Positions 1 through 64,000 of a stretch of DNA of 64,000 bases are shown here, in pieces (within the stretch, counting starts at the first letter, position 1; each line of letters opens with the position of its first letter). The position numbers were made by a program, and so were the translations under genes. Below the pieces are notes generated by a model, which made no database searches, was not told the DNA's origin, and was given only the letters and a program-made list of their open reading frames with translations. The stretch comes from Colwellia sp. RSH04 (lineage in GTDB: Bacteria; Pseudomonadota; Gammaproteobacteria; Enterobacterales; Alteromonadaceae): contig NZ_QXIO01000001.1 of assembly GCF_003545765.1 (NCBI RefSeq), positions 496,001 to 560,000 of the forward strand, read 5' to 3'.

Positions 1-1554
1 TATTCCGCTATGTTCCAGTGAAACATTATTGAAATTTAGCTCTATAGATAAGGCACTAGCAAGATTTCTAGCTTGTTTAAAAATTCTTTGGTAACTCGGT
101 TTTCGTTGAGCACTCCCACCAATTAATGCTTGTAATCGTAGTGTAAAATCACAATTATATTGTCCTTGCTCTTTCGTAAAAATATCACGTTCTTCAAGTG
201 TTGCCGTTATTAAACACGCAAGCGCTACTTGCTGTGATTGAGGAGAAAAATTGCTCTTTGCAGATAAAATCATATGTGCAAACCGAGGATGACAGTTTAA
301 GCGTGAAACCTGCTCTCCATGTGTAGTTAATTGTCTTTGCTCGTTGATAATATTAAGGCTGAGTAATTCATGCCATGCTTGTTGCTCAATGATGGCTTTA
401 GGTAATTCAAGCATGGGTAAATCTGCTAATTGATTAACTCCCCACCTTGCTGCTTCCATAATAGTAGGTAACAAATCTTCTTGCTGTATCGCATGAGTAC
501 TTTGCTCAGGACGTCGTTGAAAATCCTCTTTTGCATATAACCTAATACATTTACCCGGCATAAGTCGACCTGCTCGACCTGCTCGTTGTACTGCTGATGC
601 TTTGGCGATATTTCGTTGAATAAGTTTATTGGTTAACGTTGCACTATTATAGATAGCTACTTTTTCAACACCGCTATCTATTACTAAATCAATTCCCTCT
701 ATCGTTAGCGATGTTTCAGCAATATTGGTTGCTAGCACTAGTTTTCGTTGCTGCATGCTACAAGACTGAATAGCTTGTTGCTGCTCTTTAAGTGGCAACT
801 CACCATATAAAGGTGAAATAACAACATCAGTAAATTCCATCCTCGACAGTTCAGTCGCAATATATTTAATATCAGCAACACCAGGTAAAAATGCCAAAAT
901 AGAACCTTGATGTGTCGCTAGTTGTTGCTTGATAACGAATAATGCATGCTCGCGCCAAAACTGGTTAGCGTTGGCTGGCATATACGCTATGTCGACAGAG
1001 AAACTTCTCCCTTCACTGTGTATCGCAATAGCATCAGGTATCGCCGCTGATAATACGCTAATATCTAACGTTGCTGACATAAGCAATAAGGTTAAATCTT
1101 CACGCAAAGCTTGCTGAACCTCACGCGCAAGCGCAAACGCTAAATCTCCTTGTAAACTTCTTTCATGAAATTCATCAAAAACAATTAACGCCGTGTGCGC
1201 TAATTCTGCATCATTTTGAATTAACTGCGTAAGGATCCCTTCGGTGATCACTTCTAAGCGAGTAGACTTTGATACTTTGCTTTCATTTCGTACTCGATAA
1301 CCTATCGTTTTGCCAACAGGCTCAGATAATTGACTGGCCAAAAAAGTCGCAATGTTTTTCACCGCAAGGCGTCTAGGTTGTAGCAAATAAATTTTCTGCT
1401 GAGAAAATTTTGCCATAGTTAACAGCCATAAAGGTAAACAAGTTGATTTACCTGCACCAGGCGGCGCAGATAAAATAACCGTATTATGCTGATTTAAGGT
1501 TTGGCAAAAAGTGTCTTTTATGGCTTCAATAGGTAATGAAGAAGGTACTGACAT
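1..1554 (-). CDS. hrpB: ATP-dependent helicase HrpB, 5' part only
   Basis: The minus strand is open from ATG at 1554 to the left edge: 518 codons of a gene whose family is usually about 820 residues. The translated N-terminus has Walker A APPGAGKST (residues 30-38), the DEAH-box variant DEFHERS (from 127) and an SAT motif (about 160). DEFH followed by ERSL is typical of HrpB, a DExH-box helicase family of poorly defined RNA role. The gene diverges from the thioesterase gene at 1710. In E. coli hrpB also lies beside thpR and sfsA, which supports the name. Only the C-terminus is missing, because of the window edge. Confidence 0.93.
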   Translation of the reverse strand, partial: MSVPSSLPIEAIKDTFCQTLNQHNTVILSAPPGAGKSTCLPLWLLTMAKFSQQKIYLLQPRRLAVKNIATFLASQLSEPVGKTIGYRVRNESKVSKSTRLEVITEGILTQLIQNDAELAHTALIVFDEFHERSLQGDLAFALAREVQQALREDLTLLLMSATLDISVLSAAIPDAIAIHSEGRSFSVDIAYMPANANQFWREHALFVIKQQLATHQGSILAFLPGVADIKYIATELSRMEFTDVVISPLYGELPLKEQQQAIQSCSMQQRKLVLATNIAETSLTIEGIDLVIDSGVEKVAIYNSATLTNKLIQRNIAKASAVQRAGRAGRLMPGKCIRLYAKEDFQRRPEQSTHAIQQEDLLPTIMEAARWGVNQLADLPMLELPKAIIEQQAWHELLSLNIINEQRQLTTHGEQVSRLNCHPRFAHMILSAKSNFSPQSQQVALACLITATLEERDIFTKEQGQYNCDFTLRLQALIGGSAQRKPSYQRIFKQARNLASALSIELNFNNVSLEHSGI

Positions 1555-1663
1555 AAGGAAAAGGTCTCAACTTACAACTGCGCCAGTGTAGCTACTTTGC
1601 TACTTTGATACAAATACCTAACTAAAAATCTTGAACAAAAATCGCTAACTCGTTGAACTTGCC

Positions 1664-1669
1664 TATAAT
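1664..1669 (+). promoter_or_regulatory. Possible -10 element for the thioesterase-thpR pair
   Basis: A perfect TATAAT lies 41 bases before the ATG at 1710, in the divergent hrpB/thioesterase gap. No good -35 stands at 17 bp, so this is a weak call. The Shine-Dalgarno TAAGG at about 1698-1702 fits the start at 1710. Confidence 0.35.
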
Positions 1670-1709
1670 TAACACAATGAACTCTTAAAAAATACGTTAA
1701 GGTTTTTTT

Positions 1710-2198
1710 ATGATGAAGAAAACACAAGAGAATAGTGTTGAATTTTGCTTTTTAGCCGAGCCTACAGATGTAAATTTTGGCGGCAAAGTACATGGTGGCA
1801 TGGTAATGAAATGGATTGACCAAGCATCTTACGCTTGTGCGGCTAAATGGAGTAAGCGTTATAGCGTCACTATTTCAGCCAATGGCATTCGATTTATTCG
1901 TCCTATTTTGGTTGGCCAAATGATTACCGTTTGCGCCCGCATTGTGCATACAGGCAGAAGTAGTATGCATATTTATGTGGTAGTACGGGCTTGTGATCCT
2001 AAAGATCATAACTATGTAGTGACTAACCGTTGCTTTATTACGTTCATGGCCACCGACGAAAGTGGTTATCCCATTAAAGTTCCTCAATATACTCCTGAAA
2101 CCGAAGAAGAAGAAAAACTTGAACAAGTAGCCATGCATGCAAAAGATTTTGCCATTCAATTAGATCAAGATTTTGAAAATCAGTTAGGCTGGAAATGA
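1710..2198 (+). CDS. Hotdog-fold acyl-CoA thioesterase (YciA/BACH type)
   Basis: This 162-residue protein has the hotdog thioesterase pattern NFGGKVHGGMVMKWIDQASY near residues 22-41, where the Asp and the G-x-x-H-G-G-x-x-M segment match the acyl-CoA hydrolase family. Members hydrolyse acyl-CoA thioesters in the cytoplasm as hexamers. A second ATG at 1713 is an equally possible start. The stop codon overlaps the thpR start by four bases (ATGA), so the two genes are translationally coupled. The substrate chain length cannot be read from the sequence. Confidence 0.85.
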   Translation: MMKKTQENSVEFCFLAEPTDVNFGGKVHGGMVMKWIDQASYACAAKWSKRYSVTISANGIRFIRPILVGQMITVCARIVHTGRSSMHIYVVVRACDPKDHNYVVTNRCFITFMATDESGYPIKVPQYTPETEEEEKLEQVAMHAKDFAIQLDQDFENQLGWK

Positions 2199-2761
2199 GT
2201 CGATATTTCTTTGCTTTAGATTTAACAGAGCAAAGCAAACAAGAAATAGCTCAGTGGAGAACAGAGCATATTGACGAACACTTTCTGTATGCAAAACCAA
2301 TTGCTTTGACAAACTTTCATATCACTTTAGTGTTTATTGGTAACATGTCTAAAGATAATTACTCAAACATACTATCGGCGCTATCAAATTCAATATCGCG
2401 TGAAAAAATTAGTGACCATTACGCAATTTCACTGTCGCACGTAGCACTTTTTCACAAACCCAAAGTGTTATATTTAGGGCTAAGCAATACACCTCAATGG
2501 TTAAGTTCGCTGCAACAGCACATTGAGCAAATAACAAATCATTGCATTGATAAACCTAACCATATAATACGACAAAACGATGAGCCTCAACACAAAGAAT
2601 ACGTGCCGCATGTTAGCATTTATCGTAAAGCAAAATCACTGCCTATACCAGCACCTTCACTTGACATTTATTTAACCATAAATAGCTTTAGCCTTTATGA
2701 ATCAGTATCTTCTGATACTGGTGTGCAATACACGCCAAAACAAACATGGCTATTACCGTGA
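2195..2761 (+). CDS. thpR: RNA 2',3'-cyclic phosphodiesterase ThpR (2H family)
   Basis: The 188-residue protein carries the two H-x-T/S-Φ motifs of the 2H phosphoesterase superfamily: HITL (H42) and HVSI (H139). ThpR/LigT enzymes open 2',3'-cyclic phosphates on RNA and can reversibly form 2'-5' linkages in tRNA halves. Length and motif spacing are normal. It is coupled to the preceding thioesterase gene by a four-base overlap. Its place between hrpB and sfsA repeats the enterobacterial order. Confidence 0.88.
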   Translation: MSRYFFALDLTEQSKQEIAQWRTEHIDEHFLYAKPIALTNFHITLVFIGNMSKDNYSNILSALSNSISREKISDHYAISLSHVALFHKPKVLYLGLSNTPQWLSSLQQHIEQITNHCIDKPNHIIRQNDEPQHKEYVPHVSIYRKAKSLPIPAPSLDIYLTINSFSLYESVSSDTGVQYTPKQTWLLP

Positions 2762-2887
2762 ACCTTTAATTGTCCTTATTATTATTTGCTAAATAAAACT
2801 TGCAAAGATATAAAAATATGCTTACTTGGCAAGGGTTATATAAGTTGATATTAATATCAGTTCCCTTGAATAAAAAGAGATAGATTA

Positions 2888-3337
2888 ATGCAATATTCAG
2901 CACACGGACGTTATGCCATTGAACAACAAAACAATATTCTTCTCGTAGATGCACAAGGCCCCTTTAACGAGATACTTGCCGCACAGTATCACCAAGATAT
3001 TACCGAAATAACTGAAAAAATGACTGGCGAACCTTGGGGATCTTTAATTACTTTTAGAGGAAATAGCGTCTTTACCCCTGACGCTGAAGAACAACTTATC
3101 GAAACAACCCGCTACCGCATAAAGCGAGGAATGATTGCCATTGCTGTTGTTATCTTAAATAGCGCAAATGCCGACATGCAACAAATGCAACTACAGCGAA
3201 TTTATCAAGAATGCCAAATCAATTTTCACGTATTTAGTGATCAAGAAAGTGCAAAAATATGGCTAGATAGCTTTATAGAGCAAGCCTCTCAACCTATCAA
3301 AATGAAACAAACGCATTTATCAAAAAAGTATCAATAA
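2888..3337 (+). CDS. STAS/SpoIIAA-like protein of unknown role
   Basis: The protein has 149 residues, no signal peptide and no membrane segment. The alternating pattern (short beta strands such as NILLVDAQGPF, a helix, then SLITFRGN, a helix, and MIAIAVVIL) fits the SpoIIAA-like/STAS fold seen in many marine gammaproteobacterial hypothetical proteins. I see no conserved phosphorylatable Ser in the canonical DxSG context, so a classical anti-anti-sigma role is not supported. It stands alone between thpR and sfsA, with a small hairpin downstream. Confidence 0.6.
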   Translation: MQYSAHGRYAIEQQNNILLVDAQGPFNEILAAQYHQDITEITEKMTGEPWGSLITFRGNSVFTPDAEEQLIETTRYRIKRGMIAIAVVILNSANADMQQMQLQRIYQECQINFHVFSDQESAKIWLDSFIEQASQPIKMKQTHLSKKYQ

Positions 3338-3345
3338 AAGAAAAC

Positions 3346-3368
3346 ACTGTCAGCTAGATGTTGGCAGT
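3346..3368 (+). terminator. Weak hairpin after the STAS-like gene
   Basis: ACTGTCA (3346-3352) pairs with TGGCAGT (3362-3368), including one G-U pair, around a nine-base loop. It is followed by TTATTT. The stem is short, so this is at best a weak terminator. Confidence 0.4.
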
Positions 3369-3476
3369 TTATTTCACAACGATAAAACTCTTTCTAGTTT
3401 CCTTCATCATTACCCCTCTTACATTTAGTGAAACGACAAATTATACTTTGCCCATAGTTTACCAAAAAGATGTGTT

Positions 3477-4190
3477 ATGCAGTTCTCTCCACCACTTGAT
3501 AAAGCCACGTTAATTAAAAGATATAAACGTTTTCTCGCTGATTTAACCTTACCTGATAACTCAGTTCATACAGCACACTGCGCCAATACAGGAGCAATGA
3601 AAGGCTGCGCCGAACCTGATGACATTGTGTGGTATAGCACATCAGATAATCCTAAACGAAAATACCCCTTTAGCTGGGAGTTAACTCAAACCAAACTAGG
3701 CGACTATATTTGTGTGAATACGCAACGAGCAAATCAGTTAGCAGAAGAAGCGTTGCATAACAACATCATCAGTGAGTTATCAGGTTTCTCTTCTTTAACA
3801 CGCGAAGTAAAGTACGGTAATGAAAATAGTCGAATCGATATTTTATTAACTTATGAAAACAAACCCGACACCTATGTTGAAGTTAAATCTGTCACGTTAC
3901 TTGAAGACAACGGGCAAGGCTACTTTCCTGACGCAGTAACAACCCGAGGGCAAAAACATTTACGAGAACTGATTGATATGGTGTCGCAAGGACACAGAGC
4001 GGTTTTATTATTTACAATACTTCATACGGGTATCGATAACATCCAGCCCGCAGCACATATCGATATAAAATATGCACAATTATTAGCCGAAGCTGCTGCT
4101 AATGGCGTCGAGATTCTAGCTTATAAAGCTCAAATAAATGCTTCTGCAATGAGTTTAACGTCAGCTATACCTGTAAATATAAAGCCGTAA
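3477..4190 (+). CDS. sfsA: DNA/RNA nuclease SfsA
   Basis: At 237 residues this is full length for SfsA. The family signature is clear: the N-terminal [12 protein letters not shown], then HCANTGAM, and the PD-(D/E)xK-like core [12 protein letters not shown] followed by [11 protein letters not shown]. coli SfsA was first described as a maltose-gene stimulator; later family work assigns a restriction-fold nuclease. It directly precedes dksA here, as in enterobacteria. No regulatory site linking it to the distant alpha-glucan locus of this window was seen. Confidence 0.93.
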
Positions 4191-4529
4191 TGATAAAAGG
4201 TGATTCTTTAATATCCTAAGTTTTTTGTGAGTAAAGTTGAATAATGGCGAGATATTTATTGACTAACACTAGTAAAAATTGCTAAAAAAGCTTGCCCATA
4301 AATAAAGGCAAAAGTTATTTATAGGTAAAAATAATTATAAAGCACTGATTAATTTAAGTTAAATATATATTTTTCTATCTGCAGTTGATTTTTTTTAGCT
4401 GCGTCACAATATATAGCAAATTAATTAAGTCATATATAAAAATATTGGCACTTACAACCAAGCACTGTCACGGAAATATGTGATATATTTATAAATAGTC
4501 TTGGTCTATGTAGCACTAGGAGATTAAGC
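4191..4529 (+). other. dksA upstream region, AT-rich, no gene
   Basis: These 339 bases hold no convincing ORF on either strand. The right part probably contains the dksA promoter: CTGTCA near 4466, a 17-base spacer and TTTATA near 4489 is the best pair I see, and it is weak. AGGAG at 4518-4522 is a good Shine-Dalgarno site for dksA. Confidence 0.5.
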
Positions 4530-4976
4530 ATGCCAAACAGCACAAACAAAGCACTAGGTATTTTAGCATTAGCGGGCGTAGAGCCATATCAAGAAAAAGC
4601 TAATGAAGAATACATGAACGAACCACAACAAGAGCATTTTAAGAAAATATTAGATGCTTGGCGTGTACAACTTCGTGAAGAAGTTGATCGTACGGTAACT
4701 CATATGCAAGATGAAGCTGCTAATTTTCCTGATCCTGTTGATAGAGCAGCTCAAGAAGAAGAGTTTAGTCTTGAATTACGTACACGAGATCGTGAACGTA
4801 AGCTCATTAAAAAAATAGAGAAAACATTACAGTTAATCGAAGATGATGATTTCGGTTTTTGTAAATCTTGTGGTATCGAAATAGGTATTCGCAGATTAGA
4901 AGCAAGACCGACTGCAGATCTTTGTATTGAATGTAAAACCTTAGCGGAAATTAAAGAACGTCAAATGGCTGGCTAA
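4530..4976 (+). CDS. dksA: RNA polymerase-binding transcription factor DksA
   Basis: DksA enters the secondary channel of RNA polymerase and works with ppGpp in the stringent response. The 148-residue protein is normal in length. The coiled-coil tip carries the acidic pair in FPDPVDRA (D68, D71), and the four-Cys zinc site is intact (C111, C114, C132, C135). A strong AGGAG stands seven bases before the ATG. gluQ follows after 18 bases, a pairing conserved widely in proteobacteria. Confidence 0.97.
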
Positions 4977-4994
4977 TTACGCTGACCTTTCCCT

Positions 4995-5906
4995 ATGGAA
5001 TTCAATTCGCCTGAGCGACCATTAACGAGCAACACTGTTGCTGGTTATCGTGGTCGCTTTGCTCCCTCTCCCTCTGGTTTACTTCACTTTGGTTCACTCA
5101 TTGCCGCCCTAGCAAGCTTTCTTGATGCAAAAGCACATCAAGGAAAATGGCTCGTTCGCATAGAAGATATTGATCCACCAAGAGAGTTAACTGGCGCTAG
5201 CACTAACATTTTAAAAACTTTAGATGCTTACGGGCTTCACTGGGACGAAGAAGTTCGCTATCAAAGTCAACAGTCTGAACGCTATCAGGCTCTACTGTCT
5301 GCGTTAAAAAAACAACAGCTTAGCTATTATTGCCAATGCACTAGAGCGCAAATCAAGCAGGTCGGCGGGATATACCAAGGTCATTGCAAACCTCTATCAC
5401 TTCCAGCTCAAGACAGCGCAATTCGCTTGATAAATCATTTTGCCATTCATACCTTTGATGATATTTTTCAAGGGAGCGTGACTTGCGATATAAACCTAGC
5501 TCAAGAAGATTTTATTATTCACCGAAAAGATGGCTTATTTGCTTACCAATTAGCGGTGGTTGCTGATGATATTGAACAAGGTATTACCCATGTAATTCGT
5601 GGCTGTGATTTACTTGAACCAACAGCAAGACAACTAACACTATTTAAAACGCTTCAGCATAATGCACCTCAATTTGGCCATGTCCCCTTAGCGGTAACAA
5701 AACAAGGCTATAAACTGAGTAAGCAAAATAAAGCGCCCGCGATTGATATAAATAAACCACAAGCCTCGTTAATTGCTGCTCTGAAGTTTTTGGGGCAAAA
5801 ACCTGAAAACCAATTAGTTCATGCGAGTGTTAACGAAATTATCTACTGGGCAATTACCCACTGGCAAAGAAATTACGTGCCGAAAATGGCACAAATAGTC
5901 ATTTAA
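4995..5906 (+). CDS. gluQ: Glutamyl-Q tRNA(Asp) synthetase
   Basis: The 303-residue protein is a GluRS-like catalytic core without an anticodon-binding domain, which is the mark of GluQ. It has APSPSGLLHFGSLIAAL (HIGH-type motif), RIEDIDPPRE, a Cys-rich zinc insert (YYCQCTRAQI, later GHC) and KLSKQN (KMSKS-type loop). It glutamylates queuosine at position 34 of tRNA(Asp). It lies 18 bases after dksA, so it is probably co-transcribed with it. Confidence 0.95.
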   Translation: MEFNSPERPLTSNTVAGYRGRFAPSPSGLLHFGSLIAALASFLDAKAHQGKWLVRIEDIDPPRELTGASTNILKTLDAYGLHWDEEVRYQSQQSERYQALLSALKKQQLSYYCQCTRAQIKQVGGIYQGHCKPLSLPAQDSAIRLINHFAIHTFDDIFQGSVTCDINLAQEDFIIHRKDGLFAYQLAVVADDIEQGITHVIRGCDLLEPTARQLTLFKTLQHNAPQFGHVPLAVTKQGYKLSKQNKAPAIDINKPQASLIAALKFLGQKPENQLVHASVNEIIYWAITHWQRNYVPKMAQIVI

Positions 5907-5959
5907 GTTTAATGTCTATCACTCAATTAAGAAAAAAGTCGACCAATTAAGGAAAGAAT

Positions 5960-6625
5960 ATGTCTAAAACACTTGTGATCACAGGAGCAAACCGCGGTAT
6001 CGGCTTTGCTATGGCAAAACTGGCTCATAGCCAAGGACACAAAGTCTATGCTTTATGTCGCCACTCTTCTGCTCAACTCAATGCGTTAGGCGTACACGTT
6101 ATCGAAAATATTGATGTTGCCACCAAAGACGGAATAAATAATGCTACAGCCGCCTTGAATAATGTCTCTATCGATCTATTGATAAATAATGCTGGCATAT
6201 TGCGTAATGAGAGCTTACAAGATTTGAATACAGATACTATTAAAGAACAGTTTGAAGTAAATGCCCTTGCTCCTTTATGTCTAACCCATGCCTTATTAAA
6301 CAACTTATCATCAGGAAGCAAGGTTGCCTTAATTACATCAAGAATGGGCTCTGTCGCTGATAACACTTCGGGTAGTCGCTATGGCTATAGAATGTCGAAG
6401 GCGGCATTAAATATCGCCGGTATGTCATTAGCACAAGATTTAAAAAGCCAAGGTATTTGTGTAGGCATTTATCACCCAGGTTATGTGCAAACAGATATGG
6501 TTAACCATGGGGGAGATATTAGTAGCGATGAAGCTGCGACACGCCTACTAGGTTTAATGGATAAATTAACACTAGCCGAAACGGGTGTATTTAAACATTC
6601 TAACGGTGAAACTTTACCTTGGTAA
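5960..6625 (+). CDS. Short-chain dehydrogenase/reductase
   Basis: The 221-residue protein has the classical SDR features: TGANRGIG nucleotide-binding loop (residues 8-15), NNAG (76-79) and a YxxxK active site in the segment YGYRMSKAA. The family includes C-factor/CsgA-type reductases, but the substrate is not predictable. A good AAGGAAAG Shine-Dalgarno site precedes the ATG. The gene sits between gluQ and pcnB, where E. coli has no gene, so it looks like a lineage-specific insertion into the old dksA-gluQ-pcnB-folK string. Confidence 0.85.
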   Translation: MSKTLVITGANRGIGFAMAKLAHSQGHKVYALCRHSSAQLNALGVHVIENIDVATKDGINNATAALNNVSIDLLINNAGILRNESLQDLNTDTIKEQFEVNALAPLCLTHALLNNLSSGSKVALITSRMGSVADNTSGSRYGYRMSKAALNIAGMSLAQDLKSQGICVGIYHPGYVQTDMVNHGGDISSDEAATRLLGLMDKLTLAETGVFKHSNGETLPW

Positions 6626-6646
6626 GGCGCCTTCCCCTAATTTGTC

Positions 6647-6691
6647 GCTAAAACCTTGAACGGTCAGGCCACTGCAACACAAGGTTTTAGC
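6647..6691. repeat. 12-bp inverted repeat between SDR gene and pcnB
   Basis: GCTAAAACCTTG (6647-6658) is repeated inverted as CAAGGTTTTAGC (6680-6691) around a 21-base spacer, then CTAAAAAA follows. It can form a strong hairpin in RNA. It has no clean U-tract, so a terminator role is only possible. It lies inside the 183-base gap before pcnB. Confidence 0.6.
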
Positions 6692-6808
6692 TAAAAAACT
6701 TACACCGTTTGCTGCGCTCATAACAAACTGTCGTTTTTTTATGCTGTTTTGCCTCGCTATAGTTCTCTTTTGCGGCGCACTGTTATATCATTGCTCGATT
6801 ATTTTTAA

Positions 6809-8257
6809 GTGTTTTTTAAAAGGTCATCCACTATCAAAAGCGTTATCAATTTATGTAAAAAGGTTTTAACGGGCAGAGGCAAAAAATCACAAACCTCAAA
6901 ACATGCAAAAACACTTGAGCAACCTATTATATTATCTCGTGATGAGCACCCTGTCTCACGTCAATTCATTAGCCCTAACGCACTAAAAGTATTATATCGC
7001 TTAAATAAAGGTGGTTATGATGCTTACCTTGTTGGTGGCGGTGTACGAGATATTTTACTTGGCCTAAAACCAAAAGATTTTGATATAGCCACCAATGCAA
7101 CGCCAGAGCAAATTAAAGCACTATTTCGTAATTGTCGTTTAATTGGTCGACGCTTTCGTTTAGCACATATTGTTTTTGGCAGAGAGATTATTGAAGTCGC
7201 TACTTTTAGAGGCCATCACGACAGCGCAACTGAAAAAGAAAAAAGCTGCAAGAAAACCTCTAAACAAAGTGAACATGGCATGCTACTTAGAGATAATATT
7301 TATGGCAGCATTGAAGAAGATGCCGAACGTCGTGATTTCACGATTAATGCGCTTTATTACTCCAGCAAAGATTTTAAAGTTTATGACTTTGCTAACGGCG
7401 TGCAAGACATTAAAAATAAGCAAATTCGCTTAATCGGCGATCCTGAAACACGTTACCGTGAAGATCCTGTGCGCATGCTAAGAGCCATTCGCTTTGCCAC
7501 AAAGCTTGATATGGCTATTAGTGAAGAAACGCGCGCGCCCATTAAAGCACTTGCTCCTTTAATGGCAAATATACCGCCTGCCAGAATGTTTGAAGAATTC
7601 TTAAAAATGTTTATTTCAGGCAAAGCGATTGAGAATTATCAGGCATTGCGTGAGTACGATTTATTCAACTTTTTCTTCCCCGGTGTTGAACAAGCATTTA
7701 AAGATGATGAAAACAATTATCCTTACATGCCAGCTTTCATTAACCTTGCCTTAAGTAATACCGATAAACGCATTAATAATGAACAACGTGTCACGCCAGC
7801 ATTTTTATTTGCAGCGATGCTTTGGTATCCACTGCAACAGCAGATTAAGCAAATAAAATTACATAACTCATTAACTCCTCAAGACGCTTTTTTTGCTGGA
7901 TTAAATGAAGTTATGCCTGAACAACAAAGAGCAATTGCTATTCCTAAGCGTTTCCAAGCGGTTATTAAAGATATTTGGATACTGCAAGATAAACTCTCTA
8001 GAAGAGAAGGTAAGCGCGCTTTTAAAACATTTGAACACCCTAAATTTAGAGCCGGTTACGACTTCTTATTACTCAGAGCAGAAATTGAATCAGAGGATGA
8101 AAAGCTTGCTGAACTAGCTAAATGGTGGACCGATTTTCAGCAAGTTTCATCAGAAGCTAGGTTGCAAATGATAAAATCAGTCAAAGCACCACAAGGTGGT
8201 AAACGTCGCACGCCAAGAAAACGCAGAAAACCAGCAGTACAAACTCACGACGGCTAA
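6809..8257 (+). CDS. pcnB: Poly(A) polymerase I
   Basis: PcnB adds 3' poly(A) tails that mark RNA for decay. The 482-residue reading has YLVGGGVRDILLG and KDFDIATNA (nucleotidyltransferase site with the DxD acidic pair), RRDFTINAL, the RNA-binding segments RYREDPVRMLRAIRFA and RVTPAFLFAAMLWYP, and a basic C-tail KRRTPRKRRK, all as in E. coli PcnB. The coordinates use the only standard candidate, GTG 6809, which directly follows an in-frame stop. The true start is more likely ATC 6833, nine bases after AAAAGG (see the site entry and finding). folK follows after nine bases. Confidence 0.93.
   Translation: MFFKRSSTIKSVINLCKKVLTGRGKKSQTSKHAKTLEQPIILSRDEHPVSRQFISPNALKVLYRLNKGGYDAYLVGGGVRDILLGLKPKDFDIATNATPEQIKALFRNCRLIGRRFRLAHIVFGREIIEVATFRGHHDSATEKEKSCKKTSKQSEHGMLLRDNIYGSIEEDAERRDFTINALYYSSKDFKVYDFANGVQDIKNKQIRLIGDPETRYREDPVRMLRAIRFATKLDMAISEETRAPIKALAPLMANIPPARMFEEFLKMFISGKAIENYQALREYDLFNFFFPGVEQAFKDDENNYPYMPAFINLALSNTDKRINNEQRVTPAFLFAAMLWYPLQQQIKQIKLHNSLTPQDAFFAGLNEVMPEQQRAIAIPKRFQAVIKDIWILQDKLSRREGKRAFKTFEHPKFRAGYDFLLLRAEIESEDEKLAELAKWWTDFQQVSSEARLQMIKSVKAPQGGKRRTPRKRRKPAVQTHDG
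6818..6835 (+). promoter_or_regulatory. Shine-Dalgarno site and likely AUC start of pcnB
   Basis: AAAAGG (6818-6823) is the only good Shine-Dalgarno sequence near the pcnB 5' end. It lies inside the GTG-started reading, three codons in, where it could not serve GTG 6809. Nine bases after it is ATC (6833-6835), in frame. Protein similarity to E. coli PcnB begins within one residue of this codon. Confidence 0.6.
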
Positions 8258-8266
8258 AAGCAATTT

Positions 8267-8761
8267 ATGACGACTGCATATATAGGTTTGGGCAGCAATT
8301 TATCTAACCCTAAAGATCAGGTTAGACAAGCCGTTGCTCATATCGGCACAATAAAGCAAAGCCACATAGTGGCTGTATCTTCTCTTTACTTGAGCAAACC
8401 AATGGGCCCTCAAGACCAAGATGATTATATCAATGCGGTGTTAGCTTTAGAAACAACCCTATCTGCGATTGAATTACTCGACCAATTACAAGCAATAGAA
8501 AATTCAGCAGGAAGAGTAAGAAAAGATAACCGCTGGGGTGCGCGTATTTTAGATCTAGATATTATTTTATTCGGCGATGATATTATTGAAAACTCACGAC
8601 TAACGGTGCCTCATTACGGTATGACTGAGCGTGAATTTGTCCTTTACCCCCTTATTGAAATTGCACCAGAGTTAGTTTTACCCTCAGGACAATCTTTAAA
8701 ATCATTGCTTGATAACGTCAATATCAATGAAATGATAAAACAAGAAGCAATCTGTTTTTAA
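8267..8761 (+). CDS. folK: 6-hydroxymethyl-7,8-dihydropterin pyrophosphokinase
   Basis: FolK transfers pyrophosphate from ATP to hydroxymethyl-dihydropterin in folate synthesis. At 164 residues it has normal length. It shows GLGSNLSNP at the N-terminus, the signature RWGARILDLDIILFGD with the metal-binding DLD pair, and TVPHYGMTEREFVLYPL. It starts nine bases after the pcnB stop and is followed by panB after 146 bases, the conserved pcnB-folK-panB order. Confidence 0.95.
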   Translation: MTTAYIGLGSNLSNPKDQVRQAVAHIGTIKQSHIVAVSSLYLSKPMGPQDQDDYINAVLALETTLSAIELLDQLQAIENSAGRVRKDNRWGARILDLDIILFGDDIIENSRLTVPHYGMTEREFVLYPLIEIAPELVLPSGQSLKSLLDNVNINEMIKQEAICF

Positions 8762-8907
8762 TAATTCACCATTTTTCTTTTCTACATAATGCGCAGCAAT
8801 GTTATTTATTAGTAATAAATAGGATAAACTAGTCTTAATACTATATTCAATGAATGGCAAAGTGCCTGTTGGGTATAGCAAAACAAATTGATAAATTCGG
8901 AAATATT

Positions 8908-9702
8908 ATGGCTAAAATTACCACTGCAAGTCTGCTGAAAATGAAGCAGCAAGGCGAAAAAATTTCGACAATTACTGCCTATGATGCCAGCTTTGCTAAA
9001 TTATTTGATCAAGCAGGTATTCACGCTATCTTAATTGGTGACTCTCTTGGTATGGTACTGCAAGGTCAAGATGACACCTTACCCGTTACTATTGAAGACA
9101 TGGCATATCATACTCAATGTGTAAAACGCGGCGTAACAGAAACATTAATTATCGCTGACATGCCCTTTATGAGCTATTCCAATAAAGAGCAAGCACTAAA
9201 CAACGCTGCAAAACTAATGCGTGCTGGTGCTTCAATGGTAAAAATGGAAGGTGGTGCTTGGTTAAATAAAACCATTACAGCACTTGTTGAGCGTGGTATT
9301 CCTGTTTGTGCTCATCTTGGGTTAACGCCTCAATCAGTGAATGTTTTTGGCGGCTTTAAAGTACAAGGTCGCGACGCAGATAAAGCTCAAAAAATGATAG
9401 ATGATGCGAAAGCGCTAGAAGCTGCTGGCGCACAATTACTCGTATTAGAATGTATTCCAAGTGATTTAGGTAAGGCCATTACTGCTGCTGTAACCATCCC
9501 TACTATAGGTATAGGGGCTGGTAAAGAGACTGACGGTCAAATCCTTGTAATGCATGATGCGCTTGGTATTTCGTGCAGTTACATGCCAAAATTTTCTCGT
9601 AACTTCTTAAAAGATACGGGTGATATAAAAAAAGCCATTGAACTCTATATCAGTGAAGTTTCTTTAGGAAACTTCCCTGGTGAAGACCATATTTTCAAAT
9701 AA
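8908..9702 (+). CDS. panB: 3-methyl-2-oxobutanoate hydroxymethyltransferase
   Basis: PanB makes ketopantoate from alpha-ketoisovalerate and methylene-tetrahydrofolate, the first committed step to pantothenate. I place the start at ATG 8908 (MAKITTASL), since homologues begin there; the reading is open 18 codons further to ATG 8854, but those residues are not family-like. Motifs include [26 protein letters not shown] with the Mg-binding Asp, VKMEGG and [11 protein letters not shown]. The product is 264 residues. panC follows after 14 bases. Confidence 0.95.
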
Positions 9703-9716
9703 CTAATTGACTCCTT

Positions 9717-10586
9717 ATGATTACAGTTACCGATATTTCAGAATTACGCCAACAAGTCAAAGCTTGGCGACAACAAGGCTTAACCATCGCTTTTGTTCCG
9801 ACCATGGGCAATTTGCATGAAGGTCACATTTCTTTAGTCGATGAAGCCCATAACCACGCTGATAAAGTGATAGCCAGTATCTTCATTAACCCAATGCAAT
9901 TTGGTGCTAATGAAGATATCGATAGCTATCCTCGAACAATGGAAAACGACCAACAAAAGCTTATTGCTGCAGGTACCGATTTACTTTTCACTCCCACACC
10001 TGAGATTATTTACCCTAAAGGTATTGCGAAACAAAGCTTTGTTGAAGTACCTAATGTTTCAGATGGTTACTGTGGTGAAAGTCGACCTGGACATTTTCGC
10101 GGTGTGGCAACCGTTGTTTGTAAACTATTTAATCTGGTACAGCCAGATGTTGCGTGTTTTGGTTTGAAAGATTATCAACAAGTTCAAGTGATACAAACGA
10201 TGGTTGAAGATTTATCTATGCCGATTGAAATTATCCCTGTACCGACAGTGCGAGAAGCAAATGGCTTAGCGTTAAGTTCAAGAAATGGTTATTTAACCAC
10301 TGAAGAAAAAGCCATTGCACCCGCGTTACAGCAAAATCTGCAATGGTTAGCGCAAGAGATTGAGTTTAGTCGTAAAAACAGCCCTGATAATAGCCCTGAT
10401 TTTATTGGCTTAACAAAGAAGGCTTCGATGGCAATTGATGCTACAGGAATGAAAACAGACTACATTCATGTTTGCCATGCCCGCACATTACAACCCGCCA
10501 GCGAAGATGATACTGAATTAGTCATTTTAGCCGCTGCGCATTGTGGTAAAGCAAGGCTCATAGATAATTTACAATTATTTCTTTAA
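9717..10586 (+). CDS. panC: Pantothenate synthetase
   Basis: PanC joins pantoate and beta-alanine with ATP. The 289-residue protein has the nucleotidyltransferase motif [13 protein letters not shown] (the HxGH type), [28 protein letters not shown] and the second ATP-site SSRNGYL. It is slightly longer than the usual 280 because of an insertion rich in Ser, Asn and Pro ([12 protein letters not shown], near residues 220-232). It forms an operon with panB and ends at a strong terminator. The beta-alanine it needs would come from PanP encoded convergently. Confidence 0.96.
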
Positions 10587-10604
10587 GCAAAAAGCATTAA
10601 AAAC

Positions 10605-10638
10605 AAAAAGAGCTTCATTATCATGAAGCTCTTTTTTT
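10605..10638 (+). terminator. Rho-independent terminator of panBC
   Basis: A 14-bp stem (10605-10618 with 10623-10636) surrounds the loop TATC and runs into seven T. The stem contains GAGCTTCAT/ATGAAGCTC. The A-tract on the left side makes it usable for the minus strand too. Confidence 0.93.
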
Positions 10639-10871
10639 ATACCGTTTACAACTAATGGAATAAAGTAACTAACCTCAGCTAGGGATAATAAATAGCTCCC
10701 TAGCAGCTATTTTCCTTACTTCTGTGTTAAATTCATAAACAATTGAATAACTATTCTTAATGAATTTTCTTTGAATGAAAGAAACTATCAAGCTAGTGAG
10801 TTGCTAAAACTACAAGTCTAACAATTTCAGACGATTAACTTATCTCTTAACCCGAGTATAGGTTAACTATA
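10639..10871. other. panC/panP convergent gap, no gene seen
   Basis: These 233 bases separate convergent panC and panP. I see no ORF with a start and Shine-Dalgarno site, no RNA gene and no repeat. Confidence 0.5.
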
Positions 10872-12515
10872 TTAGCTTGCTGCTGATAAAAGTTGCGGTA
10901 AAAAATTCTCACTTTCTTGAGCAAGTTGGCATTGTTCAGCTAAAATATCGTGAAGAATTTCCTTACTTGTTAATGGATTAGCTAGTACAACTCTAAATAC
11001 GATAACTTTCTCGCCATTATAGCGCGCCACCTCAATACGAGTTCGAGAAACAAACGAGCGACCATCTTCACGTTGGCGTTTTTGAATAAACTTGGTTAAT
11101 TTACCTAATAATAAATTGACTGCCGCTAATGCTTCTTTGTCATTTTCATTGTTGAACTTAGTCAGTAAGTTTTGCACTTGTTTCGGCGCATAACGGTACG
11201 TTAATAAACAAAGTTCAGGTTTTGTTATCAACTCAAAATCATCATGCTGGGTAATTAAGTCAGCAAAGTATTCTGCTTTTTCAATCGCTTGATTTATTAG
11301 CATTTCATAACCCGGGCGGCTAATAATATGCAAACTAGAATAAACCAGCATTGCCATGCCAGGTCTTGAACCTTCTAATGTATTACTACCTAAATCTTTT
11401 GAACCTTTACGTAAAATATATTCAGCATGATGCTCAATCGCTGCGACCGACTCAGGATCTTTAAAAATCACTAAACCAGCTCCCATAGGCACATACATTT
11501 GTTTGTGTGCATCAATGGTAACAGAGTCTGCCAATTCTATTCCTTTAAGTAATGGGCGGTATTTATTAGAAAGCAGAGTTGCACCACCCCAAGCCGCATC
11601 AACATGAAAATGACATTGATACTGCTTAGCAATAGCAGCCATTTGTTCAAGCGGGTCAATATTACCTGTTTCGGTGGTGCCAGCAACACCAACAATTGAG
11701 AGTACCTTAATATTTTCTTTTGCTAGTTGCTGACATTTTTCAGCTAGCTTTTGGCAGTCAATTTTATTATTTTCATCCGTTGCAATGGCAATGACACTTT
11801 CTTGCCCGATACCTAAAATATCTGCCGACTTTTTCAATGAATAATGACCACGTTCAGAAACAAGAATTGCTAAGCCGTTATAACCATAATGTTGCAGTGC
11901 AGCAAAAATCCCTGAGCGAGAAACGCCGTTAAAGTTACCGTCAGGTTTTAATAGCTTATTTCGTGCTACCCAAAGCGCAGTGATATTAGCAACCGTACCA
12001 CCTGAACAAAAAGCGCCTAAAGAGTGTTTGGCACTATGCATCCACGCTTGATAAAAGCTCTCATCTTGCTGATAAACTAAATTATGCATCATCCCAAGCA
12101 CTTGACGCTCAAGGGGCGTAAAAGCTTTCGAGGTTTCAACTTTAACGAGGTTTTGGTTTAAGCCAACCATCAATTTAGAAAGAGGCAAAATAAAGGAAGG
12201 TAATGCTGATGTCATATGACCAATAAAGCTTGGGCTTGACGTATGCACAGATTGCGCAACCAGTTTATCAAGTAAATGATCCATATGATCAGACACAAAA
12301 GCGGGTTGCTCAGGTATTTGAGCATCAATAAAGTCTTGTTCAATATCAGTTAAGGCATTTTTAGTCGCAACAATATGGTTGCCTAAAAATCCCGCCAAAT
12401 TGTGCGACATCTCTTGCTCAATAACCCCTAGCGTTGAATCTGGGGCTTCAGCAATGGTAAAAATTTGATGTAATGATTCTGGCGTTGCCTGTGCTGTACG
12501 CTTAGCTGCTCTCAT
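10872..12515 (-). CDS. panP: PLP-dependent aspartate 1-decarboxylase PanP
   Basis: This 547-residue group II PLP decarboxylase has the Schiff-base lysine in DAHKQMYV (K338), the cofactor Asp in FHVDAAWGG and the GTTETG segment. Its length and the segment HMTSALPSFILPLSKLM match the PanP family of Vibrio, Shewanella and Colwellia, which makes beta-alanine from aspartate instead of the pyruvoyl enzyme PanD. The position beside panBC, with no panD in the window, supports this over a glutamate decarboxylase. It is transcribed towards panC and has its own promoter region. Confidence 0.88.
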   Translation of the reverse strand: MRAAKRTAQATPESLHQIFTIAEAPDSTLGVIEQEMSHNLAGFLGNHIVATKNALTDIEQDFIDAQIPEQPAFVSDHMDHLLDKLVAQSVHTSSPSFIGHMTSALPSFILPLSKLMVGLNQNLVKVETSKAFTPLERQVLGMMHNLVYQQDESFYQAWMHSAKHSLGAFCSGGTVANITALWVARNKLLKPDGNFNGVSRSGIFAALQHYGYNGLAILVSERGHYSLKKSADILGIGQESVIAIATDENNKIDCQKLAEKCQQLAKENIKVLSIVGVAGTTETGNIDPLEQMAAIAKQYQCHFHVDAAWGGATLLSNKYRPLLKGIELADSVTIDAHKQMYVPMGAGLVIFKDPESVAAIEHHAEYILRKGSKDLGSNTLEGSRPGMAMLVYSSLHIISRPGYEMLINQAIEKAEYFADLITQHDDFELITKPELCLLTYRYAPKQVQNLLTKFNNENDKEALAAVNLLLGKLTKFIQKRQREDGRSFVSRTRIEVARYNGEKVIVFRVVLANPLTSKEILHDILAEQCQLAQESENFLPQLLSAAS

Positions 12516-12863
12516 AAATGTTCACTTTTCAACACGTCGTGTGAAGGATTAACTTACGTTAATACTGAGTCGTTCACGGTGTAAACTCATAACTCCATTT
12601 AAGAAAACACCCAAGGAAATAAGCCCTGCACTTTAATAAAAAAAGAGCGAAAAGTCTCGTGTTTTTACCGTTATTTATCGACTATTCACTAAAGTTATAC
12701 GCCATTTAACACAAAATTTGTATTATTTAAGCTACAAATCAAGAAATAAAAAGTCACTAAATCATTAATCACGTTGAAAATTAAGAAAAAAAAAGAGAAG
12801 TCATTGACCATTGTTAGTACGCTGTATATCCTTGCAGCTATCTTTGTAGATGGGAAAAAATTC
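12516..12863. other. Divergent promoter region of panP and the OMP gene
   Basis: This 348-base gap holds no supported gene. A reading open from TTG 12774 into the OMP gene adds 30 residues rich in Lys and is probably untranslated leader. The short motif ACACG-T-CGTGT at about 12532-12542, 17 bases upstream of panP, is palindromic but too small to assign. Confidence 0.45.
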
Positions 12864-13388
12864 ATGCTAAAAATCACCAGCTCTGTCCTGTTATCACTCG
12901 CCATGTTTATGCCTTTATCAAGCTATGCCGATAGCCCCTACATTGGCGTTGACTATGTTTTAGGTGATATTGATATCTCAAGTGAAAATGCTGAACCTAC
13001 AATGACAGCGCTAAGAGCAGGTGTAAGTAATAATCAAATTGCTTTTGAGGCACAATATTTGTTATCTAATAACAGTGATAATATTTACCGTATGGAGTTT
13101 GATCTAAAGCAGAGCGTCGGTTTGTTTACTGTACTGCAATCTGAATCGATGAACGGTTTTCGTTTTGATGTTTCACTAGGCTATGCCATGAATGAGTTAA
13201 ATGTTTCAGGTCCCGAAAATACCTATAACGGTAAAGATGAATATAATGGTTTTGCTTGGGGCGTTGCTATTCAACAAGAGCTTCCTTTTTTACAAAATAC
13301 ACACGTAAGACTAGGTTACCAATCATTATATAAAGATAGCGATTTAGAAATAACAGCTATCTCACTCGGATTAACCTACCAATTTTAA
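12864..13388 (+). CDS. Small outer-membrane beta-barrel protein
   Basis: Starting at ATG 12864, the 174-residue product has a clear signal peptide (LLSLAMFMPLSSYA, cleavage before DSPYIGVDY). Alternating strands follow, and the C-terminus ISLGLTYQF ends in Phe, the typical signal for BAM-dependent barrel insertion. It resembles OmpA/OmpX-type eight-strand barrels called outer membrane protein beta-barrel domain proteins. The longer reading from 12774 would put basic residues before the signal peptide and is rejected. The Ig-fold lipoprotein follows after 49 bases, so the two are likely an operon. Confidence 0.75.
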   Translation: MLKITSSVLLSLAMFMPLSSYADSPYIGVDYVLGDIDISSENAEPTMTALRAGVSNNQIAFEAQYLLSNNSDNIYRMEFDLKQSVGLFTVLQSESMNGFRFDVSLGYAMNELNVSGPENTYNGKDEYNGFAWGVAIQQELPFLQNTHVRLGYQSLYKDSDLEITAISLGLTYQF

Positions 13389-13437
13389 GCTACTGATTAG
13401 CTGTATTTTATCATTCACATTTTCTAAGGCAGATATC

Positions 13438-14733
13438 ATGTTTAAACACGTTAACTTACTATGTAAAAGCTCATTCATCGCATTAATTTTTTCAGGATTT
13501 TTACTTAGTGGTTGTGATACTGACAGCACAAACTCTGCTGAATTAGCCCGTGCAGTAGAACTAGAACGCCTTAGAGAGACTGGTACCATTATAGAAACTG
13601 TGACGATTCATGGCGGGCAAACGCGTTTAGTGGCCACTGAAACTCACCAACTCAGTGCAACAGGTGTTGATAGCAATGGTGATACCCGAGATATCACCAA
13701 TGAACTTGTCTGGACTTCAAGTGATGAAAGTATTGCTAAAGTTAGCACAAAAGGCCTTGTTACAGCGATTAGCAATACTACGGCGAATCAAGGTATCGTT
13801 ACCATTACAGGCACTACAATTAACGACATGTTTAATGACACTGAAATATCAGTAAGCGATGTAGCTGCCAGCGCAATAGAATTAAAGCAAAGCTCTCCAG
13901 AGTCAGGGAATATCTTAACCTGTATTGATGCGAGTATCGATGGCAATGTGACTTACGAAGATGGTTATACTTCTTTAAATACAGTTCGCGGTATGAGTTT
14001 TTCTGTCGATGAGATGACTACTGCTAGCATTGATGCTCAAGGTAATATTTTTACCTCTAGCGAAGAAGTTGAAAGTACAATAGTCACGGCAAAAATCGGT
14101 GAAATATCAGATCAATTAACCGTTACGGCTGATCCAAGTAGTTTAAATACCCTCACAATTTTACGAAACGAAGAAAAAGTAGATCTCATTTCTTTAGAGG
14201 TGGGTGATCGCTTAAGCTTTAACGCACAGGCAACCCTACTTGCCGAAATATCAGAAGAAGAATTCGATATTGATAACAGTGTTATGTGGCAATCAGGTAA
14301 CTCAACTATTTATGGTTTAACTGCTGAAGGTGAAAACAAAGGGACTATGCTCGGGTTAAAACCCGGTATAACAACCTTAAGCGCACTTTGTGGCGGTAAA
14401 AAAGTCAGTGCGACCGTTAATGTATCAGGCGATGCAGAATTAGATGAGCTGCAAATTAATGATGGCGAAACCAATATAACCATCAGTAAAAACACTACCT
14501 TAGATTTAACCTTACTCGCCAAATACACTAGTGAATCGAGTTCATCGCTAAATGTTACTGAGTTTACTCAGTGGTCACTTAATGGCAGTGAGTTAGTAAG
14601 CGCTGAATTAATTGAACAAGGTACTGGCAATAGTAAATATCAGCTTACTACAGCGAAAGATGCAACGGGTACGTTAATTGTTTCAGCCATTTACGACGGT
14701 GATACGGTAAGTGTCATCATTACTATCGAGTAA
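13438..14733 (+). CDS. Lipoprotein with bacterial Ig-like (BIG2) domains
   Basis: The 431-residue protein has lipobox LLSGC (C26) after a hydrophobic segment. The first domain (about 50-145) is a BIG2 fold: HQLSATGVDSNGDTRDIT, then VWTSSDESIAKVSTKGLVTA. Weaker Ig-like repeats follow (VMWQSGNSTIYGLTAEG and TQWSLNGSELV). BIG2 domains occur in surface adhesins and cell-envelope proteins; the ligand is unknown. With Asp at +2 after the lipidated Cys (CDTD), the Lol rule would keep the protein in the inner membrane, at least in enterobacteria. It follows the barrel gene and may partner with it. Confidence 0.75.
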   Translation: MFKHVNLLCKSSFIALIFSGFLLSGCDTDSTNSAELARAVELERLRETGTIIETVTIHGGQTRLVATETHQLSATGVDSNGDTRDITNELVWTSSDESIAKVSTKGLVTAISNTTANQGIVTITGTTINDMFNDTEISVSDVAASAIELKQSSPESGNILTCIDASIDGNVTYEDGYTSLNTVRGMSFSVDEMTTASIDAQGNIFTSSEEVESTIVTAKIGEISDQLTVTADPSSLNTLTILRNEEKVDLISLEVGDRLSFNAQATLLAEISEEEFDIDNSVMWQSGNSTIYGLTAEGENKGTMLGLKPGITTLSALCGGKKVSATVNVSGDAELDELQINDGETNITISKNTTLDLTLLAKYTSESSSSLNVTEFTQWSLNGSELVSAELIEQGTGNSKYQLTTAKDATGTLIVSAIYDGDTVSVIITIE

Positions 14734-14761
14734 TGGCTATTAACAGGGTAATAACAACAAT

Positions 14762-14854
14762 TTACACCCATGACGCAGCATAAATTAAACCAGCTTGCAC
14801 AAGCACAAGAATCGCAAGTGCACTTTTTAAAACTTTATATTTGATAACAGTCAT
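14762..14854 (-). CDS. 30-residue single-span membrane peptide
   Basis: ATG at 14854 to TAA at 14762 encodes a 30-residue peptide: a short basic start (MTVIKYKVLK), a hydrophobic stretch (SALAILVLVQAGLIYAA) and SWV. TTAAGGA lies six to seven bases before the ATG (AAGGA, 14861-14865) and a TATAAT lies at 14886-14891. This is the layout of small inner-membrane proteins. It is convergent with the Ig-lipoprotein gene and downstream of the trmB terminator, so it must have its own promoter. The role is unknown; homologues were not searched. Confidence 0.6.
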   Translation of the reverse strand: MTVIKYKVLKSALAILVLVQAGLIYAASWV

Positions 14855-14860
14855 TGCTTT

Positions 14861-14891
14861 TCCTTAAACACACAAATGAAGAGTAATTATA
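14861..14891 (-). promoter_or_regulatory. Shine-Dalgarno and -10 of the small membrane peptide
   Basis: On the minus strand TATAAT (14891-14886) precedes AAGGA (14865-14861) and the ATG at 14854. A -35 at exactly 17 bp is only T-rich; TTGTGA is present but 13 bp away. The predicted leader is about 25 bases. Confidence 0.45.
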
Positions 14892-14995
14892 TATAGTGTA
14901 AATCTCACAAAAAAGATCACTATGATTCAAATTAAAGCAAATCACATACCAAAGTCATAAAGCTTTAATATACAGGGCTCTAGAGAATACCAACA

Positions 14996-15027
14996 AAAAA
15001 GCCATTACATTGCTGTAATGGCTTTTT
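14996..15027 (-). terminator. Terminator of yadGH-trmB-like operon
   Basis: A 14-bp stem (14996-15009 with 15014-15027; core GCCATTACA) has loop TTGC and an A/T tract on both sides. It ends the minus-strand operon and could also work for the plus strand. Confidence 0.9.
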
Positions 15028-15078
15028 AGTCAGTTTCAATAAGTATTAGTAAATTTAACTACTGGTTACAAACAGCAA

Positions 15079-15768
15079 CTAATAGCTTGCCTCTTTAACA
15101 AGTAGCTGCCAGCATTGCTGGCCACTCGCTTGATACTTTGCTTCAAATGGCGTGATCGGCTCAGCATCGTTTACCTTAGTTAATTCTGCCACTAACCCAG
15201 CAATATCAGCAGCCTGTTCAAATTCTTCAAGGTAAAGTCGCCAATTACTACGAAGAATAATTTGCTCACCTAATGTAATCAATACCGGAAATACTGCACT
15301 ACCATGCCAGCGACGTTGAATATGCTTCGATTTGGGCCATGGGTTTGGGTACAAAATATAATGCTTGGTAATCGGCCAGTTAGCCGCTTTCACTAAACGG
15401 TAAAAATCATTTAGATCGGCACGAATCAAATGAAAATTATCGCCATCATAGATTTCTTCAACATTACGATTGATACGATGGGCCGATTTATCAACCCCTA
15501 TTACTAATGCATCAGGATTACGCTTAGCAAGTAAGCGTGTACTTTGCCCAACACCACAACAAGAATCTAAAATAATTGGGCCATCAAATGCTTGTACTAT
15601 GGCATTGATCTCATCAAAAGCTGATTTTGTATGTGCTTGATACGGCTTTTGAAAAGGATGAGTTAAATGCTTTTCAACAATCTCTTCCAGCTTTTCATGT
15701 ATACCTTTTTGGTTAGTAACGATGATTTTTGAATCGCCTGTCAGTTGTTCTTTCATCTCGTTGTCCAT
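15079..15768 (-). CDS. TrmB-like tRNA (guanine-N7)-methyltransferase
   Basis: The 229-residue protein has the SAM-binding motif ILDSCCGVGQST (about 70-81) and the TrmB hallmark YPNPWPKSKHIQRRWHG, where canonical TrmB has PDPWPKKRHxKRR. TrmB methylates G46 of tRNA. The changed Asp (Asn here) in PNPWP and the unusual surroundings suggest a divergent member or a paralogue of the housekeeping enzyme, so I leave the symbol empty. It starts one base after the yadH stop and is thus in the yadG-yadH operon. Confidence 0.75.
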   Translation of the reverse strand: MDNEMKEQLTGDSKIIVTNQKGIHEKLEEIVEKHLTHPFQKPYQAHTKSAFDEINAIVQAFDGPIILDSCCGVGQSTRLLAKRNPDALVIGVDKSAHRINRNVEEIYDGDNFHLIRADLNDFYRLVKAANWPITKHYILYPNPWPKSKHIQRRWHGSAVFPVLITLGEQIILRSNWRLYLEEFEQAADIAGLVAELTKVNDAEPITPFEAKYQASGQQCWQLLVKEASY

Positions 15769-15769
15769 G

Positions 15770-16534
15770 TTAGCTTCTTAACCCTATACCTTTGCTGATT
15801 AACACCATCGCGATGGTAAACAAAGTGACAATAAAAATACCAATTACAGCAAAAGCCGTCACTATACTTACATCAGATATACCTAAAAATCCATACCTAA
15901 AAGCATTAACCATATAGACAATAGGGTTTGCTTGCGACACACCTTGCCAAAACTCAGGCAGTAAACTAATGGAATAAAATACGCCGCCTAAATAGGTCAG
16001 TGGTGTTAATACAAAGGTGGGAATAATTGAAATATCATCAAAGCTTCCGGCAAAAATAGCATTAATCAAACCGCCTAAAGCGAACGTGGCAGAAGTTAAG
16101 CTCACCGTGGCAATAATGACCCAGATATTGTGGACTTGAATATCAACAAAAAATAGCGCGACAAAGGTAACAATTAAGCCAACTAATATGCCACGACACA
16201 TGCCGCCGCCCACATAACCTGCAACAATCACCCAATTAGGTACGGGGGCAACGAGCATTTCTTCAACGTTACGTTGCCACTTAGCACTAAAGAATGAAGA
16301 CGCGACATTTGAATAAGAGTTGGTGATAACACTCATCATGATAAGACCAGGAACAATAAACGACATATAGTCAAAGCCGCCCATTTCACCAATGCGCTTA
16401 CCAATAAGCGAGCCAAAAATAACAAAGTACAAACAAATCGTTATCGCTGGCGGTACTAAAGTTTGTACCCAAATTCGCATAAAACGATGTACTTCTTTAT
16501 GTAAGATACTTTTTAATGCAATGGTGTTATTCAT
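15770..16534 (-). CDS. yadH: ABC-2 type transporter permease (YadH family)
   Basis: The 254-residue protein has six hydrophobic spans and the ABC-2 permease pattern: MSFIVPGLIMMSVITNSYSNVASSFF and the family motif near YLGGVFYSISLLPEFWQGVSQANPIVYMVNAFRYGFLG. It matches YadH/NodJ-type exporters; the substrate is unknown. The start is immediately next to the yadG stop, so expression is coupled. In E. coli yadGH lie close to panD-panC-panB, as here. Confidence 0.9.
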   Translation of the reverse strand: MNNTIALKSILHKEVHRFMRIWVQTLVPPAITICLYFVIFGSLIGKRIGEMGGFDYMSFIVPGLIMMSVITNSYSNVASSFFSAKWQRNVEEMLVAPVPNWVIVAGYVGGGMCRGILVGLIVTFVALFFVDIQVHNIWVIIATVSLTSATFALGGLINAIFAGSFDDISIIPTFVLTPLTYLGGVFYSISLLPEFWQGVSQANPIVYMVNAFRYGFLGISDVSIVTAFAVIGIFIVTLFTIAMVLISKGIGLRS

Positions 16535-17479
16535 TTATGCTACTACCTTACTATTCTCTTTCGCGCTGCCTGATTGATTAATTAAGCTGACAAACAATGC
16601 TTCTAAGCGATTACTCTTATTACGCATACTTTTAACTTCAACATTTTGTAATGATAATTGTGCGAACACTTGATTTAAACTTTGGTGCTTGCTGATATCA
16701 ATTTCTAACGTGTGATCATCAAGCTGTCTTGACACTATGCCATCAATCGACACTTGATGTTGCGTTGGCACTAAATCGAGAACAAAAGTTTCAATATCTA
16801 ATTGTGCTAGTAAACCTTTCATTGTGGTGTTTTCAACAATTTCACCGCCATCTATTATTGCAATATTACGACAAAGCATTTCAGCTTCTTCTAAATAATG
16901 AGTTGTGAGAATAATAGTGATCCCTTCTTCGTTGAGCTGTTGTAAGAAGTCCCACATTGCACGACGAATCTCAATATCAACGCCAGCGGTTGGTTCATCT
17001 AATATCAGCATTTTAGGCTCATGCATTAATGCGCGAGCAATCATTAAACGACGTTTCATGCCACCTGAAAGTGCACGAGCTGGTTCATCACGTTTATCCC
17101 ACAGCTCGAGTTGCTTAAGATATTTTTCAGCACGTATTAACGCTGTTTTTCTCTCTACACCGTAGTAACCTGCTTGGTTTACCAGTATATTTGTAAGCGG
17201 TTCAAACTGATTAAAATTGAATTCTTGTGGTACTAAACCGATATGACTTTTCGCCAGTTCTAAAGCGTTGTCAATATCGTGGCCATATATTTTCACCTGA
17301 CCTTCTGTCTTGTTCACTAAAGAAGTCATTACACCAATGGTAGTTGATTTACCCGCGCCATTAGGTCCTAGCAAAGCAAAAAAATCACCCTGTTTAACTT
17401 TAAGTTCAATATTTTTTAGAGCCTGAAAGCCACCTTTATAGGTTTTCTTTAAGCCTGTAATTTCTAGTGCGTAGGTCAT
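16535..17479 (-). CDS. yadG: ABC transporter ATP-binding protein (YadG family)
   Basis: The 314-residue ATPase has Walker A GPNGAGKST (38-46), the Q-loop LVPQEF, signature LSGGMKRR, Walker B MLILDEPTAGVD and the H-loop TTHYLEEAE. A C-terminal extension of about 90 residues is usual for DrrA/YadG-type ABC-2 exporters. It powers YadH, encoded directly after it. The operon faces away from the DPP-IV gene, with a 259-base divergent promoter region. Confidence 0.92.
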   Translation of the reverse strand: MTYALEITGLKKTYKGGFQALKNIELKVKQGDFFALLGPNGAGKSTTIGVMTSLVNKTEGQVKIYGHDIDNALELAKSHIGLVPQEFNFNQFEPLTNILVNQAGYYGVERKTALIRAEKYLKQLELWDKRDEPARALSGGMKRRLMIARALMHEPKMLILDEPTAGVDIEIRRAMWDFLQQLNEEGITIILTTHYLEEAEMLCRNIAIIDGGEIVENTTMKGLLAQLDIETFVLDLVPTQHQVSIDGIVSRQLDDHTLEIDISKHQSLNQVFAQLSLQNVEVKSMRNKSNRLEALFVSLINQSGSAKENSKVVA

Positions 17480-17680
17480 AAGCTATCTCAATACCATCAA
17501 TATCTCTTTATGGTAACTCAATATGGTGGTGAAACTAGTATTTTCAATAGCCACTCGTGATAATTATATTTTGCGATTTCTGCTATCCACCAGTGTATTC
17601 ACACCACTTAACGCCTTTCACTTGTCATGACTTTGTATACAAATTATAGTGCCATTAAGATTTTATTTAACCAAAAAATT

Positions 17681-17720
17681 CATGTTATAACTGGTCAATT
17701 TATATCAATTTTATAACATG
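17681..17720. repeat. Inverted repeat before the DPP-IV gene
   Basis: CATGTTATAA (17681-17690) is repeated inverted as TTATAACATG (17711-17720) with 20 bases between. The right arm ends 18 bases before the ATG at 17739. It may be a pair of regulator half-sites or a leader hairpin. A separate 12-bp palindrome, TTTGTATACAAA, lies at about 17631-17642. Confidence 0.55.
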
Positions 17721-17738
17721 ATAGCTTAAGGAAATTTA

Positions 17739-20048
17739 ATGCTGACACCCTTTTTCAAGCAATTCAATATAACTGTTACTATTGCGATAGCTCTTTCTAT
17801 AAGTGCTTGCCAAACTACAGCAAACCATAAGACAACGGCTCAACAATCGATGAAATCGAGCCAATTATCGCTGGAAAGTATTTATAAAGATAAAACCTTT
17901 AAATCAGAGAAAATAGGTCAAATTCGTTGGTTAAGTGATGGCAGTGGCTATTTAAGTGTTGAGCAAAACCTTCAAGCAAAAGGTCATGGCAAAAGCATAG
18001 TTCAATATAATCCAACTACGTTAGAGGCGACGATATTAGTAAGTGCTGAACAATTAACACCTGACGGACAAGACAAAGCATTATCGATAGATGATTATCG
18101 CTTTTCAGACGATCGCAGCAAATTACTCATTTACACCAACAGTAAAAAGGTTTGGCGATCAAATAGCCGAGGTGACTATTGGCTATTTGATATAAACCAA
18201 AACCAGTTAACGCAATTGGGCGGCGAGCACGGCAATTCGAGTCAATTAATGTTTGCTAAGTTTTCGCCTGATGCCACCAAGGTAGCTTATGTTTTGCATA
18301 ATAATATTTACCTGCAAAACCTTTCAAACCTCAACATTACCCAGCTTACCAATTCGGCTGGCAAGGGCATTATTAATGGTTTATTTGATTGGGTTTACGA
18401 AGAAGAGTTTTTAATTCGTGATGGCTTTCGTTGGAGCCCAAACGGTAAAAAAATTGCTTATTGGCAACTTGATACTAGCGGTAGTAAAGAGTTTATTATG
18501 ATCAATAATACTGATAGCTTATACCCTACGTTAACTAAATTCCCCTACCCTAAAGTGGGTGAAACAAATGCACTAGCCAAAGTTGGTATTGTTGATATTA
18601 GCAATCAAAAAACAACGTGGAGTCAGTTGCCTGATAATTCTCGCAATATGTATATTCCACGAATGAATTGGTCTGGTAACAGTGACGAAATACTCATTCA
18701 GCATGTCAACAGAAAACAAGACACCAACCACCTTTATTTAACCAATGCAGATTCAGGTAAAGTAAAACTTGTGATGACTGAACAAGAAGAAACCTTTCTC
18801 GACTTTTTTGATGATGCTCGATGGATAGATAACGGTAAAAGCTTTATTTGGACCAGTGAACGCAGTGGTTGGCGTCATCTTTATCGTATAGCACGAGACG
18901 GCTCTTCAATAGTCAACTTAACCCAAGGTAACTTTGATATTACTGACATAAAAGCTATTGATGAAGAAAATGGCTGGTTATACTTTATTGCTTCTCCAGA
19001 CAATGTAAGTCAACGTTATTTATACCGTAGTAAACTTGATGGCTCTTTAAGTAATCAGCGTGTTACTCCAAAAAATCATCAAGGGTTTAACGCTTATCAA
19101 ATGGCTGACAATGGCAGCTGGGCAATACATTCTCACTCAAGCTTTACCCAACCCACCACGAAATATTTGGTAAGTATTTCACCAGAAACCAACAGTACGC
19201 ATGTAAGTCAACACGCACTAATGAAGAACAGTGCGTTATCAGCTAAGTTAGGCCAGCTTAATTTAGCTCAAACTGAGTTTTTTCAAGTTGAAGCGCAAGA
19301 TGGCATTGTATTAGATGGTTATATTACAAGACCTGCCAACTTTGATGCCAATAAGAAGTACCCGATAATATTTTACGTGTATGGCGAAGCATGGGGGCAA
19401 ACTGTTCAAGACAAATGGCGTGGCAATGCTTTTATGTGGGATCAATATCTCACTAAGCAAGGTTTTATTGTCGCCTCAATCGATAACCGAGGAACTCGCG
19501 CCCCTAAAGGGCAAGCGTGGCGTAAATCTATTTATGGTGGTGTTGGTATTTTATCTTCTCGTGACCAAAGCGATGCACTAAAAGCGATGAGCAAACGCTG
19601 GTCATACATTGATACCGACCGTGTTGCAATTTGGGGGCATTCAGGTGGTGGTTCAATGACGTTAAATATGCTCTTTAGATATCCTGAGCAATATCATGTT
19701 GGCATTTCTTCTGCCCCAGTAGCAGACCAACTGCTTTACGATACTATTTATCAAGAACGTTACTCGGGATTATTAGAAGACCACGCTCAAGGTTATAAAC
19801 AAGGTTCGCCGATAACTCATGCTAAAAATCTCGAAGGTAAATTATTACTCGTACATGGCACCGGTGATGATAATGTACATTATCAAGGAGCTGAGCGATT
19901 AATTAATGAGTTAATCAAGCATAATAAACAGTTTGAATTTATGTCATATCCAAACCGTAGTCATAGTTTACGTGAAGGTGAAGGCACTACGTTGCATTAT
20001 AAAACCATGAAAACGCAATTTCTTAAAGAACATCTATTAACTCATTAG
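17739..20048 (+). CDS. Dipeptidyl peptidase IV-like lipoprotein (S9B)
   Basis: The 769-residue protein has lipobox SISAC (C24), an N-terminal eight-bladed propeller with the DPP-IV double-Glu motif YEEEF (E221-E223) that holds the substrate N-terminus, and a C-terminal alpha/beta hydrolase. Catalytic residues visible are Ser in GHSGGGS (S635), Asp in GTGDDNVH (D710 or D711) and His in RSHSL (H742). It would release X-Pro dipeptides from peptides, in the periplasm or at the outer membrane. AAGGAAA precedes the ATG. It stands alone and ends at a terminator shared with the kinase gene. Confidence 0.93.
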   Translation: MLTPFFKQFNITVTIAIALSISACQTTANHKTTAQQSMKSSQLSLESIYKDKTFKSEKIGQIRWLSDGSGYLSVEQNLQAKGHGKSIVQYNPTTLEATILVSAEQLTPDGQDKALSIDDYRFSDDRSKLLIYTNSKKVWRSNSRGDYWLFDINQNQLTQLGGEHGNSSQLMFAKFSPDATKVAYVLHNNIYLQNLSNLNITQLTNSAGKGIINGLFDWVYEEEFLIRDGFRWSPNGKKIAYWQLDTSGSKEFIMINNTDSLYPTLTKFPYPKVGETNALAKVGIVDISNQKTTWSQLPDNSRNMYIPRMNWSGNSDEILIQHVNRKQDTNHLYLTNADSGKVKLVMTEQEETFLDFFDDARWIDNGKSFIWTSERSGWRHLYRIARDGSSIVNLTQGNFDITDIKAIDEENGWLYFIASPDNVSQRYLYRSKLDGSLSNQRVTPKNHQGFNAYQMADNGSWAIHSHSSFTQPTTKYLVSISPETNSTHVSQHALMKNSALSAKLGQLNLAQTEFFQVEAQDGIVLDGYITRPANFDANKKYPIIFYVYGEAWGQTVQDKWRGNAFMWDQYLTKQGFIVASIDNRGTRAPKGQAWRKSIYGGVGILSSRDQSDALKAMSKRWSYIDTDRVAIWGHSGGGSMTLNMLFRYPEQYHVGISSAPVADQLLYDTIYQERYSGLLEDHAQGYKQGSPITHAKNLEGKLLLVHGTGDDNVHYQGAERLINELIKHNKQFEFMSYPNRSHSLREGEGTTLHYKTMKTQFLKEHLLTH

Positions 20049-20090
20049 TCGTTATTTTCACTATAGTAGTTAGATGTATTTCATCATAAG

Positions 20091-20117
20091 AAGGAGCATA
20101 TGTTGATTATGCTCCTT
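20091..20117. terminator. Bidirectional hairpin between DPP-IV and kinase genes
   Basis: AAGGAGCATA (20091-20100) pairs with TATGCTCCTT (20108-20117) around a seven-base loop, in the convergent gap. The U-tracts are short, so efficiency is uncertain. Confidence 0.6.
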
Positions 20118-20123
20118 TGCGAC

Positions 20124-22379
20124 TTATGCTAAATATTTTCGGCAGCACTGATAAAGTAAATCAATATTGATAGGTTTACCTATATGCTGATTAAAGCCAT
20201 GTTTTAAATAGTATTTAATATCACTTTCCATCACGTTAGCCGTTAAAGCAATGATAGGAGTATCAGGGTGAAGGGGCTTTATTATCTTACAAGCCTCGAC
20301 ACCATCTAATATCGGCATTTGAATATCCATAAAAACCATATCAACGTGGTTACTTGCCATTAAATCAACGGCTTCTTGACCATTACTGGCAACAATTATT
20401 TTGGCCTTAGTTGGTGCAAGCATAGTTTTAAAAATGACTTTATTAATGTTGTTATCTTCTGCTAACAATATCGTTTTTTCTTTAAGATCAGGAACCTTTT
20501 TTGAATCAGCCTTAAAGTCATCTTCATTTACCTGCGCAGGTGAAAGAGGTAGCAATACTTTAAAAGTAGAACCTTTGCCTAACTCACTGTTCACCACAAT
20601 AAAGCCATTCATTAATTCAACTAAGCTTTGACTAATTGCCATCCCTAACCCCGTACCACCAAATTTTCGCGTGGTTGAGTTATCCGCTTGCTCAAAGCGA
20701 TTAAATAATCGTTTAACCGCATCCTCTGACATCCCTACACCTGTGTCTTCAATACAAAACGCAAGGTTACCTTGTTCATTGGTATCAATAACAATAGTTA
20801 CCGAACCATGCTCAGTGAACTTAACTGCATTTGAACATACATTAAGCAGGATTTGCTTTACTCTGACCGCATCACCTAGCCAACCATTTTGATAGTTTTC
20901 GCCTTTGATGACTTTTAAAGTAATAGATTTTTCATCCGCTTCTAGCTTTAGTGCCCCGTATATAGCATCAACAAGAAGGTTTAAACTAAACGGTGCTTGC
21001 TCTAAATCTAATTTACCCGCCTCAATTTTAGAGAAATCTAAAATATCGTTAATAATAGTTAATAGCGTTTTTGAAGAGTACATGGCTTTATTTAGTAGAT
21101 CATTTGCTTCAACTGATTGTGGCATTTGTTTTAACAGTTGAAGAGTCCCTAAAACACCATTCATGGGGGTTCTAATTTCGTGACTCATATTCGCTAAGAA
21201 TAATGATTTAGACTTATTTGCTTCTTCTGCAAATTGCTTAGCTTGTTCAATTTCCTGTTTCTGTTGTGAAAGTGCTTCATTGTGCTCTTGCAGTTGTTCA
21301 TTACTGAGTGCTAACTTTTTTGTTTGCTCCATTACTTTAAGCTTCAACCGTTTATTAAAGCGCATTTGTACAATGGAATAACTAATAAACAAAAAGAGCA
21401 GTAGCAAAGCAAAATAAACAAACCTATTATCAAACTCCAACGGTTTAGCGACGTATTCTTCTAATAACAAGCCTTCAATACTTGCTGATGAAGGCGCCAT
21501 TTTCAAATCTTTATACGTTTGCGCAATTCGATCAAACCTTTCTGGGAAAACATTTCCAATGGCTGTAAAGCTTGGTTTGATTAAACTTTCAGTAATTCTG
21601 CCTTCTTCGAGTAATTGCTCTTTAGAAGATCTTGAACGATATTTATTCATGATAAGCGAAGTAAGTTCACGCTGGTTTTCTAATGCATACCTCCAACCTT
21701 TTCGCGTTGCTTCAACAAATCGCTCAACACCTTCGAAGTCCTGAGTTACTCTTTTTTCAGAGGTAAACAATAAGTCGCCATAGAAATCGATTCCGTAACT
21801 TGATGGATCAATAATATTTGTCGCAAGCTCTTTTTGTTGATAATTAAAAGGCTGATTAGAGCGATAAGCAGACATGACATCTGCTACACCATTAGTAAGC
21901 ACCCAGTCATCAAAGTTATGCGGAACAAACTCATATTTGTCTTCATAAATACCAAACATGTGCAATAATGCTTGTAGTGAGGCATCATCAACACTTCGTT
22001 GGAACATGATTTTTTTCCCGACTAAATCATAGGGGCTGGAAATACCTGATTCCTTTAATGCTAGAAAAACCAACGGACTTGATTGAAAAATAGTACTTGC
22101 GATAACTAACGGTTTACCGTTAAGTCGCTGAACAACAATTGACGAGTCTGCGACCCCAAAATCAGCTCGCCCTTCTAGCACATCATTAATGGCACTGGTT
22201 TTAATATCTCTTTCTCTTATTTCAACATCAAATCCCGCATCTTGATAAAAACCTTGCTCTTTCGCTGCATAAAACCCAGCAAATTGAAACTGATGAAACC
22301 ATTTTAACTGTAATACCACTTTCTCTTGCGCAACCACAAAAGGAGAGAGAAAAAATAGTGCAAATATAAGTTTCTTCAT
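20124..22379 (-). CDS. Hybrid histidine kinase with THI5/NMT1 sensor domain
   Basis: I start at ATG 22379 because it begins a signal peptide ([18 protein letters not shown]); the reading extends 43 codons upstream without family character. Order over 751 residues: periplasmic NMT1/THI5-type binding domain (about 20-300, starting [23 protein letters not shown]), membrane span (about 325-345), coiled coil, HisKA with H400 in [10 protein letters not shown], HATPase (GTGLGMAIS), and a receiver with D685 in VFMDIQMP. The sensor fold binds pyrimidine-like or other small ligands. No response regulator gene is adjacent, so its partner is unknown. Confidence 0.9.
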
Positions 22380-22437
22380 GTATGAATAAATTCCTAAACA
22401 GTCACTGTTAGCATAGCTTACTTTATTGTAATTAGTA

Positions 22438-22869
22438 TTAATGGACATTATTAGGAAGCAAAGCATCTCTTCTCGATGAATGATGCTCAACAATAAGCCA
22501 TTGTCCATTTCGCTGATGAAAAGTCATACTAAAACGAGCTATCACTTCGGTTTCAAAATCATCATCATTAAGTACAAACGAATAAAGCCCAGAACAAATG
22601 GCAGTATTGTCGAAACAGCGCAGGTACTTATCTAAAAAGTGTACCTTACATGATTGACTGTGAAGTAATTCTTCAAAATAACTACGAATAGCTGTATTAG
22701 TGATCCTTTGTGTTGAAATAAATGTTCCCCACAGTGCTGCATCAGCAGCATAAAGTGAGCAAAGATCATCTAACTTCTTAGCAGATAGATATTGTTGCCA
22801 CCTAGCGAGTAAAGATAATACTTCTTGTTGTTGCTGACTTGGCTCATTACCGTTTTCAACAAGCTTCAT
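22438..22869 (-). CDS. SnoaL-like/NTF2-fold protein
   Basis: The protein of about 143 residues has the NTF2-like pattern [26 protein letters not shown], then a helix, and the closing strand [21 protein letters not shown]. It resembles calcium/calmodulin kinase II association-domain or SnoaL-like proteins. I use ATG 22869; the reading continues to TTG 22920 with no Shine-Dalgarno site. It is 58 bases upstream of the kinase gene on the same strand and may be co-transcribed. Function unknown. Confidence 0.65.
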
Positions 22870-23062
22870 ATTTAGTAGCCCAAATTTATTATCATTTAAC
22901 TTACTATAAAACGAAGACAAAGAATGTTATACAACAATAGATAACTTTATTTATCAGCCTATTTTTTATTTGCTGAGAACCATTACTTAAAACTATCACT
23001 GAAAACTATTACTTAAAGTAATTACTACAACCCCATAACTGCAAAACTATAACTGAGATGTC

Positions 23063-23815
23063 ATGACTTATAACAAAGTAGCCATTATTACCGGGGCGGG
23101 TCGAGGTATAGGCGCAAAAACAGCAAAACTGTTTGCCCAACACCAATACGCCGTGTGTATTAACTATAAAAATGATGCCCACTCTGCCAACCAAGTCGCT
23201 GACACTATTAGACAAGAAGGTGGACAATGCATCGTTGTGCAAGCTGATGTTTCATGTGAGGCTGATGTTGAACGTTTATTTATCACCGTGGACGAACAAC
23301 TTGGTACGCCTACTGTTCTTGTGAATAATGCGGGTATGTTGAAGCAACAATCTCGGCTAGACCTAATGACTGCAGAGCGAATCAATGCCATCTTCACTAA
23401 CAATGTCACCAGTTATTTTTTATGTAGTAAAGCAGCGGTTAAACGTATGTCGACTCGATACGGCGGCAAAGGCGGTGTTATTGTTAATGTTTCTTCTGCT
23501 GCAGCGCGAACAGGCTCTCCTAATGAATACATCGATTATGCAGCGTCAAAAGGTGCGATTGATACCTTAACTAAAGGGCTTTCAGTAGAAGTGGCTGACG
23601 AAGGGGTCCGTGTTAATTGCGTACGACCAGGGTTAATTTATACTGATATGCACGCCGATGGCGGCGAGCCTGAGCGCATTGAACGCCTGAAGGGTAATAT
23701 TCCCATGCAACGAGGCGGACAGCCAAAAGAAGTCGCAGAAGCGATTTATTGGCTGGCATCAGATAAATCTTCTTTTTCAACCGGAAATTTTTTAGATGTT
23801 ACTGGTGGGATTTAG
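23063..23815 (+). CDS. SDR family oxidoreductase (FabG-like)
   Basis: The 250-residue protein has TGAGRGIG (residues 10-17), NNAG, the catalytic Ser in VNVSSAAARTGS, YxxxK in DYAASKGA and the C-terminal GNFLDVTGG typical of 3-oxoacyl-ACP-reductase-like SDRs such as YgfF. The Rossmann Asp position carries Tyr-Lys-Asn after the second strand (CINYKND), suggesting NADPH use. The specific substrate cannot be predicted. The leader before the ATG repeats the short phrase aaaactat-n-act three times (about 22988-23053). Confidence 0.85.
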   Translation: MTYNKVAIITGAGRGIGAKTAKLFAQHQYAVCINYKNDAHSANQVADTIRQEGGQCIVVQADVSCEADVERLFITVDEQLGTPTVLVNNAGMLKQQSRLDLMTAERINAIFTNNVTSYFLCSKAAVKRMSTRYGGKGGVIVNVSSAAARTGSPNEYIDYAASKGAIDTLTKGLSVEVADEGVRVNCVRPGLIYTDMHADGGEPERIERLKGNIPMQRGGQPKEVAEAIYWLASDKSSFSTGNFLDVTGGI

Positions 23816-23879
23816 CTTTAAAACGATAGTAAAATCCTAATAGCGCTCAGCTTCGAGATAGTTTTAATAATAGCAAAGC

Positions 23880-23918
23880 AGTATTCACTTATTTAATTGT
23901 TCCAAATAAGTGAATACT
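23880..23918. repeat. 15-bp AT-rich inverted repeat
   Basis: AGTATTCACTTATTT (23880-23894) is exactly repeated inverted at 23904-23918 around a nine-base loop, in the convergent gap between the SDR gene and the first pullulanase gene. No U-tract follows. It may still stop or stabilise both transcripts. Confidence 0.7.
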
Positions 23919-23951
23919 AATGCTGCTGATGTAGCGAGTAAACTACACAAC

Positions 23952-23988
23952 TTTTGCCTTCATTTTTGCCTTCATTTTTTGCCTTCAT
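23952..23988. repeat. Three tandem copies of a 12-bp unit
   Basis: TTTTGCCTTCAT occurs at 23952-23963 and 23964-23975, and again with one more T at 23976-23988. This is a short tandem repeat in non-coding DNA, probably from slippage. Confidence 0.85.
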
Positions 23989-24038
23989 TCAAGTGAGTTT
24001 ATCTCTTAGCTGAATTAATAAACAAAGATAAACACACC

Positions 24039-26909
24039 CTACCTAGGCTTAACAAACACTGCCGTTGTCAACGCAGGTACTGTAATACTCTGCTCTTTAA
24101 CCACACTTTGCTTGACTACATCATCGGCCCCTGCCGCTTGTTCTTTATGCAATTGATAACCAGAGAAAGTTAACTCTTGTTCAGCTGTACCACTAAAGGT
24201 TTGGCTTTTTGCTGAGGTATTAAAAACGACTAATATATTTTGATAATTATTATCGACTTGAGCACCTAGGTTATCGTTTAGCGCCATGACAATTAATCCT
24301 GCCTGCGCATTTTCGCCAGTATTCAAAAAGCTTACTTTTTCAATAATCTCTTGTGCTGTTGCCAACCTAAATAAAGGAGTAGACATTCTTATCGCTAACA
24401 TTTGTGTAAACACATCACTACTAAAGGTAATATGCTTTGCAGACACTTTATCTCTACCCTGATGCCCTACCATCACTTCTTTTATTAATGGCCAATTGTC
24501 TTTATCTTTTGCTTCTGGTGGTAATCCCACATGATAAAAGTTATTTTGTTTAGAAAAATCAACTCTATTGAACCAGTCGCCATAATCATAACTATCGCGT
24601 AAATAAGATTTTGAACGTAAGAACTCAGCGCCTAAATGTAAGAATGGAATACCCTGTGCAAAGAGTGCGAACGAGATACTTTGTAAATGTAAACGTACTC
24701 TATCTTCTGTTGAAAGTTCAAACGGCAGACGGTACTGACTGTTGTCCCATAGTGTTTGGTTATCATGTTTTGACACATAATTAATGGTATCCGCAGGATC
24801 TAAGGCATAACCAGTGGGTTGATCACCATAGGGAACTTCTTTACCTAATACTTGCTGTCCATGTTCATTGGTTAAGGTGAACTCAGCCAAATTTCCTGCT
24901 AAGCCTAAACGCAATTGCGCCATTTTCAGGTGGTAATCACTTAAATCTTTTGTCTGACTTTGCTGGTTATTCGGTAAGGTTAACAAACCATTACCTACAC
25001 CTTGCCCCTTACGGGTATTATTGCCTGAGCCTCGAACTGCATCTCTTAACCTATCAGTAAACGTACCAATTTCTGTACCGCCAAGCTCTAACTGACTAGC
25101 TTGTACAAACTGGCGATTATGGGCGACTTCACCAAAGTTCCAGCCTTCGCCATAAAAGTAACTATCACTATCAACTTGTCTTACCGCTGCTCTTGCTTCA
25201 AGCATTGCTTGTTTCGGTTGATGCCCCATTAAGTCAAAACGAAAACCATCAATTTTATAGTCTCGCGCCCAAACAATTAATGAATCCGTCATTAATTTAG
25301 CCATCATAACTCGCTCTGTCGCGGTATTGTCGCAACAGGTAGATTGCTCAATAGCACCTGAGATTGGGTCAAGACGATGATAGTAATTAGGTACGATTTT
25401 ATCGAGAACTGATTTTTCTTCTAAACCCGATTCATAAGTATGGTTATAAACAACATCCATAATCACCCTAAATCCTAAGCCATGAAGGCTCTGCACCATT
25501 TCTCTAAATTCAATAATACGTGCTTTACCTTGTGGGTTTAGCGCATAACTTCCTTCAGGTACCGTGTAATGGTAAGGATCATATCCCCAGTTATAGTTGT
25601 CTAACTCGCGTAACTCACTCACAAGTTGCTGTGCTTGGGTGCCATTAGGATCAAAGCTTGAAAGCACTGAAAATAGTGATTGCTCTGGCGTAATCGTTAC
25701 ACTGCTATTTTTTTGGCAAACAAAGGCATGAGGTGCGATAGCACATACTTTGGCCATACTGTCATACAGATCAATAGCTTTGCTTTGATCTTCATTGACG
25801 GTGCCAATGTCATAAGTGGGTAATAGGTGAACGGTATTTAATCCCGCTTTTTGCAGTGATTTTAAGTGCTGCATACCGTAAGAGTCTTGCTCACTAAATG
25901 CCTTGTATTTACCACGAAAACGGCTGTCTGACAGTTTGCTATCAATCGAACTAAAATCACGAATATGGGTTTCATATAATACATGATCTTCAACATTGTT
26001 CACTGTGGGTATTTGATGACTATTCCAGCTTGGTGGTTGAGTATCGCTAGCCGCTAAGTCAACAATTTGTGAATACTTACTATTCATTGAAAGACTTAAA
26101 GAATATGGGTCTGTGGTAATAAGGGTTTCTACTTGCTTGCTCGCAGGATGATAAACCGTGATTTGATACTGATAATAACTGCCGTTTAATGCTTTGGGGA
26201 TTGCTACGTGCCAAAGGCCAGTGTTTTCATCTTCAGTCAGTGCAAATGTCTCACTAGCAGAGATGCGTTGTTCATTTAATTCAACAGTATTTTTATCAAA
26301 TAAGAGTACATTAATTTGTTGGGCCGTTGGTGCCCATAATTTAAAATGTGTTTGCTGCGCGGTTAAGGTGGCTCCTAAGCCTTGTTCTTCATCGGCATCG
26401 TTACTGCTTTGTGTATATAAGGCGTCAATTACTGCCCCTGTTTGCACAAAAGAAACATTCTGTACCTGCTTTGCTTTATCAAGCGCAAGCACCATTAACT
26501 GCTGCTTTAACCAAGCTTTTGCTTCAGTCGCAGTTAAGTCAACTTTATAGGCTTGAAAATCAGCTAAATGAGGAAACTTTTTAGCAAGCTTAGCTGGCAT
26601 ATCAGTGGTTTGCAGCGTAACAGCATCTGTTATGGCGTTATTCGCTTTAACAAGCTGATAAACGACACTATCTTCATTTTTGGGCAACAGTAATAATTCT
26701 GGCGTTAGCCAATGAGCTGCACTGTCAGTGGCTTGACTTGCTAATGTACTCGCATCAGATAACACGGCTAAACCAGTACTTTCAGATGTTATCGTTGTTG
26801 CACTGTGATCAGGTGAATCCACCGTTTGTCCGTTATCTTTACAGCTTGATAAACATAAAGGAGCTAACAAAGCGGCGACAGTGAGTAATGAAGTTGAATG
26901 CTGTTTCAT
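24039..26909 (-). CDS. Pullulanase-type alpha-1,6-glucosidase lipoprotein
   Basis: The 956-residue protein has lipobox CLSSC (C23). A CBM48-like region (about 180-270, FKLWAPTAQQINVLLFD) precedes the GH13 barrel with YETHIRDFS, DVVYNHTYE, nucleophile D559 in FRFDLMG, acid/base E588 in YGEGW and YVSKHDN. The C-terminus has the usual pullulanase beta domain. It lacks the PUD/CBM41 and the SusE/F-like modules of the paralogue at 27119. It would cleave alpha-1,6 branches of pullulan, starch or glycogen. A LacI-type operator lies 75 bases upstream of its start. Confidence 0.9.
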   Translation of the reverse strand: MKQHSTSLLTVAALLAPLCLSSCKDNGQTVDSPDHSATTITSESTGLAVLSDASTLASQATDSAAHWLTPELLLLPKNEDSVVYQLVKANNAITDAVTLQTTDMPAKLAKKFPHLADFQAYKVDLTATEAKAWLKQQLMVLALDKAKQVQNVSFVQTGAVIDALYTQSSNDADEEQGLGATLTAQQTHFKLWAPTAQQINVLLFDKNTVELNEQRISASETFALTEDENTGLWHVAIPKALNGSYYQYQITVYHPASKQVETLITTDPYSLSLSMNSKYSQIVDLAASDTQPPSWNSHQIPTVNNVEDHVLYETHIRDFSSIDSKLSDSRFRGKYKAFSEQDSYGMQHLKSLQKAGLNTVHLLPTYDIGTVNEDQSKAIDLYDSMAKVCAIAPHAFVCQKNSSVTITPEQSLFSVLSSFDPNGTQAQQLVSELRELDNYNWGYDPYHYTVPEGSYALNPQGKARIIEFREMVQSLHGLGFRVIMDVVYNHTYESGLEEKSVLDKIVPNYYHRLDPISGAIEQSTCCDNTATERVMMAKLMTDSLIVWARDYKIDGFRFDLMGHQPKQAMLEARAAVRQVDSDSYFYGEGWNFGEVAHNRQFVQASQLELGGTEIGTFTDRLRDAVRGSGNNTRKGQGVGNGLLTLPNNQQSQTKDLSDYHLKMAQLRLGLAGNLAEFTLTNEHGQQVLGKEVPYGDQPTGYALDPADTINYVSKHDNQTLWDNSQYRLPFELSTEDRVRLHLQSISFALFAQGIPFLHLGAEFLRSKSYLRDSYDYGDWFNRVDFSKQNNFYHVGLPPEAKDKDNWPLIKEVMVGHQGRDKVSAKHITFSSDVFTQMLAIRMSTPLFRLATAQEIIEKVSFLNTGENAQAGLIVMALNDNLGAQVDNNYQNILVVFNTSAKSQTFSGTAEQELTFSGYQLHKEQAAGADDVVKQSVVKEQSITVPALTTAVFVKPR

Positions 26910-26983
26910 AATAAATATTTAATTAACAATTTATATAACTAACTTACTTGTTCAGTAAAAATAAAAGAACACTTTTTGTCATT

Positions 26984-26999
26984 TTGCATACGTATTCAA
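26984..26999. promoter_or_regulatory. LacI-type operator, pullulanase 1
   Basis: TTGCATACGTATTCAA, a 16-bp palindrome around a central CG, lies between the terminator of the upstream gene and the start at 26909. It is identical to the copy at 47093-47108. Confidence 0.8.
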
Positions 27000-27015
27000 A
27001 TAAACACGTCCTAAC

Positions 27016-27052
27016 AAAAAAGACTTACTGAATAAAACCAGTAAGCCTTTTT
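27016..27052 (-). terminator. Terminator of the large pullulanase gene
   Basis: On the minus strand a stem with core CTTACTG/CAGTAAG, extended by A-T pairs with one mismatch, ends in six T. It separates the two pullulanase genes into distinct transcripts. Confidence 0.85.
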
Positions 27053-27118
27053 AATTAGAGCGTGTTTGTATTGCTTTTGAATTAAAGCAAGATTATGGCC
27101 TTGCTTTAACAATCACTG

Positions 27119-30100
27119 TTATGGCTGACATTGTTGAATTATCAACGAACCGACATCACTTCCTTTCGCTGGGTTGTCTTCATTAAGCGTTAACAAGAAG
27201 CTGTATTGCCCTGACGCTAATGATGTTTTGTTATTGTTAGTGCCTGCATCTTCATATGCGACTGAATAGCTGACACCTAAAACAAGGTTTTCACCGTTAA
27301 TATCACTGCTATTGTCTGCTTGTGCCCATAACTGAGTTGCCCAGTTACCATCATCTGACGCAAGCTTAAATTGCATATCGCCAGAGAATTCAGCGACCGC
27401 TTGATAAGTGTTATTGCCTTTATAGTGTAATCGATACGCTTCATCTGCTCCCCAACCTGAATGATCACCTTTAACAAATAATTGACCGCTACCCGCGATA
27501 TCAAAAGGTATATCATCATTTGAGTCTGCCAAAGCAGAACAATCAACTGAAGGAGAAACACTGGTAACAGTTAAACTCGGAATCTCTGATGAAGCATCAA
27601 GGATAAATTGATAACTACCCGAAGTTGCAGCATTAAACCCAATATCGCCACTGGCATTAGTTAAAGCAATAGCACTATTGGTAACATTGAGGTCGGTAAA
27701 GCCTAGATCTAATACCACTGCATCAGCCGAAGTTAACCTAAATGATTGCGCACCTGCCGTAATGCTTAATTCCATTTGATAGATACCATTACCTTGGTAT
27801 TCAAAGCTTTCATCAAGGGTTAAACCAGAATCATCCCAACTCGTCATGGTACCGCGTAAGTAAACAGCGGTATCACCAAAAGGAGCAATATCAGGCGCAT
27901 CGCGTGTTACACCCGCAGCTAAGCCAGTACCTTGTGCACCTTGTTGCGGTTTAACAAATACGGCCGTTGTTAATGCAGGAACAGTAAACGTGCCTTCATT
28001 CAGATTTTGGCTGAAACTCGCCGATTGCACTATGCTGTCTGCTGAATTTTGTTGCACTGAATGCAGCTCAAAACCTTGCGCCGTTAAAATGGTATGAGAT
28101 TGCTCGCTATCACTACCATTAATCACCACAACAATAGCATCGTTTGCGCTGTCTAAATCAGTAAAACCTGTGCCATCGTCAATACTCATCACAATTAAAC
28201 CCGCCGTTTGTTTGCTGCCGGTATTATGAAAGCCAACACGATCTAGCACAGCTTGCTCTGAGGTTAATCTGAACAATGGGCTGGTTGCACGTATACTCAT
28301 AAACTCTTGAAAAATGGCCGATGAAAAAGCAATGTCTTGATTCATTGGCTGAGTCTCAAGATTGTTATTTAAGGCAGACATTTGCGCCCATTTCCCTTGA
28401 TTATCTTGTGCTAGCGGTAAACCGATATTCCAGTTTGACGTTTGCTTAGTAAAGTCTATTCGGTTAAACCAATCGCCAGCATCATAGGTGTTTCTATCAA
28501 GTGATTTTGAACGTATTAAATCTCCACCCAATTGTAAAAAGGTAATACCTTGACTCATTAACGGCAATGTACCTGCAATGTTCTGCATGCGTACGCGTTC
28601 GCTAATGCTTGTGTCATCTTCAATACCATATTGCAGTTGATCCCATAAGGTTTCATTATCGTGCTTTGATACATAGTTAATGATATCCGCAGGATCTTTT
28701 GCATATGAAGGATGATTTGCAAAACTGCTTGCTAACTTAATATTGTCACTTTTATCTTGTAGTGAGTAATTTGCTAAAGTGCCAGCTAGGCCTAAACGCA
28801 TAATATCGATATCAGCAAGGTTTGGAGCGCTATTAAATAAGGTTGCACTTCTAATGACATCACGAGGGCGATCATTAAACGTGCCCACTTCACTTCCTGC
28901 CATGTTATTTTGTTGTGCTTGTAAATAACCTCGGTCTGTGCGCGTCCAACCTTCACCATAAAAGTAGTTATCTGCATCTACAGCTTGTACTGCTTCACGG
29001 GCAGACAAAATAGACTCTACCGAGTTGTTGCTCATAATATCAAAACGAAAGCCGTCAAATTTATAGGCTTGTGTCCAAAGCACTAATGAGTCAGCCATTA
29101 GCTTATCCATCATAGTGTGCTCTGGTGCAGTGTCTTGACAACAGGTCTCATTAATTACATTGCCTGAGGTTAAATCACGGCGATGATAGTAGCCCGGTAC
29201 GACTTTATCGAGTACGGAGTTATCCCACAAACCAGAAGAATTAGTATGGTTATAGACTACATCTAATACTACGCGTAAGCCCATTTCATGAAGTGCTTGG
29301 TTCATTGCTCGCATTTCAATAATACGTGCTACGCCATCAGGATTTGAAGCATAGCTACCATCAGGTGCTGAAAAGTGCTTTGGATCATATCCCCAGTTAA
29401 AACTGTCTATACCGCGCATCGCTTCAACTAATGCCTGTGCACTTTCAGAGTTTGATGAATAACTTTCCATCACAGCAAATAATGTCGCACTATTATCTTC
29501 AACACCACACACAGGTGCCGCACTATTTACAGCACATAAATCGGCTACTGTGTCAGTTAAGTTAACGGTTTTGGCATTATCTTCATTTATGCTAGCAATA
29601 TCGTTTGCAGGCAAGAATTGAAAGTGAGTTAGCCCTGAGTCGACTAATGATTTCAAATGCTGAACTGGCACCGAGTTTTCTTCCGTAAAGGCAAGATATT
29701 TACCACGAGTTTCTGCTGAGGTACTTTGATCGAAGATACTAAAGTCACGAATATGACCTTCGTAAATAATGGCATCTTCTGGATTAGCCACAGTAGGAAT
29801 AGCGTGTTCATCCCAACCAGCTGGTTTTAAGTCGTTATCAGCTAAATTAACAAATTGAGAGTAGTCCCCATTGGTTGCTAATGACACTGAATAAGGGTCT
29901 GTTGATTCAATGGTTTCAAAGCTTTGATTTTGTGGATGATAAACGGTTAACTCATAACGATAGAATAATCTATCGTGATTATTACTTAGTGAATGCGACC
30001 AAACACCTGTCGTTGAGTTTACTACCATGGCATGAGTAGACAATAAGGTTTTATCCGCTTGGTAAACCTTAAGGTTAACTTGTTGCGCCGTTGGTGCCCA

Positions 30101-31327
30101 TAGCGCGGCTGCAATAGTATCACCACTATAACTAACACCTAAGGTAGCTTCGTCAGCATCATCACTGTTTTCAGTATAAAGCGCATCAAGCACACGTGGC
30201 GTTTGCACATACGTTGCCGCAAGCACTTTATCACTGCTGTCATAAGCAATCGCTAGTAGCTTACATGTTAACATTTGCTTGGCTTTACTTGAATCAGCAG
30301 AATCGGCAACAAAGCCAGATAAATCTTTATAACGTGGCATACCTAACTCTGTGGCATTATTAGCCTGTGCCAAGAACTCGATATAATTATCACCTGCAAT
30401 ACCCGCTTCACCATCGTAGCCCATGTCATCAACATCGCTACTGTAAATTCTTACTTTACTCACACTTGTATTTTGTGTGTTGCTATTTACTTGCCAAAAA
30501 ACAGTCTCTAGGTTCACCCAGTGTGCAGCAGTATCAGCAATTAACACGCCACTAGGGTATAGCGTAGCTTGGCTATATAGCTCGCTAATACCTGACAGTG
30601 TCCAAATCATTCGCTCACCGCTTAAGTCAGCTTTATGATCAATGCCACCAATATCTTTGTCATCACCTTTGTGAACAATAAAGTTAGCACAATCACTGGC
30701 ATTGTCTTTTAATTCAATGAGCCAGTAGGCGCCGTAATTAGGATCTAACCCAGATTGAGCTTGGCCTGTCGCCCAGTCGGTTCCAGCATCGCTAGCAAAA
30801 TCAGCATAAGCATCACACTCGCTATTATTCCATAAGTGCAAAATCCAGCCTTCATAGTTAGCATCAGGTCGGTTATAAAAAATGACTAATTGGTTATCAC
30901 CAGCGGTCACTATGGGCTCAGGCAGTGCATTAGGATCAGAGATATTAATTACTAAGCTGTCTTGTGCGCTAGCACTACTAGTATCAGTAACTGAGAATGA
31001 CGCAGAAAATTCACCTGCACTTGGGTAAGTAACCACTGTTGATGTTGTTGCGCTACAGTCTGAGATTGTAACATCATCTAATGTACCACCAGGTGATAAC
31101 ACACAAGAAAGCGCATCATTGTCACTGTCTGCAACAGACCAAGTAAAGGTGACAGCAAAGTCATCAATATTTGAGGCAAAACTGCTAATCGTTGGCGCAC
31201 TGTTTGTTGGTGTTGGCGGTGTTATGGGTGTTGTCTCTTCACCACCTCCTCCACCGCCACATGCAGCTAACGTTATGCTCAAAGAAGTGTAGAGGAAAAC
31301 CTGCTTAACACTGGTTGTTATTTTCAT
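27119..31327 (-). CDS. Multidomain pullulanase lipoprotein, 1402 residues
   Basis: Lipobox LAAC (C23) is followed by six Gly, typical of surface lipoproteins. Then come an Ig/cadherin-like domain (about 45-130), a PUD/CBM41-like starch-binding domain (about 135-240, ILHLWNNSECDAY), a CBM48 segment (LWAPTAQQVNLKVYQ), the GH13 barrel with D763 in FRFDIMS and E792 in YGEGW, and a tail of two SusE/F-like modules (VYLRGTMTSWDD and LFVKGDHSGWGAD). The tail modules match those of the binding protein at 31528. It is a cell-surface debranching enzyme with several glucan-binding modules. An operator lies 75 bases upstream. Confidence 0.9.
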   Translation of the reverse strand: MKITTSVKQVFLYTSLSITLAACGGGGGGEETTPITPPTPTNSAPTISSFASNIDDFAVTFTWSVADSDNDALSCVLSPGGTLDDVTISDCSATTSTVVTYPSAGEFSASFSVTDTSSASAQDSLVINISDPNALPEPIVTAGDNQLVIFYNRPDANYEGWILHLWNNSECDAYADFASDAGTDWATGQAQSGLDPNYGAYWLIELKDNASDCANFIVHKGDDKDIGGIDHKADLSGERMIWTLSGISELYSQATLYPSGVLIADTAAHWVNLETVFWQVNSNTQNTSVSKVRIYSSDVDDMGYDGEAGIAGDNYIEFLAQANNATELGMPRYKDLSGFVADSADSSKAKQMLTCKLLAIAYDSSDKVLAATYVQTPRVLDALYTENSDDADEATLGVSYSGDTIAAALWAPTAQQVNLKVYQADKTLLSTHAMVVNSTTGVWSHSLSNNHDRLFYRYELTVYHPQNQSFETIESTDPYSVSLATNGDYSQFVNLADNDLKPAGWDEHAIPTVANPEDAIIYEGHIRDFSIFDQSTSAETRGKYLAFTEENSVPVQHLKSLVDSGLTHFQFLPANDIASINEDNAKTVNLTDTVADLCAVNSAAPVCGVEDNSATLFAVMESYSSNSESAQALVEAMRGIDSFNWGYDPKHFSAPDGSYASNPDGVARIIEMRAMNQALHEMGLRVVLDVVYNHTNSSGLWDNSVLDKVVPGYYHRRDLTSGNVINETCCQDTAPEHTMMDKLMADSLVLWTQAYKFDGFRFDIMSNNSVESILSAREAVQAVDADNYFYGEGWTRTDRGYLQAQQNNMAGSEVGTFNDRPRDVIRSATLFNSAPNLADIDIMRLGLAGTLANYSLQDKSDNIKLASSFANHPSYAKDPADIINYVSKHDNETLWDQLQYGIEDDTSISERVRMQNIAGTLPLMSQGITFLQLGGDLIRSKSLDRNTYDAGDWFNRIDFTKQTSNWNIGLPLAQDNQGKWAQMSALNNNLETQPMNQDIAFSSAIFQEFMSIRATSPLFRLTSEQAVLDRVGFHNTGSKQTAGLIVMSIDDGTGFTDLDSANDAIVVVINGSDSEQSHTILTAQGFELHSVQQNSADSIVQSASFSQNLNEGTFTVPALTTAVFVKPQQGAQGTGLAAGVTRDAPDIAPFGDTAVYLRGTMTSWDDSGLTLDESFEYQGNGIYQMELSITAGAQSFRLTSADAVVLDLGFTDLNVTNSAIALTNASGDIGFNAATSGSYQFILDASSEIPSLTVTSVSPSVDCSALADSNDDIPFDIAGSGQLFVKGDHSGWGADEAYRLHYKGNNTYQAVAEFSGDMQFKLASDDGNWATQLWAQADNSSDINGENLVLGVSYSVAYEDAGTNNNKTSLASGQYSFLLTLNEDNPAKGSDVGSLIIQQCQP

Positions 31328-31401
31328 AACAAAATCCTAATTTTTATAATCGTTATAAGGTTACCTTCATGCTATCGGTTTGCTTATTTGCTGAACAGTG
31401 A

Positions 31402-31417
31402 TTACATACGTATTCAA
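31402..31417. promoter_or_regulatory. LacI-type operator, pullulanase 2
   Basis: TTACATACGTATTCAA differs from the consensus at one position. It lies between the terminator of the binding-protein gene and the pullulanase start at 31327; TATAA elements follow downstream towards the gene. Confidence 0.8.
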
Positions 31418-31441
31418 CAAAGTCTTTTGTAACTAAGATGT

Positions 31442-31476
31442 AAAAAAAGAGCACTCCCCAAAAAGAAGCGCTCTTT
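31442..31476 (-). terminator. Terminator of the starch-binding lipoprotein gene
   Basis: On the minus strand AAAGAGCGCT (31476-31467) pairs with AGTGCTCTTT (31455-31446), followed by a run of T (31448-31442). Confidence 0.88.
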
Positions 31477-31527
31477 ATTATCAATGCATTTACTGTAAGC
31501 AAGTAGAAACTAACTTAACTTTGTATG

Positions 31528-34134
31528 CTATTTTGCTGTTACGGTCATCGTCTTGCTTACACCATCTTCAAAAGAAAATAGGTAGGTGCCCGCTGGTAAA
31601 TCAATACCAATATTATTGTTTGATTGAACTAACGTTAAAGCAACGCCAAGCTCTACTTTAGTGCCGGCAACTTCAACACCATAGTTATAACCTAGAGAAC
31701 CACCCCAACCTTCATCAGCAACTTTAAACTCACCTGGTCCAGAAATAGTAACTTCCATTGAGTAAGTACGTGAAGTTTCAGCCGTATTACCTGCATCAGA
31801 GCCCATAAACATTAACTGGTTAGCATCTGATGCACCCCAATCGGTAATGCTACCACGTAAATACAATGGTGCTTCTGACACTTTAACAACAGGTTCTGCT
31901 GTATCAAAATTTACTTCAAACTTATAAGAAGTTGATTTTTCTACAACGACACGCATGTTACCGCCATCATCAGTCACGGCAATTGAATCATCGGCAATCG
32001 TTACGTCGTTAAAACCTAAGTTCACCGTACCCCAAGAGGCATCTGCAAATTTAAAGGCGTGGTTTCCGCCCGCTTCTAAGCCGTATAGTACGCTATAACT
32101 ACGCTCACTAGCATTCCACAATACTTCATCAGCTTCAGGTGAAGACCAACCATTTACTGAACCACGAATAAACACAGGTGTTGTACCAAATGGTAAAGCT
32201 GGTTTAATTTCAATGCTAGGCATTTCAGGGTTAGATAAATCTAATACAAAGTCATATTCTGCAGCACTATCAGGTGTAAATGATAACGCACCACCACCAT
32301 TTTCAAGCGCTAGAGGCATACTTGCTGTAATAATATTGTCTGTACCGATAGCACCTACTGCAAAACCAGCGGCTTCATCAGCAATAGTAAAGCTGTACTC
32401 TTCAGCCATTAATGCTTTTCTAAAGACATATTGACCATTAGAGCTGTACACTAATTCAATGGTTTCATCGCCCATCGTTACTACAGGGAATGCAGCAACA
32501 GGTACTTCATTAATGGTTAGTTCAACTGCTGTTGTATCTGTCGCGTTAACTAAGAATTGGTAAGTCTTTTCTTCTGCCATTTCAACTGACATGTTTTGAC
32601 CTACACCTTCACCAACTGTCATGGTAATAGTTTTACCAACACCTGATTGATCGCCACCTTTAATGCTACCGAAGCTTGCTGGCTCTGACCAACCTTCATC
32701 AGCCACTTTAAATTGATGAATCATTGTGCAATCTTCACCCTCAGAGTCATCTGTAGCAGCAACGACTTCACACTCTGTATCGTATAAGTAATTTAAGCGG
32801 TACTGACCTTCACCAGTGTATTCAAACATTGCATCATCAGTTGCACTCCAACCATTAAAGCCACCTTTAATATATAAAGTTGTCTCTTCTGGATTAAAGA
32901 TAGTCACACATTTAGAAGCAACATCAACTGCACCAACACCAACAGCAACGGTATCAGCAGGACACATTAATTCTTCACCTAAACAAAGTTCACCTGAATC
33001 ATCTGCTGCTAATCCCCAACCACATGCTTTGATACCCGACGATGCTTCAGCACCTAAATACGGGTGTTGGTTAATTAATAACATGCCATCAAGAACATTC
33101 ACTGGAAAGTCATCGTGGGCAAAAGCATTTTTATCTAAGTTGTGAAGTACTACATTACCAGATGGTCCAATAGGCATAGTTAAATCACTATCTGAAATCT
33201 TTTTACCTGATGCCGTATCATTAAAAATAATATTGGCACAGTTGCTAGGCTCTTCTAATAGATGCAACTTCCAGTAATGACCGTAATTACCATCAATACC
33301 TTTATTGTCGTTTGCATAGGTAGAGTTCGATCCCCAACTGGCAATACTATCTTCTTGATATGCTGTACAGTCATCATTGTTCCAGGTATGCACTACCATA
33401 TTTTCATACAATGCAGAGTTATCTTCACCCTCAACATGATCTTCATGGCGATAAAATGCGATAGCCTCATTTGCACCGGCAGTTACTTCAGGATCAGGAA
33501 CACCTAATATAGGGTTTTGTTCAGGTACGATACATTCATACGTACCTGTTTCATCAATCACTTTATAATTAGGACATGATAATGGTGGTGTATAACAAAT
33601 CTCTTCACCATCCATCTCTGGTGTCGTTTCATTGACCGATCGTTCAATACGTTGTGAAGGTCCTAAATAGTTTGCTGGCGGTATCGCAGCAAACCACTGT
33701 TCAAACCATTCATCAAAACCGTCACCATAAATAACGTCTTGACCTTGTCCTACTTTAAACGCTTTAGCCTCTTCTTTGGCAATCGCTTGACGTTCTTTTT
33801 CTTCAAGTGTCAAACCTAAAATAGCGTATAAATCTAATTGTTCGTATTTAAAATCTGCTTCCCAAGCGACTTCATCAAAGTCATCACCTTGTTCAGCTTG
33901 TGCAGCAGCTTTAGCTTCTGCTTTAGCCGCAGCTAAATCAGCTTGCTCTTGTTCTGATAAAGCGTAAGAGTCTGGGCTTGCGATTTGAACAATCGACGGA
34001 CTCTTACACCAAAGACCAACCTCTTCAAATACGTCAATTATTTCTGGCTGTTCTTGATCACTACCACAACCAGTAAGTGCGGTACTTACGGCAATAACAG
34101 ACCCAAGCATGAGGGGCTTTAAATTATATTTCAT
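31528..34134 (-). CDS. Surface starch-binding lipoprotein (PUD plus SusE/F-like repeats)
   Basis: The 868-residue protein has lipobox LTGC (C23) and an Ala/Glu/Lys-rich helical stretch (about 60-125). A PUD/CBM41-like domain follows (about 215-330, MVVHTWNNDDCTAY and CANIIFND), then at least three SusE/F-type modules starting LYIKGGFNGWSA, VFIRGSVNGWSS and LYLRGSITDWGA. No catalytic motif is present. It probably captures alpha-glucan at the cell surface for the enzymes and for the TonB receptor encoded divergently. Two operators lie in the shared promoter region. Confidence 0.82.
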   Translation of the reverse strand: MKYNLKPLMLGSVIAVSTALTGCGSDQEQPEIIDVFEEVGLWCKSPSIVQIASPDSYALSEQEQADLAAAKAEAKAAAQAEQGDDFDEVAWEADFKYEQLDLYAILGLTLEEKERQAIAKEEAKAFKVGQGQDVIYGDGFDEWFEQWFAAIPPANYLGPSQRIERSVNETTPEMDGEEICYTPPLSCPNYKVIDETGTYECIVPEQNPILGVPDPEVTAGANEAIAFYRHEDHVEGEDNSALYENMVVHTWNNDDCTAYQEDSIASWGSNSTYANDNKGIDGNYGHYWKLHLLEEPSNCANIIFNDTASGKKISDSDLTMPIGPSGNVVLHNLDKNAFAHDDFPVNVLDGMLLINQHPYLGAEASSGIKACGWGLAADDSGELCLGEELMCPADTVAVGVGAVDVASKCVTIFNPEETTLYIKGGFNGWSATDDAMFEYTGEGQYRLNYLYDTECEVVAATDDSEGEDCTMIHQFKVADEGWSEPASFGSIKGGDQSGVGKTITMTVGEGVGQNMSVEMAEEKTYQFLVNATDTTAVELTINEVPVAAFPVVTMGDETIELVYSSNGQYVFRKALMAEEYSFTIADEAAGFAVGAIGTDNIITASMPLALENGGGALSFTPDSAAEYDFVLDLSNPEMPSIEIKPALPFGTTPVFIRGSVNGWSSPEADEVLWNASERSYSVLYGLEAGGNHAFKFADASWGTVNLGFNDVTIADDSIAVTDDGGNMRVVVEKSTSYKFEVNFDTAEPVVKVSEAPLYLRGSITDWGASDANQLMFMGSDAGNTAETSRTYSMEVTISGPGEFKVADEGWGGSLGYNYGVEVAGTKVELGVALTLVQSNNNIGIDLPAGTYLFSFEDGVSKTMTVTAK

Positions 34135-34351
34135 GAGTTTATAACTCCATTAACTATATGGTTTTAGTTTATGTGCATATAAGTTGTTTTGCATACCCTT
34201 GTTTTAATTCATCGTTATGTATTAAAACTCACTTCGCTGCCTAAGTAGGGCTACAATTGTTACTCAAGATTCCGATTTATTAAATTTGGTAACACCTTAA
34301 AGCTACACAAAGAAAACAAACATGTATATATAACAACCCCTTTGAATCGCA

Positions 34352-34367
34352 TTGAATACGTATGCAT
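34352..34367. promoter_or_regulatory. LacI-type operator, divergent region copy 1
   Basis: TTGAATACGTATGCAT. On the minus strand its edge TTCAAT could be a -35 with TTATAT 17 bases further on, so repressor would cover the promoter of the binding-protein gene. Confidence 0.82.
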
Positions 34368-34381
34368 GGGAATGCGGCCTT

Positions 34382-34397
34382 ATGAATACGTATGCAT
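34382..34397. promoter_or_regulatory. LacI-type operator, divergent region copy 2
   Basis: ATGAATACGTATGCAT lies 30 bp centre-to-centre from copy 1, close to three helical turns, so two dimers would bind on about the same face. Confidence 0.82.
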
Positions 34398-34594
34398 TTA
34401 ACAATTGCTTGTTTTTTGACTAACTTGTTCATACACTAAATTTGCTTGCCTAATAAAATAATAAGAAAACCAATTAAAACAACACTATAGTGTATATAAG
34501 AAAGAAATTCCGATAAATAAAAGAAAGCAACTACACATTGCGACAATGCAAAACATTTAGCATAAATACACTTTGTATTTATTAAGGAATACAC

Positions 34595-37582
34595 ATGAAG
34601 AACTTTAATCTCAGTGCTTTGTCTATTGCACTTATGATAGGCGGAATACAGCTCGCTGCCGTACCTAGCTTTGCTTATGCCGCTGAAGCAGAAGTTGAAG
34701 CCAGTAAAGAAGCAGAAAGCTCATCGAAAAAAGAAAGCGATAAAAAAGCTGTTGAAGTCATCGAAGTAACGGGCTTTAGAGGCAGTGTTATTAAATCACT
34801 GAACACAAAACGTTTCTCTGATACTGTTGTAGACGCCATATCTGCAGATGATATTGGCGGTTTACCTGATGTCTCTATTGCTGATTCATTAACACGCTTA
34901 CCCGGTGTTACCTCTGTTCGAATAGATGGTCAATCTAGCGAATTAAACGTACGTGGTTTATCAGGTGGATTTGTATTTTCTACTTTAAATGGCCGCGAAA
35001 TGGTGTCAACCAGTGGTGGTCGTGCCGTACAGTTTGATATTTTCCCGTCTGAATTAGTTTCACAAGCACAAGTTTACAAATCGCAAAAAGCCTCTTTAAT
35101 TGAAGGTGGTATTGCGGCAACAATTAACCTAGAAACAGCTAATGCATTAGATAATGACGAAGATCATTCATTCCGTGCATCTTTACACGGTAACTATAAT
35201 GAAGCTGCAGCAGACAACGAAGACTCTGATGATTTCGGTCGTCGTTTAACGTTATCGTATCAAGGTAAGTATTTTGATGAAACGGTTGGCGTTGCGCTTG
35301 GCTGGGCAAATATGTTCCAACCAACAGTCTCAAGTCGATTCGTTAACTATCAATTTGATAAAAGAGACTTATCGGGTGCTTATGACGCTGCTCCAGAAGA
35401 AATATTAATCTCTTCAGGTTTTGAAATTAATGAGCGTGGTGGTGAAGATAAACGTGATGCGTTTGTATTAGCATTAAATTACGAACCAAGAGATGATCTA
35501 AGATTCCAACTAGACAGCTTCTATTCAAAATTTGATTCAGAAAAATGGGATCGAGGTCTTCGTGTTTCTGGTATTAACAACGTTGCTGTTGCGGGTTCAA
35601 CATTACTACTTGATAACCCATTAATGTCAAATGGTGCACTAGTGGGTGGGACACTTTATCGAGATCGCGACGGTACAGCCGCTGCTCCTCCATACCCTGG
35701 TTCATCAAGAGATCTTAACGTTCAAACCCAAGCTGATGATAATACCACTGAAAGTGAAATGTTATCTTTTGGTCTTAAAGGTGAATGGGATATTACTGAT
35801 GACCTAATGATGGTTGTTGACTTCTCGCATTCTGAAGGTAATGAAACGTATAAAGATCAGGTTATGCGCATGGCCTACTTTGAAGATTCAAGTGCAGAAT
35901 ACCCCGTAATTGATGACAACATTGTACTTGATTATCAATTAAATGGCTTAAATAATCCTAATATCGCCTTTAATCAAGACTTTACAGACACTGCCCACAT
36001 GATGGTTACCAGTGCTGAATCTTACCCGCATGTAGAAGAAAACTCTTCTGATGCTATTCGTGTAGATTTTGCTTACCAATTAGAAAGTGACATCTTTAGT
36101 TCTGTCGAGTTTGGAGCACGTGCATCGCAGCGCGATTATGAATTAAGCCGTGGCCGCTTCTTATACGGCACCACTGACTATAATATGCGTAATGGACAAT
36201 ACCTCACTTATGGTACTGATGCAGAGGGTAATACTATCATAGTAGATAACTTTGCTCCTTATGCTCTTAATGACAGTAACTCAACAGTTACAAGTATTGG
36301 TGGCGATTTATCAGGCATGCCAAACTTCTTATCAGTAAATAACAATGCCATTTTAGATGCATGGATCCCTGGTGTTGATCGTACTCCGGTAAGAACTTGG
36401 GCACACGATTGGACTATGACTCAAGGCAACCTTGTAGAAGAAGACGTTTTAGCCGCTTATTTACAAGTAAACATTGATACCGAACTATTTGGCTTACCTG
36501 TTACAGGTAACGTGGGTGTACGTTACGTTAATTCTGAACAAAGCAGTACAGGTTTAGTCAGTGTTGGTGCTGGTAATGGTGATGACATCGCTGATGACTT
36601 AGGTGTAATCAACAGTAATTGGCAACGTAAAAAAGTGGGTGGTAGTTACAGTGATATTTTACCATCTCTTAACTTAAACTTTAAATTGACCGATGACGAT
36701 CAATTACGTTTTGCTTATGCGAAAGTAATGTCTCGTCCAGATATGCCAACTATGGCAAACAGCGGTAATTTTGATTGGGTTGAAGATAAAGATGAAGGCC
36801 GCTATCAAATTAATTTGAATAGCTCTACTAGCCCGTTTTTACGCCCGTTTTATGCTAATCAATTTGATCTTTCTTTTGAACATTACTTTTCTGAAACCGA
36901 TGGCGCCTTTGTTTTTGCCGTTTGGTATAAAGACATAGAAAACATGGTAGGTGATGCAGAAGATAAAGACTTCGATTATGAAGCGGCAGGTATTGAAGTA
37001 CCACCAACACCAGAAAACAAATTATACGACCCAATTACTGGCGAATTAATTGATTATGCTAATGGTACTTATTGGCATGCTGAAAATAACGCTGATGCAG
37101 GTTATATGCGTGGTATTGAGATCGGCTATACACAAACATTCTCTTTCTTACCAGGGTTACTATCTGGTTTAGGTGCTAATGTTAACTTCTCTTACACTGA
37201 CAGTGAAATTCAAGTGGAATCTAAAGTACCAGGAGAAGATGGTGCACCAAGTCCAATCGAAGGTCTATCACCTCGAGTCGTTAGTGCAACCTTATTCTAC
37301 GATTGGGAAGAGAAGCTATCACTTCGCTTTAGTGGTCGATACCGTTCAGCTTACTTAAGCCAACAAATCGCTATTGGTGCTGATCAATCAGCTTACTTCC
37401 AAGAAGAAACAATCTTCTCGGCACAAGCGTCATATAACTTCACTGATAACTTACAAGCAGTTGTTTCAGCAGATAATATTACTGATGAACCAAATATCTC
37501 GTACTTTGGTGATACCGCACGTACCGGTACTATTCAGTACTTCGGACGTACGATTTACTTTGGAGTAAACTACTCATTCTAA
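34595..37582 (+). CDS. TonB-dependent receptor for alpha-glucan oligosaccharides
   Basis: The 995-residue protein has a signal peptide (ALMIGGIQLAAVPSFAYA), a TonB box-like VEVIEVTGF, and a plug domain with DIGGLPDVSIADSLTRLPGV and LNVRGL. The long barrel ends in TIYFGVNYSF with C-terminal Phe. No N-terminal STN signalling domain is present, so there is no sign of ECF-sigma signalling. The type matches the TonB receptors of maltodextrin loci in Alteromonadales and Caulobacter. It diverges from the starch-binding lipoprotein gene and shares its two operators, so the substrate is most likely a maltooligosaccharide. Its own terminator follows. Confidence 0.9.
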   Translation: MKNFNLSALSIALMIGGIQLAAVPSFAYAAEAEVEASKEAESSSKKESDKKAVEVIEVTGFRGSVIKSLNTKRFSDTVVDAISADDIGGLPDVSIADSLTRLPGVTSVRIDGQSSELNVRGLSGGFVFSTLNGREMVSTSGGRAVQFDIFPSELVSQAQVYKSQKASLIEGGIAATINLETANALDNDEDHSFRASLHGNYNEAAADNEDSDDFGRRLTLSYQGKYFDETVGVALGWANMFQPTVSSRFVNYQFDKRDLSGAYDAAPEEILISSGFEINERGGEDKRDAFVLALNYEPRDDLRFQLDSFYSKFDSEKWDRGLRVSGINNVAVAGSTLLLDNPLMSNGALVGGTLYRDRDGTAAAPPYPGSSRDLNVQTQADDNTTESEMLSFGLKGEWDITDDLMMVVDFSHSEGNETYKDQVMRMAYFEDSSAEYPVIDDNIVLDYQLNGLNNPNIAFNQDFTDTAHMMVTSAESYPHVEENSSDAIRVDFAYQLESDIFSSVEFGARASQRDYELSRGRFLYGTTDYNMRNGQYLTYGTDAEGNTIIVDNFAPYALNDSNSTVTSIGGDLSGMPNFLSVNNNAILDAWIPGVDRTPVRTWAHDWTMTQGNLVEEDVLAAYLQVNIDTELFGLPVTGNVGVRYVNSEQSSTGLVSVGAGNGDDIADDLGVINSNWQRKKVGGSYSDILPSLNLNFKLTDDDQLRFAYAKVMSRPDMPTMANSGNFDWVEDKDEGRYQINLNSSTSPFLRPFYANQFDLSFEHYFSETDGAFVFAVWYKDIENMVGDAEDKDFDYEAAGIEVPPTPENKLYDPITGELIDYANGTYWHAENNADAGYMRGIEIGYTQTFSFLPGLLSGLGANVNFSYTDSEIQVESKVPGEDGAPSPIEGLSPRVVSATLFYDWEEKLSLRFSGRYRSAYLSQQIAIGADQSAYFQEETIFSAQASYNFTDNLQAVVSADNITDEPNISYFGDTARTGTIQYFGRTIYFGVNYSF

Positions 37583-37617
37583 TTGAGTAATGTAAATTCA
37601 AGTCAAAGTTAAAAGTA

Positions 37618-37650
37618 AAGTGCAATAATTTAGGTTATTGCACTTTTTTT
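37618..37650 (+). terminator. Terminator of the TonB receptor gene
   Basis: AAGTGCAATAA (37618-37628) pairs with TTATTGCACTT (37635-37645) around TTTAGG, followed by T residues. Confidence 0.93.
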
Positions 37651-37768
37651 ATAGCAAATTTTGTCTCACCTTCTTACAACTAAACACTAAAGCAAGTAGT
37701 AGTTTTCTATATAAACTTTTAAGATAGAGACAGTTAATTGCTCATTCAGATAATAGAAAATAATATTT

Positions 37769-38695
37769 ATGCAAAATATACCGTTAATAAATAGTATGAC
37801 AAGTCTTGAGAAAACTGCTCAAGCACAGCTATCATCAAGCCGTTTAATTTATGGCTGCATGCGTATTGCTGGAGATAACTCAACAGCAGATAAAGATAAA
37901 GGCATGACAGCAATTAAAGCTGCTATTGAGGCGGGTTATAATCATTTTGATCATGCAGATATTTATGGCGGCGGCCAATGCGAGCAATTGTTTGGCGAGT
38001 TTTTAGCAAACTCACCGAGCTTAAGAGAAACACTTATTATTACCTCTAAAGCGGGTATCAGACAGTCTCCACAGCGTTATGATTTTTCTCACGATTACTT
38101 AATAGAAAGTGTCGAAGGGTCATTAACTAGGTTAAACACCGATTACCTTGATCTCTTCTTGTTACACCGTCCTGATTATTTATTTAATGCCAATCAAGTC
38201 GCTGAAACTTTCAAACAATTAAAGCGCGAAGGTAAAGTTAAACACTTTGGTGTAAGTAACTTTAGTCCATCACAAGTCAACCTATTACAGTCAGCACTCG
38301 ATGAACCCCTTCTAATTAACCAGATAGAAATTAATTTACATAACATCAGCAGCTTACAAGATGGCACCTTAGATCAATGTCAGCAATTGGCTATAACACC
38401 TGTCGCATGGTGTCCGTTAGGTGCGGTAGCTTACCCTGCTTGGGGCAATACTTTTTCTCAAGCTGATGAACAGCGCATCGGTATTGAAATGACTAAGCAA
38501 GCGCAAAAATATAATGTTGAAGCGTGGCAAATTAGCCTAGCATGGCTATTGAAGCACCCAGCTAATATTTGCCCTATTATTGGCTCTACAACACCAAGTC
38601 GTATTGATGCAGCTAAACAAGCGCTAACAATCGATTATAGTGCCAAAGACTGGTATCACTTACTCGAAGCACGTAACGGCCAACCACTCCCGTAA
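37769..38695 (+). CDS. Aldo/keto reductase (YdhF type)
   Basis: The 308-residue protein has the AKR active site: Asp and Tyr in FDHADIYGGGQ, Lys in TSKAGI and His in LLHRPDYL. The C-terminal segment PIIGSTTPSRI is the NADP(H)-binding loop. Length and motifs fit YdhF-type reductases. It lies next to the alpha-glucan locus, but no operator precedes it, so a role in sugar metabolism is only possible. The metallo-hydrolase gene follows after 53 bases and may be in the same transcript. Confidence 0.88.
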   Translation: MQNIPLINSMTSLEKTAQAQLSSSRLIYGCMRIAGDNSTADKDKGMTAIKAAIEAGYNHFDHADIYGGGQCEQLFGEFLANSPSLRETLIITSKAGIRQSPQRYDFSHDYLIESVEGSLTRLNTDYLDLFLLHRPDYLFNANQVAETFKQLKREGKVKHFGVSNFSPSQVNLLQSALDEPLLINQIEINLHNISSLQDGTLDQCQQLAITPVAWCPLGAVAYPAWGNTFSQADEQRIGIEMTKQAQKYNVEAWQISLAWLLKHPANICPIIGSTTPSRIDAAKQALTIDYSAKDWYHLLEARNGQPLP

Positions 38696-38748
38696 ATGAT
38701 TCCTTAAACAAATACCTTAAATAATACTTACAATATAAAGAATACCTT

Positions 38749-39834
38749 ATGATGAGAATAGTCTTAATTTTATCTGCTGTTATCTTGCTCTCTGCTTGTG
38801 CCAGTAATCATGTAGAAACGATTCAACAAGACACGTCGGTAGTGAAATATTCGAAAAAATATCCTGAGGGTGATCGTTTTGGTAATTTATATCCCGGTAA
38901 AAAAACTTACCCACTAACATGTCAAAAAGACTGCTACCCTAAATCAAACTATGTCATTTGTGAAAGCGAAGCCGAACAATGTCAATTTAAAAAGCGACAA
39001 ACACCACCTAAGCTAAATGCTGGTTTTAAAATCAGATGGCTTGGTCATGCCAGCTTTTATATCGAAAGCCCTGATGGCAGCAGTTTACTAATAGATCCAG
39101 TCAGTGAACAGTTTGACTGGCCCGTTGATTGGGCTTTTCGATTGAGCGCAGGTTTTTTCAGAAATAAAGCTAAATGGCCTACTATTGAAGAAACATCTAA
39201 CATTGATGCAGTGCTATACTCACACATTCATTACGATCACTTTAATAAAAGTGATATTACTCGCTTAGGTAATACTCCAGAATATTTTGTCCCTTTAGGT
39301 TTTTCAGAACACTTTGCCAACAACGGCTATCACATCAATGAAATGAGCTGGTATTCAGCTAAACGCATTGGCAAGCTCAATATAAAGTTTGTTCCTGCTC
39401 ACCATTTTAGTAGCCGAATATGGGTGCCCTATTTATATGAAGATGACGATAAAACTCTGTGGGGTGGCTGGGTAATTGAACATCAAGGTAAGAAGATATT
39501 CTTTGCCGGTGATACCGGTTACTCCAAACATTTTGCTGACATTCAACAACACTATGGGGATATGGACATTTGTTTGATGCCCATTGCTTCTTACTTCCAC
39601 AAAGAACATAGTGATTGGTATCGCTACGTTCATACTACCCCTGAAGACAGTATAAACGCAGCTAAAGACCTAAACTGTAAAGTTATGATCCCTTGGGGCT
39701 ATGGTAATGCTAGTTGGAAAATGGGTGACCATAGTTCTCACTCGGCATTATTACGGTTACTGCATATGCACAAAGAAATGGGCTCACCAATCCCATTACA
39801 TATATTAAACGAAGGCGAAGAAGTGAGTTTATAG
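38749..39834 (+). CDS. Metallo-beta-lactamase-fold lipoprotein hydrolase
   Basis: The 361-residue protein has lipobox LLSAC (C17) and the metal-binding motif SHIHYDHFN (HxHxDH), then HHF, GDTGYSKHF and a late His in WGYGN...HSSHS. This is the UlaG/RomA or NAPE-PLD-like branch of the metallo-beta-lactamase superfamily, which contains phosphodiesterases and lactonases. WLGHASFYIESPDGSSLLIDP is the typical first strand pair. Export as a lipoprotein is less common for this branch. The substrate is unknown. Confidence 0.85.
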   Translation: MMRIVLILSAVILLSACASNHVETIQQDTSVVKYSKKYPEGDRFGNLYPGKKTYPLTCQKDCYPKSNYVICESEAEQCQFKKRQTPPKLNAGFKIRWLGHASFYIESPDGSSLLIDPVSEQFDWPVDWAFRLSAGFFRNKAKWPTIEETSNIDAVLYSHIHYDHFNKSDITRLGNTPEYFVPLGFSEHFANNGYHINEMSWYSAKRIGKLNIKFVPAHHFSSRIWVPYLYEDDDKTLWGGWVIEHQGKKIFFAGDTGYSKHFADIQQHYGDMDICLMPIASYFHKEHSDWYRYVHTTPEDSINAAKDLNCKVMIPWGYGNASWKMGDHSSHSALLRLLHMHKEMGSPIPLHILNEGEEVSL

Positions 39835-39879
39835 CGCTACTCACCAATGCATTAATACATAATTTCAATGGATATGAAT

Positions 39880-39895
39880 GCGTGTTGATCTTTGC
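39880..39895. repeat. 16-bp direct repeat, left of dsbA
   Basis: GCGTGTTGATCTTTGC matches 15 of 16 bases with the copy at 40705-40720; the two flank dsbA. The core TGTTGATCTTT also begins the palindromic element at 52414. Confidence 0.7.
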
Positions 39896-39946
39896 CGTTC
39901 TTCGGGGTCGATTAAATAAAATTTACATTTAAAAGTTCAACGCAAC

Positions 39947-40582
39947 TTACTTTAATGTCAGTAAATAGCTGATGATATTTTTATAATCTTCAACGAAGTT
40001 CTTTTGATCAAGTGCTTTCGAGTTAATCGCATACTTACCATTAACCACAAAAGTAGGCACACTTTTCACATAACGACCTTGAGATAATTTGTCTTGAATC
40101 TTCTTATTACGCTTTGCTTGGCTTACGACAGCAAAACTTTTAATACCTTTATCAAATTGAGCACCATCACCGCCTGCAGCAATAAATAACTTTCTTACAT
40201 CAGCAATACCATTCACTTGCTTGCGCTCTGTTTGTAAGTAAGCAAACGTTTTATTGTTATATTCTTTGGCAATACCTGCACGTTCAGCTAACAATAAACC
40301 TTTACTCAACAAGAATTGGTTTTCAGCCGCCGTAGCGCCCATAAAATCCACGTGGGTTTTCGTTAATGGAACACCTTGTGGTAGTGTTTTCTTTAAATCG
40401 GGTAACACTGATTCAAAACGACGACACGCTGGGCAGTAGTATGAGAAGTATTCTCTTAGCTCTGGCTTTGCTGTACCTTTTCCTGGGATAACTGAATAAT
40501 GAGTCCCTTCTTCATACTTTGCAGCAGTAGACATAAAAGGAACAAAAGCGATAGCTAATAAAGCAATAAATAGTTGTTTCAT
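39947..40582 (-). CDS. dsbA: Thiol:disulfide interchange protein DsbA
   Basis: The 211-residue protein has a signal peptide (LFIALLAIAFVPFMSTA) and the thioredoxin-fold active site C50-P-A-C53, then the cis-Pro loop SVPTFVV. DsbA oxidises cysteine pairs in exported proteins. The CPAC dipeptide differs from the CPHC of E. coli DsbA; the His-to-Ala change should lower its oxidising power. It is a single gene between two 16-bp direct repeats. Several exported proteins in this window carry paired Cys and could be clients. Confidence 0.9.
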   Translation of the reverse strand: MKQLFIALLAIAFVPFMSTAAKYEEGTHYSVIPGKGTAKPELREYFSYYCPACRRFESVLPDLKKTLPQGVPLTKTHVDFMGATAAENQFLLSKGLLLAERAGIAKEYNNKTFAYLQTERKQVNGIADVRKLFIAAGGDGAQFDKGIKSFAVVSQAKRNKKIQDKLSQGRYVKSVPTFVVNGKYAINSKALDQKNFVEDYKNIISYLLTLK

Positions 40583-40699
40583 AAAAATCCTGTGATTAAA
40601 CCTTAACTAAGTTGTATACCAAAAAATGATACCACTATTTAATAACACAACAAAATAGTGACCTTATCAACTATGTAAAAAGATGTAACGAGTTAATGT

Positions 40700-41920
40700 T
40701 TAGGGCGTGTTGACCTTTGCTTTAATAGCGTACTTTTTAATAAGTTCATTTCTTAAAGCTTCTGACTCATCGACTACAAGCATCCTAATAGCGTTATAAT
40801 CGATTGGTTCTTCTATTGATGGACACAACATCATTTTACCTACAAGGTTATACGGGTACCATAAAAGCGCATTGGTAAAATTGAACTCACACTGACGCTT
40901 CATTGTGATGAGCGCTTTTTTATCTATTGATTGTTGCCATTTAATATTTAATATTTCGGCATTTAGGTTATACGTTGCTTGTTCATTGAGTAAACCTTGC
41001 AGTATAAAACCTAGTATCGTTTCAAAAGGATTATTATGATCGACGCTGCCTTTTATGATTTGCTTAGTCACTGCTTTTCCAAATTGCCATTCTCCTATAG
41101 CAATACGCTCAAAATTTATATTTAACGGTAATGGTTCAAATAGTGTGGCTAGATGATACGTTTTGCCTTGGGTAAAGATTACGTCTGCCAAAATAATATC
41201 CGCCCAACGAAGAAAATCATTATATAAATGGAGCGTTATTGAGCTTGCCATCAATGTGCGAGAAGACAAGAGCACCTTATGTCTAAACTGTGCCTCTTGT
41301 TTTAACTGTTCAAGCGTTTGTTCCGTACTGGTATTTGGAGCATTACGCCATATTTTGAGCATTTGCAGATCAAATAACCTCTTGAGTAAAGTGTAATCTC
41401 CCATGATTCCCATGGTGGTATTTTCAGGAATAATTTCAAACCAAGCATTTAACGACGACATGGTTTCAAATCGCTGTTGAAGTACTTTAGTACCATTTAG
41501 CAGCGCGTCTATTTCTTGCTTTTTACTACTAAGGCTCTTACTACAAGTGTCCTGAGCAAAATTAACCGCTTTGCATTTAGAAATAATCTTATAGTGCACT
41601 TCATTTAATAGGCTAATGTCCAAAAGTTTCCTATCAATGCTATGATGAGCAGGTTCTTTACTTAATCGTGCGATGTTTTTCATGCCTTCATCAAAGACAT
41701 CAGCCCCTTGTGGCGCTTCTATGCCCATAAAATAGATAAAGGCATTGTCTTCATCAGGAACTTGAGAGATTTGCTCAAGCTTTTGTTCAAACGCTACAAC
41801 AAGGGGAGATTTATTTTCATCAACAAGGTTGATAATGACTAAAATGAAATAGAGCGACAGAGGTAAGGCAACGAGCAAAATAGCGAGCCATTTAAACGAA
41901 GATTTTAGAAAGCCTTTCAC
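40700..41920 (-). CDS. Unknown membrane-anchored protein, paralogue A
   Basis: The 406-residue product starts at GTG 41920 with a positive N-terminus and a single span (WLAILLVALPLSLYFILVIINLV); the rest is predicted periplasmic. About 65 of its first 70 residues equal paralogue B at 42006, including FIYFMGIEAP. The middle differs strongly, and a region near residues 310-370 (NEQATYNL, then NALLWYPYN) is again similar. I do not recognise the family. The last codons and stop overlap the direct repeat at 40705. A hairpin covers its Shine-Dalgarno site. Confidence 0.75.
   Translation of the reverse strand: MKGFLKSSFKWLAILLVALPLSLYFILVIINLVDENKSPLVVAFEQKLEQISQVPDEDNAFIYFMGIEAPQGADVFDEGMKNIARLSKEPAHHSIDRKLLDISLLNEVHYKIISKCKAVNFAQDTCSKSLSSKKQEIDALLNGTKVLQQRFETMSSLNAWFEIIPENTTMGIMGDYTLLKRLFDLQMLKIWRNAPNTSTEQTLEQLKQEAQFRHKVLLSSRTLMASSITLHLYNDFLRWADIILADVIFTQGKTYHLATLFEPLPLNINFERIAIGEWQFGKAVTKQIIKGSVDHNNPFETILGFILQGLLNEQATYNLNAEILNIKWQQSIDKKALITMKRQCEFNFTNALLWYPYNLVGKMMLCPSIEEPIDYNAIRMLVVDESEALRNELIKKYAIKAKVNTP
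40705..40720. repeat. 16-bp direct repeat, right of dsbA
   Basis: GCGTGTTGACCTTTGC differs from the left copy (39880-39895) at one base. It encodes part of the C-terminus of paralogue A, so the gene end may have been made by this repeat. Confidence 0.7.
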
Positions 41921-41928
41921 AAAAAATA

Positions 41929-41961
41929 TCCTTATATACTAATACGTTATTAGCATATAAG
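41929..41961 (-). promoter_or_regulatory. Hairpin covering the ribosome site of paralogue A
   Basis: On the minus strand CTTATATGCTAATA pairs fully (one G-U) with TATTAGTATATAAG around loop ACG. The right arm ends in the AAGGA Shine-Dalgarno site (41933-41929), eight bases before GTG 41920. ATATTTTTT follows, so it might also act as a weak terminator. Confidence 0.7.
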
Positions 41962-42005
41962 AATAACTATTTTATGTACACCATAAACAATTAAAGATGC
42001 AATGA

Positions 42006-43220
42006 CTACGGACGAAGCATGTCATCTACTAATGTAACTCGAGCAGTTTCAGCCTTAGTAATTCGGTCAAAATAACTTGTAAAATAACCATTACTCATAT
42101 CATCAGAAGCGATTGTTGCACAAGTCATTATTTTACCTAGCGGATTATACGAGTACCATAAAACAGCATTGCTTAAGCTCCATTCACATTGTTGTTTAAG
42201 TATATCAACATGAGTACTAGCAACAGTTTGCTGCGAGTTAGCATGCAAAAATTCAGCGTATAGGTTATAAGTCGCTTGTTCGTTAAATATCAAGAAAAGA
42301 GATTGATACCCCAATCGTCCAACAAAGTCGCCTTTGCTTTGTTCCAAGAAGAAACCTTTATTAACCATTCTTTGAAAAAAATCTAACTCACCTTTTGCAA
42401 CAAGCTCCATTGAGCGTTCACCTTTAGATAACGGTTGTTGAATACTCTGAATGCTTGCGAATGATTGCTTAGGTAGCTTTTTATCTATAACAATAAACTC
42501 AAACCACTGCAAAAATTGTTGATAAACCTCAAGTGCAACCATTTTAGTTAGTAGTAAATGCGAATTAGCTAACTGCATTCGAAGAAACTTGCCTTGCTGC
42601 TCAAAACGATCCTTCACGTGTTGAGCTTTATCTGGCGTAGCTTCAAGCCAAAGTTCAAGCATTGCGAGATGATTTAAGTTAACTAATGTACTTAGTTGCA
42701 TAATATTAGTGACAGAAGCTTCTTTTGATAAGACCTCATACCAAGCGGGCAGCTGAGTCAGCTTTTCATAGCGGCTACGCAATGTTTTGGTATCAGCTAA
42801 CAGCCTATTAATTGCCTCAAGGTTTTGTGACAGCGTTTCACTGCACCTTGTTTCTACTGCGTTAGCTATGTCACAGCCAAAAAGATCATCGCTGAATTGT
42901 AGCGAGGGAACAATTAAATTGTTAGCTGAATCACCTAATGCATTAGTCGTGATATTTTGGCTAAGTAATTTGGTTTTCTTCTGCCCTATAGCCAAAAAAT
43001 CAGCCTTTTCAGGCGCTTCTATGCCCATAAAATAGATAAAGGCATTGTCTTCATCAGGAACTTGCGAAATTTGCTCAAGCGTTTGTTCAAACGCTAAAAC
43101 AAGGGGAGATGTGTCTTCATCAACAAGGTTGATAATGACTAAAATAAAATAGAGCGATAAAGGTAAGCCAACGAGCAAAATAGCGAGCCATTTAAACGAA
43201 GATTTTAGAAAGCCTTTCAT
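42006..43220 (-). CDS. Unknown membrane-anchored protein, paralogue B
   Basis: The 404-residue product has the same N-terminal span (WLAILLVGLPLSLYFILVIINLV) as paralogue A and is otherwise predicted periplasmic. Cysteines near residues 105-119 and late in the protein (QQCEWSLSNAVLWYSYN, IMTCATI) occur in both paralogues and could form disulfides, with dsbA close by. It starts at ATG 43220 rather than GTG. The leader with its hairpin is also duplicated. Family not recognised; an envelope protein is all I can infer. Confidence 0.75.
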   Translation of the reverse strand: MKGFLKSSFKWLAILLVGLPLSLYFILVIINLVDEDTSPLVLAFEQTLEQISQVPDEDNAFIYFMGIEAPEKADFLAIGQKKTKLLSQNITTNALGDSANNLIVPSLQFSDDLFGCDIANAVETRCSETLSQNLEAINRLLADTKTLRSRYEKLTQLPAWYEVLSKEASVTNIMQLSTLVNLNHLAMLELWLEATPDKAQHVKDRFEQQGKFLRMQLANSHLLLTKMVALEVYQQFLQWFEFIVIDKKLPKQSFASIQSIQQPLSKGERSMELVAKGELDFFQRMVNKGFFLEQSKGDFVGRLGYQSLFLIFNEQATYNLYAEFLHANSQQTVASTHVDILKQQCEWSLSNAVLWYSYNPLGKIMTCATIASDDMSNGYFTSYFDRITKAETARVTLVDDMLRP

Positions 43221-43228
43221 AAAAAATA

Positions 43229-43262
43229 TCCTTATATACTATAACGTTATTAGCATATAAGG
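43229..43262 (-). promoter_or_regulatory. Hairpin covering the ribosome site of paralogue B
   Basis: On the minus strand CCTTATATGCTA pairs with TAGTATATAAGG (one G-U) around a nine-base loop that is itself partly palindromic. The arm contains the AAGGA Shine-Dalgarno site (43233-43229), eight bases before ATG 43220. Confidence 0.7.
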
Positions 43263-43303
43263 ATATTACAGTGATGTACAGCCTAAGTTAAAGCGTTTGC
43301 CTG

Positions 43304-45097
43304 CTACTTAGTATTGAAAATAGCAAAACTCAATGGTGCAATTGAGACCGTGTTTTGATTAAAAGTAGTTTCACTATTTGCTGCGTGCATTAAGGTCAGC
43401 GGTAACGACGTTAACGCATCAGAGTTTAGTGCCAACGTTTGTGCTTTTGTATCAGTATTAAAGGCAATAATCAGCTTTTGCCCTTGATACTCACGACTAA
43501 TAACAAACAAACCTGGAGTTTTTTGCGAGTATAACGTTTCTTGTTGACCAAAACGTAGCGCAGGGTTTTGCTGATATAACCCCGAAAGTTCAACCACTTG
43601 TTGATAAAAAGGATGGCTTGCATCAAAGTTATCTTCAGCCGTGGTGCGTTTGGTAGCTAATAAATTATCTTCATTATAACTAGCCACTTTTGATGGCATC
43701 ATATCTTGTCTTGATGCTTGATCACCACCTAAACCGATAAAACCTTGTTCGTCACCATAGTAAATAACGGGAACACCACGAGCAAAGAAAATTAACGCAT
43801 TGGCTAACATATTTCTTTGAATTTGCGCTTGTTCACTATAATTAAACTCGCTTTGTCTTACAAAGTGAGCAAAACGTCCCATATCGTGATTGCCAGTAAA
43901 ATTAACTAGCTGATTCGCGTTAGCTGTTTCACTATTATAAAGGTGATCTTTAGCAAAGAGTTTTGCTAGCTCGTCCGTTCCCTCTTGTTTAACTAAGGTT
44001 TTTTCTAACGCACTTTGTAGCGCAAAATCAAGCACTGAAGGTAATTTTGCTTCGGTGGTATACTTACTTAATGCTTCAGGTTCAAAGCTATACACTTCAC
44101 CGAACATAAAGAAGTTGTCTATGCCTAGCTTTTTAGCATGAGCAGTCAACGCGGGTGAAAAGGCTTGCCAAAATTCCATATTGACGTGTTTAACGGTATC
44201 AATACGAAAACCATCAGGTTTGAATTCTTCAATGATATCTTGATAAATGCTAATCATGCCTTGAACAACATGATCACTATCAGTATCAACATCATCTAAG
44301 CCTGAAAAATCACCTCTTAGTGCACTTTCTCCTTGCCAAAAAGAGTCACCTTGGTTGTGATAAGCATTAACATTATTAAGCCAATCAGGTGTTTTAACTT
44401 TTTCATTCCCCTTAGGAATGAGCGGCGTATAAGTATCACCTTTTGCCACTTGTGCCATCGCTTTAAATGGGCAGCTATCTCCCTCAACTAACCAACCTAA
44501 GCCATCTTTACCATGACACTCTTCATATTTAATAACATCAGCAGTATGGTTGGTGATAATGTCAAAAAACACTTTCATATTACGTTGATGAGCTTGGTCG
44601 ATAAAATGCTTTAATTCAGCATTGGTACCTAAGTGGGGATCTATTTCAGTGAAATCTAAAATCCAATACCCGTGATAACCTGCACTACCTGTTTGAACGG
44701 CTTGGTTTCGTAATACTGGCGTTAACCAAATAGCAGTAATGCCCATGTTATCTAAGTAATCTAATTTTTGGGTTAAACCTGCCAAATCACCACCGTGATA
44801 CATGCCTTTATCAGTAACATCTAAACCACCATGAGATAAAATACGTTTTTTATCTGTCGCTTTTGCGCCTAAATCATTTGATTTATCGGCATTTTGAAAA
44901 CGATCAGGCAAGACAAAGTAGAAAACTTCATCTTGAAAAGAACGTTGCTGATAGGGTGCAAGTTTTTCAGCCTTAGCTTGATAATTTTTATTCGCTTGTA
45001 GGCTACTTTCGTTATATGCACAAGCGCTAGGAAGTAATACTAAAGTACAGGTTAGCAGAGAAGATAACAACAACGTATATTTGGTGACTTTTATCAT
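43304..45097 (-). CDS. Exported GH13 alpha-amylase
   Basis: The 597-residue enzyme has an N-terminal hydrophobic segment ending LLPSAC (C26); Pro at -3 makes lipidation uncertain, so it may be a cleaved signal. GH13 regions are present: DIITNHTADV, nucleophile Asp in FRIDTVKHV, acid/base Glu in MFGEVYSF and FTGNHDMGRF. The N-terminal DEVFYFVLPDRFQN and GMYHGGDLAGL resemble cyclomaltodextrinase-like or alpha-amylases of marine bacteria. It would hydrolyse maltodextrins in the periplasm or at the surface. It follows the GH13 alpha-glucosidase gene with a hairpin in the 83-base gap. Confidence 0.9.
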   Translation of the reverse strand: MIKVTKYTLLLSSLLTCTLVLLPSACAYNESSLQANKNYQAKAEKLAPYQQRSFQDEVFYFVLPDRFQNADKSNDLGAKATDKKRILSHGGLDVTDKGMYHGGDLAGLTQKLDYLDNMGITAIWLTPVLRNQAVQTGSAGYHGYWILDFTEIDPHLGTNAELKHFIDQAHQRNMKVFFDIITNHTADVIKYEECHGKDGLGWLVEGDSCPFKAMAQVAKGDTYTPLIPKGNEKVKTPDWLNNVNAYHNQGDSFWQGESALRGDFSGLDDVDTDSDHVVQGMISIYQDIIEEFKPDGFRIDTVKHVNMEFWQAFSPALTAHAKKLGIDNFFMFGEVYSFEPEALSKYTTEAKLPSVLDFALQSALEKTLVKQEGTDELAKLFAKDHLYNSETANANQLVNFTGNHDMGRFAHFVRQSEFNYSEQAQIQRNMLANALIFFARGVPVIYYGDEQGFIGLGGDQASRQDMMPSKVASYNEDNLLATKRTTAEDNFDASHPFYQQVVELSGLYQQNPALRFGQQETLYSQKTPGLFVISREYQGQKLIIAFNTDTKAQTLALNSDALTSLPLTLMHAANSETTFNQNTVSIAPLSFAIFNTK

Positions 45098-45140
45098 TTT
45101 TATTATGCTCTATTCATAGTGTTCGTGTGAACCAAAACAA

Positions 45141-45172
45141 AACACCTCAATGATTATCATCATCGAGGTGTT
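45141..45172 (-). terminator. Hairpin between the two GH13 genes
   Basis: AACACCTC-A-ATGAT (45141-45154) pairs with ATCAT-C-GAGGTGTT (45159-45172), with one A-C mismatch and loop TATC. On the minus strand TTGTTTT follows. It would cut or tune readthrough from the alpha-glucosidase gene into the amylase gene. Confidence 0.8.
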
Positions 45173-45180
45173 AAAAAGCG

Positions 45181-46833
45181 TTATAGTTTTGCGTAATAAC
45201 AACCAAAAGCTGGTAGTTCAATAGTGATATTATCTTTTTGAACTTGTTCAAGCTTGCCTGATAATAAATTGTGATCAGTCAGGGCGGTTAAGTTACTCGC
45301 TTGTGCGCCACCAACACTGGCTAAATCTAACGAGACCCTTTGTACCTGTTCACTTAAATTAAAACAAACAACTAATTGCTCTTGCTGATAGGTTCGTACA
45401 AAAGCCAAAATGGGCTCTTCACTCGCTAACATTTTAATATCACCATACAAAATAGCAGGTTGTGTTTTACGCCATGCATTAAAGTGACGGTAACTATTCA
45501 AGATAGAATCAGCAGGTTGTTCTTGTGTATTAACTGATTTAGCGACATGCTCTGGCGACATAGGTAACCAAGGTTTAGCGCTACTAAAGCCAGCATTTTG
45601 TTCAGAGTCTTGCCAAGGGTGCGGTGTTCTACAACCATCTCTGCCTTTAAATTGAGGCCAGAAGGTTATGCCATAAGGGTCTTGAATATCTTCATAAGCA
45701 ATATCAGCTTCAGTTAAGCCTAACTCTTCCCCCTGATAACTACAAACACTACCACGTAATGAAGCAATCATGGCGAATAGCATTTTGGCAAAGTTAGGGT
45801 TTTCATATCCCCCCCAACGAGAGACTACACGCTGAACATCATGGTTGGAAATTGACCAACAAGGCCAGCCATCACTTACACGTGACTCTAACGACTCAAC
45901 AACTTGTTTTATATAACCTGCTGTAAAGTTATCAGTTAATAAATCAAAGCTATACCCCATGTGTAAACGCGTATCACCTTGGGTGTATTCCGCCATGGTT
46001 TTTAATGAATCTTCTGATGAAATTTCACCTAAGGCCACAGCACCGGGGTACTTATTTAATAAGGTTCTAATAGATTCAATAAAGCCTAAATTTTCATCTT
46101 GCGTATTATTAAAGTAATGATACTGATAGGCATAAGGATTTTTCTCATCAAAACCGATACTTTGGCGTAACTCTTTTGGTTTTGCTGGGTTGTCACGCAA
46201 CTTAGCGTCATGAAAACAAAAGTTAATGGCATCAAGCCTGAAACCGTCAACACCACGTTTTAACCAAAACTCTACATTGTCTAGCACGGCTTGACGTACG
46301 TCTGGGTTATGAAAATTTAAATCTGGCTGGCTTGATAAAAAGTTATGCAAATAATACTGCTGACGACGAGGCTCCCACGTCCAACCTGTGCCACCAAAAA
46401 TTGATAACCAGTTATTTGGTGCCGTACCGTCTTCTTTTGCATCTGCCCATACATACCAATCAGCTTTGTCATTGGTTTTATCTTCACGACTATCAAGGAA
46501 CCATTGATGTTGATCTGAGGTATGACTTAACACCTGATCAATCATAATTTTAATGCCTAACGCATGGGCTTTCACGATCAGTTCATCAAAATCTGCGAGA
46601 GTACCAAATAATGGGTCTATATCACGGTAATCACTAATATCGTAACCAAAATCTTTCATTGGCGATTTAAAGAAAGGAGAGATCCAAATCGCATCAACGC
46701 CAAGGCTGGCAATGTAATCTAATTTGGCAATTATACCGGGTAAATCACCAATACCATCTTGGTTGGCATCATTGAAGCTACGTGGGTATATTTGATAAAT
46801 TACCGCACCGCGCCACCACAATTGTTCATTCAT
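45181..46833 (-). CDS. Cytoplasmic GH13 alpha-glucosidase
   Basis: The 550-residue enzyme has no signal peptide and starts NEQLWWRGAVIYQIYPRSF, typical of the oligo-1,6-glucosidase/alpha-glucosidase branch (GH13_23 type). It shows DQVLSHTSDQH, nucleophile Asp in FRLDAINF, acid/base Glu in ALGEISSED and SNHDVQRV. It would release glucose from imported maltooligosaccharides for glucokinase (49665). Its promoter region is shared with the divergent GH31 gene and contains three operators. Confidence 0.92.
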   Translation of the reverse strand: MNEQLWWRGAVIYQIYPRSFNDANQDGIGDLPGIIAKLDYIASLGVDAIWISPFFKSPMKDFGYDISDYRDIDPLFGTLADFDELIVKAHALGIKIMIDQVLSHTSDQHQWFLDSREDKTNDKADWYVWADAKEDGTAPNNWLSIFGGTGWTWEPRRQQYYLHNFLSSQPDLNFHNPDVRQAVLDNVEFWLKRGVDGFRLDAINFCFHDAKLRDNPAKPKELRQSIGFDEKNPYAYQYHYFNNTQDENLGFIESIRTLLNKYPGAVALGEISSEDSLKTMAEYTQGDTRLHMGYSFDLLTDNFTAGYIKQVVESLESRVSDGWPCWSISNHDVQRVVSRWGGYENPNFAKMLFAMIASLRGSVCSYQGEELGLTEADIAYEDIQDPYGITFWPQFKGRDGCRTPHPWQDSEQNAGFSSAKPWLPMSPEHVAKSVNTQEQPADSILNSYRHFNAWRKTQPAILYGDIKMLASEEPILAFVRTYQQEQLVVCFNLSEQVQRVSLDLASVGGAQASNLTALTDHNLLSGKLEQVQKDNITIELPAFGCYYAKL

Positions 46834-46987
46834 GTATATACCCCGGAAAATTATCTGTAAACATTCAATGCTTACACTTTGTTATTAAATACATTTAGTT
46901 ATAACAAGCACAGCCTCAACAAGTGACTGACCACTGTGCGTTAATCTATTAAAAAGAATACGCAATAACCCACAGAGGTAACAGGGC

Positions 46988-47003
46988 TTGCATACGTATG
47001 CAT
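46988..47003. promoter_or_regulatory. LacI-type operator, GH13/GH31 region copy 1
   Basis: TTGCATACGTATGCAT, with 12 central bases fully palindromic, lies in the divergent region between 46833 and 47175. Confidence 0.83.
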
Positions 47004-47018
47004 CATTAATGCTTGCAA

Positions 47019-47034
47019 TTACATACGTATGTAT
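47019..47034. promoter_or_regulatory. LacI-type operator, GH13/GH31 region copy 2
   Basis: TTACATACGTATGTAT lies 31 bp centre-to-centre from copy 1, the same spacing class as the pair at 34352 and 34382. Confidence 0.8.
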
Positions 47035-47092
47035 TGATTAATGATCCCTCGAATATTTAAGGCTTTGCATGAAGTTTTGCTATAGATGCTGT

Positions 47093-47108
47093 TTGCATAC
47101 GTATTCAA
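47093..47108. promoter_or_regulatory. LacI-type operator, GH13/GH31 region copy 3
   Basis: TTGCATACGTATTCAA lies 66 bases before the GH31 start and 74 bp (about seven turns) from copy 2, a layout that allows looping. Confidence 0.82.
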
Positions 47109-47174
47109 GATGTGACTACAACTATACTGAGGTTATTATCATAAAATCTTTGCACTATTAATAAGAAGAATCGC

Positions 47175-49661
47175 TTGAAACTATTTGCCAGAACATCTCC
47201 CTTTGCTTTGCTATTTTCTTTAGTGCTTTTTGTCAGCACATTTACCAGTACACATGTTTTAGCGAGTAAGAGGCCAGACGCTTATCAAAGCCATACGTTA
47301 GAGCAACAATCGCTACTGGTTAACACAACGCAAAATGTGATTCGCTTAACAGCTTATGACAATGCCATAGAAGTGCATTATCAAAATGATAAAACGCCTT
47401 TACCTTCTTACGCAATAAAAGAGAATGCGACTCCACACACTGCACAGGTTAAAAATACCACTCATAAACTAACCTTCTCTGCTGGGCAGTTAACTGCGGT
47501 GATAACAAAAAGTCCTTTTGCTATTCAATTTTATCGTCAAGGTCAATTGCTTGTTGGTGAAGAAGCTGGTTACGTGAAGCAAATACAAGAAGCGGACGAA
47601 CAAGAGAATTATCACGGTTTTCGTTTTCACTTAAGTCAGGATGAAAAACTCCTTGGCGCTGGTGAACGTGTGCTAGGTATGGACAGAAGAGGCCATCGGT
47701 TACCTCTCTATAACAGAGCTCATTACGGCTACACAACAGAATCAAGCCAGATGAACTTCTCAATACCTGCGGTGCTGTCAAATAAAAAGTACTTACTGTT
47801 ATTTGATAACTCCGCTAAAGGGTGGTTAGATATTGGTAAAGCTAACCCTAACATTTTGCAATTTTCAGCCGTAAGTGGCCGATCTTCATATATTGTTTTC
47901 TCTGGCGACAATTACCCCGATATTATTCACAACTACGTAAAATTAACAGGTACTCAACCTATGCCACCTCGCTGGGCTTTAGGTAATTTTGCTTCTCGGT
48001 TTGGCTATCGTTCACAAAAAGAAGTCACCACTACCGTACAAAAATTTATTGATTTAGATATTCCACTTGATGCGTTAGTGCTTGATCTTTATTGGTTTGG
48101 TAAAGATATTAAAGGGCATATGGGTAATTTAACTTGGGATAAAGAGACCTTCCCTGCACCTGAAAAAATGATGAGTACACTTAAAGAGCAAGGCGTTAAA
48201 ACGGTACTAATTACTGAGCCTTTTGTACTAACCAATTCGAAAAAATGGCAAGAGGCAGCCGATAATCAAGCATTAGCTAAGGATGTTGACGGTAATGCTA
48301 AAACGTTTGACTTTTACTTTGGCAACACTGGCTTAATCGATGTTTTTAACGAAACCGGCCGCCGTTGGTTTACTGATATTTACAAAACCTTAGATGAACA
48401 AGGTGTTAGCGGCTGGTGGGGTGATTTAGGAGAGCCTGAAGTACACCCTAGCGATACACTGCATACATTAGATAATGGCCTTCAAGTTAATGCCGATGCT
48501 ATTCATAATGTTTATGGTCATCAATGGGCCAAAACGCTTTATGAACACCAATTAACATTACATCCAAATAAACGCCCTTTCATTTTAATGCGCTCTGGTT
48601 TTGCGGGTTCACAGCGCTATGGCATGATCCCTTGGACAGGAGATGTCAGTCGCTCATGGGGTGGATTACAGCCACAAGTAGAGCTTAGCTTACAAATGAG
48701 TTTACTGGGTTTAGGTTACACCCATTCAGATTTAGGCGGCTTCGCTGGTGGTGAAAGCTTTGATAAAGAGCTGTACATTCGTTGGTTACAGTATGGTGTT
48801 TTTCAACCTATTTATCGTCCGCATGCGCAAGACAACATTGCCGCTGAAGTCGTTTTTCATGATAAAGAGACACAAGATATTTTACGTGAATTTATAAAGC
48901 TACGTTATCAATTACTGCCTTATAACTACACCTTAGCTTATGAGAACAGCATTAAGGGTATGCCACTCATGCGCCCATTATTCTTCGAAGATGAGCAGAA
49001 TAGTCAGCTTATTCAAAATGCTCAAAGTTATCTTTGGGGCGATGCTTTTCTGGTGACACCTATTGTAAGTGCTGAGCAAAAAGAGGTGACAATACAACTT
49101 CCTAAAGGGATATGGTTTGATTATTTCACTGGCAAAAAATACTTGGGTAATCAAACTATCACCATCGCTACATCTCTTAACACCTTGCCTGTTCTAGTAC
49201 GCGCTGGTTCATTTATTCCGATGGTACCCGCTGTTCAATCTACTCAACAATACAGTAGCCAAGCGTTAACATTGCATTATTATGCCGATAAATCGGTTAA
49301 GAAAAGTGCAGGAAAAATGTATGAAGATGATGGCATTAGCATCAATAACATGGCAAAAAATCAGTATGAATTACTTCATTTTTCTGTAGAGCATGCTAAA
49401 GCGTTAACATTTAATTTCTCACATCAAGGGCAATACCCAAATATGCCCGCTCAAAGAGATATTCACTTGGTTATTCACCATCTAAAAGACATGCCGAAAA
49501 CGGTTTCAATAAACGGTCGAGCACTTAAGGTTGGTCAAAACGATAAAGCTCAAGCAATTTGGGATGCTACTACGAAAACTTTTACCATAAAATTCACTTG
49601 GCAACATGAGAAACATGGGCAACAATACCAGCAAAAGCCACTCACATTAAGTGTAATGTAA
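47175..49661 (+). CDS. Exported GH31 alpha-glucosidase
   Basis: The 828-residue enzyme starts at TTG 47175 after AAGAAG and has a signal peptide (FALLFSLVLFVSTFTSTHVLA). It carries the GH31 N-domain, then nucleophile D417 in WWGDLGEPE and acid/base D490 in WTGDVSRSW, as in family GH31. It probably trims glucose from maltodextrins, isomalto- or panose-type oligosaccharides in the periplasm after TonB-dependent uptake. glk starts four bases after its stop, so the two are one operon under the operators at 46988-47108. Confidence 0.92.
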   Translation: MKLFARTSPFALLFSLVLFVSTFTSTHVLASKRPDAYQSHTLEQQSLLVNTTQNVIRLTAYDNAIEVHYQNDKTPLPSYAIKENATPHTAQVKNTTHKLTFSAGQLTAVITKSPFAIQFYRQGQLLVGEEAGYVKQIQEADEQENYHGFRFHLSQDEKLLGAGERVLGMDRRGHRLPLYNRAHYGYTTESSQMNFSIPAVLSNKKYLLLFDNSAKGWLDIGKANPNILQFSAVSGRSSYIVFSGDNYPDIIHNYVKLTGTQPMPPRWALGNFASRFGYRSQKEVTTTVQKFIDLDIPLDALVLDLYWFGKDIKGHMGNLTWDKETFPAPEKMMSTLKEQGVKTVLITEPFVLTNSKKWQEAADNQALAKDVDGNAKTFDFYFGNTGLIDVFNETGRRWFTDIYKTLDEQGVSGWWGDLGEPEVHPSDTLHTLDNGLQVNADAIHNVYGHQWAKTLYEHQLTLHPNKRPFILMRSGFAGSQRYGMIPWTGDVSRSWGGLQPQVELSLQMSLLGLGYTHSDLGGFAGGESFDKELYIRWLQYGVFQPIYRPHAQDNIAAEVVFHDKETQDILREFIKLRYQLLPYNYTLAYENSIKGMPLMRPLFFEDEQNSQLIQNAQSYLWGDAFLVTPIVSAEQKEVTIQLPKGIWFDYFTGKKYLGNQTITIATSLNTLPVLVRAGSFIPMVPAVQSTQQYSSQALTLHYYADKSVKKSAGKMYEDDGISINNMAKNQYELLHFSVEHAKALTFNFSHQGQYPNMPAQRDIHLVIHHLKDMPKTVSINGRALKVGQNDKAQAIWDATTKTFTIKFTWQHEKHGQQYQQKPLTLSVM

Positions 49662-49664
49662 GCC

Positions 49665-50660
49665 ATGAATAATAGTCAGCCTAACACGATAAATTTAATA
49701 GCCGACATCGGCGGAACCAATATTCGCATCGCCTTAGCAGATGCTACTGCCGAGCAAAAGTTTACCCACATTGAAACCTATCGTTGTGCAGACTTTTCTG
49801 GTTTACGCGAAATACTCGCTTTATATATTAATAACCAAGGATTTCATGACCGAGAAATTCATGCTTGTTTAGCAATAGCTTGCCCAACAGATCAAGATAT
49901 TATCTCAATGACTAACTTGCCTTGGCAGTTTTCTCAACAAGCGTTAAAAGCTGAGTTGAACCTTGCAAGTTTGTCGTTTATTAATGATTACACCGCCATT
50001 GCCATGGCAATCCCATTATTAAGTGATCAACAAAAAGTACAAATTGGCTCAGGTGAACCTAAATCGGGTATGCCTATTTCAGTCTGTGGACCGGGTACTG
50101 GCTTAGGTGTGGCAAATTTAATTAATATCAATGAACAGTGGCACTGCATCAGCGGCGAGGGTGGTCATGTTGATTTTGCACCGGTGAGTGATGAAGAAAT
50201 ACAAATCCTTGCTAGTTTAAAAAAAATCAAAGATCGTGTTTCTTATGAGCAACTACTTTCAGGTTATGGCTTAGAACAAATTTATACCGCGTTAGTTGAA
50301 ATACACAACAGTGATCTACCCCCAAAATTAACCGCTCAGCAAATAAGTGAAAAAGCGACGACAGCAAGCTGTAGCCTATGCCAGCAAACGTTAGATACCT
50401 TTTGTTGTGTCTTAGGAAGTTTTGCTGGTAACCTTGCCTTAACTTCAAACAGCCAAGGCGGTGTTTATATCGCTGGTGGTATAGTGCCTCGCTTTATTGA
50501 ATACATACAAAACAGTCAATTTAGAAAACGTTTTGAGCTTAAAGGTCGTTTGTCAAATATTCCAAAATCAACACCTACGTTTGTCATCACTGAGGCTCAA
50601 CCCGGTTTATTAGGCGCTGCAGCTTACATTTTACAACAGCAAAAACGATTGAATACGTGA
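49665..50660 (+). CDS. glk: Glucokinase
   Basis: The 331-residue protein has the ATP-binding phosphate-1 motif LIADIGGTNIRIALADA, the sugar-binding FINDYTAIAMAIP with the catalytic Asp, CGPGTGLGVA and the glucose-contact GEGGHVDFAP, all as in the bacterial Glk family. It phosphorylates free glucose made by the alpha-glucosidases. It is translationally close to the GH31 gene. The weak operator at 50649 overlaps its 3' end. Confidence 0.94.
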   Translation: MNNSQPNTINLIADIGGTNIRIALADATAEQKFTHIETYRCADFSGLREILALYINNQGFHDREIHACLAIACPTDQDIISMTNLPWQFSQQALKAELNLASLSFINDYTAIAMAIPLLSDQQKVQIGSGEPKSGMPISVCGPGTGLGVANLININEQWHCISGEGGHVDFAPVSDEEIQILASLKKIKDRVSYEQLLSGYGLEQIYTALVEIHNSDLPPKLTAQQISEKATTASCSLCQQTLDTFCCVLGSFAGNLALTSNSQGGVYIAGGIVPRFIEYIQNSQFRKRFELKGRLSNIPKSTPTFVITEAQPGLLGAAAYILQQQKRLNT

Positions 50661-50664
50661 TTTT
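50649..50664. promoter_or_regulatory. Degenerate LacI-type half operator at the glk 3' end
   Basis: TTGAATACGTGATTTT keeps the left half and centre of the palindrome (TTGAATACGT) but loses the right half. It lies 34 bp from the full site at 50683 and may assist it. Confidence 0.4.
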
Positions 50665-50682
50665 ACATAGCAAAATGACCTT

Positions 50683-50698
50683 TTGAATACGTATGTAA
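50683..50698. promoter_or_regulatory. LacI-type operator, MFS permease
   Basis: TTGAATACGTATGTAA lies 184 bases before the permease start and ahead of an intervening terminator-like hairpin (50793-50820). Confidence 0.82.
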
Positions 50699-50792
50699 AC
50701 GCTAGTTCAAACTGCTTATAGTTAGTATATTAGTGTTATTGGAAATGATTTTTCAATGCACACTCTGTTTGATATTGGCCCAGTTTTTAGGC

Positions 50793-50820
50793 AAAAGCAC
50801 TCCTTATGAGTGCTTTTTTT
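50793..50820 (+). terminator. Terminator after glk, within the permease leader
   Basis: AAAAGCACTC (50793-50802) pairs with GAGTGCTTTT (50808-50817) around CTTAT, followed by T residues. It ends the GH31-glk transcript and would also stop a permease transcript begun at the upstream operator. Confidence 0.9.
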
Positions 50821-50844
50821 ATCAAGATAAATAGAGTTAATAAT

Positions 50845-50850
50845 TATAAT
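50845..50850 (+). promoter_or_regulatory. Possible -10 of the MFS permease gene
   Basis: A perfect TATAAT lies 31 bases before the ATG at 50882 and after the terminator. The expected -35 position is poor (TCAAGA). Confidence 0.35.
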
Positions 50851-50881
50851 GATAAAACTAACCTGATAAGAGTATTCAATT

Positions 50882-52378
50882 ATGAGCAATCAAAGTTCCC
50901 AAGTCACTGGCAAACCTAAACTCAGTTTTTGGCAGATATGGAATGTTAGTTTTGGCTTTCTTGGTGTTCAGTTTGGTTTTGCTTTGCAAAATGCCAATGC
51001 CAGTAGAATTCTTTCAGATCTAGGTGCAGACCTTCACTCTTTATCTTTATTCTGGCTTGTCGCTCCAATTATGGGGTTAATTATTCAACCAATTGTTGGC
51101 TCAGCTTCAGATAAAACATGGAATCGATTAGGTCGACGTACACCTTATATTTTAGCAGGTGGTATTGCGGCTGCTATTGGCATGTTATTAATGCCAAACT
51201 CTGCAACCCTAGCTAGTTTTATCACACCTCTAATTTTTGGCGCCATGATGTTAGCCATTATGGATGCTTCATTTAATCTGGCGTTTCAACCATTTAGAGC
51301 CTTAGTGTCTGATATGGTACCAGCAGAACAACGCAATATAGGTTACTCAATCCAATCTTTTCTTATTAATATTGGTGCCGTACTAGGTTCAATTTTACCG
51401 TTTGTATTAACCAATGTTATCGGTTTAGAGAATACTGCAAGCACTGGACAAGTTGCGCCATCAGTCATTTGGGCGTTTTATATTGGTGCGACGGTAATGC
51501 TTGGTTCGGTGCTATGGACAGTATTTAGAACCAAAGAATACGCTCCCGGTTGCAATGGCTTGGCAGAATTAGATTCAAGTAACGCTGAAGATTCACTGTT
51601 GCAAAAATTAGCTGACTTTTTCGGTTTAATGAAAACGATGCCAACGACAATGAAGCGATTAGCGACAGTACAGTTTTTCTCATGGTTCGCGCTATTTATT
51701 ATGTGGGTTTATACTATGCCAGCTATTGCTCAGCATATTTGGGGAATTGAAGCAAAATGGTTTGATCCCACTTATTTATCTTCAGTTGCAGTTGTACCAC
51801 AAGAAATAGCAGCCGCTAAAGGTACCGCAGGTGACTGGGTAGGTATTATCTTCGCAGCTTACTCATTATTCGCGGCCATTGCTTCGCTTTTCTTAGCTAA
51901 AGTTGCGAACAAAATTGGTAGAAAACTAACTTACTCTTTATCACTACTTGCTGGTGGTTTAGGCTACTTAAGCATTATGTTAATGCAAAACCCTGAGCCA
52001 ACGATGGTAAATCTATTAATTACTCAAATAGAAGTCCCACAAGGTGCTGTTTCTCTATTTTTACCTATGGTAGGTGTCGGTATTGCTTGGGCAGCGATTT
52101 TAGCTATGCCTTATGCTATTTTAGCGGGTTCATTGCCCGCCAAACAAACAGGCGTATACATGGGTATTTTTAACTTTACCATTGCCGCTCCACAAATTAT
52201 TTCCGGCATATTTGCTGGTTGGATTTTAACTGCGGTATTTGACAACCAAGCAATTTACATCATTATGCTAGCAGGTATATCGATGGTATTAGCAGCGGTA
52301 TCTGTGTACTTTGTTAAAGAAGGTAGCGAGCAAGCAATACCTGTAACAAGTAATGATAACGCAGTAGCAAATAGTTAA
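50882..52378 (+). CDS. MFS maltose/oligosaccharide permease (SLC45/GPH-like)
   Basis: The 498-residue protein has about 12 hydrophobic spans. SASDKTWNRLGRRTPYILAGG is the MFS loop 2-3 signature (DxxxxxxGRRxP), and NANASRILSDLGAD near the N-terminus is typical of the sucrose/maltose-type SLC45-like permeases found in Alteromonadales glucan loci. It would import maltose or maltooligosaccharides with protons across the inner membrane, feeding the cytoplasmic GH13 enzyme. An operator lies upstream. The downstream neighbour is the convergent LacI gene with a palindromic element between. Confidence 0.88.
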   Translation: MSNQSSQVTGKPKLSFWQIWNVSFGFLGVQFGFALQNANASRILSDLGADLHSLSLFWLVAPIMGLIIQPIVGSASDKTWNRLGRRTPYILAGGIAAAIGMLLMPNSATLASFITPLIFGAMMLAIMDASFNLAFQPFRALVSDMVPAEQRNIGYSIQSFLINIGAVLGSILPFVLTNVIGLENTASTGQVAPSVIWAFYIGATVMLGSVLWTVFRTKEYAPGCNGLAELDSSNAEDSLLQKLADFFGLMKTMPTTMKRLATVQFFSWFALFIMWVYTMPAIAQHIWGIEAKWFDPTYLSSVAVVPQEIAAAKGTAGDWVGIIFAAYSLFAAIASLFLAKVANKIGRKLTYSLSLLAGGLGYLSIMLMQNPEPTMVNLLITQIEVPQGAVSLFLPMVGVGIAWAAILAMPYAILAGSLPAKQTGVYMGIFNFTIAAPQIISGIFAGWILTAVFDNQAIYIIMLAGISMVLAAVSVYFVKEGSEQAIPVTSNDNAVANS

Positions 52379-52408
52379 TGACTTATAAGTTACTAAAGAA
52401 AAATACTA

Positions 52409-52570
52409 GGGTCTGTTGATCTTTCGCGATTAAATTTTGTTCGAGCTAAAAGCGTTTTATTCGCGGCGACTAGTATTTGCTTAGTCATTCTAAGCAAATA
52501 CTACTCAACAAAGCGTAAAATGCTTTTAGCCGAATCCTTCGGACAGCGTTTGTTGGTCGCTAAGAACGAC
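52409..52570. mobile_element. Palindromic repeat element, MITE-like
   Basis: The element starts GGGTCTGTTGATCTTTCGCG and holds two arms of about 40 bases: 52445-52484 and 52490-52530. Their inner 13 bases (AGTATTTGCTTAG and its complement, 52472-52484 and 52490-52502) and outer ends (GCTAAAAGC) pair exactly. It has no ORF. It lies between the convergent permease and LacI genes. The right boundary is a guess; no target-site duplication could be fixed. Confidence 0.6.
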
Positions 52571-52609
52571 ATGGTGACATGAGAACAAATAACCTTTGTA
52601 TGGGTATCG

Positions 52610-53632
52610 TTATTCTCCACAGGATTTTCTAATCACGAGCTCAGGTTTTATTAACGCTGTACTTATCTCTTTGCCTGAAATAAGTTCTAGTAAGCTATCA
52701 ACCAGCATTTCGCCAGCAATTTTTGTATCCTGCTTCACGGTAGTTAATGGTGGAAAAGTGAAACTCGCCACAGCAATATCATCAAACCCTGCAACAGTGA
52801 CTTCATCAGGGATTGCTTTTCCATGTTCTTTTAGTGCTCTCATAGCACCAATGGCAATCAAATCGCTCGCTGCGCAAATTGCATCAAATACCTCGTTACT
52901 TTCAATGAGTCGACAAGCAGCTTTGTACCCTGCTTCTTCGGTATAAAGCGCATTAAATTGAAGGTTAGGATTGACAACTAGTTGATGTGATTTAAGTGCT
53001 GCGCAATGACCTTTATAGCGATCAAAAAATTCAGGCGCATGAGTTGATGCACTACCTAAAAAAGCAATGTTTTTTCGACCTTGCTTAATAATATGTTCAG
53101 TAATTTCTTTCCCACCCTGAAAGTTATCACAACCAATCGTTACCATTGGCAAGCCTTCTACTTCAGCGCCCCAACGTACAAAGTGTGTACCTTGCTCTGT
53201 TAGTTGTACTAGCTTTTCTTCAAAGTCGACAAAGTCACCATAACCTAATAATATCAAACCATCGGCTTTGTTACTGTCTTCAAAATCTGCGTGCCAGTCA
53301 TTACTTGCTTGTTGAAAAGATACAAGTAAGTCGTAACCTTTATTTGAACATGCGCGAGTAATACTGCCAAGCATTGATAGAAAAAACGGATTAATTGCTG
53401 AATCATCGCTGGTAGGATCTTCAAACAATAACAACGCAATAGTATCACTTTGTTGGGTACGTAAATTACTGGCGTTCTTATCGACCTTATAATTTAACTC
53501 TTTCGCGATAGCTTGTATTTTTGTACGAGTAGCCTCATTCACAAGCGGGCTATTGCGCAATGCTCTTGATACGGTAGATTGCGAAACCCCCGCTTGGTAT
53601 GCAATATCAAATGAAGTAGCTTTATCTTTCAC
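52610..53632 (-). CDS. LacI-family transcriptional regulator of the alpha-glucan locus
   Basis: The 340-residue protein starts at GTG 53632. It has a LacI helix-turn-helix (TSFDIAYQAGVSQSTVSRALRNSPLV), the hinge NYKVDKNASNLRTQQSDTIAL and a periplasmic-binding-protein-like effector domain ending GFDDIAVASFTFPPLTTVKQD. VSxxTVSRAL is the recognition helix that usually reads palindromes with a central CG, which fits the TACGTA-centred sites in this locus. The effector is probably maltose or an oligosaccharide. No operator precedes its own gene, so autoregulation is not evident. Confidence 0.92.
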   Translation of the reverse strand: MKDKATSFDIAYQAGVSQSTVSRALRNSPLVNEATRTKIQAIAKELNYKVDKNASNLRTQQSDTIALLLFEDPTSDDSAINPFFLSMLGSITRACSNKGYDLLVSFQQASNDWHADFEDSNKADGLILLGYGDFVDFEEKLVQLTEQGTHFVRWGAEVEGLPMVTIGCDNFQGGKEITEHIIKQGRKNIAFLGSASTHAPEFFDRYKGHCAALKSHQLVVNPNLQFNALYTEEAGYKAACRLIESNEVFDAICAASDLIAIGAMRALKEHGKAIPDEVTVAGFDDIAVASFTFPPLTTVKQDTKIAGEMLVDSLLELISGKEISTALIKPELVIRKSCGE

Positions 53633-53702
53633 ATCGTTATACTCAAAACAACAGTATTTACAAGAATATACTTGCTTGAATTAGATTGAAAGTCACAAAT
53701 GC

Positions 53703-53733
53703 AAAAAAGCCTAAGTATTTCAACTTAGGCTTT
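53703..53733 (-). terminator. Terminator of the decayed OMP gene
   Basis: AAAGCCTAAGT (53706-53716) pairs with ACTTAGGCTTT (53723-53733) around ATTTCA; on the minus strand six T follow. Confidence 0.88.
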
Positions 53734-53762
53734 CAAAACGTTCACAATTAATTAGGAAACGA

Positions 53763-54415
53763 TTAAAAAATAGAACCGACTTCTAAGCTTACCACGCCAA
53801 GACTAAGATCGTCTAACTGCTTAAATCAATCCAACTTTGCTTGTAACTTGCTCTAAAGAAGACACTGTTATCAAGCTCATAACGAAAGCCTGCAGCTACA
53901 TTATATGAAAAGCGTGTATCAGAATGAGTATTTTGATAGCTATCACACACGTAACCCCACCAACAAATGCTACCAGGAGGACCATCGGCAATATTACTAT
54001 CTAGAAAGCTCTAGCCTAAACCAGCTTGCACATACGGCGTGAACCTTTCTTTTAATACATGATAAACAACATTAAACTGTGTTTGATAGATATTCATCTG
54101 ATGATCTATTTCAAAAACATCACCATCACCTTCAACTAACTTAGCTTGATAATCAGGTTTCACTGATGAAAAATCAAAATTAACTAAAATGTGTGCATTA
54201 ACGTTATAGCCTAAAGTAAAACCCCAGCCATATTCACTGTCTAGATCTAATGATGAGCCATTTGTACCGCTAACATCAGTAGATTGGGCATTAACAAATT
54301 GAAAAGTAGACTCCCACCTATTCTCACGTTTAGTATAGTTGGCAAGCGTGTCTACACTGGTTGATAACAAAGAACATAGCAGTGTTATTTTCAATAGCAT
54401 TGTCTTGGTAAACAT
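53763..54415 (-). pseudogene. Outer-membrane beta-barrel protein, disrupted
   Basis: From ATG 54415 (AAGGA upstream) the reading gives a signal peptide and barrel strands to TPYVQAGLG, then meets TAG at 54013-54011. The same frame continues with barrel-like SFLDSNIADGPPG and, later, ASYKQSWIDLS. A second stop near 53823 is escaped only by changing frame, after which QLDDLSLGVVSLEVGSIF ends in Phe, the expected barrel C-terminus. So there is one nonsense mutation (probably a Trp codon, TGG to TAG) and one frameshift. The intact protein would resemble OmpW/OmpA-type barrels. Sequencing error is the main alternative. Confidence 0.82.
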
Positions 54416-54460
54416 TAAAAGCATCCTTTTTATTACATTTACTAATTAAATACCTCTTTC

Positions 54461-55030
54461 TTACTTTGCAGCGCGAGAAACATATTCTCCAGAGCGTGTA
54501 TCGATTTTTACTTTTTCACCTATTTGCACAAACAATGGCACGCGAATAACGGCACCCGTTGATAATGTTGCCGGCTTACCACCCGTACCAGCAGTATCAC
54601 CTTTTAAACCTGGGTCTGTTTCTACAATATCTAGTTCAACAAAGTTAGGTGGCGTTACTGAGATAGGCGTACCATTCCATAATGTAATCGTACAAATATC
54701 ACCTTCAGCTAACCATTTAACCGCATCAGCCACAGCCTTTTCTTCAGCACCAATTTGTTCAAAGGTGTCATTGTTCATAAAGTGCCAAAATTCACCATCG
54801 GCATATAAGTATGCTAATTCAACATCCATTACGTCTGCGCCTTCAACAGATTCGCCTGACTTAAATGTTTTTTCTAACACTTTGCCTGAAACCAGTTTAC
54901 GAATTTTAACACGGTTAAATGCCTGACCTTTGCCTGGCTTAACTAATTCATTTTCTAGAATGTTACAAGGTTCGCCGTCTTGCATAATTTTTAAACCGGC
55001 TTTAAATTGGTTAGTACTGAAATTAGCCAT
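54461..55030 (-). CDS. efp: Elongation factor P
   Basis: EF-P relieves ribosome stalling at polyproline. The 189-residue protein has three OB-like domains. The modified-lysine loop near residue 34 reads [13 protein letters not shown], with the Lys at the tip of the PGKG turn that EpmA/EpmB beta-lysylate. The C-terminus GEYVSRAAK is typical. epmB is divergent, 94 bases away, and provides the first modification step. Confidence 0.96.
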
Positions 55031-55124
55031 AAATATACTCTTTTTTTATTAATTGGATCTCAGTTGCGTTATTATTCGCATATTGCTATCAACTTATCTT
55101 AGATAACATAACCGAGATTATAAA

Positions 55125-56153
55125 TTGAATTTAGAATTGCCGCAGATAATACCTCAAATAGAAAAAAATTTGCACACTTCTTGGCAAAAAGATTTACGTG
55201 AAGTGGTTACCGAACCTAAAGTTTTATTGCAAATGTTAAATATTAATCCTGATGATTATTTACAGCATTTTAAAGCAAGAAAACTCTTTCCTGTTCGCGT
55301 ACCAAAATCCTTTATCAATCGCATGGTCAAAGGCGATATTAACGACCCCTTATTAAAACAAGTGATGCCACTTTCACAGGAGTTTATCATTGCTGATGGT
55401 TACAGTACTGATCCCTTAGAAGAACATGATACTGTCGCAGAAGGTTTACTTCATAAATACCATAACCGCGTATTAATGGTGGTAAAAGCAGGCTGTGCTG
55501 TTAATTGTCGTTATTGCTTTAGACGCCATTTTCCTTATCAAGATAATAGCCCTAACAAGCAACGCTGGCATGAGGCGCTAACGTATATCGCTCAACACAA
55601 TAGTATTACTGAGGTTATTTTCAGTGGTGGAGATCCGCTCATGGCTTCAGATGAGCATCTTGCATGGTTAATCAACCAACTTGAACAAATTCCTCATGTG
55701 AAAAGGATAAGAATTCATTCTAGGTTACCTGTTGTTATGCCAAGTAGAGTAACAATGGGGCTAGTTAATACATTAAAAAAATCTCCCTTAAAGTGCGTCA
55801 TAGTGCTGCATATTAATCACCCCAATGAACTCAATGAGGAATTGAGCGCGGCCTTAGAGTCACTTCGCGTAGCCCGCATACCTTTATTCAATCAAAGCGT
55901 ATTACTCAAAGGCGTTAATGATAATGCCTCTTGCTTAATATCCTTATGTGAGAACCTATTTGATATGGGCATTCAGCCCTACTATTTACACTTATTCGAC
56001 GCCGTTCAAGGTGCAGCTCATTTTGATGTTGAAGAAGAAAAAGCGAAAATCATTGCCAACGAAATGTTAGCTAAGCTATCAGGTTTCATGATGCCTAAAT
56101 TAGTCCGTGAAATAGCAGGACAACCTAACAAAACGCCAATTAATCTGGCATAA
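55125..56153 (+). CDS. epmB: EF-P beta-lysylation protein EpmB (lysine 2,3-aminomutase)
   Basis: The 342-residue radical SAM protein has the cluster motif CAVNCRYCFRRHFPY, then FSGGDPLMASDEHL and RIRIHSRLPVVMPSR as in KamA/EpmB. It converts alpha-lysine to beta-lysine for EF-P modification. The start is TTG 55125 with no clear Shine-Dalgarno site; no earlier in-frame start is better. Beside efp, the assignment is secure. epmA, the ligase gene, is not in the window. Confidence 0.94.
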   Translation: MNLELPQIIPQIEKNLHTSWQKDLREVVTEPKVLLQMLNINPDDYLQHFKARKLFPVRVPKSFINRMVKGDINDPLLKQVMPLSQEFIIADGYSTDPLEEHDTVAEGLLHKYHNRVLMVVKAGCAVNCRYCFRRHFPYQDNSPNKQRWHEALTYIAQHNSITEVIFSGGDPLMASDEHLAWLINQLEQIPHVKRIRIHSRLPVVMPSRVTMGLVNTLKKSPLKCVIVLHINHPNELNEELSAALESLRVARIPLFNQSVLLKGVNDNASCLISLCENLFDMGIQPYYLHLFDAVQGAAHFDVEEEKAKIIANEMLAKLSGFMMPKLVREIAGQPNKTPINLA

Positions 56154-56204
56154 TTCGACCAAAGACTTCCCGCACAGCAACACTTGAAACAAAAAAGATT
56201 TATT

Positions 56205-56510
56205 ATGACGAAAGCAATTGAACAACAACTTATTGAAAATATTTCTATTATTTTAAAAAAATCATTATCTGCGGATGCAACATTAGCTGACTTAAGAGAA
56301 CAAAAAAAAGCCAGCTTTGAGGCGATATTTAAAAAAGACAGTGGGTTTCATTGCCACGCTAATACTTTTCAACCTTACGTTGAAGAAGTTGCCGACGATT
56401 TATTAAAATGGCAGGCTAACAAAGATCAGCAAGTACTGATCTCTTTAGTGAAGAAAATTGAACAACTTTTCACGGTACTCGGTAATTTAGAGCAAAGCTA
56501 TAACGTTTAG
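56205..56510 (+). CDS. Small protein of unknown function after epmB
   Basis: From ATG 56205 the product has 101 residues; a TTG at 56184 would add seven residues but has no Shine-Dalgarno site. It is helical, soluble and charged, with no recognised motif; it has one His-x-His (FHCHANTF). It lies 51 bases after epmB on the same strand and is probably co-transcribed. The convergent MscS gene ends six bases after its stop. Confidence 0.6.
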   Translation: MTKAIEQQLIENISIILKKSLSADATLADLREQKKASFEAIFKKDSGFHCHANTFQPYVEEVADDLLKWQANKDQQVLISLVKKIEQLFTVLGNLEQSYNV

Positions 56511-56515
56511 CGTTT

Positions 56516-58171
56516 TTAAACTGATATTAAACCTCGATCATTAACCACTTGCAACGGGCATTGATGCTGATCTAATAACGAAAGAATGGTTAAATTCAAC
56601 TCGTTGATTTCATCCAGATATTCATCAAAGTCTGTTGTATTGACATAAGCAAGAATATTGAGTTCCAGACCTATCTCTGTATAAGCTTTAAAATGAGCTC
56701 TGAGTGGCTCATTTGCAATTTTTTCATGATGTTGTAAATGTGCCTTTAACTCATCTAAAAAGTTATTAATATTTTCTCGAGTACATTGCGGTGTTAATAA
56801 TATTTTAGGCCTAAACGCTATTCTCTCTCGCTCTGAAAAATTTTCAATATCCATGTCAATAAATCGCGCATTAGCAACATAAATAACGGTTCTATCAAGG
56901 GTTCGAATACGTGTAGATCGTAATCCAATTTCTTCAACTACTCCGTAATTTTGGCCAAATCGACAGAAATTTCCTATTTTAACAGGTGCAGACGTATACA
57001 GAGTTATCGCACCAATCATATTCTCAACAGTCTTTTGTGCAGCTAAAGCAAGCGCTAAACCACCAATACCTAAACCAGCAAGTAACGTTGATGCATTAAA
57101 ACCTAAGTTTTCCAGCCAAATTAAGGAGGCAAAAATAACCATTAATAGTTTAGTTACCGTACCTGCTGGCCTTAGTAAATAAACAGCTAACGGTTTATCT
57201 TGTGCAACAAACTTTTCAGCTAAAATAACTTTTAATAAATCAACAAATCGAAAACAAACCCAACACCAAGCAATAATAAGAATGGTAGACCCTTCCATGA
57301 TGGCTTTAACTGCTAAAGTCACGTTAGAACTATCTATCAGATTCCTAGAAAAGATAACGGCGAATAAAAAAGCAACAGGCCCTTTAATAAACGCTAACGG
57401 AGCACTTGAGGTATTTGGATAAATACGCTTAATGAGGCGTACTAACAACCATGCACCTATATACGATGCGATATAAGTGCAAAATAACATAAGAGTAAAA
57501 TACAACCACTGCCATAACATAACGCCATAAAAGTCTACCTTGGGTAGTCTTTTAGCTAACCATTCTCCTAAAGGAGAGTACGAGAACTCTTCAAATAAGA
57601 ATGGGATCTTCTCAACCGTTGCATTAGATATTTTCCAAATTTTAACGCGGTCAGATTTACGAGGAACTCGCTGCATCAATATACTGAATTGTTTTTCTTT
57701 TACCATAACACTACCGATAGACTCTCGATATCTAGGTAAACCGTCGTTAACATTACCTTTTTGATGATCGCTGACATTCGATAAATCAACCCATAACTGT
57801 CGGTTTAATACAACATATAACTGCCTTGCTAATTCTTCTTTTCCTATCGCTAATGTTTTTTCGGAAATATTGCGATAATCTAAATATTCGCTCGCTAATG
57901 ATAAGTCCCCTGAACGCATCGCCAATAAATACCCTGCAATAGCACTTCGTGGCTGTCCTCGTTCAAATTTATCAAAAGGGACATCTGCACTTTTATTCTC
58001 GGCCATTTTTTCTATTGTTTGCGAGGACTTTTCTTGCAAGTCTAGAATTTCTTTTACAGAAACGTTCTTTTGCTGGTTAACCGTTTGCCCTATTACCGAG
58101 GTTGAAATAAACAAGTAACATAAAGCCATTATAATTGAAGGGCGTCGAACACGAGATGTATAAAAAACCAT
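56516..58171 (-). CDS. Mechanosensitive channel of the MscS family
   Basis: I start at ATG 58171, ten bases after an AGGA, which gives a signal peptide (IIMALCYLFISTSVIGQ); the reading extends 21 codons to 58234. A periplasmic domain of about 170 residues precedes several spans. The pore helix is GLGIGGLALALAAQKTVENMIGAITL, and the beta domain has GQNYGVVEEIGLRSTRIRTLDRTVIYVANARF. It opens under membrane tension to release solutes. The total of about 551 residues is longer than E. coli MscS (286), placing it among the larger YnaI/YbdG-like members. Confidence 0.88.
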   Translation of the reverse strand: MVFYTSRVRRPSIIMALCYLFISTSVIGQTVNQQKNVSVKEILDLQEKSSQTIEKMAENKSADVPFDKFERGQPRSAIAGYLLAMRSGDLSLASEYLDYRNISEKTLAIGKEELARQLYVVLNRQLWVDLSNVSDHQKGNVNDGLPRYRESIGSVMVKEKQFSILMQRVPRKSDRVKIWKISNATVEKIPFLFEEFSYSPLGEWLAKRLPKVDFYGVMLWQWLYFTLMLFCTYIASYIGAWLLVRLIKRIYPNTSSAPLAFIKGPVAFLFAVIFSRNLIDSSNVTLAVKAIMEGSTILIIAWCWVCFRFVDLLKVILAEKFVAQDKPLAVYLLRPAGTVTKLLMVIFASLIWLENLGFNASTLLAGLGIGGLALALAAQKTVENMIGAITLYTSAPVKIGNFCRFGQNYGVVEEIGLRSTRIRTLDRTVIYVANARFIDMDIENFSERERIAFRPKILLTPQCTRENINNFLDELKAHLQHHEKIANEPLRAHFKAYTEIGLELNILAYVNTTDFDEYLDEINELNLTILSLLDQHQCPLQVVNDRGLISV

Positions 58172-58298
58172 TAAAAAACGATCCTGATAATTGAAATGAC
58201 ACTTATATCTTAAATAATAACGCAGTTTTTTCATGTGAGTAAATCATATTTCCCCTTTGCTCTTTCAAGAAATAATTAACACAAAATTTTCTGGGCAT

Positions 58299-58323
58299 AA
58301 AAAAAGCCGCTAATGCGACTTTT
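58299..58323 (-). terminator. Terminator of the DUF3016 gene
   Basis: On the minus strand AAAAGTCGC pairs with GCGGCTTTT (one mismatch) around ATTA, followed by a run of T. Confidence 0.8.
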
Positions 58324-58342
58324 AATTGTTGGGTTGCCAATG

Positions 58343-58849
58343 CTATTTGGTAGAGTCTGAAAGCTCAGCCGAAAAGGTTTTTTTAAACCAGTCATCTAGC
58401 ATTTTCTTCTCATACCCTAAGGCTTTATTACGATATTTCAAGTTAGTAGAGTTCATGAAATTCATGTCTCTGACTTTAACAGTATCTGCCTTTGTTTCTT
58501 GTCCTTCAGCATCAAGTAATTGATACGAAAAATTCATGCGTGGTGGATAAATCTGTTTAACGATACGCATCTGATTAATTCCACCAGCTAACGTATCGCC
58601 AGCTAAATCAACGTCAGTTACCACTATTTTCAGTAACTGTTTTTCCGGTAATTGTGCAGCTAATTCAGCGAAGTGATCTTCAAGTTGTTTAAAGGTACGT
58701 TCTCTAAATCGAGTACGGTTTTCAGTCCCTTCACGAATATCGCGATAGCTTTTATAATCTTTCCACTCGACTTCACTTGATGCTGCCCAAGCTGATGGTA
58801 TTGACATAACAACAGAGACAAAAGCGGCTAATAAAATTGGTTTATTCAT
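58343..58849 (-). CDS. Exported DUF3016-type protein
   Basis: I choose ATG 58849 because AGGGA (58860-58856) lies six bases before it; ATG 58852 and TTG 58855 are too close. The 168-residue product has a signal peptide (ILLAAFVSVVMSIPSAWA). The mature part VEWKDYKSYRDIREG, then RTFKQLEDHFAELAAQLPE and VVTDVDLAGDT matches what I know as DUF3016, a periplasmic family of unknown function in Alteromonadales. The DUF4136-like lipoprotein gene lies 75 bases upstream on the same strand. Confidence 0.78.
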   Translation of the reverse strand: MNKPILLAAFVSVVMSIPSAWAASSEVEWKDYKSYRDIREGTENRTRFRERTFKQLEDHFAELAAQLPEKQLLKIVVTDVDLAGDTLAGGINQMRIVKQIYPPRMNFSYQLLDAEGQETKADTVKVRDMNFMNSTNLKYRNKALGYEKKMLDDWFKKTFSAELSDSTK

Positions 58850-58924
58850 CATCAATCCCTCTTTATAGTGGTTTCAGATACATTAAAACAAAAAAGCCAA
58901 AACTCATTTGCACTTTTATGTTGT

Positions 58925-59497
58925 TTAATTGTGTTTATTTGTAGCGTAAAACTGCTTCATGACCATGTGAACAATATGCTCTGTCCTGACTTTGCGTTCT
59001 GTAATATCTAACTCTTGATGGACAAACCCTTGTGCTGCACCACGCCACACTTTTTTAATCATTTGTGCATCTTCAATATAAATTAAAAAACTACCTTTAG
59101 CTAAACCTTCACTTGAAGGTAGACCAGGACTAACGCCAAACTTCTCATTTATTGTTTCATCAGATAAATCAGACGCTAAGGCAATGCCAAAACCTACATG
59201 AAATGCAACCCCGTTAGCTGACGCACTATATGTAAAACCATGTTGTTCAAGTTCTTGAATAATTGCATCAGAATACTGCTTATAAACACTTTGTGTTTGT
59301 GTAGGCTTTAATGACGTTTCTTTAACATATTTAGGATCAAGCGAAAATACACTACCTTGAGGGTATAAAACAGGCAAGTCCCTTACGCTCGAAATAGCTA
59401 AGTTGCTTTGTTTGCTAGGAGCTTCAGGCACTACTTGGACGCAACCGATTAGTGAAACACTAACAACCACTAGCAATAATTTGTAAAGTTTATTCAT
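58925..59497 (-). CDS. DUF4136-type lipoprotein
   Basis: The 190-residue protein has lipobox LIGC (C19). The body contains YSDAIIQELEQHGFTYSASANGVAFHVGFGIALAS and ends with helix VRTEHIVHMVMKQFYA, the layout of DUF4136 lipoproteins: a helix, GF, a strand of a Val-rich type, and a closing amphipathic helix. The Val after Cys suggests outer-membrane sorting. Its function is unknown. The gene diverges from the PstS/OmpA fusion gene at 59636, leaving a 138-base promoter gap. Confidence 0.72.
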   Translation of the reverse strand: MNKLYKLLLVVVSVSLIGCVQVVPEAPSKQSNLAISSVRDLPVLYPQGSVFSLDPKYVKETSLKPTQTQSVYKQYSDAIIQELEQHGFTYSASANGVAFHVGFGIALASDLSDETINEKFGVSPGLPSSEGLAKGSFLIYIEDAQMIKKVWRGAAQGFVHQELDITERKVRTEHIVHMVMKQFYATNKHN

Positions 59498-59635
59498 GAA
59501 ATTTCATTTCCAACAATGAGTTACTGTGCTTCATTATACAAAGTAAATGATTACAAGAAAGTACTATTCGTCATAAAACTGCAACGCTTTGTAATTAAGC
59601 TGTGCGTATTTTTATGGCATTAGGAAGTAAACCAC

Positions 59636-61360
59636 ATGAAATCAACCTTTTCTGGCATATGGAGTGCAGAAAATAATGTACTTTCGTCGGTATTGAATAC
59701 CTTAACACAACTTGTAGACAAACATTTCGACATTGAAATATCACCAGATAAAATGCTTTCAGATAGTCATTATCGAGAGTTGGTACTTAGTGAGTTAGCT
59801 AAATTAGATCATAAAGAAATTAACGATATTATTGTATGGTTACAAACGCCAATGACGCAAAAGGAACAAAAAAAAGCCAGCCCTTTTCGTTTGTTAGCTG
59901 CAACAATAAGTTTAATCGCTATTGTGGGGTGTGGCTATTGGTATTCAAACTCAACGTTATTGAATGAACAAAGCACTGAAGCAACCAACACTATTAAGCA
60001 AAGTTCCTTTGAGACAGAACAAGCAAAACAAACAACAAAACCTTCAACCATCGCAACTATTGCAACTATTGCACCCATTGCACCCATTGCACCCATTGCA
60101 AAGCCAACGCCAAGCGTTGCTTTTCGCCTGCATGGCTCAAATACAATTGGCGAGAAACTAGCGCCTGCACTACTAGAAGCATTTTTAACACAACAAGGTG
60201 TAACACAGTTTTCATGGAAAAAAGGCAAGAACTTAGTAGAACGAGAGTTGCATTTTATAGAGAATGGTAATAACAAAGTCATAGAGTTACATGCGCATGG
60301 CTCTAGTACCGCTTTTACCGATCTTAAATTAGCAAAAGCTGATATTGGCATGGCTTCTCGACGTATAAAAGCACCAGAAATCCAAGAGCTAAGTGCTTCG
60401 CTTGGTTCTTTAGACCAAGTTGGTAATGAACATATTATCGGCTTAGACGGATTGGCCATTATTGTTAATCAAAACAACACCATAAAGAAAGTTTCCACAG
60501 AGGCACTTGCAAAAATTTTCTCGGGTGAAATTAATAATTGGTCACAATTAGGCGGAGAGGATAGAACAATAACAATATATTCTCGTGATAGTCATTCAGG
60601 CACTTGGGATACCTTTAAGAACTTAGTTTTAAAAAAATATAAAAAGCAGCTTTCTCCTGAAGCCATTCGGTTTGAATCAAGCTCTGAGTTGTCAGCTAAA
60701 GTTTCTCAAGATGAAAGTGCCATTGGGTTTATTGGTTTAAATTATGTCTTACATAACAAAGCATTAGCTATTGCTGCGTCAAAAGACACAACAGCAATAT
60801 TTCCAACTCGTTTTACCATAAGCACTGAAGATTACGCCTTAGCTAGACGATTGTATTTTTATACCCCTACTTCGGCTTCATCATTAGTAAAAAGCTTTGC
60901 TCAATTTGCTATTTCAGCCAAAGGACAAGATATCGTTGCAGCGACAGGGTTAATTTCACAAAACATTAAATTAGAGGAGACTTACCTACAAAGTGACGCG
61001 CCAGAGCAGTACAGTCACTATGTTAAAAATGGCAAACGTCTTTCGCTTAATTTTCGTTTTGACTATGCAACAAAGGATCTTGATAACAAAGGAAAAAGAG
61101 ATTTACAGCGCTTAGTCACCTTTATGGAGCAGCACCCTGGGCGTCGATTAGCCTTATTAGGCTTTTCAGACAGTGTCGGCGCGAAGCTTAAAAACCAGAG
61201 CCTTTCACTAAAAAGGGCTAAATCTGTTGAGTTAGAGCTCACTTCTCGCGGAATTCCCGTTATGTCTGTGGAAGGTTTTGGTGAAGCATTACCTATTGCA
61301 AATAATAATACTGAAGCAGGAAGAAAGCGTAACAGACGAGTCGAGGTTTGGCTTCTATAG
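59636..61360 (+). CDS. Inner-membrane PstS-like/OmpA fusion protein
   Basis: The 574-residue order is: a cytoplasmic domain with no known motif (1-82), one span (about 85-103), a linker with Thr/Ala/Ile/Pro repeats (139-156), a PstS-type phosphate-binding domain (about 160-440; LHGSNTIGEKL, ADIGMASRRI, IYSRDSHSGTWDTF) and a C-terminal OmpA domain (about 460-574; LLGFSDSVGAKLKNQSLSLKRAKSV, RKRNRRVEVWLL) that binds peptidoglycan. PBP/OmpA fusions are known, but the cytoplasmic N-terminus plus span is uncommon. It may sense phosphate or link to the cell wall; no pst genes are near. Confidence 0.82.
   Translation: MKSTFSGIWSAENNVLSSVLNTLTQLVDKHFDIEISPDKMLSDSHYRELVLSELAKLDHKEINDIIVWLQTPMTQKEQKKASPFRLLAATISLIAIVGCGYWYSNSTLLNEQSTEATNTIKQSSFETEQAKQTTKPSTIATIATIAPIAPIAPIAKPTPSVAFRLHGSNTIGEKLAPALLEAFLTQQGVTQFSWKKGKNLVERELHFIENGNNKVIELHAHGSSTAFTDLKLAKADIGMASRRIKAPEIQELSASLGSLDQVGNEHIIGLDGLAIIVNQNNTIKKVSTEALAKIFSGEINNWSQLGGEDRTITIYSRDSHSGTWDTFKNLVLKKYKKQLSPEAIRFESSSELSAKVSQDESAIGFIGLNYVLHNKALAIAASKDTTAIFPTRFTISTEDYALARRLYFYTPTSASSLVKSFAQFAISAKGQDIVAATGLISQNIKLEETYLQSDAPEQYSHYVKNGKRLSLNFRFDYATKDLDNKGKRDLQRLVTFMEQHPGRRLALLGFSDSVGAKLKNQSLSLKRAKSVELELTSRGIPVMSVEGFGEALPIANNNTEAGRKRNRRVEVWLL
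60050..60100. repeat. 9-bp tandem repeat inside the fusion gene
   Basis: Units of nine bases run from 60050: ATCGCAACT, ATTGCAACT, three identical ATTGCACCC, then ATTGCA. They encode repeated Ile-Ala-Thr/Pro in the linker. Copy change would keep the frame. Confidence 0.9.
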
Positions 61361-61459
61361 CGATTAACCACTTTTTATATTTAAGTAAAAGCGACTTAAT
61401 AATTTTGCAACATAACACGCATAGAATACCAACATCAGCTGCATTATAAGGATTTCAGT

Positions 61460-62056
61460 ATGTTTACAATTTTATCAAGTGAAGCAAAGTTAAAGAGTAC
61501 TTTACAACAAACAACTCCCCAAGAGCGGATAATAATCAAAGATAATTTTACACATGTTATTGCACTTTTATCCGCACCTACAGCAGAGCTACTGGCTAAT
61601 CGTCGTCAACAAGGAGTACTTTTACCTCAAGAAAGCGACCACGAATTTATGCCAGCACAATTAAATGAAATAACTGTATTTGATGTTTTCTTATTAAAAA
61701 ATATCTCTCATCTGATTGCTTACATTAATACACTTTGTTTAACTGAAGCCGTACTAGTTCGCGATAATTTTGATAATTGCTTAGAGTTACCCTTATTTAC
61801 TAGTATCGAACAAGAACCCAAATCATGCGTGAATGAAAAGAGTAGAAATGTAAAATCTCCCGTTGAAGACGTATCACTCTCATCCAATAATATTTCGCCA
61901 ATACGTATTAACGAAGTTAAGAATCGACTTACTCAAGCGATTGAATCATCTGAGCAACAAGAATTAGCGATAAAAGAGAAATTAAATGCGTTATTAACTA
62001 AAACAGAATGCACAAATATCGCCGCAACATCAGAACATGTGCAAGCTCAAGCATAG
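61460..62056 (+). CDS. Unknown 198-residue protein
   Basis: AAGGA lies seven to eight bases before the ATG. The N-terminal 110 residues look folded (RIIIKDNFTHVIALLSAPTAELLANRR, FDVFLLKNISHLIAYINTL), then comes a low-complexity Ser/Asn linker (about 120-150) and a C-terminal helix rich in Glu and Gln (about 152-185). No signal peptide or known motif. The gene's last seven codons lie in a 34-bp duplication. The strand and spacing suggest it could belong with the downstream unknown gene. Confidence 0.7.
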   Translation: MFTILSSEAKLKSTLQQTTPQERIIIKDNFTHVIALLSAPTAELLANRRQQGVLLPQESDHEFMPAQLNEITVFDVFLLKNISHLIAYINTLCLTEAVLVRDNFDNCLELPLFTSIEQEPKSCVNEKSRNVKSPVEDVSLSSNNISPIRINEVKNRLTQAIESSEQQELAIKEKLNALLTKTECTNIAATSEHVQAQA

Positions 62057-62102
62057 TTAGACTCAACTACATGCGCAAGCTCAAGCATAGTTAGACTCAA
62101 CT
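62035..62102. repeat. 34-bp direct tandem duplication at a gene end
   Basis: 62035-62068 and 62069-62102 are identical except one base (T62040 versus C62074). The first copy contains the stop codon TAG of the preceding gene. The duplication adds non-coding sequence only, since the stop in copy 1 ends translation. Confidence 0.92.
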
Positions 62103-62342
62103 TTGGGTGCCTCATTAATCAACATTATCACTCAGTTAAAATCAGTGTTAACAATTATTCACAACGAGGCAACCGCCTCTATTATTGGCCAGTTTACTTA
62201 ATTATTGCCACTGACTTACACTTATTATTGATTTATCAATCTGAAATCAACTATGCTTGATAGTTATAGTCTTGATATTAAGTAACTACTTCTTAACGAT
62301 TTTCTATATTTGGGTAACTTAAATGATCAGGTAATACGATTT
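62103..62342 (+). other. Upstream region of the last gene
   Basis: No gene is seen. GAGGC-AACC-GCCTC near 62164-62177 can form a small hairpin, and the earlier TGCCTC (about 62108-62113) could pair with the same GAGGCA, so two foldings compete. AGG lies about 12 bases before the ATG at 62343. Confidence 0.35.
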
Positions 62343-64000
62343 ATGAGCAGTGTAATAAGTCCACACTTAAAGCGGTTTGAAATACAGATACTAAGTTTGG
62401 TTCCTTATGCTACTAACGATAGATTAGAGTATTTAATTAAAAAACTACTCCCTGAAGAAAACCCAAGCCATCACCTTGCCGTTAAAAATGAGATAAAAAA
62501 ACTCGCGCAACAATCCACAAAGTCGATAGATTTACGCAAGCTCTTTAGCGACTGCCAAAAAATAGAACATAACAAAGTAACTCATTACCTAGATAAAGAA
62601 GGTAAAGCGTTATTCCAAGAAAAAATGGCTGAGTATAATAATATATATACTATAGCTGCATACCATGAAGTAAGTGAAGATGCCCACTTAAGAGCATCAA
62701 AAAAAAATAATGACTATAAAATCATACAGGGTGAAAAAGATAACGAAACCAACAATAAAAGTAACCCAAGCAGTAGTTTTTCAGACTTTAAAATAGATAA
62801 GACTCAACCAAAACCATTAGTTAATAAAAACCGAATAACACAAGAAATGAAAAAACTTAACTCTTCTTGCAAGGTTTTTATTAATCCTATTATGGGCATG
62901 ACCTCACAAGGTAAAAAAGAAGTAGGTATATCGGCAAGTATAGAAAAAATGACTAACCTGAAAGTGGTTATTCGAACTGACAATGAATTAACCGGGGTTA
63001 AAGCAAATAAAGTATACCTATGGTTATATGATCACCATGAAGAAATAGCCTTCGATGAAGAGCTTGAGCTTGGTTTTGAAATTATTGATAGCCAAGAATC
63101 TTCATTAAACAACTCGTTTGACTACTTGCTAAAGTTTTCCAGTCCGCTAACCGATAAGCAAATGCGCATATTATTTAGCCATTACCTGCGCCAGAAAAAA
63201 CTCGCTATAATAGGCCCAACTGAACGATTTATTACACCATTATTTGATTCAGTCACTTCAAAAGGGTATGAGCAACTTTACCTGAACAAAACACACGACA
63301 TTCCGTTGTTATGTTATCAAGATACTAACAGTTGGCACGCTAAAGTGGCCATGAAGACTTCTGGCAATGATGAGCTATGGCACTTTTTTAGCGATGATGA
63401 AAAACAATTTCACTTGCCCGTGCTGTTAGGAAACAAAGAAATTGTCAACGCATTAAATAAAAAAGAAACAATTGATAAGTATGCTTTTATTTTAAAGTCG
63501 GTTTATAAAGGTAGTGATCAATATTCACTTATTTGGCATGAAGAGTTGATGAGTGACTCAAGTGTCCAAGCTATATTTCAGCGTTATTTTCAGCCAAACT
63601 GCTTTAGAGTCATTAAAATATCCTCTTCATTTATAAACTCAGCTGAAGATGCCTATGTTCCATCAGCATTACCCTGTCATGTTCACCCTAAAATGGCGGT
63701 GTTAAATAGAGCTACACCCAAAGCAGCCTTAGATAAAATAAGTAATTGCGACCACATGCTTACCGTGTCAAACATAACCAGTTTATATGAAACCATTAAT
63801 AACCCGATTAATGATGAAGTTATAGAACTAGAAAAGCCACTTCCTGAACGCTATCAGCTTAGTGCAGTTAATAGTCTCAGCGAAACTGAAATAGTAACCG
63901 CAGAGGATAATGAGTCAAGATGTGAGGACCGCTTTATTTTATCGTTTTCAATGGCCATAACTCGAAGCAATAATGTGGTAACTCATATACCAGGAAAAAC
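62343..64000 (+). CDS. Large unknown protein, 3' end beyond the window
   Basis: ATG 62343 opens a frame that stays open for 552 codons to the right edge. There is no signal peptide or strong span. The start reads MSSVISPHLKRFEIQILSLV, and a hydrophilic Asn/Lys/Ser stretch lies at about 130-160. The segment VKVVIRT-like strands then KVYLWLYDHHEEIAF and RQKKLAIIGPTERFITPLFDSV follow. I suspect a divergent PilZ-type c-di-GMP-binding protein of the long kind seen in Alteromonadales, but no RxxxR or D/NxSxxG motif is visible in this part. The call stays open. Confidence 0.6.
   Translation, partial: MSSVISPHLKRFEIQILSLVPYATNDRLEYLIKKLLPEENPSHHLAVKNEIKKLAQQSTKSIDLRKLFSDCQKIEHNKVTHYLDKEGKALFQEKMAEYNNIYTIAAYHEVSEDAHLRASKKNNDYKIIQGEKDNETNNKSNPSSSFSDFKIDKTQPKPLVNKNRITQEMKKLNSSCKVFINPIMGMTSQGKKEVGISASIEKMTNLKVVIRTDNELTGVKANKVYLWLYDHHEEIAFDEELELGFEIIDSQESSLNNSFDYLLKFSSPLTDKQMRILFSHYLRQKKLAIIGPTERFITPLFDSVTSKGYEQLYLNKTHDIPLLCYQDTNSWHAKVAMKTSGNDELWHFFSDDEKQFHLPVLLGNKEIVNALNKKETIDKYAFILKSVYKGSDQYSLIWHEELMSDSSVQAIFQRYFQPNCFRVIKISSSFINSAEDAYVPSALPCHVHPKMAVLNRATPKAALDKISNCDHMLTVSNITSLYETINNPINDEVIELEKPLPERYQLSAVNSLSETEIVTAEDNESRCEDRFILSFSMAITRSNNVVTHIPGK

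Follow-up and report, generated by a model that had tools for sequence, protein, structure and literature searches.

The window, the whole stretch of 64,000 nucleotides of Colwellia DNA analyzed here, carries a pcnB gene in a neighborhood similar to that of E. coli. The gene order in the window is dksA, gluQ, an extra open reading frame, pcnB and folK, where the neighbors of pcnB have been named from their position and sequence. The upstream gene that is presumably gluQ (4995..5906, plus strand) and the next gene downstream, presumably folK (8267..8761, plus strand), are placed as they are in E. coli. The extra open reading frame at 5960-6625, between gluQ and pcnB, is, from its sequence features, presumably short-chain-dehydrogenase-like. 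In E. coli gluQ and pcnB are adjacent with no open reading frame between them, unlike in the window.

The pcnB open reading frame occupies 6809-8257 and is 482 aa long if read from GTG. Its product matched the NCBIfam model TIGR01942 for pcnB with 537.1 bits (cut-off 305.65) and the Pfam model PF01743 with 141 bits (cut-off 23). The score with the equivalog NF008634 was 623.8, below that model's own cut-off of 702. The TIGR01942 score, together with an E. coli-like gene order that is interrupted only by the one inserted open reading frame, identifies the gene as pcnB, encoding poly(A) polymerase I. The genome contains a second match to the PolyA_pol family (L002). Among the named matches listed, the nearest relative by PcnB sequence is Litorilituus lipolyticus (L106), which is 94% identical and belongs to the family Colwelliaceae, order Alteromonadales in the NCBI taxonomy.

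The features around the 5' end of the gene all lie on the plus strand and, on re-reading of the sequence, were as an earlier note on this DNA had described them. An in-frame TAA stop codon at 6806-6808 closes the frame upstream and is followed immediately by GTG 6809-6811, the sole standard start codon upstream in frame, which has no Shine-Dalgarno (SD) sequence at 4-9 nt. An SD-like AAAAGG is found at 6818-6823. It is separated by nine bases (6824-6832) from ATC 6833-6835, the codon proposed as the pcnB start; the aligned spacing is 5 in the AAGG register and 8 in the AGGT register. Counted from ATC, the pcnB coding sequence (6833..8257) has 474 codons. After GTG 6809 the next in-frame ATG, GTG or TTG is ATG 7280, which is codon 150 from ATC, and the catalytic motif LVGGGVRD is found before it, at codon 66. 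Thus, a downstream standard start cannot serve, since the first one falls past the catalytic motif. A promoter and terminator scan of 6560-6900 revealed neither a promoter-like site on the plus strand nor anything resembling a terminator, and so says nothing about the length of the leader.

Conservation of the isoleucine codon at 6833

We compared the 5' regions of pcnB from Colwellia-type relatives. This set was drawn at first with a motif requiring isoleucine at the start; when it was redone with no residue requirement, the same 65 distinct regions were obtained from 100 loci. Duplicates were dropped by identical context, over 120 bases in this set and over 150 bases in the order-level set described below. 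The motif was absent from 20 named loci, which are of Thalassotalea/Thalassomonas types (L083-L085, L087, L088) or from Photobacterium, Aeromonas and Aliidiomarina (L091-L105).

The codon homologous to ATC 6833 was ATC in 58 of the 65 regions and ATT in the other seven, and the counts were the same with any residue allowed at this place. The third base of this codon was also unusually stable. When changes were counted on a tree of the 63 distinct coding sequences that were left after those shorter than 1200 bases or containing N had been excluded, the start place (ATC in 58, ATT in 5) had four third-base changes, the fewest of 17 invariant isoleucine codons. The other 16 had 7-21 changes, and ATT was the commonest codon in 14 of them. 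Upstream of the isoleucine codon, the G at 6823 (-10) was present in all 65 regions and the G at 6822 in 48, the others having A. Information content climbed at -14 to -10, while -9 to -4 were mostly variable with the exception of -8 (C in 47 regions). Relatives retain both the isoleucine codon and the upstream GG, suggesting that they are more than chance. AAAAGG is a short SD, lies at the usual spacing ahead of a near-cognate codon, and keeps its place in relatives.

We also observed synonymous constraint in codons 2 and 3 of pcnB (6836-6841), with AAA in 65 of 65 regions and C at the third base of codon 3 in 62 of 65. The constraint thus extends beyond the start codon and points to the initiation region rather than to one base. 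A reach of this kind into the coding sequence also fits a reading in which the conserved ATCAAA is a regulatory element at the nucleotide level, such as a site for a small RNA or a protein, and the conservation of isoleucine is a by-product. We give this reading very little credence, as it leaves the gene startless in species that have no standard codon, and the RNA fold of 6785-6880 is ordinary (z 0.07).

The conventional alternative is that translation starts at GTG 6809, which would add eight residues to the protein and make ATC 6833 an ordinary isoleucine codon. In its favor, GTG is one of the standard start codons and heads the open frame. However, besides lacking an SD and abutting the in-frame stop, this codon is missing from the sister species. 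In L. lipolyticus L106 and L004, which have identical context, TAG TGT stands in place of GTG 6809, and no ATG, GTG or TTG occurs in L. lipolyticus from the in-frame stop to the conserved anchor motif. More broadly, 29 of the 65 Colwellia-type regions have no upstream in-frame ATG, GTG or TTG. Among the remaining 36, an SD score better than -6 at an upstream standard codon was found only in L023, at a GTG 43 codons upstream, and in L029, at an ATG 45 codons upstream, both well away from the conserved protein. The earlier note had said that its proposal would be refuted by relatives in which a good SD precedes a standard start upstream, and a search of the 65 regions for such cases turned up just these two. 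In addition, the bases from -36 to -15 vary among relatives, whereas the isoleucine codon is constant. On this sequence evidence it is highly improbable that GTG 6809 works as the start, and we reject it as the likely start codon. Judged from sequence comparison, pcnB very likely starts at ATC 6833, as had been proposed from the window alone, and this is supported by conservation, by the fact that the sister species lacks the GTG, by the third-base constraint, and by the placement of the SD in relatives.

Position of the proposed start relative to E. coli pcnB

The residues IKSVINLCKKV, beginning at ATC 6833, align without gaps with residues 2-12 of E. coli PcnB, and the NF008634 match begins with profile position 4 at residue 11 when the protein is read from GTG. 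Because both place ATC at codon 2, the start of the E. coli gene corresponds to the codon before the Colwellia isoleucine. In the window this gap-free homologue of the E. coli AUU start codon is ACT 6830-6832, with ATC at the next codon. The earlier note had placed the beginning of the match to E. coli PcnB one residue from ATC; the profile match and the sequences indicate that ATC is the counterpart of E. coli codon 2 and that AUU is the counterpart of ACT.

In the 65 Colwellia-type regions, the codon before the isoleucine is ATT in 30, ACT in 21, ATC in 7, and some other codon in 7. From these sequences, the start in the Colwellia group appears to have moved one codon downstream, from AUU to AUC, and the SD pairing appears to have changed halves, GAGGT giving way to AAGG, with the aligned spacing staying at 5. 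We infer that the shift passed through tandem isoleucine codons such as many relatives still carry. In the 37 regions where the codon before the isoleucine is itself ATT or ATC, unlike the ACT of the window, the start could be either isoleucine codon.

Such variation can also be read as evidence that starts in Colwellia are species-specific, with GTG two codons upstream in one sub-lineage and ATT or ATC elsewhere, so that the rare start has been partly lost. Consistent with this, ATT or ATC stands immediately ahead of the isoleucine in the 37 regions above, and GTG occupies codon -2 in 19 of the 65, where it could be usable as a start. However, this GTG follows AGG by three bases and no SD is scored for it at 4-9 nt, and every listed sequence that bears it has ATC as the isoleucine codon after it. 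The window, with TCC ACT at the codons concerned, is unaffected. We consider a patchwork of species-specific starts unlikely.

Probable isoleucine starts across the order

We used a codon-blind test: in each distinct order-level sequence we picked, whatever its identity, the in-frame codon preceded by the best SD at a spacing of 4-6. The order set of 198 loci yielded 146 distinct sequences with the anchor motif and 143 with an SD strong enough to score; L107-L109, from outside the order, and L002 were left out. Isoleucine codons were picked 81.2 times versus 11.1 expected, and standard start codons 3.0 times versus 6.1 expected. In the two other frames isoleucine was picked 2.5 times (7.9 expected) and 2.0 times (5.4 expected). 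The test picked isoleucine in 87 sequences, and a standard codon was within three codons in 17 of these. In a variant with a spacing of 4-9, applied to 146 distinct sequences including L107-L109 from outside the order, with L002 among the loci read and with ties broken by position, the first picks were ATT in 52, ATC in 28, ATA in 2, ATG in 1, GTG in 1 and TTG in 2.

Control genes were scored in the same way. For dksA, ATG was picked in 58.5 of 85, as expected of that gene. No standard-start signal was obtained with folK or gluQ, for which isoleucine was picked 11.0 times versus 12.6 expected and 7.8 times versus 4.4 expected, respectively. An isoleucine excess was found in panB (33.0 versus 12.8) and was traced mainly to an internal coding motif with SD-like codons in 29 of 34 sequences. 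Because of this mixed specificity in the controls, the codon-blind test alone is no proof. Unlike the internal motif of panB, the pcnB site borders the conserved protein instead of lying within it. With the window's own sequence the test picks an internal TCA codon (-7.69) and not ATC, and the AGGT is spaced equally well for ACT and for ATC. Thus, support for ATC comes from the relatives.

Sequences with no standard alternative were also found at the level of the order. In 15 of the 146 distinct order sequences the stretch from the nearest in-frame stop to the conserved anchor motif contains no ATG, GTG or TTG. In L005, L079, L081, L082, L083, L087, L150 and L152 an in-frame stop is found 1-3 codons before the isoleucine, with no standard codon between.

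A search of the order as defined by GTDB covered 394 genomes, of which 383 had a match; 90 representative loci were chosen and 89 could be scored (L172 has no anchor). This order also holds a genome (G118) with an infC that is 98% identical to that of E. coli. A rule was applied in which ATG, GTG and TTG were favored over isoleucine codons by a bonus. It picked isoleucine in 63 of the 89 loci and a standard codon in 25, and made no pick in one. Some of the 25 standard picks look like errors of the rule, such as L143, which also has GAGGT before ATT, and are still counted as standard. The isoleucine picks comprised 27 of 30 loci in the window's family and 36 of 59 elsewhere, and at least one was made in 19 of 25 families. 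The rule picks correctly in E. coli K-12, where ATT is the annotated start.

The usual arrangement in the order is GAGGTG-N3-ATT, which E. coli K-12 also has (GAGGTGTACTATTTTTACC). Within the window's family there is another form, with AGGAG or GGAG followed by two isoleucine codons, and the Colwellia form has AAGG followed by X-ATC. In some lineages, among them L128, L159, L162, L200 and L201, the codon is ATG. On this evidence, a predicted near-cognate isoleucine start of pcnB is widespread in the GTDB order that includes E. coli. The earlier note had proposed that the rare start is conserved in a distant order with a different codon. The change of codon, AUC for AUU, stands; the order is not a distant one, since the GTDB order in which the trait is widespread also holds the Enterobacteriaceae. 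For this reason the trait is better explained as inherited, with a local shift, than as a parallel that arose in a distant order.

Outside the order we searched 143 genomes, and 40 regions were fetched and scored with mixed picks. In two genomes from outside the order (L203, L212) pcnB likewise appears to have an ATT or ATC start preceded by a strong SD (TAAGGA, GGAGGT).

Proposed initiation at AUC and comparison with known systems

Abundant poly(A) polymerase is harmful, as work in E. coli has indicated. In the mechanism that we propose, the short SD AAAAGG would guide initiation at AUC 6833, which the initiator tRNA would read with a third-base mismatch. Initiation at this near-cognate codon would be inefficient and would keep poly(A) polymerase I scarce, as happens with AUU in E. 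coli. We consider it highly probable that translation of pcnB begins at AUC 6833. By analogy, we infer that the yield of PcnB from the AUC start is low and that IF3, the gene for which is present in the window's genome, discriminates against this start. Papers citing Binns and Masters (2002) state that the AUU of E. coli pcnB limits translation. Repression of non-standard starts by IF3, including that of the GTC of Streptomyces sigR, is described in PMC5472188.

Control by a rare start is known from E. coli. In the literature searched, part of which was available as excerpts, we found neither a paper dealing with the start codon of pcnB in bacteria other than E. coli nor a description of the Colwellia codon, its position, its SD register, or the breadth of its conservation; Binns and Masters (2002) may itself mention relatives. 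An inefficient start that has been kept across many families while its codon, position and SD changed would suggest selection for the weakness itself. A further consequence is that gene finders limited to the standard codons ATG, GTG and TTG are prone to put the start of pcnB in the wrong place across much of the order.

The gene for IF3, infC, is a useful comparison. It is described as having an AUU start through which IF3 controls its own synthesis. In 25 of 31 infC loci sampled across the order, the stretch examined had ATT, ATA or ATC but lacked ATG. Like infC, pcnB has a near-cognate isoleucine start that is kept in the order. In the window's genus, an infC match was found in 36 of 39 genomes, and 30 loci were read, one of which was cut by the contig end. 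We observed GGAGGAAC-ATG-GCT-AT(T/C)-AAA in 29 of the 29 readable loci (L244, L271, L272, L274-L290, L292-L300). The AUG in these loci is two codons upstream of the usual AUU or AUC and right behind GGAGGAAC. The two genes differ in this respect, since infC of the genus carries an upstream AUG that may serve as its start, whereas pcnB keeps its near-cognate codon.

A broader scenario, which we regard as a tentative but serious possibility, is that the weak pcnB start is an old trait of the order that was selected as such. The Colwellia start would then have slid by one codon through a tandem ATT-ATC, with a shift in SD register, and settled on AUC. It would have persisted there even though infC of the genus gained an AUG and may have left IF3 feedback, and the rare start would hold PcnB down without relying on IF3 autocontrol. 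The accompanying change in infC makes the genus a natural experiment on whether control of pcnB by its rare start requires IF3 feedback.

Two systems bear comparison with pcnB of the window. Streptomyces sigR, as described in PMC5472188, resembles it in having a non-standard start that limits a protein and that had been misannotated to an upstream standard codon, but the gene, the codon and the phylum all differ. The closer parallel is E. coli pcnB. The E. coli gene has AUU behind GAGGTG, whereas the window has AUC, one codon further downstream, with AAAAGG as its SD. The two are nevertheless alike in that they are orthologous genes in a similar neighborhood, each with a near-cognate isoleucine start behind an SD, predicted in the case of the window, and with no convincing standard start.
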